From the NCBI GenBank assembly GCA_024403935.1, contig JAKSQV010000018.1, forward strand, positions 1-32,138: a DNA stretch of 32,138 nt, given 5' to 3'. Under the pieces are notes generated by a model. It did not search any database. It was not told the origin of the DNA and was given only the letters and a program-made list of their open reading frames with translations. A program made the translations under genes and the position numbers. The first letter of the stretch is position 1. Each line of letters begins with the position of its first letter. Below are positions 1 to 32,138 of the stretch, in pieces. The stretch is from Ruminococcus sp. (GTDB lineage Bacteria > Bacillota > Clostridia > Oscillospirales > Ruminococcaceae).

Positions 1-122
1 TCGATGTACACATAAGCAGGCTCCGCGAGCGGTTCCGTGACAATCCCGATTTCAGAATAGTGACGATACGCGGACTCGGATACAGGGCGGTGAAATATGA
101 AGAAAACAAAGAAAAAGCCTGA
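1..122 (+). CDS. OmpR/PhoB-family response regulator, C-terminal fragment
   Basis: Only the last 39 codons are in the window, read from base 3. The visible end has the pattern of a winged-helix DNA-binding domain of the OmpR/PhoB family: DVHISRLRERF (recognition helix, with R and K residues facing DNA) followed by the wing RIVTIRGLGYRAV. The family binds DNA at target promoters after phosphorylation of an N-terminal receiver domain, which lies outside the window. The stop codon falls inside the next gene (26-base overlap), so it is translationally coupled to the histidine kinase that follows, which is almost certainly its partner. The target genes cannot be inferred from this fragment. Confidence 0.85.
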   Translation, partial: DVHISRLRERFRDNPDFRIVTIRGLGYRAVKYEENKEKA

Positions 123-1158
123 ATTTGGACACTACAGGCGACTCACCAGAAGGCTGACGCTCGCCTTCTTTGCAACTCTGTTAGTATTCCTTGCTATATT
201 TTCACTGATAGTGCTGCTTCTTGAAAAGCTCGGATTAAACTTCCGCACCGAGACCTTCTCAGCATTCGGTAGCCTCAGCATCTATTTCGTAAGTGTCATT
301 CTTGCGACAGGCATCTCCTACTTCGCAATGTGGAACATCTTCCGTCCGCTCTCCGACCTCAGCAAGGGTACACGCAAAATAGCTGAGGGGGATTACAGCG
401 TCCGCCTTGAATATACAGGAAAACTCAGAGAACTTGCGGAGTCCGTCGAAAACTTCAACTACATGGCACAGGAGCTCGGCTCGATAGAAATGATACGAAA
501 CGACTTCATCGCTAATGTTTCACACGAATTCAAAACGCCTCTTTCCACACTGAACGGCTATATTACGCTTTTGCAGGACAATTCGCTCTCTGATGAGGAA
601 CGTAGGGAATACATATCAAAGGCTTTTTTCAGCATTGAAAAGCTGAACGACCTCACCGAGAATATCCTGCGTCTCACAAAGCTTGAAAACCAACTCTCGC
701 TCGGAGAAGTGACCTCATACCGCCTTGACGAACAGATACGTGAAGCTATCGTTCTTCTCGAACCGAAATGGAACAGCAAGAATATCGAGTTTGACCTCGA
801 CCTGCACGAGCTGACGGTCAAAACTCACGCCTCGCTTATGTTTCAGGTCTGGACGAACCTGCTCAGCAACGCCATAAAATTCTCGAAGGAGGGCGGCTCC
901 ATAACCGTTAAGACCGAAGAATCGGAGCACCACTTCAAGGTCTATATCAGCGATAACGGCATCGGTATGACCGAGGAACAACAGCGTCACATCTTCGACA
1001 AATTCTATCAGGCGGACACCTCACGGCAGTCCCAGGGAAACGGACTCGGACTTGCCCTGTGCAAAGAGATAGTTACAAGGTGCGGTGGAAAGATATACGT
1101 CACAAGCAAGCCTGACGAAGGCTCTGTTTTCCTTGTAAGCCTCAGAAAGAATCCATAA
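97..1158 (+). CDS. HAMP-domain sensor histidine kinase
   Basis: Class I membrane histidine kinase of 353 aa. Two hydrophobic segments (about residues 21-42 and 60-80) flank a very short outside loop of about 18 residues, so the signal is probably sensed in or at the membrane. A HAMP linker follows (about 78-135). The dimerisation/phosphoacceptor box FIANVSHEFKTPL has the acceptor His at about residue 143. The ATPase domain shows the N box (WTNLLSNAIKFS), the G1 box (ISDNGIGM), the F box (IFDKFYQAD) and the G2 box (GNGLGLAL). All catalytic motifs look intact. It overlaps the preceding response regulator and is followed directly by a 12-bp-stem terminator, so the pair forms the end of an operon. 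The stimulus is unknown. Confidence 0.93.
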   Translation: MKKTKKKPEFGHYRRLTRRLTLAFFATLLVFLAIFSLIVLLLEKLGLNFRTETFSAFGSLSIYFVSVILATGISYFAMWNIFRPLSDLSKGTRKIAEGDYSVRLEYTGKLRELAESVENFNYMAQELGSIEMIRNDFIANVSHEFKTPLSTLNGYITLLQDNSLSDEERREYISKAFFSIEKLNDLTENILRLTKLENQLSLGEVTSYRLDEQIREAIVLLEPKWNSKNIEFDLDLHELTVKTHASLMFQVWTNLLSNAIKFSKEGGSITVKTEESEHHFKVYISDNGIGMTEEQQRHIFDKFYQADTSRQSQGNGLGLALCKEIVTRCGGKIYVTSKPDEGSVFLVSLRKNP

Positions 1159-1161
1159 ATG

Positions 1162-1188
1162 AAAGCCCCTGTCTGTGACAGGGGCTTT
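1162..1188. terminator. Bidirectional intrinsic terminator between convergent genes
   Basis: Perfect 12-bp stem AAAGCCCCTGTC / GACAGGGGCTTT with a TGT loop. It sits 3 bases after the kinase stop and just past the stop of the opposite-strand DUF624 gene. The T and A runs are only three long on each side, so it is a strong hairpin with a weak U-tract, serving both converging genes. Confidence 0.75.
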
Positions 1189-1191
1189 ATG

Positions 1192-2127
1192 TTACGAAAT
1201 ATGTCTGCCTTTGCCTTTTTTACGCTTTTCAACGGGTTTCTCAATGGGCTTTTCCTTTCCGCCCATATCCTCGCATATAGTCTCGGCATCTATCTCCTCA
1301 GAGCCGTCTGTAAGCTCTGGATTTATCTCTCCTCTGCTCTCATAGAACGGAGTGATAACGTACTTCTGTATCACGGGATAGCTGTTGAAGCATACAACGA
1401 ACCACATCGGCACAAACGAGAACAGCGGTATCATCAGCATGAACAGCGGCATCATATAGACGAACAGCACTCCGAGAAGTACCGCCAGAACCGCGAGTAC
1501 CACCGTAGTGATAATGTTCTGCTTCATTGACACGAATGCAAGAGCGAATGAATTCTTTATCAGGTTCTTGAGTGAAAGGTCTGTTGCCGTCAGCATCAGG
1601 AAAATGTAATAGTTCATCATGAGTATGACTATCGCAATACTGAATGTAATAACAAGAGGAACATAGAATATCTTGTTGTCATACAGAACTGCCATGCCCG
1701 GATACACATTATATCCTGCAAAAGCCGACAGTACAGCAACAACATCTATAATTCCCACAATTGCTGCTTTTCCGAAGTTCTGCTTGTAACCGCTGAAAAA
1801 ATCGCGTGCAATGAACGAATGACGTTCCAGCAGAAAAAGCCTTATTACTTTCGTTACACCTGCAATAGCAGGTCCGAGGTTGACTACGAAGACTATCAGC
1901 AGTAAAATTACAACGGCAAGGCTTATCCTCGGATCACTGATATAGTACATTGCGGGAAGCGTTGCCCACAGCGGTATCGTGAACAGGAAAAAAAGCATAT
2001 TCAGACCGATCATCAGCCAGAACTTTCTGAAGAAAATATCGAAAAAGAGCGCAAGCCCCTTTTTTCTCGGTGCATCCTTGGCGATACCGGCACCTGCACT
2101 TTCGTAATTATTTGAAAACAGACCCAA
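1192..2127 (-). CDS. DUF624 (YesL-like) polytopic membrane protein
   Basis: Hydrophobic protein of about 311 aa with roughly six membrane segments and a charged C-terminal tail rich in Lys, Glu and Pro (about the last 45 residues). The N-terminal pattern (GLFSNNYESAGAGIAKDAP, then FFDIFFRKFW and a first membrane helix) matches the DUF624/YesL family, which is common in Firmicutes near sugar transporters but has no proven function. I place the start at the TTG at 2127 rather than the upstream in-frame ATG at 2136, because GGAGG (2137-2141) abuts that ATG with no spacing but lies 9 bases from the TTG, and family members usually begin near GLFS. It is 20 bases downstream of the SpoIIM-like gene and probably co-transcribed with it. 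Confidence 0.75.
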   Translation of the reverse strand: MGLFSNNYESAGAGIAKDAPRKKGLALFFDIFFRKFWLMIGLNMLFFLFTIPLWATLPAMYYISDPRISLAVVILLLIVFVVNLGPAIAGVTKVIRLFLLERHSFIARDFFSGYKQNFGKAAIVGIIDVVAVLSAFAGYNVYPGMAVLYDNKIFYVPLVITFSIAIVILMMNYYIFLMLTATDLSLKNLIKNSFALAFVSMKQNIITTVVLAVLAVLLGVLFVYMMPLFMLMIPLFSFVPMWFVVCFNSYPVIQKYVITPFYESRGEINPELTDGSEEIDAETICEDMGGKEKPIEKPVEKRKKGKGRHIS

Positions 2128-2147
2128 ATCAAACATCCTCCGTTTTT

Positions 2148-2741
2148 TTACAGCAGACTCCCGAACAGATAACTAACCATGGGAACTGACAAAGATATTA
2201 TGAATGAAATAAGCGCGAGAACGGCGAATCTTATGCAGTACAGCCTGAAGCTCCTTCGCTCTGAGCTGCGCTTACAGCCGCTTATCATGAACCGAAGCAG
2301 TTCATTTGACGAGCGTATGACTTCCCTTGCTGCAATTACCGCTGCAAACAGTTCGGCAAGCGCAAACGGCAGTATCAGCACCACGACAGCGGGAAGGCTT
2401 CGCAAGCCGCCTGCTGCATACACAGCAGAAACAGATATTCCTATACCTGCTCCGCGGTAGAATATCAGAGCTGTCCCCAAAGGCTGTCCGAGTGCAAACA
2501 TTCCCGAAAGAAAAGCCGCAGCAAGAAAAAGCAGCAAGGACAGCAATGTCCGCGCAAATATGCTGAATACCGTATCTCCGCACAATGTCGGAGACAGATA
2601 CTGATGCAGCCACGGACAGTCAGCACCGACCGAGCTCACGGCAGGCAGTGAGCCGATAATGACTCCTGCTGCACAGACTGCACACATCAGTATGAAGCCC
2701 GTATCCTTTCCACGGGCAGGGATATATTTTATATGTTTCAT
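2148..2741 (-). CDS. SpoIIM-like membrane protein (probable)
   Basis: Integral membrane protein of 197 aa with about five hydrophobic segments. The layout resembles stage II sporulation protein M: an N-terminal helix with a GVIIGS turn, a central pair of helices around LPFALAEL with a preceding G-rich stretch (YRGAGIGISV), and a final C-terminal helix. B. subtilis SpoIIM is 214 aa and works with SpoIID and SpoIIP in septal peptidoglycan degradation and engulfment. Neither partner is nearby, so the assignment rests on topology and weak motif resemblance. The start at 2741 has AGGAAG 7 bases upstream, whereas the in-frame ATG at 2759 lacks a ribosome site. It lies between proC and the DUF624 gene on the same strand. 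Confidence 0.5.
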   Translation of the reverse strand: MKHIKYIPARGKDTGFILMCAVCAAGVIIGSLPAVSSVGADCPWLHQYLSPTLCGDTVFSIFARTLLSLLLFLAAAFLSGMFALGQPLGTALIFYRGAGIGISVSAVYAAGGLRSLPAVVVLILPFALAELFAAVIAAREVIRSSNELLRFMISGCKRSSERRSFRLYCIRFAVLALISFIISLSVPMVSYLFGSLL

Positions 2742-2838
2742 TCCGCATCTTCCTTTCATTACAGGATATGCGGAACGGACAAGCGTTAGAACAACGTGCT
2801 TATGTGCATCTCAGCCAAGAGATGTTTCTGAGGTGACC

Positions 2839-3645
2839 TTATTTTGAAAGCTCGTATGCCCTCTTGGTACAGCTTTCACAGCAGTTCTTTACGGTGTCTT
2901 CAAGCTTTCCTTCGTAGAGCTTGTCAAGACCTGCAAGGGTAGTACCTCCCGGAGATGATACCATTCTGATAAGCTCCTCAATGCTGAAGCCTGAATCTGT
3001 TATCATCTTTGCCGAGCCGATAAGACTCTGGCTGAACAGCTCAGTGGCAGCAGCGGCATCAATGCCCTCAGCAGCGGCATAGTCGATGAATGCCTTTGCA
3101 AAGAGGTAGATAAATGCAGGACTGCTTCCGTTGATCGCAATTATCTCCTTCATCTTGTCCTTGGGAACAACAGCAGCTTTTCCGCATGAACGGAAAACAT
3201 CGAGTATAAGCTCGAATTCCTTATCTGTGACCTTCTCGTTGCGTGAAAGTGCAGATGCTCCTTCACCGAGAAGGAGAGGCGTGTTAGGCATTACAAGTAT
3301 GACCTTTACATCAGGTATGGTCTTGGAAGCAATGAACTCATCCGAGATACCTGCGGCAATGGAGATGATGACCTTGTCGGCAGTCACAGACGGAGCTGCT
3401 GCTTCAATGACACCTTCGATTATCTGAGGCTTGACAGCAAGGAAAATATAGCTGCACTTCTCAGCAAGCTCTGCCTCGCTTCCGCAGGCTGTAACGCCCA
3501 GATCAGCAAGTGCGCTTACCTTGGCAGTGTCAGGATCGAACGCAAAGAGGCTGATGTCAGCCGCTTTCGGGCTTCCTGCAATGCCCTTGATGATAGCGGT
3601 ACCCATATTACCCGTACCGATAAAACCGATATTAATTTTGCTCAT
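2839..3645 (-). CDS. proC: Pyrroline-5-carboxylate reductase
   Basis: Cytoplasmic NAD(P)H-dependent reductase that makes the last step of proline biosynthesis (1-pyrroline-5-carboxylate to L-proline). The 268 aa match the usual family length. The N-terminal Rossmann motif is IGFIGTGNMGTAI. The typical VMPNTP segment and the C-terminal signature region (SSPGGTTLAGLDKL) are both present. I chose the ATG at 3645 because GAAGGAG precedes it and it begins right at the Rossmann strand; an upstream in-frame ATG at 3708 would add 21 residues with no family character. Nearest upstream neighbour on this strand is the GTPase gene ending at 3727; the 81-base gap may hold its own promoter, but I see no convincing -35/-10 pair. 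Confidence 0.93.
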   Translation of the reverse strand: MSKINIGFIGTGNMGTAIIKGIAGSPKAADISLFAFDPDTAKVSALADLGVTACGSEAELAEKCSYIFLAVKPQIIEGVIEAAAPSVTADKVIISIAAGISDEFIASKTIPDVKVILVMPNTPLLLGEGASALSRNEKVTDKEFELILDVFRSCGKAAVVPKDKMKEIIAINGSSPAFIYLFAKAFIDYAAAEGIDAAAATELFSQSLIGSAKMITDSGFSIEELIRMVSSPGGTTLAGLDKLYEGKLEDTVKNCCESCTKRAYELSK

Positions 3646-3726
3646 AGCAGATACTCCTTCAGAGAATAAATTATGTGATACACGATTCTTTGCGTTATCA
3701 ACAGTCAACGCAGATATGACTGCGGC

Positions 3727-4692
3727 TTAATAGAACGTTGCAACTTCTTTTTCGGGCGGAGCTGCATCCGCAAGAGAAAGGACTTTAAGCACGGGACCTG
3801 CTCCTTTATAGAGCTTGTGCTTCTGCACACTGACTCTGGCAGAAACGTTTACCCAATGCTTGGGCTGACGCGGCTCAAAGGGCGTATCCCATTCGGCAGC
3901 AGCCCAGCAGTACTGTATATCCTCAACACAGCAGGTCATGATATGTCTGCCGAGTGCAAAGCAGTTCTGAGGGAATTTTTTATTCTTGGCTGCAAGGCCC
4001 TTGAAGGTAACAGTCTTGCCGTCGTACTTGTCGGGATCGTCCATGATGTCGCGGTACCAGAGCGCGAAATCCTCGTCCTTTATCACTATATTATCAGCTT
4101 CAACGTCGAACGGAAGCGGATCCTCGATATCGTCATAGGCTACCTGTCCGTCGGTGTACTCGTAGCATATCTCCGTACGGCGGCTGACTCCCCTGACTAT
4201 CTTGTGGAATTCCTGAACGTCAAAGCTCTTGTCAAAGCGGTTGAATACTGCCAGCTCGCACATATTGAGCTTGTCAACCACAAGACTGCGCATATTTGCA
4301 TTGTAATTGAGGAAGGTAGAAGCGTCCGCAAAGAACATTACCTGTGCAACAGCCCAGTTCTGCGGCATATTCTGAAACAGCTCACCGATGTTCCACATAC
4401 CGTTATATTCAACGACAACGCGCTCGGCATTTGTTTCAAAAGCAAGCTTTGCAAGATTGGCAATGGTCATTTCTTCCTTTGACTCAATATTGCGTATCTC
4501 TACGTTTCCCTTCTTGGCGAAGCGTGACGGATCGTATTCCTCTATACCCTCCTCAAATACGAGAAGAAGCGTTCTTTCACCGTTATTGAAGCGTTTATCC
4601 TCCAGTGTCTCCTGAATGAACTTTGTCTTTCCCGATTCAAGAAAGCCGAGAAACAGGTAAACAGGGATAGGCTCCTGCTGATTCTTTGGCAT
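3727..4692 (-). CDS. CobW-like GTPase fused to a YcgQ/TIGR03943-like C-terminal domain
   Basis: Soluble 321-aa protein with two parts. Residues about 9-195 form a SIMIBI-class nucleotide-binding domain related to COG0523/CobW. The P-loop is GFLESGKT (16-23) instead of the usual GFLGAGKT, and NRFD (151-154) stands where N/TKxD is expected. The CxCC metal motif of COG0523 proteins is absent. Residues about 205-321 resemble the C-terminal domain of YcgQ/TIGR03943 proteins: a YDGKTVTFKG strand, the RHIMTCCVED motif with paired Cys, then HWVNVSARV. YcgQ proteins normally pair with a YcgR permease and are tied to metal homeostasis in some Firmicutes. The gene follows the His-rich GTPase by 11 bases; its GGAGG overlaps that gene's stop, so the two are translationally coupled. 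The metal-related role is inferred. Confidence 0.75.
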   Translation of the reverse strand: MPKNQQEPIPVYLFLGFLESGKTKFIQETLEDKRFNNGERTLLLVFEEGIEEYDPSRFAKKGNVEIRNIESKEEMTIANLAKLAFETNAERVVVEYNGMWNIGELFQNMPQNWAVAQVMFFADASTFLNYNANMRSLVVDKLNMCELAVFNRFDKSFDVQEFHKIVRGVSRRTEICYEYTDGQVAYDDIEDPLPFDVEADNIVIKDEDFALWYRDIMDDPDKYDGKTVTFKGLAAKNKKFPQNCFALGRHIMTCCVEDIQYCWAAAEWDTPFEPRQPKHWVNVSARVSVQKHKLYKGAGPVLKVLSLADAAPPEKEVATFY

Positions 4693-4703
4693 GGCTGTCC
4701 TCC

Positions 4704-5840
4704 TTATTCGATGCAGAACAGCTTTGCAACTGCTTCCTCATTGAGTTTGGAGCCGATAACGCAAAGTCTGCCTGTTGTTTCGGCACTTCCGTGTCTGACA
4801 TCGGGAACACCGGGAACATAATCAAAGTGTATCCACTGACCGTCCTCGCCTGCAACGATACCCTTCGCACGGAGAACTATACCGAATGATTCCTCGTCAG
4901 ACAGAGCCTCAAGAGCTGCTGTTACAGCCTCTATCGTATACGGACGGGGCGTTTCTGCTCCCCAGCTTGTGAACACCTCATCAGCGTGATGATGGTGGTC
5001 GTGGTCGTGACATCCGCAGGTGCAGTCGGGACCGTGGTCGTGATGATGTTCGTGCTCATGCTCGTGTTCATGTTCATGGTCGTGATCGTGTTCGTGTTCA
5101 TGGTCATGATCGTGGCATCCGCAGGTGCAGTCAGGGCCGTGGTCATGGTGATGTTCGTGCTCATGTTCGTGCTCATGGTCATGATGATGGTGTTCATGAT
5201 GATGATTTGCCTCATCAAGCAGTGACTTCAGCTCGTCACTCAGCGTGTTTTTCTGAGTCATTGCATCAACAAGCTGTTTGCCTGTAAGCTCATCCCACTC
5301 GGTAGTAACAACAGGAGCTTCCTTGTTCAGCTCGCGTATAAGTTCTACTGCCTCACCGAGCTTCTCCTGTGAAAGTCCGCCCGTGTGGCTGAGAATGATA
5401 CAGCTTGCATACTCTATCTGGTTATTGAAAAATTCACCGAAATTCTTGTGGTACATTTTGCACTTCTTTGCATCAACAACTGTTGTAAAGCCGTCAAGCT
5501 CGACATCGTGCGCATCAATATTGCGTACCGCATTGATAACGTCACTGAGCTTGCCTACGCCTGAAGGCTCAATGAGAATGCGGTCGGGCTTGTATTCATC
5601 GAGTACCTTGACGAGTGCCTTGCCGAAATCTCCGACGAGACTGCAGCAGATACAGCCTGAATTCATCTCAGTTATCTCTATGCCTGCATCCTTGAGGAAG
5701 CCGCCGTCTATACCTATCTGTCCGAATTCGTTTTCGATGAGGACAAGCTTCTCGCCCTTGTAGCCCTCATTGATGAGCTTCTTGATGAGCGTTGTCTTGC
5801 CTGCGCCGAGGAATCCTGAGAAAATCGTGATTTTTGTCAT
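4704..5840 (-). CDS. COG0523-family (CobW/ZagA-like) GTPase with His/Cys-rich metal-binding loop
   Basis: G3E-class P-loop GTPase of 378 aa, a probable metallochaperone or metal-insertion factor, most likely for zinc. The Walker A is GFLGAGKTT (9-17), and the metal-binding GCICC motif lies at 62-66. The C-terminal CobW_C domain begins around residue 292. Between the domains, residues 213-285 hold 36 His in 73 positions, with two copies of DHGPDCTCGCHDHDH exactly 35 residues apart (a 105-bp coding tandem repeat); six Cys and many Asp/Glu complete this presumed metal reservoir. The usual NKxD guanine motif is replaced by a SHTG-type segment (151-154). The start has only a weak upstream ribosome site. 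It heads the operon with the fused GTPase, and its promoter is at 5986-6014. Confidence 0.9.
   Translation of the reverse strand: MTKITIFSGFLGAGKTTLIKKLINEGYKGEKLVLIENEFGQIGIDGGFLKDAGIEITEMNSGCICCSLVGDFGKALVKVLDEYKPDRILIEPSGVGKLSDVINAVRNIDAHDVELDGFTTVVDAKKCKMYHKNFGEFFNNQIEYASCIILSHTGGLSQEKLGEAVELIRELNKEAPVVTTEWDELTGKQLVDAMTQKNTLSDELKSLLDEANHHHEHHHHDHEHEHEHEHHHDHGPDCTCGCHDHDHEHEHDHDHEHEHEHEHEHHHDHGPDCTCGCHDHDHHHHADEVFTSWGAETPRPYTIEAVTAALEALSDEESFGIVLRAKGIVAGEDGQWIHFDYVPGVPDVRHGSAETTGRLCVIGSKLNEEAVAKLFCIE
4993..5204 (-). repeat. His/Cys-codon-rich tandem repeat within the GTPase gene
   Basis: Low-complexity stretch of alternating CAT/CAC and GAA/GAC codons. Two near-identical blocks, recognisable by catccgcaggtgcag beginning at 5011 and 5116 on the plus strand, lie 105 bp apart. 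The repeat is in frame (35 codons), so unequal recombination or slippage could change the number of metal-binding units without breaking the gene. Confidence 0.85.
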
Positions 5841-5929
5841 TACGAAACACTTCTTTCCGAAAAATACTTTGCACTTTTTTATATCAATGTCTGCTCAGCA
5901 GCTTCATCAATACATACAGAATCGTGCTT

Positions 5930-5946
5930 CCTGAACAGTGTTCAGG
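5930..5946. promoter_or_regulatory. Perfect inverted repeat in the leader of the GTPase operon
   Basis: CCTGAACAGTGTTCAGG, an 8+1+8 perfect inverted repeat. It lies about 35-50 bases downstream of the predicted start of transcription of the minus-strand GTPase operon. It could be an operator for a dimeric repressor such as a Fur/Zur-type regulator, or a short RNA hairpin. It does not match the B. subtilis Zur box I know, so the regulator is unidentified. Confidence 0.45.
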
Positions 5947-5985
5947 GCAATGACCGCCTTACAGCGAACATCGCGTACAAATTAT

Positions 5986-6014
5986 ATTATATCACTTCCG
6001 GCACGGAAATGCAA
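5986..6014 (-). promoter_or_regulatory. Sigma-A-type promoter for the two-GTPase operon
   Basis: On the minus strand, TTGCAT (6014-6009) and TATAAT (5991-5986) are separated by exactly 17 bases. Transcription would start near 5979, leaving a leader of about 138 bases before the GTPase start, which contains the inverted repeat at 5930-5946. Confidence 0.7.
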
Positions 6015-6035
6015 GAGCGGAAAGCGAAATTTCTC

Positions 6036-6047
6036 TGACAATTGTCA
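6036..6047. promoter_or_regulatory. Palindrome between divergent promoters
   Basis: TGACAATTGTCA, a perfect 12-bp palindrome. It is about 22 bases upstream of the minus-strand GTPase -35 box and 30 bases upstream of the plus-strand ACT/hom -35 box. Its position suits a shared operator, but no regulator is known and one 12-bp palindrome could be chance. Confidence 0.35.
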
Positions 6048-6076
6048 ATGTTGGAAGGGTTTTACGTTTTTTGCAC

Positions 6077-6105
6077 TTGACAAACCCTCAGAAAAGTGGT
6101 ATAGT
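6077..6105 (+). promoter_or_regulatory. Sigma-A-type promoter for the ACT-domain gene and hom
   Basis: TTGACA (6077-6082) and TATAGT (6100-6105) with a 17-base spacer. Transcription would begin near 6112, about 56 bases before the ACT-domain gene. The 327-base gap from 5841 to 6167 is therefore a divergent regulatory region with no gene in it. Confidence 0.75.
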
Positions 6106-6126
6106 AAATTAGTAATGTACAGTTGT

Positions 6127-6148
6127 TCGTCTACGGCGGACGATTTTT
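6127..6148 (+). promoter_or_regulatory. Short hairpin with T-run in the ACT/hom leader
   Basis: TCGTC (6127-6131) pairs with GACGA (6139-6143) across a 7-base loop and is followed by five T (6144-6148). The stem is only 5 bp. It lies between the predicted promoter and the first gene, so it could act as a weak attenuator, but I see no leader peptide or competing antiterminator structure. Confidence 0.3.
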
Positions 6149-6167
6149 CGGTTAAGGATGATTTGTT

Positions 6168-6611
6168 ATGAATAAGAAATCACAGCTTATCGTGGTTGAC
6201 GCGATGATTCTTCCCGACGTTTTCACAAAGGTGCTCGAGGTCAAGAAACTCATGGCACAGAAAAGCGAAAAAAGCTTTGCCTCTGCCTGCAAACGCATCG
6301 GCATCTCCCGCAGTGCTTACTATAAGTACAAGGACAGCGTTTTCTCGTATGAAGAACTGTTCAACCGCAGAATAGTCAACCTCTATCTCCTGCTGAGCGA
6401 CAGCCCGGGTGTGCTTTCAAGCGTACTGGTCTTTCTGCACAGCCTTGATGCGAACATTCTTACAGTCAATCAGAGTATACCCGTTGACGGCGCTGCTGCT
6501 GTCAACATCTCGCTGAGATTGGCAGATGCTTCTCCCGAGGAGCTTCTGTCCCTCAACTCTATTACAGAACTCGACGGTGTGCTTGAGGCAAAAGTCCTCT
6601 CCGCCGAATAA
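6168..6611 (+). CDS. ACT-domain protein of the PheB/UPF0735 family
   Basis: Small cytoplasmic protein of 147 aa. The N-terminal half has a helix-turn-helix-like stretch (FASACKRIGISRSAYYKYKD, about 42-61). The C-terminal half is an ACT fold, beginning NLYLLLSDSPGVLSSVLVFLHSLDANILTVNQSIP, which in this family senses amino acids. UPF0735/PheB proteins commonly sit just upstream of hom and thr genes in Firmicutes and are thought to regulate aromatic or aspartate-family metabolism; the exact role is unproven. It is 17 bases upstream of homoserine dehydrogenase, forming a two-gene operon driven from the TTGACA/TATAGT promoter. AAGGATG precedes the ATG. Confidence 0.87.
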   Translation: MNKKSQLIVVDAMILPDVFTKVLEVKKLMAQKSEKSFASACKRIGISRSAYYKYKDSVFSYEELFNRRIVNLYLLLSDSPGVLSSVLVFLHSLDANILTVNQSIPVDGAAAVNISLRLADASPEELLSLNSITELDGVLEAKVLSAE

Positions 6612-6628
6612 ACCACGGAGGTTTTTTT

Positions 6629-7822
6629 ATGTCAGTCAAATTTGCAGTATTAGGTCACGGTGTAGTCGGCTCAGGCGTTGTCGAGCTTTTCTACAAGAAC
6701 AGAAAGAGCATAGAAAAACGTGCAGGTACAGAGATGGATATCAAGTATATCCTTGATCTGCGCGATTTCCCCGACTCACCGTATAAGGATAAATTCACAA
6801 AGGATTTCAATGATATTCTCAACGATGATGAGGTCACAGCGGTTGCTGAATGTATGGGCGGAGTAGAGCCTGCATTCACATTTGTCAAAGCCTGCCTTGA
6901 AAAAGGCAAGAGCGTATCCACCTCAAACAAGGAGCTTGTCGCAGAAAAAGGCGATATTCTGCTTGCTGCGGCTAAGGCTAACAACTGCAATTTCTTCTTT
7001 GAAGCAAGTGTCGGCGGTGCTATACCGATAATCCGTCCTCTCCACCGCTGTCTCGCAGCAAACGACATCGACAAGGTCGCAGGCATTCTCAACGGAACGA
7101 CCAATTTCATCCTCACAAAAATGTACAACGACAATATGTCATTCGCAGATGCCCTTGCTCTGGCACAGAAGCTCGGATATGCCGAGAAGAATCCCACAGC
7201 AGATGTCGAAGGTCACGATGCCTGCCGCAAGATATGCATAATCTCATCTCTTGTATTCGGCAAGCACATTTACCCTTCAAGCGTTTTCACAAAGGGCATT
7301 TCCGAGATCGATCTTGCAGATGTTGCCGCTGCTGACATACTCGGTCACGCAATAAAGCTCGTTGCTTCCGTAAGACGTCTCGATGACGGACGCATACTCC
7401 CCGCTGTTATGCCCATGCTCGTACCCCATGAGAACATCATGGCAGGCGTGAATGACGTATTCAACGCTGTTCTGGTATACGGCGACGGCATAGATCAGGC
7501 AATGTTCTACGGCAGAGGCGCAGGAAAGCTCCCGACAGCAAGTGCTGTAATGGGCGATGTTATCGAGGCTGTAAAGCACAAGGTAACTGTATTCTCCCAG
7601 ACATGGACATCATCTGATGACAACAGCTTTGTAGCACCTGTAAACGAGCTCTGTACAAAGTGGTACTTCCGTGTTCCCGCTGACTGCGAGAGCGTTGCCG
7701 AAGGCGCATATACTGATGAGAACGGTATTTCGTTCATCACAGAGGAAAACCTCAGCTTCGATGAAGCTGCCGCAAAGGCAGAGAAGCTGAATGCACTTGC
7801 GTTCCTTCCTGTACTTGACTGA
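6629..7822 (+). CDS. hom: Homoserine dehydrogenase
   Basis: NAD(P)H-dependent enzyme that reduces aspartate semialdehyde to homoserine, the branch to threonine and methionine. The Rossmann motif is VLGHGVVGSGV near the N-terminus. The catalytic-domain signature includes GTTNFILTKM and the AQKLGYAEKNPTADVEGHDA stretch. At 397 aa it is shorter than ACT-bearing homologues such as B. subtilis Hom (about 433 aa). The last 60 residues (from KWYFRVPADCESV) look like a reduced ACT domain that lacks the first helix and second strand. The separate ACT protein upstream may supply regulation. The ribosome site is GGAGG, 7 bases from the ATG, and an intrinsic terminator follows. Confidence 0.95.
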   Translation: MSVKFAVLGHGVVGSGVVELFYKNRKSIEKRAGTEMDIKYILDLRDFPDSPYKDKFTKDFNDILNDDEVTAVAECMGGVEPAFTFVKACLEKGKSVSTSNKELVAEKGDILLAAAKANNCNFFFEASVGGAIPIIRPLHRCLAANDIDKVAGILNGTTNFILTKMYNDNMSFADALALAQKLGYAEKNPTADVEGHDACRKICIISSLVFGKHIYPSSVFTKGISEIDLADVAAADILGHAIKLVASVRRLDDGRILPAVMPMLVPHENIMAGVNDVFNAVLVYGDGIDQAMFYGRGAGKLPTASAVMGDVIEAVKHKVTVFSQTWTSSDDNSFVAPVNELCTKWYFRVPADCESVAEGAYTDENGISFITEENLSFDEAAAKAEKLNALAFLPVLD

Positions 7823-7842
7823 TACGGCAGATATAATAAAAG

Positions 7843-7880
7843 GGCTGCCCCGAAGGAATTCCTTCAGGGCAGCCTGTTTT
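7843..7880. terminator. Bidirectional intrinsic terminator between hom and the EF-G-like gene
   Basis: GGCTGCCC (7843-7850) pairs with GGGCAGCC (7867-7874), and an inner GAAGG/CCTTC stem closes on an AATT loop, with a single C/A mismatch between the two stems. A T-rich run follows on the plus strand, and AAAA precedes it for the minus-strand gene that ends at 7881. Confidence 0.88.
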
Positions 7881-9962
7881 TTATTCTTCAACACTTACTG
7901 ACGAGATAACATCTGTAAGGAGATTTGAAGGAAGCTGCTCATATCTGAGGAAATCAAATGTGAAGCTTCCCATACCTCTTGTTGTCTGGCGGAGATACAT
8001 TGCGAAATCATGCATCTCCCTTATCGGTACCTCTGCAATTATCTGAGTGATACCGTGTGAAACAGGCTCCATACCGAGAACACGTCCGCGGCGTTTATTG
8101 AGCTCGCCCATGATGTCACCTGTGTTTTCATCGGGAGCAACGACCTTCAGCTCGCCGATAGGCTCAAGCATTACGGGGTCAGCCTGACGGAGTCCCTCCT
8201 TGTACGCAATGGAAGCAGCAGTCTTGAATGCCATTTCCGATGAATCAACGGGATGATATGAGCCGTCAACGAGGATAGCCTTGAGTCCTACAACGGGACA
8301 TCCTGCAAGCACGCCCTTCTTTACGGACTCTTCAAGTCCTTTCTGAACAGCAGGGAAGTAATTCTTCGGAACAGCACCGCCGAACACCTTCTCCTCAAAT
8401 ATGAGTGTGTCACTTACGCAGGGCTCGAACTCTATCCATACATCGCCGAACTGACCGTGTCCGCCCGACTGCTTCTTGTGTCTGCCCTGAACCTTTACCT
8501 TCTTGCGGATAGTCTCCTTATATGCAATCTTCGGAACTGAAAGAAGAACATCCACGCCGAACTTGCCCTTGAGCTTTGCCGCAGCAACTTCAAGATGCTG
8601 CTCACCGAGACCGCTGAGTATCATCTCCTTGGTGTTTTCATCCTGAGCATAGCGGAGTGAGGGATCTTCTTCGGTAATACGCGCCATTGCTGTTGAAACC
8701 TTTGCTTCATCGCCCTGTGACTTCGGTCTTACAGCCATAGAGAAGCAGGGAGTAAGGAATTCCATTTCGCCGAATTCAACGATACGGGATACATCAGAAA
8801 GTGTATCTCCTGTATTTGCTGTGATCTTTGAAGCGACCACGATGTCGCCGGCAGAAGCCGATGTGACTTCTATCTGCTTTTTGCCGCAGAGCGTATAGAG
8901 CTTGCCGATCTTCTCATTGCTTGCTGATGCGGAGTTGACCGCTTCGCTGTTGGCATTCAGCTTGCCCGACATTACTCTGATGAACGACATCTTACCGACA
9001 AACGGATCGGCAACAGTCTTGAAAATATAAGCAGAAAGAGGAGCATTTTCAGTGCAGGCGATCTCGACAACTTCCTTTGCGGGAGTGTATGCCTCCCCTG
9101 CGAATACCTCTGACGGAGACGGCAGCAGGAGCTCAAACTCCTTGAGGAGCATATCTATACCTGAAAGATCAGCAGCCGATGTACATACGACAGGTGTGAT
9201 GATACCTCTGTTCATACCGTCATGGATGCCGTCAATGAGTTCCTTCTGAGTGAAGGGTTCACCCTCAAAGAATTTCTCCATGAGCTCGTCTGAAGTCTCT
9301 GCAACAGCCTCGGTGACTGCGGCAACGAGGCCTTCGATACGGTACTCAAACTTTTCGGATATTTCTGCGGTCGGCATATCAGTCTCGACAGCATTTCCCT
9401 TGCCGTCATATTTATACGCCTTCATCTCGATGAGATTGACATAGGATACGATCTCTCCGCCGCTGATGACAGGAACGACAACAGGACAGACTGTCGGGCC
9501 GAAAACGGTCTTGAGGTCTGTGAGGACATTGAAGAAGTTTGCGTCCTTGTCATCGATCTTGGTAACAACAAACATCTTGGACTTGCCCTGCTTTACAGTT
9601 TCATCGTAAGCCTTTCTCGTGCCGACCTTAACGCCTGATTTTGCCGATACTGTGATAAGCACCGTATCAGCCGCACGCACGCCCTCGGTCATTTCAGCTG
9701 CAAAATCGAACAGTCCGGGAGTATCGAGCAGGTTTATCTTGAAATCGTTATATTCAAAAGCAGCAAGTGAAGTACTGATTGAAATAACTCTTTTGATCTC
9801 TTCGGGGTCGTAATCGCACACAGTTGTACCGTCGGCAGTCTTTCCGAGGCGGTCAGTTGCACCTGCTTTGTACAGCAGAGCTTCTGCGAGCGAAGTCTTA
9901 CCGGAGCCGTTGTGTCCGGCGAGTGCAATATTTCTTATCTGGGATACATCATAGTTTTTCAT
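7881..9962 (-). CDS. Elongation factor G-like translational GTPase
   Basis: Protein of 693 aa with the full EF-G domain order: G domain, a beta-barrel domain, then domains III, IV and V ending in EVPIREMHDFAMYLRQTTRGMGSF. It belongs to the EF-G-like (FusA2) branch: the P-loop is GHNGSGKT (16-23) rather than AHIDHGKT, DTPG is at 80-83, and the G4 motif is TKID (134-137) rather than NKMD. These proteins bind GTP and probably the ribosome, but the housekeeping translocase is normally a separate gene, so its precise role is uncertain. It is monocistronic: terminator on one side, a good promoter (10048-10076) on the other. GGAGGAG lies 10 bases before the ATG. Confidence 0.88.
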   Translation of the reverse strand: MKNYDVSQIRNIALAGHNGSGKTSLAEALLYKAGATDRLGKTADGTTVCDYDPEEIKRVISISTSLAAFEYNDFKINLLDTPGLFDFAAEMTEGVRAADTVLITVSAKSGVKVGTRKAYDETVKQGKSKMFVVTKIDDKDANFFNVLTDLKTVFGPTVCPVVVPVISGGEIVSYVNLIEMKAYKYDGKGNAVETDMPTAEISEKFEYRIEGLVAAVTEAVAETSDELMEKFFEGEPFTQKELIDGIHDGMNRGIITPVVCTSAADLSGIDMLLKEFELLLPSPSEVFAGEAYTPAKEVVEIACTENAPLSAYIFKTVADPFVGKMSFIRVMSGKLNANSEAVNSASASNEKIGKLYTLCGKKQIEVTSASAGDIVVASKITANTGDTLSDVSRIVEFGEMEFLTPCFSMAVRPKSQGDEAKVSTAMARITEEDPSLRYAQDENTKEMILSGLGEQHLEVAAAKLKGKFGVDVLLSVPKIAYKETIRKKVKVQGRHKKQSGGHGQFGDVWIEFEPCVSDTLIFEEKVFGGAVPKNYFPAVQKGLEESVKKGVLAGCPVVGLKAILVDGSYHPVDSSEMAFKTAASIAYKEGLRQADPVMLEPIGELKVVAPDENTGDIMGELNKRRGRVLGMEPVSHGITQIIAEVPIREMHDFAMYLRQTTRGMGSFTFDFLRYEQLPSNLLTDVISSVSVEE

Positions 9963-10047
9963 CTTGGTTTTTCTCCTCCGGTTTGGTAGAATGCAGTCAG
10001 CCTTCTAAGCTTCCTGTATATATGTAGTATATATAACTACAAGAACA

Positions 10048-10076
10048 ATTATATAACATTAGTAAAAAAATTGCAA
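10048..10076 (-). promoter_or_regulatory. Sigma-A-type promoter for the EF-G-like gene
   Basis: On the minus strand, TTGCAA (10076-10071) and TATAAT (10053-10048) are 17 bases apart, giving a leader of roughly 80 bases. The start region contains TGTAGT-N7-ACTACA (10023-10041), a possible operator. The -35 box also lies inside an AT-only inverted repeat (10065-10073 with 10085-10093) that might end transcription of the flippase gene. Confidence 0.7.
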
Positions 10077-10100
10077 TACTTTCACAATTTTTTCTACACA

Positions 10101-11642
10101 TCACATTACTTTTTGTATCATTCTTTGTACATTTAGCACAACAGACCTTTCTTTTTCTTCATCATTAATTCTAAAATATATCAAAAGACCGGATATTCCT
10201 CCGTACCCGACAAGCCAAACCGCAGTCATTATCACCACATATCCTGCTTCGCTGACTAAAAACGAAAGCGGCCGGCACAACAGTTCAGCCGTAAAGCAGG
10301 TCAGAACTGCATACAGCACGGGAGAAACAAGCAGTCGGACAGGTGCGAACCTGATGCCTGTATGGCGAAGTATCTTCACGAAGCGCGATATGTTTCCGAA
10401 GACATTGCTTGCACAGTATGAGACAGCGATCCCTGAAAAGCCTATTCTCGGAACAAGTATGAGCACCGCCGCTATGCGTATAACGTATTCACAGAGATAG
10501 TTCAGCGACGAAAAGCCCTGAAGTCCCATCCCCTTTATCAGCGACTCAAGCACTATCTCCATATAAATGAACGGAACAACAGGAGCTATCGCTGATATGA
10601 GCTCTCCTGCCAGCTCTCCGCCGCCGAGAAGTACACCTATCGTGCCTCCGAATCTGAACAGCACTGCCGCTGCAAACACCGCATAGATCATTGTATACTC
10701 AATAAGGCGTGATGTAAGGCTCTGCAGCCGCTCACGGGCGTTTGATGCGGCTGCACGCGCGGATTCACTGACTATCATGCCTGACATAGAACAGAGCAGC
10801 ACAGACGGAAAAAACAATGTCGGTATCACTATTGCCTCGAAGATGCCGAACAAGCTGAGTGCCTGCTCCTGTGAGTCGCCGAACTGACGCAGGCAGACAG
10901 GTATCAGTGCATCATTCGCACTGCTGAGTGCGGCTGTAAGTATGCCTCCGCCCATGATAGGCACAGCCGCACATACATATCCGCGAAAGTCCAGAGACGG
11001 CTTGCCGCCGCACTTCGGGGAATATGCCGAAAACAGCCCGAGCATGAAAAGCAGCGAAACTGCATTTCCTGATATTATTGACACTATCATTATCCTGCAA
11101 ATCGCTGCTTCCGTGCCTGCGGTCTGTACAAGTGTCAGCCCGACCATAACTGCTGCCTTTACCGCAAATTCAAGGATACCGCCGAAGGCTGCTGCCGAGG
11201 CTCGTCTTGTGGCATTGAAATATCCCTTGAAGCAGCTTGAAACAGCTCCGCTTATCAGAGCGAACGGCATCAGCCGCACCGCTCCGGTGACTTCGGCACC
11301 GCTGAAAAAGCGTTGACTGACAGGCTCGGCAAATATCACTGTCAGCACAGATACTCCCGCACTAAGCAGCAGGCACAGCTTTATGCCGTGAAACAGAACA
11401 CGTACAGGCGAGCCGCTGCGCTTGCCTATCTCCTCAGAGATAAGCCTGCTCGTGCAAAGAAAAGCGTTGCCGTTCGACAGTATCCCCGCAAGCCCGAGAA
11501 ACGAGCCCATGAGAGAAAATATACCTATTGCGGAAGCTCCCATACTGCGCGTGATAAAGACATTCAGCAGCAATGCCGCGGAATCGAGTGCGAGCTGCAT
11601 CAGCGTAAGCAGGACAGTATCGCGTATCATTTTACTTTTCAT
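10101..11642 (-). CDS. SpoVB/MurJ-like polysaccharide flippase (MOP superfamily)
   Basis: Polytopic membrane protein of 513 aa with about 14 hydrophobic segments. The N-terminal pattern (a helix ending at ITRSMGASAIGIFSLMGSF) and the mid-protein PFIYMEIVLESLIKGMGLQ segment are typical of the SpoVB/polysaccharide-transport branch of the MOP superfamily. The family flips lipid-linked sugars; B. subtilis SpoVB is needed for spore cortex formation. Whether this copy serves the cortex or another polymer cannot be told from sequence. The ATG at 11642 is preferred, since GAAGGGA lies 8 bases upstream and the first helix starts shortly after; an in-frame ATG at 11687 adds 15 residues. No partner genes adjoin it. 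Confidence 0.78.
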   Translation of the reverse strand: MKSKMIRDTVLLTLMQLALDSAALLLNVFITRSMGASAIGIFSLMGSFLGLAGILSNGNAFLCTSRLISEEIGKRSGSPVRVLFHGIKLCLLLSAGVSVLTVIFAEPVSQRFFSGAEVTGAVRLMPFALISGAVSSCFKGYFNATRRASAAAFGGILEFAVKAAVMVGLTLVQTAGTEAAICRIMIVSIISGNAVSLLFMLGLFSAYSPKCGGKPSLDFRGYVCAAVPIMGGGILTAALSSANDALIPVCLRQFGDSQEQALSLFGIFEAIVIPTLFFPSVLLCSMSGMIVSESARAAASNARERLQSLTSRLIEYTMIYAVFAAAVLFRFGGTIGVLLGGGELAGELISAIAPVVPFIYMEIVLESLIKGMGLQGFSSLNYLCEYVIRIAAVLILVPRIGFSGIAVSYCASNVFGNISRFVKILRHTGIRFAPVRLLVSPVLYAVLTCFTAELLCRPLSFLVSEAGYVVIMTAVWLVGYGGISGLLIYFRINDEEKERSVVLNVQRMIQKVM

Positions 11643-11714
11643 GCTCTCATTCCCTTCCGTACTCAGTATATGCAGAAGTGTCCGCAATAATACCGATACG
11701 GGCAGATAAACAGC

Positions 11715-11746
11715 GAAAAGCCGTCCTTTGATAAGGACGGCTTTTC
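11715..11746. terminator. Intrinsic terminator after the MATE gene
   Basis: Perfect 14-bp stem GAAAAGCCGTCCTT / AAGGACGGCTTTTC with a TGAT loop. It lies downstream of the minus-strand MATE gene (stop at 11791) and upstream of the flippase gene, separating the two as transcription units. Confidence 0.85.
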
Positions 11747-11790
11747 AAAGTCAGGTATGTAAGGAGTAAGAACAAAGCGTTAATATCAGT

Positions 11791-13140
11791 TCACTGCCGG
11801 ACTTCTGCCCTCTGCTCTCTGAGTCTGCGTGAAAGCAGATATATGAATGCCGATGCATTCATGAGCAGTGCTCCGACCCATGCCATTATTTCAGCATAAG
11901 CCGTAGCTTTGAAACCAAGCTTTCCGATGAACAGTGCTATTACAAGGATTCGCATGACCATTTCGACTATTCCCGAACACATCGGTATAAACGGATAACC
12001 CATGCCTTGTACGCCATTCCGGACTACAAACAGAAAATCGACCGCAAACAGCATCACTCCTGTTATCGGCAGATATTGTGCCGCGAGACTTATCTGCTCA
12101 TCTCCGCTCAGCATAAGTGAAGCGATCTGCCGCGGAAAGAAAAACATAGCAGAACCGAAAATGATGTATCCTATGAATGATATGGCAAGGCATACATTTG
12201 TACCTTCCCTGATGCGTTCGTACTGCTTTGCGCCATAGTTCTGGCTGGTGAATGAGGACATTGCAAAGCCTGAAGTAACAGCAGGTGACATAAATATATT
12301 GATGAACTTGCTGCACGCTGAATATGCGGAGGTCGAAGCAACTCCGAGACCGTTAACGAAGCCCTGCACCACCATGCAGCCGACAGCCGTTATCGAATTC
12401 ATAAGTGCCATTGGAACACCGTTTTTGAGAAGCTCAAGCGACAAAGGAACGTCGCGAACGAAGTCCTCTTTTGATAGCTGTATTATTTCTATCTTACGGA
12501 GCTTTGCATAGCATATCGCCGCTGAAACGATCTGAGATGACACAGTTGCAATCGCTGCTCCCTCTACGCCTGTTTTGAGTACAAAGATGAAGAATGAATC
12601 AAGCGCGATATTCATCACTGTTGAAACGACTATCGCCCTGAACGGAGTCCTGCTGTCTCCGAGTGCGCGGAGTATGCCGGCACACATATTGTATGTGATA
12701 GATGTAGAAAGCCCGCCGAATACGATATATCCGTATTTCAGGCCGTCTTCGATAATAAGATCGGAGGTCTGGAGCAGACGGAGAGCCGTTCTGAGAAAAA
12801 CCATACTGAAAACGGTCAGTATCACTGCGATAGCACCTGCAAGCTTCACAGCCGAAGCCGTTGTCCGACGCATCCTGTCATAATCCTTTGCTCCGAAAGC
12901 CTGTGCGATCAGTACACAGAAGCCATTGGAAAGTCCCATTGAAAACCCGACTATCAGGAAAAAAAGCGAACCCATATTCCCGACAGCACCGAGCGCGTCA
13001 TCACTGATTCCTTTGCCGACTATTGCTGTATCTGCTAATGAATAGAACTGCTGAAGCATATGTGTGAAAAGCATCGGAAAGAAAAATGCGAGGATGAGCT
13101 TTGTGACTTTTCCCTGTGTAAGGTCAGAAGTCTTTGCCAT
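11791..13140 (-). CDS. MATE-family efflux transporter
   Basis: Membrane exporter of 449 aa with 12 hydrophobic segments in two similar halves. Family marks include FPMLFTHMLQQFYSLADTAI with the conserved Q and D residues, GLSNGFCVLIAQAFGAKD, and the repeat-half segment SSFTSQNYGAKQYERIREG. MATE proteins export drugs or metabolites using a sodium or proton gradient; the substrate is not predictable here. I chose the ATG at 13140, which has AGGTGG 5 bases upstream; an in-frame TTG at 13161 would add seven residues. The gene diverges from an AraC-type regulator across an AT-rich gap, so that regulator could control it. I find no clear -35 box for it. Confidence 0.92.
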   Translation of the reverse strand: MAKTSDLTQGKVTKLILAFFFPMLFTHMLQQFYSLADTAIVGKGISDDALGAVGNMGSLFFLIVGFSMGLSNGFCVLIAQAFGAKDYDRMRRTTASAVKLAGAIAVILTVFSMVFLRTALRLLQTSDLIIEDGLKYGYIVFGGLSTSITYNMCAGILRALGDSRTPFRAIVVSTVMNIALDSFFIFVLKTGVEGAAIATVSSQIVSAAICYAKLRKIEIIQLSKEDFVRDVPLSLELLKNGVPMALMNSITAVGCMVVQGFVNGLGVASTSAYSACSKFINIFMSPAVTSGFAMSSFTSQNYGAKQYERIREGTNVCLAISFIGYIIFGSAMFFFPRQIASLMLSGDEQISLAAQYLPITGVMLFAVDFLFVVRNGVQGMGYPFIPMCSGIVEMVMRILVIALFIGKLGFKATAYAEIMAWVGALLMNASAFIYLLSRRLREQRAEVRQ

Positions 13141-13221
13141 ATAAACCACCTTTTCTGTCAATGCCTGTAATATCTAATTTATTATAATACAACATATATA
13201 TGAATAATTATATCAAAAGTA

Positions 13222-13250
13222 TTGCATTTTTTATAAATTCGTGGTAGAAT
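13222..13250 (+). promoter_or_regulatory. Sigma-A-type promoter for the AraC-type regulator
   Basis: TTGCAT (13222-13227) and TAGAAT (13245-13250) with a 17-base spacer. The start would be near 13257, about 45 bases before the TTG start codon. The AT-rich stretch 13171-13215 beside it probably holds the divergent MATE promoter. Confidence 0.68.
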
Positions 13251-13301
13251 ATTCGTAGTAAGAAAGCTTACTGAAATATAAGACAAGGAGGAGTGTCCGC
13301 C

Positions 13302-14051
13302 TTGAACACCAATCGTGATCTCAATTACAGGCTGTTTATCCAGAAAGAGAACGACTTCACCCGTACCGATATTCACAGCGAATTTGAGAAATACTATGCC
13401 ATAAAAAACGGAAATGTTGCTCTCGTTAAGGAGAACTACGCCAAGGCACGCATGGACTTCAACAAGGGAAAGGGTCAGCTATCTGACGACCCGCTCCGCA
13501 ACAACATCTATCACCTTGTAGTGTGTGCGGCGATAGTTGCACGTATCTGTGTTGACGGTGGACTTGAACACAATGTCGCATATACGCTCAGTGACATATA
13601 TATCCGCAAGGCTGACAAATGTACAGATCCTGATGAGGTGCTTGATCTTCTTGGCGAAATGCAGACAGACTTCGCCCAGCGTATGCGCGAAACGCAGAAA
13701 ACAGGTGCTATATCAGTACACGTAAGGCGCACGATAGATTATATCTACGACCACCTTCACGAAAGCCTTACACTTGAAATGCTCGCTGAAAGGGAAGGGC
13801 TCCATCCGAGCTCGATGTCGCGGCTCTTTGCAAAAGAAACAGGCGTAACGCTGAAGGACTATATCATACGCGCCAAGATAAATACGTCAAGGAATATGCT
13901 GATATATTCGGATTTTCCTCTGTCAGACATCTCACTTTCGCTCGGTTTTTCTTCCCAGAGCGCGTTTACTTCCACATTCAGGAAAATCACGGGGATGACT
14001 CCCGGGCAGTACCGCAATATGTATTATTCGGACAATATTTCAGAACTGTAA
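13302..14051 (+). CDS. AraC-family transcriptional regulator
   Basis: Protein of 249 aa. The C-terminal 100 residues hold two helix-turn-helix motifs of the AraC/XylS family: LTLEMLAEREGLHPSSMSRL, then PLSDISLSLGFSSQSAFTS followed by FRKITGMTPGQYR. The N-terminal part is helical, with LSDDPLRNNIYHLVVCAAI and GGLEHNVAYTLSDIYI, a module seen in other Firmicute AraC proteins, and is not a cupin-type sugar-binding domain. The start is probably the TTG at 13302, since GGAGG lies 9-10 bases upstream; the GTG at 13293 is only 1 base from the GGAGGA. It is divergent from the MATE gene and 42 bases upstream of the pullulanase, so either could be its target. The effector is unknown. Confidence 0.88.
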   Translation: MNTNRDLNYRLFIQKENDFTRTDIHSEFEKYYAIKNGNVALVKENYAKARMDFNKGKGQLSDDPLRNNIYHLVVCAAIVARICVDGGLEHNVAYTLSDIYIRKADKCTDPDEVLDLLGEMQTDFAQRMRETQKTGAISVHVRRTIDYIYDHLHESLTLEMLAEREGLHPSSMSRLFAKETGVTLKDYIIRAKINTSRNMLIYSDFPLSDISLSLGFSSQSAFTSTFRKITGMTPGQYRNMYYSDNISEL

Positions 14052-14093
14052 CGGCAGTCAGCGTGAATAAGAATTCTTTTGAGGTGAAACTAT

Positions 14094-15977
14094 TTGACAA
14101 TGTGCAATTTTGACGAAACAGATGACAAATATTACTTTGACGGAAAGCTCGGAGCAATATACTCACGTCACAGGACAGAATTCAGAGTATGGTCCCCTTT
14201 CGCAGACACGGTAAAGCTCAGGCTTTATCCCGACGGCAATGACAGCCTTCCGTATGCAGTTACAGACATGGAACTCAAGAACGGTGCCTGGTCGGCAGCA
14301 GTCTGCGATGACCTGAACGGAGTCTACTACACTTATGAGGTACACATAGACGGCAGCGAATTTGAAACTATCGACATCTATGCCGTCTCAGCAGGAGTAA
14401 ACGGAAAAAGAGGCATGGTGCTCGACCTCTCCGCCGCCGAACCGAACGGCTGGAAGCTCGACAAGCCTGTCAGACTCGAAAAATATACAGATGCGATCAT
14501 CTATGAGCTCCATGTCAGGGATTTCTCAATAGACAGCAGCAGTAATTTCCAAAACAGAGGAAAATTTCTTGCCTTTACCGAAACCGGCACCACAAACAGC
14601 TCGGGCGATGCAACAGGTCTCGACTATATCGCCTCACTCGGCGTTACACATATCCATCTCCTGCCGGTTTTTGATTTTGCGACAGTGGACGAGAGCAGTG
14701 ATCAGCCGCAGTTCAACTGGGGCTACGATCCTCTCAATTATAATGTTCCCGAAGGTTCATACAGCTCCGATCCGTTTGACGGAGCAGTCAGGGTGCGCGA
14801 GTTCAGACAGCTTGTCATGGCTTGCCACAGCAAGGGCATAGGTGTCATCATGGACGTAGTCTACAACCACACCTATCACACCGAGGAATCAGCATTCAGC
14901 AAGATATTCCCGCACTATTATTACAGACAGAAGGACGGAAGCTATTCCAACGGTTCGGGCTGTGGAAATGAATTTGCTTCCGAACGCAGAATGGCACAGA
15001 AGTTCATCATTGACAGCCTTTGCTTCCTCGCAGAAACATACAAGCTTGACGGCTTCCGCTTCGATCTCATGGGACTTCTCGACATCGAAACACTCAACCT
15101 TGCCGCAGAAAAGCTCCGCCGCATCAACCCTGATATTATCCTTTACGGTGAGGGCTGGACAGGCGGTGATTCACCTCTTGACGACTCTGCTCGCGCTATG
15201 AAGCACAATATCCGCAGGCTGCCTGAATTCGCAGTCTTCTCGGACGAGATACGTGACACGATAAAGGGAAGTGTATTCCACGACGAAGCTTCGGGATACG
15301 TCAACGGCGGAAGCTCATACGATAAGGCTCAGCTCATCAAGGCTTCGCTTTGCGGCCGTGTAGAACACCCGCAGATCAGCTGCGGCTCACTGACCGATTC
15401 ACCCTGTCAGATCGTCAACTACACCGAAGCACACGATAACCTCACATTCTTCGATAAGCTAATCCTCTCCATGAAAGGTGCTTCCGACTGGGAGCTCATA
15501 GCTGCCGACAAGCTCGGAGCCGCACTGGTCCTGCTCTCACAGGGCATCCCATTCATACAGGCAGGACAGGAATTCCTTCGCAGCAAACCGCTTCCTGACG
15601 GCGGCTTTGAACACAACAGCTATAATTCACCTGACAGTGTCAACAGCATAAAATGGGACAGACTTTCGACCTTCCGTGAGCCTCAGCAGTACTATGCAGG
15701 GCTTATTGCCATACGCCGCAGATTCTCCGAATTCAGGATGCAGTCCGCTGAGGATATACGTACTCTCATAAGCTTTCAGGACCTCGAAGGTGATGCGTTC
15801 ATTGCCTATATCGGACGTTTCATGCTCGTTGTGAATCCGCTCGGCCACGAACTGACAGTTCAGGCTTCAGGCGATGTCTATGCGGACAAGACCTCCGCCT
15901 CCGCAGATGTGCTGTATCACGTTGACGGAGAAGCATTATGCGGACGCAGGAGCGTTCTGCTCGTAAAGATAAAATAA
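14094..15977 (+). CDS. pulA: Type I pullulanase (GH13 alpha-1,6-debranching enzyme)
   Basis: Cytoplasmic enzyme of 627 aa (no signal peptide) that cleaves alpha-1,6 links in pullulan, limit dextrins or glycogen-derived oligosaccharides. An N-terminal beta-sandwich of the CBM48 type (about 17-110) precedes the GH13 barrel. The diagnostic type I pullulanase motif FNWGYDP is at 207-213. The catalytic triad is visible: nucleophile D324 in GFRFDLMG, acid/base E353 in YGEGW, and D448 in TEAHDN. The start appears to be TTG at 14094, 7 bases from GAGGTG; the next ATG (14100) would be too far from that site. A C-terminal beta domain (from about 545) ends the protein. It follows the AraC gene and is probably co-transcribed with it. 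Confidence 0.93.
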   Translation: MTMCNFDETDDKYYFDGKLGAIYSRHRTEFRVWSPFADTVKLRLYPDGNDSLPYAVTDMELKNGAWSAAVCDDLNGVYYTYEVHIDGSEFETIDIYAVSAGVNGKRGMVLDLSAAEPNGWKLDKPVRLEKYTDAIIYELHVRDFSIDSSSNFQNRGKFLAFTETGTTNSSGDATGLDYIASLGVTHIHLLPVFDFATVDESSDQPQFNWGYDPLNYNVPEGSYSSDPFDGAVRVREFRQLVMACHSKGIGVIMDVVYNHTYHTEESAFSKIFPHYYYRQKDGSYSNGSGCGNEFASERRMAQKFIIDSLCFLAETYKLDGFRFDLMGLLDIETLNLAAEKLRRINPDIILYGEGWTGGDSPLDDSARAMKHNIRRLPEFAVFSDEIRDTIKGSVFHDEASGYVNGGSSYDKAQLIKASLCGRVEHPQISCGSLTDSPCQIVNYTEAHDNLTFFDKLILSMKGASDWELIAADKLGAALVLLSQGIPFIQAGQEFLRSKPLPDGGFEHNSYNSPDSVNSIKWDRLSTFREPQQYYAGLIAIRRRFSEFRMQSAEDIRTLISFQDLEGDAFIAYIGRFMLVVNPLGHELTVQASGDVYADKTSASADVLYHVDGEALCGRRSVLLVKIK

Positions 15978-15998
15978 GCATTTCTCTCATGCAAAACA

Positions 15999-16032
15999 AA
16001 AGACCGCGAAAACGCAATGTTTCGCGGTCTTT
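15999..16032. terminator. Bidirectional intrinsic terminator between pulA and the nucleotidyltransferase
   Basis: AAAGACCGCGAAA pairs with TTTCGCGGTCTTT in a 13-bp stem with an 8-base loop. A T-rich tail (TTATTCTTTATTC) follows on the plus strand and an A-rich flank serves the opposite-strand gene ending at 16038. Confidence 0.85.
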
Positions 16033-16037
16033 ATTCT

Positions 16038-16754
16038 TTATTCAGCAGTTTCCTGAGTATGTATGCGCTTTGCAAGAAGAAGATCATTCACTGAATCCAC
16101 TTCTGTCCAGTCGTAGTTTGCGATATCCACATAGTAAAGCTTGAAATCATTTTTGAATATGAGCTGTACAAGTGCGTTCTCATACCACTGATCGTAATAT
16201 CCGTCCTCGATCATGCACTCCATCTCAGTCTTCATCAGCTTTGCACTTTCCTTATCGAGGAGAGTTACACCTGCATATTCGCCGTAGTAATTGTCGAGAT
16301 CCTTGCTCATTACGAGCACCTGGTCTCCCGAGACCTCAACATTGTAATCTCCGTCAGTCTTTATTGAACTGTCAACAAGGACGATTGGCTTGTCCACAGG
16401 CTTACAGAGGACATTTGCCACAAGGTCGTCCTCCATTACTATATCGCCGTCGATGAGGACAACATTCTCAGCATCAAGCTCCTCTCTTGCGAACCACAGC
16501 GATGCGATAGAATTTGTGACTTCATAGAAAGGATTGTAAATGTATCTTACGCCTTCGACCTGCTCCTCGATACGTCTGTGCATATGACCTGTAACGAGGA
16601 CTATATCCGCATCCGCATCGTGTTTCTTGATGAGTCCCACCATGCGCTGAAGGAGTGTGGTGTTCTCGTCAAGCTTATACATCGACTTCGGATGCTTGAA
16701 TGTGAGGGGCTGTAATCTTGAGCCCTTGCCTGCGACCATAAAAATATACTTCAT
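16038..16754 (-). CDS. LicC-like sugar/phosphocholine nucleotidyltransferase
   Basis: Soluble 238-aa nucleotidyltransferase of the NTP_transferase superfamily. The N-terminal signature is MVAGKGSRLQPLTFKHPKSM, with the conserved G-x-G-x-R and PK residues. NPFYEVTNSIASLWFAREEL and LIDGDIVMEDDL (metal-binding Asp) resemble LicC, the CTP:phosphocholine cytidylyltransferase, more than the glucose-1-phosphate enzymes. It should activate a phosphorylated small alcohol or sugar with an NTP; the true substrate is unknown. It is the last gene of a three-gene unit with a DUF2284 protein and an aminotransferase; its ATG overlaps the DUF2284 stop (TAATG), so the two are translationally coupled. A bidirectional terminator follows. 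Confidence 0.8.
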   Translation of the reverse strand: MKYIFMVAGKGSRLQPLTFKHPKSMYKLDENTTLLQRMVGLIKKHDADADIVLVTGHMHRRIEEQVEGVRYIYNPFYEVTNSIASLWFAREELDAENVVLIDGDIVMEDDLVANVLCKPVDKPIVLVDSSIKTDGDYNVEVSGDQVLVMSKDLDNYYGEYAGVTLLDKESAKLMKTEMECMIEDGYYDQWYENALVQLIFKNDFKLYYVDIANYDWTEVDSVNDLLLAKRIHTQETAE

Positions 16755-17329
16755 TATTCATTGACCTCCGTTTTTTTCACCGGCTCCTGCCATACGACAA
16801 GTCCGACTCTCATGAGCTTATCATTTGCCGGGAAACTTATATCCATCCCGAATTTTGCTGTTGTCTTTATTATATTCACGCCTGTTGCCTCGAGCGGGCT
16901 CCTTGACATATACGGATTATTACAGCGTTCCTTTCCGCATCCGCCCTTGCAGAGCTTACATGAACCTGCTCCGAATGAGATCGCAGTCGAGCTGTTGTGG
17001 TCGTAGAACCATTTTTCTATCTGCAGCAGGGTCTTGTGAAGTATAACGCTTGATTCGTTCCTTATCGTTTCATACTGCGCCTTGTTTGACGTGTCGAACG
17101 TATACGAAACAAACATACCCTCATCGTACTCGCTGAACATCTTCGGATAATCTATATCAGGCAGATTTGGCGGACATCTCCAGTTTCTGCCGTATTTCCC
17201 GCAATAGAAGCAGTTCATCTTTACACACTCCTCAAAGATCATCTGCTTCGGATCCATGAATACGAGCTCTGCCTCGGGAGCTATGTCCCTGCAGAAATCG
17301 AGCAGCTCCTTCTTCAATGTCATCTCCAT
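16754..17329 (-). CDS. DUF2284 cysteine-rich putative metal-binding protein
   Basis: Protein of 191 aa with two Cys clusters: CFYCGKYGRNWRCPPN (about residues 40-55) and CKLCKGGCGKERC with the following NPYMSRSPLEATGVNI. These match DUF2284, a predicted metal- or iron-sulphur-binding family without a known reaction. No redox or transferase domain is otherwise visible. I take the ATG at 17329, 7 bases from GGGAG; the in-frame ATG at 17335 is too close to it. It sits between an aminotransferase and a nucleotidyltransferase that look like enzymes of one pathway, so a redox or sensing role in that pathway is possible but is inference from position only. Confidence 0.82.
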   Translation of the reverse strand: MEMTLKKELLDFCRDIAPEAELVFMDPKQMIFEECVKMNCFYCGKYGRNWRCPPNLPDIDYPKMFSEYDEGMFVSYTFDTSNKAQYETIRNESSVILHKTLLQIEKWFYDHNSSTAISFGAGSCKLCKGGCGKERCNNPYMSRSPLEATGVNIIKTTAKFGMDISFPANDKLMRVGLVVWQEPVKKTEVNE

Positions 17330-17341
17330 AGGCATTCTCCC

Positions 17342-18403
17342 TTATTTGTCAACATCAACGAGTGCCTCAACGAACCGCTTCATGTATTCTTCCGCACCGG
17401 TTGAAACTCTCAGGCACTTGCCGAGCTTTCCGATACCCGAGTAGGACTTGATGAGTATTCTTTTCTCGTTCTTCATTCTGTCAACGATCACATCTGCATC
17501 GGCATTGCGCGGCTTTACAAATATGAAATTACCCTCCTGCGCGTTGACCTCGTAGCCGTTCTTTCTGAGCTCGTTTACGACATACTGCTTTCCTGTGAGC
17601 TGTATCTCTATCATTCTGTCGAGCAGTCCCGGCTCCTCGATTATCCTCTGTGCGAACAGCATTGCAAATGCGTTGGTGTTGTGCGAGGTGCAGAGGTTGG
17701 AGATCATCTTGATATCATGCGGCTGTCCGACCATATATCCGAGACGGAGTCCGCCGAGGGAGAAAAGCTTTGAGAATGTGCGTGTAAGGATGACATGGTC
17801 ATTGTCCATAACATACTTGATGAAAGTGTTGTTATAGAAATACATATATGCTTCATCTATGAGCACGGTTATCTCATACTTTTTTGCAGCTGCAAGTATT
17901 TTCTCGAACTCCTCATTTGTATATGCGTTTCCGATAGGATTGTTCGGATTGAGCAGGATAAGGAGCTGAACGTCAGGATCAAGGCAGGAAATAATATCAT
18001 CAGGTGTGACAGTAAGATCATCGTGGTAGTTGACTCTTATAAACTGTCTGCCATACATCTTTGCGTATACTTCATACATCGCATAGGAAGGCACAACACC
18101 AACTATCCTGCCGCCCTCTGAAGTAAAAGCTTCAATAGTGTGACGGATACCCTCGGATGAACCGTTTACAAGGCAGATATTTTCGTCCTTGACGCCGAGG
18201 AAGTCTGCAAGACAGTCAGTAAATCCCTGAGTCTCAGGATACTGTGAAATAAAACCGGGAGTGATCTCAGAGAGCACCTTTGCGATAAAATCCTCGGGAA
18301 TGCCTCCGGGATTCTCATTGAGGTCAAGTCTCAGATAATCCCTGCGGTTGTTCTGATAAACGATTCTTTCGAGATTGATAAGGTTCGGATTTGTGTAATA
18401 CAT
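17342..18403 (-). CDS. HisC-like class I/II PLP-dependent aminotransferase
   Basis: Cytoplasmic PLP aminotransferase of 353 aa resembling histidinol-phosphate and threonine-phosphate aminotransferases. Seen motifs: LDLNENPGGIP near the N-terminus, NGSSEGIRHTIE, LNPNNPIGN (cofactor-binding Asn), IDEAYMYF (Asp for the pyridine nitrogen), and TFSKLFSLGGLRLGYMVG with the Schiff-base Lys. The Arg in the C-terminal CLRVSTG segment would bind the substrate carboxylate. No other his genes are present, so histidine biosynthesis is unlikely; relatives fused to NTP-transferase domains occur in surface-polymer clusters. It heads the three-gene cassette, with GGAGG 6 bases before the ATG and a consensus promoter at 18458-18486. 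Confidence 0.88.
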   Translation of the reverse strand: MYYTNPNLINLERIVYQNNRRDYLRLDLNENPGGIPEDFIAKVLSEITPGFISQYPETQGFTDCLADFLGVKDENICLVNGSSEGIRHTIEAFTSEGGRIVGVVPSYAMYEVYAKMYGRQFIRVNYHDDLTVTPDDIISCLDPDVQLLILLNPNNPIGNAYTNEEFEKILAAAKKYEITVLIDEAYMYFYNNTFIKYVMDNDHVILTRTFSKLFSLGGLRLGYMVGQPHDIKMISNLCTSHNTNAFAMLFAQRIIEEPGLLDRMIEIQLTGKQYVVNELRKNGYEVNAQEGNFIFVKPRNADADVIVDRMKNEKRILIKSYSGIGKLGKCLRVSTGAEEYMKRFVEALVDVDK

Positions 18404-18457
18404 ATATTTCCTCCGTTTTTAACGTTCTTATACGAACAGAATTTCATTCACCTTTCA

Positions 18458-18486
18458 ATTATAGCACCGTTGCCCTTCTATGTCAA
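18458..18486 (-). promoter_or_regulatory. Consensus sigma-A promoter for the aminotransferase cassette
   Basis: On the minus strand, TTGACA (18486-18481) and TATAAT (18463-18458) are both perfect consensus boxes with a 17-base spacer, implying strong constitutive expression unless repressed. The leader of about 50 bases contains GTTC and GAAC halves around TTATAC (18424-18437). Confidence 0.82.
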
Positions 18487-18497
18487 CTTTTCGGCAC

Positions 18498-18531
18498 AAA
18501 AAAACAGACCTGCCGTATACCGCAGGTCTGT
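18498..18531 (-). terminator. Intrinsic terminator of the UDP-sugar pyrophosphorylase gene
   Basis: ACAGACCTGC (18504-18513) pairs with GCAGGTCTGT (18522-18531) across an 8-base loop, and on the minus strand is followed by a run of seven T (18504-18498). It lies 12 bases past the stop codon. Confidence 0.88.
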
Positions 18532-18543
18532 ACGTGTATTCTG

Positions 18544-19758
18544 TTACAGCTCTATGCCGTTCAGTCTGAGAAGCTCGCGTGCCGTATCGACCGAATCCAC
18601 TCCTGTCATATTCTTGACCGGAGCAAATTCCTTTGTCCTTTCGACCTCGTAAGCCAGACAGTTGTCCTGAAGCTTCACCATATCAAGTGCAAGCGTCTCG
18701 AATTTGTATGCATTCGGCTCATCAGGATTTATCATTTCTCCGCCGGGAGTCATGTACTGTACTTTCTTGAATGCTCTGTGAAGCGGAAGATTGACCGACA
18801 AAGTCCTGTTGAGCTTGTCCACACGGAACAGATAATTAAGTATAACGCCGTAATTATATGACAGCTTCCCGTCAGGTTCACGGCGGTTTATCATTTCATC
18901 CGTCATTTCATAGTACTCTACGATAGAAGGCTTTCCGTCCTCAAGACACAGTACTCCGACCTTTTCGTTCGGCTCAGCCTTTGATACCACCTTTGCTCCC
19001 GAAACTTTACCCGATTCTATCACAGCACCGATAAAGCATGGATCGGCTATCCGCTGAAGGACATTGTCAACCGCAAACACATTCAGCCACTCGATATTTG
19101 CGTTCTGAACTATCCTGAGCATTCCCGTCTTTGCCATTGAAGCGTACCAGCCGCCGTTGCCGTTCGGAGCGGTCGAGATAGTACCTTCATCCGCAAGCAT
19201 GAGCTTTCCGTTCACATCGACAGTCGGAAGCTGCTCCTGAACGAAAAACCATACATTATCATCACTGTATCCGAAATAGTCGTGCTTCTCAAAGAATTCA
19301 CGTGTTTCCCTGTTATTGGCAACGCTCGTCATAACAAACAGCGGTACCCATGCTCCTGCCTGCTCAGTGACCTCAAGCAGATTCCGTATCAGGCACTCAA
19401 AGATATACAGATCGCGGTCAACACCTATCCTGAACATTCCCTTCGGATGCTCGAATCCGAGTCTGCTTCCCTGACCGCCTGCAAGAAGCACTGCACCGAC
19501 CTTGCCGCTGCGTATGGCTTCAAGTCCGACCTCAGTGAAATGCTCGCGTTGCTTTTCAATATCATCAAGCGTAGTAGCATAGAGCGGCTCGATTTTTCCG
19601 CGCTCTTCTTCTATCATGATATTGTTGAGCACTGACAGGTCAAGCGAATCTATATGTGAAACCATTTTTATCTGGTCATCCTGCGGAAGTGATTTAAGAT
19701 GGGCGACAATGTGTTCCTGATGAAGCATATTCAGTATTTCTGATGTTTTATGTTTCAT
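18544..19758 (-). CDS. UDP-sugar (UDP-GlcNAc-type) pyrophosphorylase, UDPGP family
   Basis: Soluble nucleotidyltransferase of 404 aa in the eukaryote-type UDPGP family, which joins UTP and a sugar-1-phosphate (GlcNAc-1-P or hexose-1-P) to give a UDP-sugar and pyrophosphate. The nucleotide-binding signature is LLAGGQGSRLGFEHPKGMF. NGNGGWYASM corresponds to the P-x-GNGG uridine-binding motif, and VFAVDNVLQRIADP contains the Asp of the metal/sugar site. It differs from the bacterial GlmU and GalU families. AAGGAG lies 6 bases before the ATG. It is a single-gene unit, with promoter at 19847-19875 and its own terminator. Whether GlcNAc or another sugar is used cannot be read from the sequence. Confidence 0.85.
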   Translation of the reverse strand: MKHKTSEILNMLHQEHIVAHLKSLPQDDQIKMVSHIDSLDLSVLNNIMIEEERGKIEPLYATTLDDIEKQREHFTEVGLEAIRSGKVGAVLLAGGQGSRLGFEHPKGMFRIGVDRDLYIFECLIRNLLEVTEQAGAWVPLFVMTSVANNRETREFFEKHDYFGYSDDNVWFFVQEQLPTVDVNGKLMLADEGTISTAPNGNGGWYASMAKTGMLRIVQNANIEWLNVFAVDNVLQRIADPCFIGAVIESGKVSGAKVVSKAEPNEKVGVLCLEDGKPSIVEYYEMTDEMINRREPDGKLSYNYGVILNYLFRVDKLNRTLSVNLPLHRAFKKVQYMTPGGEMINPDEPNAYKFETLALDMVKLQDNCLAYEVERTKEFAPVKNMTGVDSVDTARELLRLNGIEL

Positions 19759-19846
19759 ATACTGCTCCTTATGTCGTTTACCGCAAAAGCATTTTTTGCA
19801 TTTATATATTTAACTTATACTCATTACAGAAATAAATTTCTTTTAT

Positions 19847-19875
19847 ATTATACCCTGTCGCACAAAAAAATGCAA
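19847..19875 (-). promoter_or_regulatory. Sigma-A-type promoter for the UDP-sugar pyrophosphorylase
   Basis: On the minus strand, TTGCAT (19875-19870) and TATAAT (19852-19847) with a 17-base spacer. The leader is about 80 bases. An exact TGTCGAA (Spo0A-box-like) heptamer lies just upstream of the -35 box at 19887-19881, which may be chance. The 351-base gap 19759-20109 is otherwise an AT-rich divergent promoter region with no gene; TTCCGC-TCT-GCGGAA (20014-20028) is its only clear hairpin. Confidence 0.7.
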
Positions 19876-20048
19876 GCATTTTCGACATATTTCACATTTT
19901 TTCAATATTTTTTTGTCTGAATTAACAAATCTCCCTTGTGTTTTTTGGTAAAAGAGGCTACAACGCTTCATTTTTTCTGTGATCGCTGTCGCTGATGGCA
20001 ACAAAAGCCCCAGTTCCGCTCTGCGGAATCTGTTCCCGATATTTTTCC

Positions 20049-20077
20049 TTGACGTATTTGCCTTTTAATGCTATAAT
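20049..20077 (+). promoter_or_regulatory. Sigma-A-type promoter for the DEAD-box helicase
   Basis: TTGACG (20049-20054) and TATAAT (20072-20077) with a 17-base spacer. The predicted start is near 20084, leaving a leader of about 26 bases with a GGAAAGGA ribosome site. The leader is too short for the long cold-shock leaders known for some csdA genes. Confidence 0.75.
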
Positions 20078-20109
20078 AAAATGGAATGTGATTATGGAAA
20101 GGATATATT

Positions 20110-21837
20110 ATGCAGTTTAATGAACTTAATCTCTCAGAGGAGCTGATTCGTGCTGTTGACGAGCTCGGCTTCTCAGAAATGACCGAAATACAGGCACAGA
20201 GCATCCCCCTTCTCCTTCAGGGAAGGGATGTTGTCGGCCGCTCAAACACAGGCACAGGTAAAACTGCCGCATTCGGCATACCTGCTGTTGAAAGCATTAC
20301 CGATGACGACCGCCGCTCACCGGTAGTGCTGATTCTCTGTCCCACACGTGAGCTTGCAATGCAGGCGTGTGAGGAGATACGCAAATTTGCCAAATTCAAA
20401 CGCAGCGTAAAGGCTTGTGCAGTATATGGCGGCGCAAGCATGGAACGTCAGATAATGGAACTCAAACGCGGCGCAAACATCATCATCGGCACTCCCGGAC
20501 GTGTAATGGACCACATGCGCAGGCGCACGCTCAGGACCGATAATCTTCGCACTGTGATACTCGATGAGGCGGACGAAATGCTGAATATGGGATTCCGCGA
20601 AGACATCGAAGCAATACTTGCCGATGTTCCCGAGGAAAGACAGACCGTACTCTTTTCTGCGACCATGCCTCCCGAGATACTTGCCATTACAGAAAAATAC
20701 CAGCGTGACCCCGTTCAGATCAAGATAAAATCATCGCAGAAGACCGTTGAGCTCATAGAACAGCACTTCTTTCAGGTGGCTATGGGACGCAAGACAGATG
20801 CACTGAAGCTTCTGCTCTCAGCATACTCCCCCGATTCAGCAATGGTGTTCTGCAACACCAAGCGAATGGTCGATGAGCTTACGGATGAGCTCGCAAAAAG
20901 CGGCTTCCGTGCCGCAGGCATACACGGCGACATGAAACAGCTCCAGCGCACACAGGTCATGAACAGCTTCAAAAGCCGCGCAACTGCCATTCTCGTAGCA
21001 ACCGACGTTGCTGCAAGAGGTATTGATGTCAGCGGTATAGATACGGTTTTCAACTATGACCTTCCGCAGGACAACGAATACTACATACACCGCATCGGAC
21101 GTACAGGACGTGCAGGACTTGCAGGAAAGGCATACACGCTTATAACGGGCAGGAGACAGCTCAGCGATCTGAAGGACATTGCCAGATACACCAAAGCCGA
21201 GATAACAGAACTGCCGCTTCCCGACAGATCATGCATCGCCGACATCAAAAAGGAAAAGCTTACCCTTGAGATCGCAGGTATTGATGAACGTCCCGACAGC
21301 GGAGCATACGAGATACTCGATGCGCTTGCAGCAAAGGGTATCGACTCACGCGAGGCGGCTGCAAGACTGATAAGCTCGCGTCTCAGGACCGAACTTGCGG
21401 GACTTCCCGAATTTGATATGCCCAAGCCGCTCAAAAAGGGCAGCAGAAGCGGTGCAAAAACGGTAAGAATAGACCTCAGTATCGGCAGAAGCAAGCACAT
21501 CGCCCCGAACTTCATACTCGGAGCTCTCGTTGATGCAACAGGTATGACAGGACAGGATTTCGGCAAGATAGACATTTTTGACAACCACACAACAGTCGAA
21601 GTTCCCGAAGCCGAATCCGATTACATAATCGACAGCACCAACCCTATGAAGATAAACGGTCATCCTGTGGAGGTAAAGCTCTACAAAGGCGGAAGTTCAA
21701 AGGAACGCCCGTACAGGCAGTTTGCAGATAAGCGCGGCAGCGGCAGAAAGTTCAATGACCGCGGCAGAAAAAAACGTACAGACATCTTCGGTGACAGCAT
21801 CCCCGATCGCCGCAAGCGTCCGAAAAAGCATCATTAA
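20110..21837 (+). CDS. DEAD-box ATP-dependent RNA helicase with DbpA-type RNA-binding domain
   Basis: Cytoplasmic RNA helicase of 575 aa (CsdA/CshA/DbpA type) that unwinds RNA duplexes in ribosome assembly or RNA turnover. All core motifs are visible: Q motif (EIQAQSIP), motif I SNTGTGKT (45-52), PTREL, TPGR, DEAD (152-155), SAT (183-185), VATDVAARGID and HRIGRTGRAG. A C-terminal DbpA-like RNA-recognition fold follows (VRIDLSIGRSKHIAPNFILGAL, about 453-535), then a basic Arg/Gly/Lys-rich tail of about 35 residues that should hold RNA. A small membrane-peptide gene follows within 12 bases, and a terminator ends the unit. Confidence 0.93.
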   Translation: MQFNELNLSEELIRAVDELGFSEMTEIQAQSIPLLLQGRDVVGRSNTGTGKTAAFGIPAVESITDDDRRSPVVLILCPTRELAMQACEEIRKFAKFKRSVKACAVYGGASMERQIMELKRGANIIIGTPGRVMDHMRRRTLRTDNLRTVILDEADEMLNMGFREDIEAILADVPEERQTVLFSATMPPEILAITEKYQRDPVQIKIKSSQKTVELIEQHFFQVAMGRKTDALKLLLSAYSPDSAMVFCNTKRMVDELTDELAKSGFRAAGIHGDMKQLQRTQVMNSFKSRATAILVATDVAARGIDVSGIDTVFNYDLPQDNEYYIHRIGRTGRAGLAGKAYTLITGRRQLSDLKDIARYTKAEITELPLPDRSCIADIKKEKLTLEIAGIDERPDSGAYEILDALAAKGIDSREAAARLISSRLRTELAGLPEFDMPKPLKKGSRSGAKTVRIDLSIGRSKHIAPNFILGALVDATGMTGQDFGKIDIFDNHTTVEVPEAESDYIIDSTNPMKINGHPVEVKLYKGGSSKERPYRQFADKRGSGRKFNDRGRKKRTDIFGDSIPDRRKRPKKHH

Positions 21838-21849
21838 GAGGTGATACGA

Positions 21850-21957
21850 ATGAGCAATCAGCCAAAAAAGAAGCTGTGGATGAGGATACTGATCCTTGTT
21901 CTCGCAGGAATAACGATAATAGGCGCAGTGATAATGCCGTTCCTCGCATTAAGATAA
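21850..21957 (+). CDS. Small single-pass membrane protein (35 aa)
   Basis: Short ORF with AGAGGTG 6 bases before its ATG. The product begins with a basic head (MSNQPKKKLWMR) and then has one hydrophobic helix (ILILVLAGITIIGAVIMPFLAL), so it should sit in the membrane with the N-terminus inside. Similar 30-45 residue peptides of unknown function (for example DUF4044-like) occur in Firmicutes. It is 12 bases after the helicase stop and ahead of the shared terminator, so it is co-transcribed. Good ribosome site, clean helix and position argue it is real; I do not know what it does. Confidence 0.65.
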   Translation: MSNQPKKKLWMRILILVLAGITIIGAVIMPFLALR

Positions 21958-21964
21958 TTGACCG

Positions 21965-21991
21965 CAGGCTTCCACGGAAGCCTGTTTTTTT
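21965..21991 (+). terminator. Intrinsic terminator of the helicase operon
   Basis: CAGGCTTC (21965-21972) and GAAGCCTG (21977-21984) form an 8-bp stem with a CACG loop, followed by seven T. Confidence 0.92.
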
Positions 21992-22031
21992 ATGCCGTCA
22001 TAAACCGACATATTCCGCGCAGTCCGTGCAT

Positions 22032-22037
22032 TATAAT
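22032..22037 (+). promoter_or_regulatory. Candidate -10 element of spoIIGA-sigE
   Basis: TATAAT lies 7 bases before the GGAGG of spoIIGA, so transcription would begin at or inside the ribosome site. No normal -35 box is 17 bases upstream. A partial Spo0A-box-like TGTCGGT (minus strand, 22010-22004) sits about 21 bases upstream, reminiscent of the long-spacer, Spo0A-activated spoIIG promoter of B. subtilis; the match is 5 of 7 bases. Confidence 0.35.
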
Positions 22038-22057
22038 AGAAGCAGGAGGTGGTCACG

Positions 22058-22840
22058 CTGACTGTTTACATTGATGTTCTGTTGATACTTAACATATATG
22101 TCAACTACTTCCTGCTGAGGACTACCGCAGCTCTTACGCATTCCCCGCTGAAAACGCTGCGCTGCATAGCTGCTTCCTTCTACGGAAGCCTTTTCTCCCT
22201 GATGATACTTGCACCGAAGCTTCCTTTGCCTGTCACACTGACGATAAAGTTTGCGGCGGCTGTGACCATTGTGATCGCCGCCTTCGGGCTTCGCTCTCCC
22301 ATGCGGACAGCTTGCAGCACTGGCGCCTTCTTCACCGCAAACTTCCTCTTCGCAGGCGGGATCTACGCAGTATATTCATGGCTGAAGCCGAGCTTCATGC
22401 ACTTCTCGAATTCATACTTCTACATAGATTTTTCGCTGCTTATTCTGCTGATAGTGACTGCCGCACTGTATGGAGCGGTATGTCTGCTGAAACGCTTTTC
22501 CGACAAGGAGCTCCCTCATGACAGCCGCGTTGTGATACGCTCGGGAAACCGCACCATAGGACTTGACGGTCTCGCTGACACGGGGAACGCTCTCGGGGAC
22601 TGCTTCACGGGCAGACCTGGTATGATATGCGCCCGCGAAGACATCGGCTGCATATCCGCACGAATGAGACTTATACCGTGCTCAACTGTGTCAGACAGCG
22701 GTATAATGCCGGTTTTCCGACCTGACGAGGTCATTGTCATAAACACTGCAACAGGCGAAAAAAAGCCTGTGGATGTGATGATAGGACTCGGCGACACAGG
22801 CGGAAAAGCAATATACAACCCCAAGATAGTAAGGTTTTAA
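22058..22840 (+). CDS. spoIIGA: Sigma-E processing peptidase SpoIIGA
   Basis: Membrane aspartic protease that cleaves the pro-sequence of sigma-E in the mother cell during sporulation. The first half has five hydrophobic segments. The second half is a soluble domain with the active-site motif LADTGN (Asp near residue 177 of the longer form). The following gene is its substrate sigE, the classic spoIIG pair. The start is unclear: a GTG at 22049 overlaps GGAGG (22045-22049), while a CTG at 22058 is 8 bases from it and begins [11 protein letters not shown], where family members normally start. I annotate the CTG with moderate confidence. At 260 aa it is slightly shorter than B. subtilis SpoIIGA (309 aa). 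Confidence 0.85.
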
Positions 22841-22893
22841 TACTCACGGATACCGCAAGCGAAAAATATGTGATACCTGAAAGGAGATCATTT

Positions 22894-23592
22894 ATGAGAA
22901 TTGTCAAAAAAATGGTAGAAGGGCTGAAAAGGCTGCTGCATGGAGAGGTGTACTACGTCAACGGTCCCGATACACTTCCTCCTCCGCTCAGCCGCACCGA
23001 GGAATCAGAGGTATTTGCAGGATTGTCCGCAAACGATCCTTCGGCAAGAAAAAAGCTGATAGTACACAATCTGCGGCTCGTCGTCTACATCGCAAAGAAA
23101 TTCGAGTCAACGGGGATAGGCATCGAGGACCTTGTCTCGATCGGCACGATAGGTCTTATCAAAGCGGTAAATACCTTCTGTCCCGAGAAGAACATCAAGT
23201 TTGCGACCTATGCTTCACGCTGCATTGAAAACGAGATACTGATGTTCCTGCGGAAATCATCGCAGTACCGCAATGACCTTTCCATCGACGAACCGCTGAA
23301 TGTTGACTACGACGGCAACGAGCTGCTGCTTTCGGATGTTCTCGGAACTGAGGATGATGTCGTAAACAAGGGTATCGAGACCGAAGCCGAACGTGAAATA
23401 CTCCGCGGTGCCGTATCAGAGCTGTGCGACAGAGAACGCGAGATTATGGAAATGCGGTTCGGACTGATAAACGGGAAAGAAATGACTCAGAAGGAGGTCG
23501 CAGATGCAATAGGCATATCACAGTCATACATATCACGGCTTGAAAAGCGCATTATCAAGAAGCTGCGCATAAAGCTGGAAAGCATCTGCTGA
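22894..23592 (+). CDS. sigE: RNA polymerase sigma-E (sporulation, mother cell)
   Basis: Sigma-70 family factor of 232 aa that directs early mother-cell sporulation genes. Region 2 reads [29 protein letters not shown] and [15 protein letters not shown]. Region 4 contains the ending [28 protein letters not shown]. An amphipathic basic pro-sequence ([17 protein letters not shown]) precedes EVYY at 18-21, matching the EVYY where B. subtilis pro-sigma-E is cut at 27/28, so the leader here is about 20 residues. The ATG at 22894 has AAGGAG 7 bases upstream. It is 53 bases from spoIIGA. sigG, often next to sigE, does not follow. Confidence 0.95.
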
Positions 23593-23611
23593 ACAAGAAT
23601 ATCCTCAGACA

Positions 23612-23660
23612 CAGCACGGTATCCCATATCAGTATGCGGATACCGTGCTGCTTCTTTCTT
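23612..23660 (+). terminator. Intrinsic terminator after sigE
   Basis: CAGCACGGTATCC (23612-23624) pairs with GGATACCGTGCTG (23638-23650), a perfect 13-bp stem, followed by CTTCTTTCTT. The inner CATA/TATG can extend the hairpin. Confidence 0.82.
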
Positions 23661-23740
23661 TACACAGTTCTCTCTGTTCAAAAAGCCTGCCAAATATTTT
23701 TCCACCTTTTCAGATATTATGACGATTTTTGTCTGCTCTA

Positions 23741-23769
23741 TTGAAAAGAAATCTCCTGAATGATATAAT
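23741..23769 (+). promoter_or_regulatory. Sigma-A-type promoter of the recJ-rel operon
   Basis: TTGAAA (23741-23746) and TATAAT (23764-23769) with a 17-base spacer. The start would be near 23776, 30 bases before recJ, with AAAGGAG as ribosome site. Confidence 0.75.
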
Positions 23770-23805
23770 ATATACTGTATAGCTATATGATAAAGGAGCA
23801 ATCTT

Positions 23806-25859
23806 ATGAAAAAATGGAGTATCAGTGTACCTCAGAAGGAGCTTGTTTCAAAGCTCATGCTCGGATGCGGAGTCAGCTCACTGACAGCAGCCGCGCTTGC
23901 TTCAAAAGGATATTCCTCCCCTGAACACGTCATCGACAGTCTTAATACCGACTCTCTTTCCTCCCCCTTCCTCATCAAGGATATGCAGGAGGCGGCTGAT
24001 ACGATAAATTCAGCCATAGATGAGGGGCTTCGCATCTGTATCTACGGCGACTATGACTGCGACGGCGTAATGGCAACAGCTATACTCTATTCATATCTTA
24101 CCGAAACAGGCGCGGATGTGACCTGTTACATTCCCGAACGCTCCGAGGGATACGGACTTAACAAAAATGCAATAGACAAGCTGTCCGATGACGGCGTAAA
24201 TCTCATCGTTACCGTAGATAACGGTATTTCCGCCATTTCCGAGGCAGAATACATATACGCTTCGGGTATGAAGCTCGTTGTGACCGATCACCACCAGCAG
24301 GGTGATGCCCTGCCGCGTGCGGAGGCTGTTGTTGATCCTCACCGCCGCGACTGCTTCTCTCCATTCAAATTCAGCTGCGGAGCTGTTATTGCGCTCAAGC
24401 TCGTTGCCGCTCTCGACGGCGGCGACTACACCATGGCTCTCGAACAGTTCGGCGATCTCGCTGCCATAGCTACGGTGGCTGATATAGTCAGCCTTACAGG
24501 TGAAAACAGATTCATCGTGTCCTATGGCATGGAGCTGATAGACAACTCCGACCGCCCTGCTCTTATCGCACTGAAAGAGATCAGCGGTCTTGCAGGCAAA
24601 CACTGCGATACACATTCAATCGGTTTCGGACTTGCGCCGCGCATCAATGCAGCCGGCCGCTTCGGCTCACCGAAAAAAGCACTTGAACTGCTCCTCTGTG
24701 ACGACAGCGAACGTGCAGCGGAGCTTGCCACTGAACTCGACAGGCTCAATACCGAGCGCAAGCAGGCTGAAAACAGCATAGTTGCCGACATCTATTCCAT
24801 GATCGGCGACGATCCCTCACTTGTGCGCGGTCGTGTCGTCTTCATCTGCGGCAGGAACTGGCATCACGGTGTGATAGGCATAGTTGCCTCGCGCATAATG
24901 GAACAGCTCGGCAAACCGTGCTTCATCGCGTCCGAGGAGGACGGTGAGATACGCGGCTCGGCTCGTTCTTTCGGTGAGTTTTCAATATTCGGAGCTCTCA
25001 CTGCCGCTGCCGATACACTTGAAAAATTCGGAGGTCATCCCGGTGCGGGCGGCTTCACGATAAAACAGGGACAGACAGAGGATTTCCGCCGCCTCATCGA
25101 ACAGTATGCGGCAGAGAATTTCCCTGTGATGCCGCCTGCGGAGCTTCACGCTGACGCTCCGATCACTCCGACTGAACTCAATGTCCAGAATATCGGAGGA
25201 CTTTCTGTTCTTGAACCATTCGGCACAGGCAACGAAAAGCCCCTGTTCTACATGGAGAACGTTACGGTCACGGCAATAGTGCCGCTCTCGGGTGGTATCC
25301 ACTCCAAGCTGAAGATCAAATTCGGGTATACATCAGCAGATGCCCTGTTCTTCAGGAAAAGTCCGCAGGAGCTTACGGTAAAAGAGGGCGACGTCTGCGA
25401 TATGATAGTAACGCTCGGCACAAACGAATACAAGGGAAATGTCTCAGTCAGCATATATGTGAGCGGCATACGTCTCCACGGCTTTGAACAGAGCAGGTAC
25501 TTCAATGCGCTCAGCTCGTTTGAAGCCTTCACACGCGGAGAAAAGCTTCCGGACAACTACTATCCGTGGATGCTGCCGTCAAGGGAGATCTTCACAAAAT
25601 TATACAAGGGCATCCCCGAAAACGGGATACCGATGGATACACTGTATCTGCGGCTCGCCGACCGCAAGCTGAATTACTGCTGCTTCTGTGTGGCAGCAGA
25701 GGCTCTGCGCCAGCTCGGACTGGTGAATATTTCTTCGGCGGATCAGATCATCAGCAAATTGAATGTCAGTCAGAAGGCGCAGCTTGATTCTGCACCGATA
25801 CTCGTCAGATTACGGAAGATACTCGACGAGCTTTCAGCAAAAGTCAGAGGAGGAGAAAA

Positions 25860-25863
<4 letters not shown>
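23806..25863 (+). CDS. recJ: Single-stranded-DNA-specific exonuclease RecJ
   Basis: Cytoplasmic 5'-3' ssDNA exonuclease of 685 aa used in recombinational and mismatch repair. The DHH phosphoesterase motifs are seen: YGDYDCDGVMA (80-90), TVDNG and the DHH triad at 161-163, with further metal ligands in VVDPHRRDC and LAAIATVADIV. The DHHA1 region carries GRNWHHGVIGIVASR and GGHPGAGG, followed by an OB-type domain around residues 440-560. The C-terminus (about 560-685) is helical and probably interacts with partners. B. subtilis RecJ is about 786 aa, so this one is shorter at the end. Its last bases ATGA overlap the start of rel. Confidence 0.95.
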
Positions 25864-28154
<2,291 letters not shown>

Positions 28155-28166
28155 AAGGAGCATACA

Positions 28167-28784
28167 ATGAGAATAAAAACATTTCAGCTCGGTGAGCTCA
28201 ACTCAAACTGCTATCTCGTGGAAACAGCTCCTGCCCGATGCATTGCAATAGACTGCGGAGGCAATCCGCGCATACTGCTTGAATATATGCGTATGATGAA
28301 GCTGAAGCTGACAAAGATACTGCTCACTCACGGTCACTTTGACCACATGGGCGGTGCCGAGGAGCTTCGTGCCGCTACCGGTGCGGAGATATTCATCCAC
28401 GAGAGCGATGCGGCAATGCTTACAAGCTCATCGGCTTCTCTCCATTCATCCATTTCAATAATGCCGTTCAAGGCTGTCACAGACTACACCGTTGTACGCG
28501 GAGACTGCTGTATCAATGACGGCGACTGCTCGTTCCATGTTCTCCACACTCCCGGACATACTCACGGAAGCGTCTGCTATATCACAGATGACGTGATGTT
28601 TTCAGGCGATACGCTGTTCTGCTGCTCAGTCGGACGAACAGACTTCCCCGGCGGTGATTCACACTATATGATGAATTCACTGAAGCAGCTCAAGGAGCTT
28701 GAGGGCGATTACAAGGTCTTTCCCGGACACGGTGAGACTACCACACTCGAATACGAAAGAAATAATAATCCATTTATGAGATGA
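28167..28784 (+). CDS. Metallo-beta-lactamase-fold hydrolase (glyoxalase II-like)
   Basis: Small cytoplasmic hydrolase of 205 aa with a binuclear metal site: THGHFDHMGG (HxHxDH), HTPGHTHGS (third His), the bridging Asp in MFSGDTLF and the last His in FPGHGETTT. The length and motifs match the YqgX/GloB2-like group that is commonly next to rel in clostridia. The natural substrate is often unknown; a hydroxyacylglutathione-type thioester is possible, though Firmicutes usually lack glutathione. It starts 12 bases after rel and is followed within 4 bases by hemZ. Confidence 0.88.
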   Translation: MRIKTFQLGELNSNCYLVETAPARCIAIDCGGNPRILLEYMRMMKLKLTKILLTHGHFDHMGGAEELRAATGAEIFIHESDAAMLTSSSASLHSSISIMPFKAVTDYTVVRGDCCINDGDCSFHVLHTPGHTHGSVCYITDDVMFSGDTLFCCSVGRTDFPGGDSHYMMNSLKQLKELEGDYKVFPGHGETTTLEYERNNNPFMR

Positions 28785-28788
28785 TACT

Positions 28789-30270
28789 ATGAATAACGAT
28801 TCAAAAATGCCGATCGTTCTGATCGGCAATTCTTTTAAATACGAAACCGAAGCAACTCTGAAGCTTTTTTTCAACACGGCACGCTTCACATTCATCAACG
28901 ACAGGAACATGATCGAGGGCGACAGATATGTTGTTGCCGAGGTTTGCGGAGACAGTGAGCCGCGCCGTTTCATTGCCGAGGTATGTCTCGGCGGTGAGCC
29001 TGTCATCACCGAAGGTGAAGCATCATCGGATAAGCTCGAACATGAGATATGCCGTGCAATTTTCCACACGCTTTGCAGACTGACAGGCATACGTCCGCCA
29101 TGGGGGATCATGACGGGTATCCGCCCCGTAAAAAAGGTCACTGAGCTTATCGAAAAGGGCTTGGACAAGGAACAGATACGCTCTGAGCTGACCGAACGCT
29201 TTGAGCTGATGCCCGACAAATTTGAGCTTGCATACAGAACTGCCGTGAATCAGCTTCCTATCCTTGAAAAAATCGACCGCTCTGCTGCAAGCCTGTATGT
29301 CTCTATCCCCTTCTGTCCGACAAGATGCAGCTATTGTTCCTTTGTCTCACACAGCATGGATTCAGCACGCAAGCTGATGCCCGAATACATTTCCGCTCTG
29401 TGCCGTGAGCTTGAGATACTCGGAAATATCGTCCGTGAAACAGGTACCGTTATCGACACTATCTACTTTGGCGGCGGTACTCCGACATCTATATCTGCGG
29501 ACGAGCTCCGTGCTGTTATGGAGGCTGTCGGGCGCAGCTTTGACATCAGCAGCGTACGGGAATACAACGTTGAGGCAGGCCGCCCCGACACCATAACAGA
29601 GGAAAAGCTCCGCGTGATAAAGGAGCTTGGTGCTTCGCGAATATCCGTAAATCCGCAGACACTCAATGATGATGTGCTCCGTGTCATAGGCAGGCAGCAC
29701 TCAGGTGAGGATGCCATCCGTGCATTCGAGCTTGCACGCAGTCTCGGCTTCGACAACATCAATACAGACCTGATCGCCGGACTTCCTTCGGAGTCTCCTG
29801 AAAGCTTCCGCCGCACACTCGACCGTATCTGTGAGCTGTCTCCCGAAAGCATAACCATTCATACGCTCACTCTTAAACGCTCGGCAGATCTCTTCGGATT
29901 CAGTGAAGGGAACATCGGTAATCCTGCCGCGGAAATGGTTGACTACAGCATCGAAAAACTACATTCCTGCGGCTATCTCCCCTACTATATGTACAGACAG
30001 AAAAACACCATTGATAATCTCGAAAACGTCGGATATGCAAAAAAAGGCTTCGAGAGCTGGTACAATATCTTCATCATGGATGAGACACAGACCATTCTCG
30101 GCGCAGGCTGTGCCGCTTCCACAAAGCTCGTATATCCCGACGGAAAAATCAACCGCATCCACAATTATAAATTCCCGTATGAGTACATCAACCGCTTTGA
30201 CGAGCTTATGACCAAGAAAACGGAGGTAACGGAATGCCTGAAAAAAATAAAGTCTATACCGCAGAAATAA
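28789..30270 (+). CDS. hemZ: HemZ-type radical SAM protein (coproporphyrinogen dehydrogenase-like)
   Basis: Radical SAM enzyme of 493 aa related to oxygen-independent coproporphyrinogen III oxidase. The 4Fe-4S binding motif is CPTRCSYC (C176, C180, C183). The SAM-binding strand FGGGTPTS, the GADRISVNPQT-like segment (GASRISVNPQT) and TDLIAGLPSE follow. An N-terminal extension of about 165 residues with GIRPPWGIMTGIRPVKK is typical of HemZ. In Clostridia lacking the full haem pathway, HemZ-like proteins may serve another reaction, and no other haem gene is here. Its 3' end overlaps rlmD by 37 bases. Confidence 0.9.
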   Translation: MNNDSKMPIVLIGNSFKYETEATLKLFFNTARFTFINDRNMIEGDRYVVAEVCGDSEPRRFIAEVCLGGEPVITEGEASSDKLEHEICRAIFHTLCRLTGIRPPWGIMTGIRPVKKVTELIEKGLDKEQIRSELTERFELMPDKFELAYRTAVNQLPILEKIDRSAASLYVSIPFCPTRCSYCSFVSHSMDSARKLMPEYISALCRELEILGNIVRETGTVIDTIYFGGGTPTSISADELRAVMEAVGRSFDISSVREYNVEAGRPDTITEEKLRVIKELGASRISVNPQTLNDDVLRVIGRQHSGEDAIRAFELARSLGFDNINTDLIAGLPSESPESFRRTLDRICELSPESITIHTLTLKRSADLFGFSEGNIGNPAAEMVDYSIEKLHSCGYLPYYMYRQKNTIDNLENVGYAKKGFESWYNIFIMDETQTILGAGCAASTKLVYPDGKINRIHNYKFPYEYINRFDELMTKKTEVTECLKKIKSIPQK

Positions 30271-31592
30271 CAGCTCTGACCTCCGAAGGCAGCGGAGTCT
30301 GCCGCATCGACGGAATGGCTGTATTTGTACCTGAAACTGCGATCGGCGATGTCGCGGAAATCAAAATAGTCAAGGTCCTCAGCAGCTATGCCTACGGTAT
30401 CGTATACAGGATAATCACTCCATCCCCCGACCGCTTTGACCGCCCATGCTCTGTATATAAGAAATGCGGCGGATGCGTATACAGACATATCAGCTATGAT
30501 GCTGAATGCCGCGCAAAGGAAGCAGTTGTCCGCGATGCTTTTGAACGGATAGGTGGACTGTCTCCGAAGTTTGACAGCTTCCTTTCAGCCGATACTGCCG
30601 ACCGCTACCGCAATAAGGCACAGTATCCCCTTGCAGTTGCCGACGGAAAGGCTGTCTGCGGATTCTTTGCTCCGAGAAGTCACAGAGTCATCCCTATTGA
30701 GGACTGCCCTCTGCAGCCGAAGATATTCTCGGAAATCACCGAAACAATACTCGGCTTCATCAACGACAAAAAAATATCCGTCTACGATGAAACGAACGGC
30801 AACGGCATTATGCGGCATATATACCTTCGCACCGGAACACATTCAGGTGAGATAATGGTCTGTCTCGTAGCCCGCAAGGACATCTCACGCCAGCTTGCTC
30901 CGCTGTGCAGGAAGCTCTCCGAAAACTTCTCCGCCATAAAAAGCATAGTGCTGAATATCAACAATGCGCGCACGAATATCATACTCGGTGAGAAATGCAT
31001 TACTCTCTTCGGAAACGACACGATCTCTGATACAATGTGCGGCAATACCGTCGAGATCTCGCCGCTCTCATTCTATCAGATCAATACAAAACAGGCAGAA
31101 CGAATTTACGGAAAGGCACTTGAATATGCCGCTCCGACCGGCAGCGATACTATTGCCGACCTTTATTGCGGCGCAGGTACGATCGGTCTTTCCATGGCAC
31201 ACCAGGCAGGTCAGATCGTCGGAGTTGAGATAGTCCCAGAAGCCGTTGAAAACGCAGCAGCAAACGCATTGCGCAACGGCATCACTAACACGGAATTCCA
31301 CTGCGGAGATGCCGGAACAGTGTTCGCTGAGCTCCGTAAAAATGGCTGCTCCCCTGATATCATCGTTGTTGACCCGCCTCGCAAAGGATGCTCGGAAAAT
31401 ACCCTCAACATCATAGCAGAAGCTGCTCCGGATAAAGTGGTCATGATATCCTGCAATCCTTCGACTGCCGCACGGGATGCTAAGTTTCTCTGCAATCACG
31501 GCTACTCTGCCGACCGCGTCTGCGGTGCCGATCTTTTTCCAGCTACAAGGCACGTTGAGTGCGTGGTTCTGCTGTCACGAGAAAAATCCTGA
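30234..31592 (+). CDS. rlmD: 23S rRNA (uracil-5-)-methyltransferase, RlmD/RumA type
   Basis: SAM-dependent methyltransferase of 452 aa that methylates a uracil in rRNA (position 1939 in E. coli). An N-terminal TRAM domain is followed by a 4Fe-4S site with Cys at about 72, 78 and 81 (PCSVYKKCGGC) and another in IEDCPLQP. The SAM-binding motif is IADLYCGAGTIGLS, DPPRKGC follows, and the catalytic Cys lies in VVMISCNPSTAARD. The ribosome site GGAGG is inside the end of hemZ. The C-terminus is HVECVVLLSREKS; the codons for VECV and their flanks recur 333 bases downstream, so this 3' end is probably an integration target for a mobile element. Confidence 0.93.
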   Translation: MPEKNKVYTAEITALTSEGSGVCRIDGMAVFVPETAIGDVAEIKIVKVLSSYAYGIVYRIITPSPDRFDRPCSVYKKCGGCVYRHISYDAECRAKEAVVRDAFERIGGLSPKFDSFLSADTADRYRNKAQYPLAVADGKAVCGFFAPRSHRVIPIEDCPLQPKIFSEITETILGFINDKKISVYDETNGNGIMRHIYLRTGTHSGEIMVCLVARKDISRQLAPLCRKLSENFSAIKSIVLNINNARTNIILGEKCITLFGNDTISDTMCGNTVEISPLSFYQINTKQAERIYGKALEYAAPTGSDTIADLYCGAGTIGLSMAHQAGQIVGVEIVPEAVENAAANALRNGITNTEFHCGDAGTVFAELRKNGCSPDIIVVDPPRKGCSENTLNIIAEAAPDKVVMISCNPSTAARDAKFLCNHGYSADRVCGADLFPATRHVECVVLLSREKS

Positions 31593-31636
31593 AACGGCGT
31601 ATTTGCGCGGTTTATCGGCATCGCCCTTTTCCGATA

Positions 31637-31782
31637 ACAGCAGTTTCACCCACTCAAAATCTGTATGCGGGAACAGGTAAAAGGGCAAAATGACATACAC
31701 GGCACATTTGACAACCAATCCGCACACTTTGGTTTTTGACAACCAAATCAAGCACTCGATTTAGGGTGCGTGAAACTGCTTT
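31637..31782. repeat. Inverted and degenerate internal copies of the rlmD core motif
   Basis: Using the 19-base core GAGTGCGTGGTTCTGCTGT (31557-31575) as reference, an inverted copy GAGTGGGTGAAACTGCTGT lies at 31655-31637 (minus) and a direct copy GGGTGCGTGAAACTGCTTT at 31764-31782. These two share an 11-bp perfect inverted repeat, AGCAGTTTCAC (31639-31649) with GTGAAACTGCT (31770-31780). Confidence 0.6.
31707..31746 (+). repeat. Paired 12-base direct repeats (possible arm-type sites)
   Basis: TTTGACAACCAA occurs at 31707-31718 and 31735-31746, 28 bases apart. Short spaced direct repeats near a core site resemble integrase arm-binding sites, but the function is inferred. Confidence 0.45.
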
Positions 31783-32001
31783 TTCCGATTTTTCAGTGTG
31801 TGGATTGAATGTCGCACTGAAAAACAGCGTAAAATCGCTGAAAATTGACTAATCAAAAAATGCGATTTGGGTGATTGCAAAATAGCGTTGAGTGCGTGGA
31901 AATGTTGTCACACATACTATATATAAAAACAGGCTGCTATGAATGATCTGTTCGGCGGTTGATCGAACGTCAGGAACAAAAAATTTTATGGAGGAACTTA
32001 A

Positions 32002-32138
32002 ATGGAAAAGCTTGAAAACATGGAAAAAATTGAAGCCGCGCAGGCGGCACTTGGCGAATTTCTTGTCAGCATGATGCCCGTTCCGTGGAAGAAAATCTGC
32101 TATTACTTTAAGAAAGCGGGCGGTTCATCATCGCATCG
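32002..32138 (+). CDS. Partial ORF, possible YezG-like (DUF600) immunity protein
   Basis: Open from the ATG at 32002 to the window end (45 codons), with GGAGG 7 bases upstream. The N-terminus is helical and charged, then ALGEFLVSMMPVPWKKICYY and a Lys/Gly segment. The MxPxxWxKIxxY pattern resembles the start of YezG/DUF600 proteins, which are immunity partners of LXG-type toxins. Only the beginning is visible, so the match is tentative. It lies directly past the repeat region after rlmD, where cargo of an integrated element would be expected. Confidence 0.45.
   Translation, partial: MEKLENMEKIEAAQAALGEFLVSMMPVPWKKICYYFKKAGGSSSH

Follow-up and report, generated by a model that had tools for sequence, protein, structure and literature searches.

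Putative attachment of serine-recombinase elements at the 3' end of rlmD in Ruminococcus, with a proposed mobile leader and exchangeable small genes downstream

Results

rlmD and repeated site units downstream of it

The window, that is the whole stretch of DNA analysed, is the complete 32,138-nt contig JAKSQV010000018.1 (G000:C10), whose sequence ends at 32138; the source genome (1.65 Mb, 74% complete) has R. flavefaciens MC2020 (L067) among its closest relatives. Close to the right-hand end of the contig, rlmD (30234..31592, + strand) encodes a 23S rRNA (uracil-5-)-methyltransferase of 452 residues with the Pfam tRNA_U5-meth_tr and TRAM domains, and its upstream neighbours are ordinary chromosomal genes for recJ-like, RelA/SpoT and radical SAM domain proteins. 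The stop codon of rlmD is followed by a non-coding leader (31593..31885, + strand), recognized by sequence comparison, and then by the beginning of a cargo gene (32002..32138, + strand). The window and four other draft contigs (L006, L018, L021 and L023) end ~20-550 bp past the rlmD match, as if the assembly had been broken there by repeats or mixed populations.

The 26-base match that the initial annotation had described between the last codons of rlmD (31553-31578, copy 1) and a site 333 bp further on (31886-31911, copy 2) is real, with 22 of 26 bases identical. Both copies read V-E-C-V in the same frame and, as had also been described, copy 2 reads on as VECVEMLSHILYIKTGCYE to a TGA ending at 31946. 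Chance is ruled out, since no more than 18/26 bases matched copy 1 when 31593-32138 was dinucleotide-shuffled 2000 times and since 300 shuffles peaked at 20 when any 26-mer from the final 60 bp of rlmD was admitted. This pair makes up two of seven related copies of ~20-26 bases, in both orientations, inside 360 bp; the others are three inverted copies (31636..31657, 31709..31728 and 31737..31757, - strand) and two weak direct copies (31760..31785 and 31790..31815, + strand, 62% each). About four tandem site variants were also seen by eye in ~130 bp of G025 (L046), shortly after rlmD.

An identity switch at the end of rlmD

The leader is 92-94% identical to those of three other genomes, and the DNA after rlmD looks foreign by this comparison. 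With G008, the identity is 93.75% for the leader, 77.6% for the rlmD body and 81.2% for the neighbouring radical SAM gene; with G032 and G019, where the leader stands in a non-rlmD place, it is 93.1% and 92.5% for the leader as against 70.9% and 71.9% for rlmD, and with G012, 188 bp of leader are 85.6% identical and rlmD 68.1%. Strong selection on the leader could also make it more alike than rlmD, but does not explain the presence of leader copies at non-rlmD loci. A distant blastn search of 31400-32138 against phage records gave no match.

The place of the switch could be located within rlmD itself. Across 64 pairs of rlmD loci that are alike in the leader but not in the gene, identity jumps at the CAC codon from a mean of 0.64 over the last 6 bases before it to 0.99 over the next 6; some loci enter more than one pair, so that the pairs are not independent, and because the sites were gathered by pattern, positions +1 to +27 are biased here and in the dyad analysis below. 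For these reasons, we looked separately at 28 rlmD genes identified through protein similarity alone, taken from the 29 loci L002-L030 (L028 was unparsed, and L031, whose match falls short of the gene end, was left out). In this pattern-free set, the tail codons for H, V, E and C agree in 65-79% of the pairs in which the residue is shared, compared with 21-65% for the 20 preceding codons, which suggests that the DNA of the core is constrained beyond the protein. The next five codons after H-V-E-C, at 0.33-0.68, are not distinctive when taken together. The final 13 codons of rlmD and its stop thus appear, from these alignments, to be part of the mobile DNA.

The candidate entry site at rlmD and elsewhere

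The candidate entry site CACGTTGAGTGCGTGGTTCTGCTGTCA (31551..31577, + strand) was delimited by pattern matching across the genus and by a dyad at its non-rlmD occurrences. With at most 1 mismatch, it is found in 78 of the 125 genomes of the genus, many of which have several copies, while a reversed control gave 0. Allowing up to 6 mismatches, 128 de-duplicated records were drawn from the window and loci L032-L065 and L118-L217, of which 72 lie at rlmD, 55 elsewhere (L138-3671 and L152+4810 being weak members) and 1 at a contig edge; L136 falls outside this set because its core has too many mismatches.

Serine-recombinase sites are expected to show a dyad. At non-rlmD sites, the left arm does form one with the right arm, with a self-complementarity of 0.416 at the core centre against 0.21-0.335 at other offsets (n = 42 distinct sites), and rlmD sites score 0.252 at the core-centre offset and at most 0.31 anywhere (n = 72 distinct sites). 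Furthermore, 49 of the 55 non-rlmD sites reach a stop in the rlmD frame after 11-13 residues, and we read such sites, from their sequence, as displaced or substitute rlmD ends. Most displaced tails have VECVV[LM][LM]SR or SK before the stop. Successive entry sites on the same strand, which would mark elements in series, lie for example 1,181 bp apart in G020, 2,855 bp in G069, and 8,482 and 12,009 bp in G072. A promoter-like sequence, TTGACA-17-TATTAT, spotted by eye, precedes 17 of the 55 non-rlmD sites.

The RlmD proteins of G006 (L053) and G013 (L054) carry a long additional C-terminal tail (beginning KLQSQQHIEVELKTDEL in G006), perhaps supplied by another type of element. DNA similar to this tail was noticed by eye after a site variant in L225.

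Serine recombinases and resolvases near the sites

Matches to serine recombinases, fragments included, follow 19 of 44 rlmD sites at a distance of up to 7 kb (253 kb), one of the 19 (G032, L035) having itself provided a query; in the 2.5 kb upstream, 0 of 48 rlmD sites (119 kb) have one. Non-rlmD sites have such matches upstream in 12/51 cases and downstream in 8/46. In G020:C106 (L037), the 1,181 bp between two entry sites hold one long ORF, for a 308-residue serine recombinase (PF00239 and PF07508), and judging by this content the interval is possibly a minimal autonomous element. L136 encodes a large serine recombinase of 559 residues from its likely start, and the 3' end of its gene is a site variant with 4 mismatches. 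The between-site interval of L130 (G069) has no match to the recombinase queries. In the source genome, 74% complete, PF07508 matches lie on four contigs, none of them the window contig. The window itself, which stops at 32138, shows neither a recombinase nor a right end of the element, and no excised or circular form was observed.

A 61-kb interval behind rlmD in G035 (C1:1203000-1262700, L249-L251) contains phage head, portal, terminase and tail genes together with two large serine recombinases. A single phage was considered for this interval and set aside; it may be composite, since other genes also adjoin rlmD there. The right-hand junction of the 58.6-kb IMG/VR contig L248 is similar to that of the G035 interval.

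A small resolvase (PF00239) is present in 55/125 genomes and stands upstream of 7/55 non-rlmD sites, 220-240 bp before the site; all 7 have the promoter-like end. In L118, L122, L128, L134, L151, L156 and L164, the resolvase gene (incomplete in L118 and L164) is followed by the promoter-like sequence directed into the entry site, an arrangement reminiscent, by analogy, of an integron platform. The resolvase was also considered as a specific integrase, a role weakened by the 10 of 17 sites with a promoter-like end that have no resolvase in the upstream sequence (at most 2.5 kb). A further 20 copies were chosen for lying away from the listed entry sites; 18 have more than 1.3 kb after the gene, and in 17 of these no entry-like site follows in that stretch, while L222 and L235 are too short to judge. 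In L225, an entry-site variant with 7 mismatches follows the resolvase.

Copy 2 and the junctions between cassettes

The second copy (31887..31909, + strand) matches exactly the junction pattern GTTGAGTGYGKRRAAADGTTGTC, which was derived from sequences that include the window. The similarity of the window to G008 and G012 stops there. With at most 2 mismatches, the pattern occurs at 43 places in 28/125 genomes, and in a control at 0. The idea of copy 2 as a displaced or alternative rlmD tail is not supported: it belongs to a VECVEMLS class, unlike the usual displaced tails, and this class recurs at gene-to-gene junctions within arrays.

The exact spacing of 333 is common to 9 loci, the window included, of which three are rlmD loci and six are not, and the 12 bases past copy 2 at these loci all differ except in two that share CACCGCTCAATC; the block is therefore a shared leader and not a one-off insert. 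The comparison of relatives proposed in the initial annotation proved informative in that the 333-bp arrangement is not universal. Indeed, among sites with at least 500 nt downstream, a copy-2-type site follows within 500 nt in 14/61 rlmD sites and 21/55 others and is lacking there in 47/61 and 34/55. The same annotation had proposed that an attachment core was duplicated by integration and the gene end restored by the element. The integration site and the supply of the gene end by incoming DNA are supported by the switch at the CAC codon and by the stop reached at most non-rlmD sites; the pairing of the two copies as the ends of one insertion is not, given the class of copy 2, its recurrence at gene junctions and its spacing at 9 loci.

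In arrays elsewhere, the same cassette genes occur in different orders, many of the reordered genes standing behind copy-2-type DNA or a terminator-like hairpin. Module breakpoints (distinct, in the first 5 kb only, from alignments of 200 bp or longer at 88% identity or higher) fall within 12 bp of these two junction motifs in 61 of 226 cases against 7.0 expected: 41 are at the copy-2-type 23-bp core (4.7 expected), 20 at the hairpin (2.3 expected), and the other 165 at neither. Between several cassette genes of L118, L127, L129 and L130, a terminator-like hairpin such as CCGCACCACTGAATCACCAGTGATGCGG is followed by AGAAAGGAG or similar. Cassette junctions were compared by eye only, and a strict hairpin pattern, found at 8 places in 6/60 genomes, is too strict for junction counts.

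Cargo genes

The cargo gene of the window is represented by its first 45 codons and is, by similarity, a relative of YezG-like immunity genes truncated by the contig end. It is 64% identical to a protein of G004:C135, which matches PF04634 (YezG-like, E 3.7e-7, 30.9 bits); the 45 residues on their own match nothing in Pfam. Relatives exist in five other genomes of the 125, and in those that are readable, G004 included, a copy-2 site was not found upstream by eye, so that no movement of this particular gene as a cassette was observed. When 16 of 19 cassette proteins and the G004 relative were scanned, 3 of the 17 matched immunity families (one YezG-like, two SUKH), 5 matched GNAT, FMN reductase, peptidase S51, LRR or T5orf172, and 9 matched nothing. 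A cassette of L119 (G012) was named beta-lactamase-like by eye.

Discussion

Behind rlmD, small genes seem to be exchanged as cassettes, and some of these are probably immunity genes. We propose, with a probability of roughly 0.7, that the rlmD 3' end is the chromosomal attachment site of Ruminococcus serine-recombinase elements, with a mobile leader and exchangeable cassettes behind it. Comparison brings together several lines of sequence evidence in favor of this reading: a leader that varies less between species than the adjacent gene and that recurs away from rlmD, the sharp change of identity at the CAC codon, tails ending at an rlmD stop elsewhere, the clustering of breakpoints, reordered cassettes and the association with recombinases in relatives. 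Incoming DNA would join at CACGTTGAGTGCGT and carry its own final rlmD codons, and rlmD would stay whole because its last codons are brought along. In the window, the acquired segment would correspond to a left end of ~335 bp, made of the rlmD tail and a leader with units resembling recombinase half-sites, and would terminate in copy 2, the junction after which interchangeable small-gene cassettes come; the cassette present here would be the truncated cargo gene, related to YezG-like immunity genes. Serine recombinases fit as the enzymes at entry sites, where we infer that they cut; the leader copies would bind the recombinase, and copy 2 would be the recombination site itself and not a short homology used by RecA. 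A docking site at this position may also account for draft contigs stopping just past rlmD.

The alternative that survives best accepts serine-recombinase entry at rlmD and has the cassettes exchanged by RecA between conserved leaders and terminator hairpins, the repeats being passive. This is a serious contender, at somewhat less than even odds, and it overlaps with the preferred explanation, which leaves the mode of cassette exchange undecided. Many leaders share 90-360 bp at 84-94% identity (others only ~65%), which would permit cassette shuffling by ordinary homologous recombination, and the hairpin junction resembles an ordinary terminator. However, breaks concentrate at the 23-bp core well above expectation (41/226 against 4.7), and the several site-unit copies of the leader, in both orientations, are not explained by passive repeats.

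Simple integration, in which copies 1 and 2 would be attL and attR of one element and copy 2 the displaced rlmD end, is improbable. It would suit the foreign-looking DNA between two similar sites and the replaced end of rlmD, but copy 2 is of another class than displaced tails, recurs ahead of several cassette genes and keeps the 333 spacing at the 9 loci. Slightly less probable still is a leader that controls the cargo gene as an attenuator or structured RNA: its folding z-score as single-stranded DNA (-2.51) goes in this direction, whereas no Rfam match was obtained in window positions 31400-32138 or in L118, L120, L122 and L130, and the units repeated in the leader look like the DNA site at the rlmD end. 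A genuine integron (tyrosine integrase plus attC sites), suggested by the cassette arrays, the attI-reminiscent leader and the promoter-like sequence before 17/55 non-rlmD sites, is very hard to sustain, given that serine recombinases adjoin the sites and that the integrase model TIGR02249 exceeds its cut-off in 0/125 genomes, its weaker matches in 121/125 genomes being uninformative because they are expected of tyrosine recombinases in general and also occur in 14/14 control genomes.

To return to the preferred reading, attachment at rlmD followed by a leader and cassettes, a bolder version would make the locus the serine-recombinase counterpart of an integron, with rlmD as the platform, the seven-copy leader as an attI-like region and single-gene cassettes, immunity genes among them, captured and excised at copy 2. 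We hold this version as tentative and rather unlikely. If the cassette step is site-specific, rumen and gut bacteria would have a means of collecting genes that needs no integron integrase.

Relation to known systems

Serine-integrase integration at rlmD/rumA is already known. A shared multi-copy leader present at rlmD and elsewhere with shuffled small-gene cassettes was not found in the open-licence literature, a body that includes few subscription journals and no bioRxiv. Integrons have an entry site, a shared leader and cassettes with a recurring junction, and in this they are like the rlmD system; unlike them, the genomes examined here have no IntI above the cut-off (0/125). In staphylococci, SCC elements likewise rely on serine recombinases, sit at the 3' end of a gene for an rRNA methyltransferase and occur in series, but their target gene is rlmH and not rlmD. 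A partial likeness to rAID lies in co-oriented short genes, some of them SUKH immunity genes, and in conserved intergenic motifs; however, rAID has a predicted tyrosine recombinase, where serine recombinases and the rlmD end are found here, and GNAT, FMN reductase and peptidase S51 proteins are also part of the cargo described here.

The closest resemblance in target is to elements at rumA (rlmD). In the available portions of the reports, serine-integrase ICEs target this gene in streptococci, with an att site that may lie within the integrase gene (PMC4701971), CTn5 occupies rumA in C. difficile 630-delta-erm (PMC4320837), and prophages adjoin rlmD in Erysipelothrix (PMC12785378). As in those accounts, the putative Ruminococcus elements have the same target gene and an exchanged 3' end, serine recombinases lie near the sites in relatives of the source genome (with PF00239/PF07508 in G020), and the insertion point lies in the rlmD 3' end with the gene end replaced, as in rumA/rlmD-targeting serine-integrase elements; the L136 recombinase gene that ends in a site variant likewise recalls the streptococcal rumA ICEs (PMC4701971). 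The difference is that the rumA/rlmD elements are described, in the same portions, with repeats of 2-21 bp and as whole ICEs, not cassettes, whereas the sites in Ruminococcus often stand in series and are followed by a shared leader and swappable cassettes.
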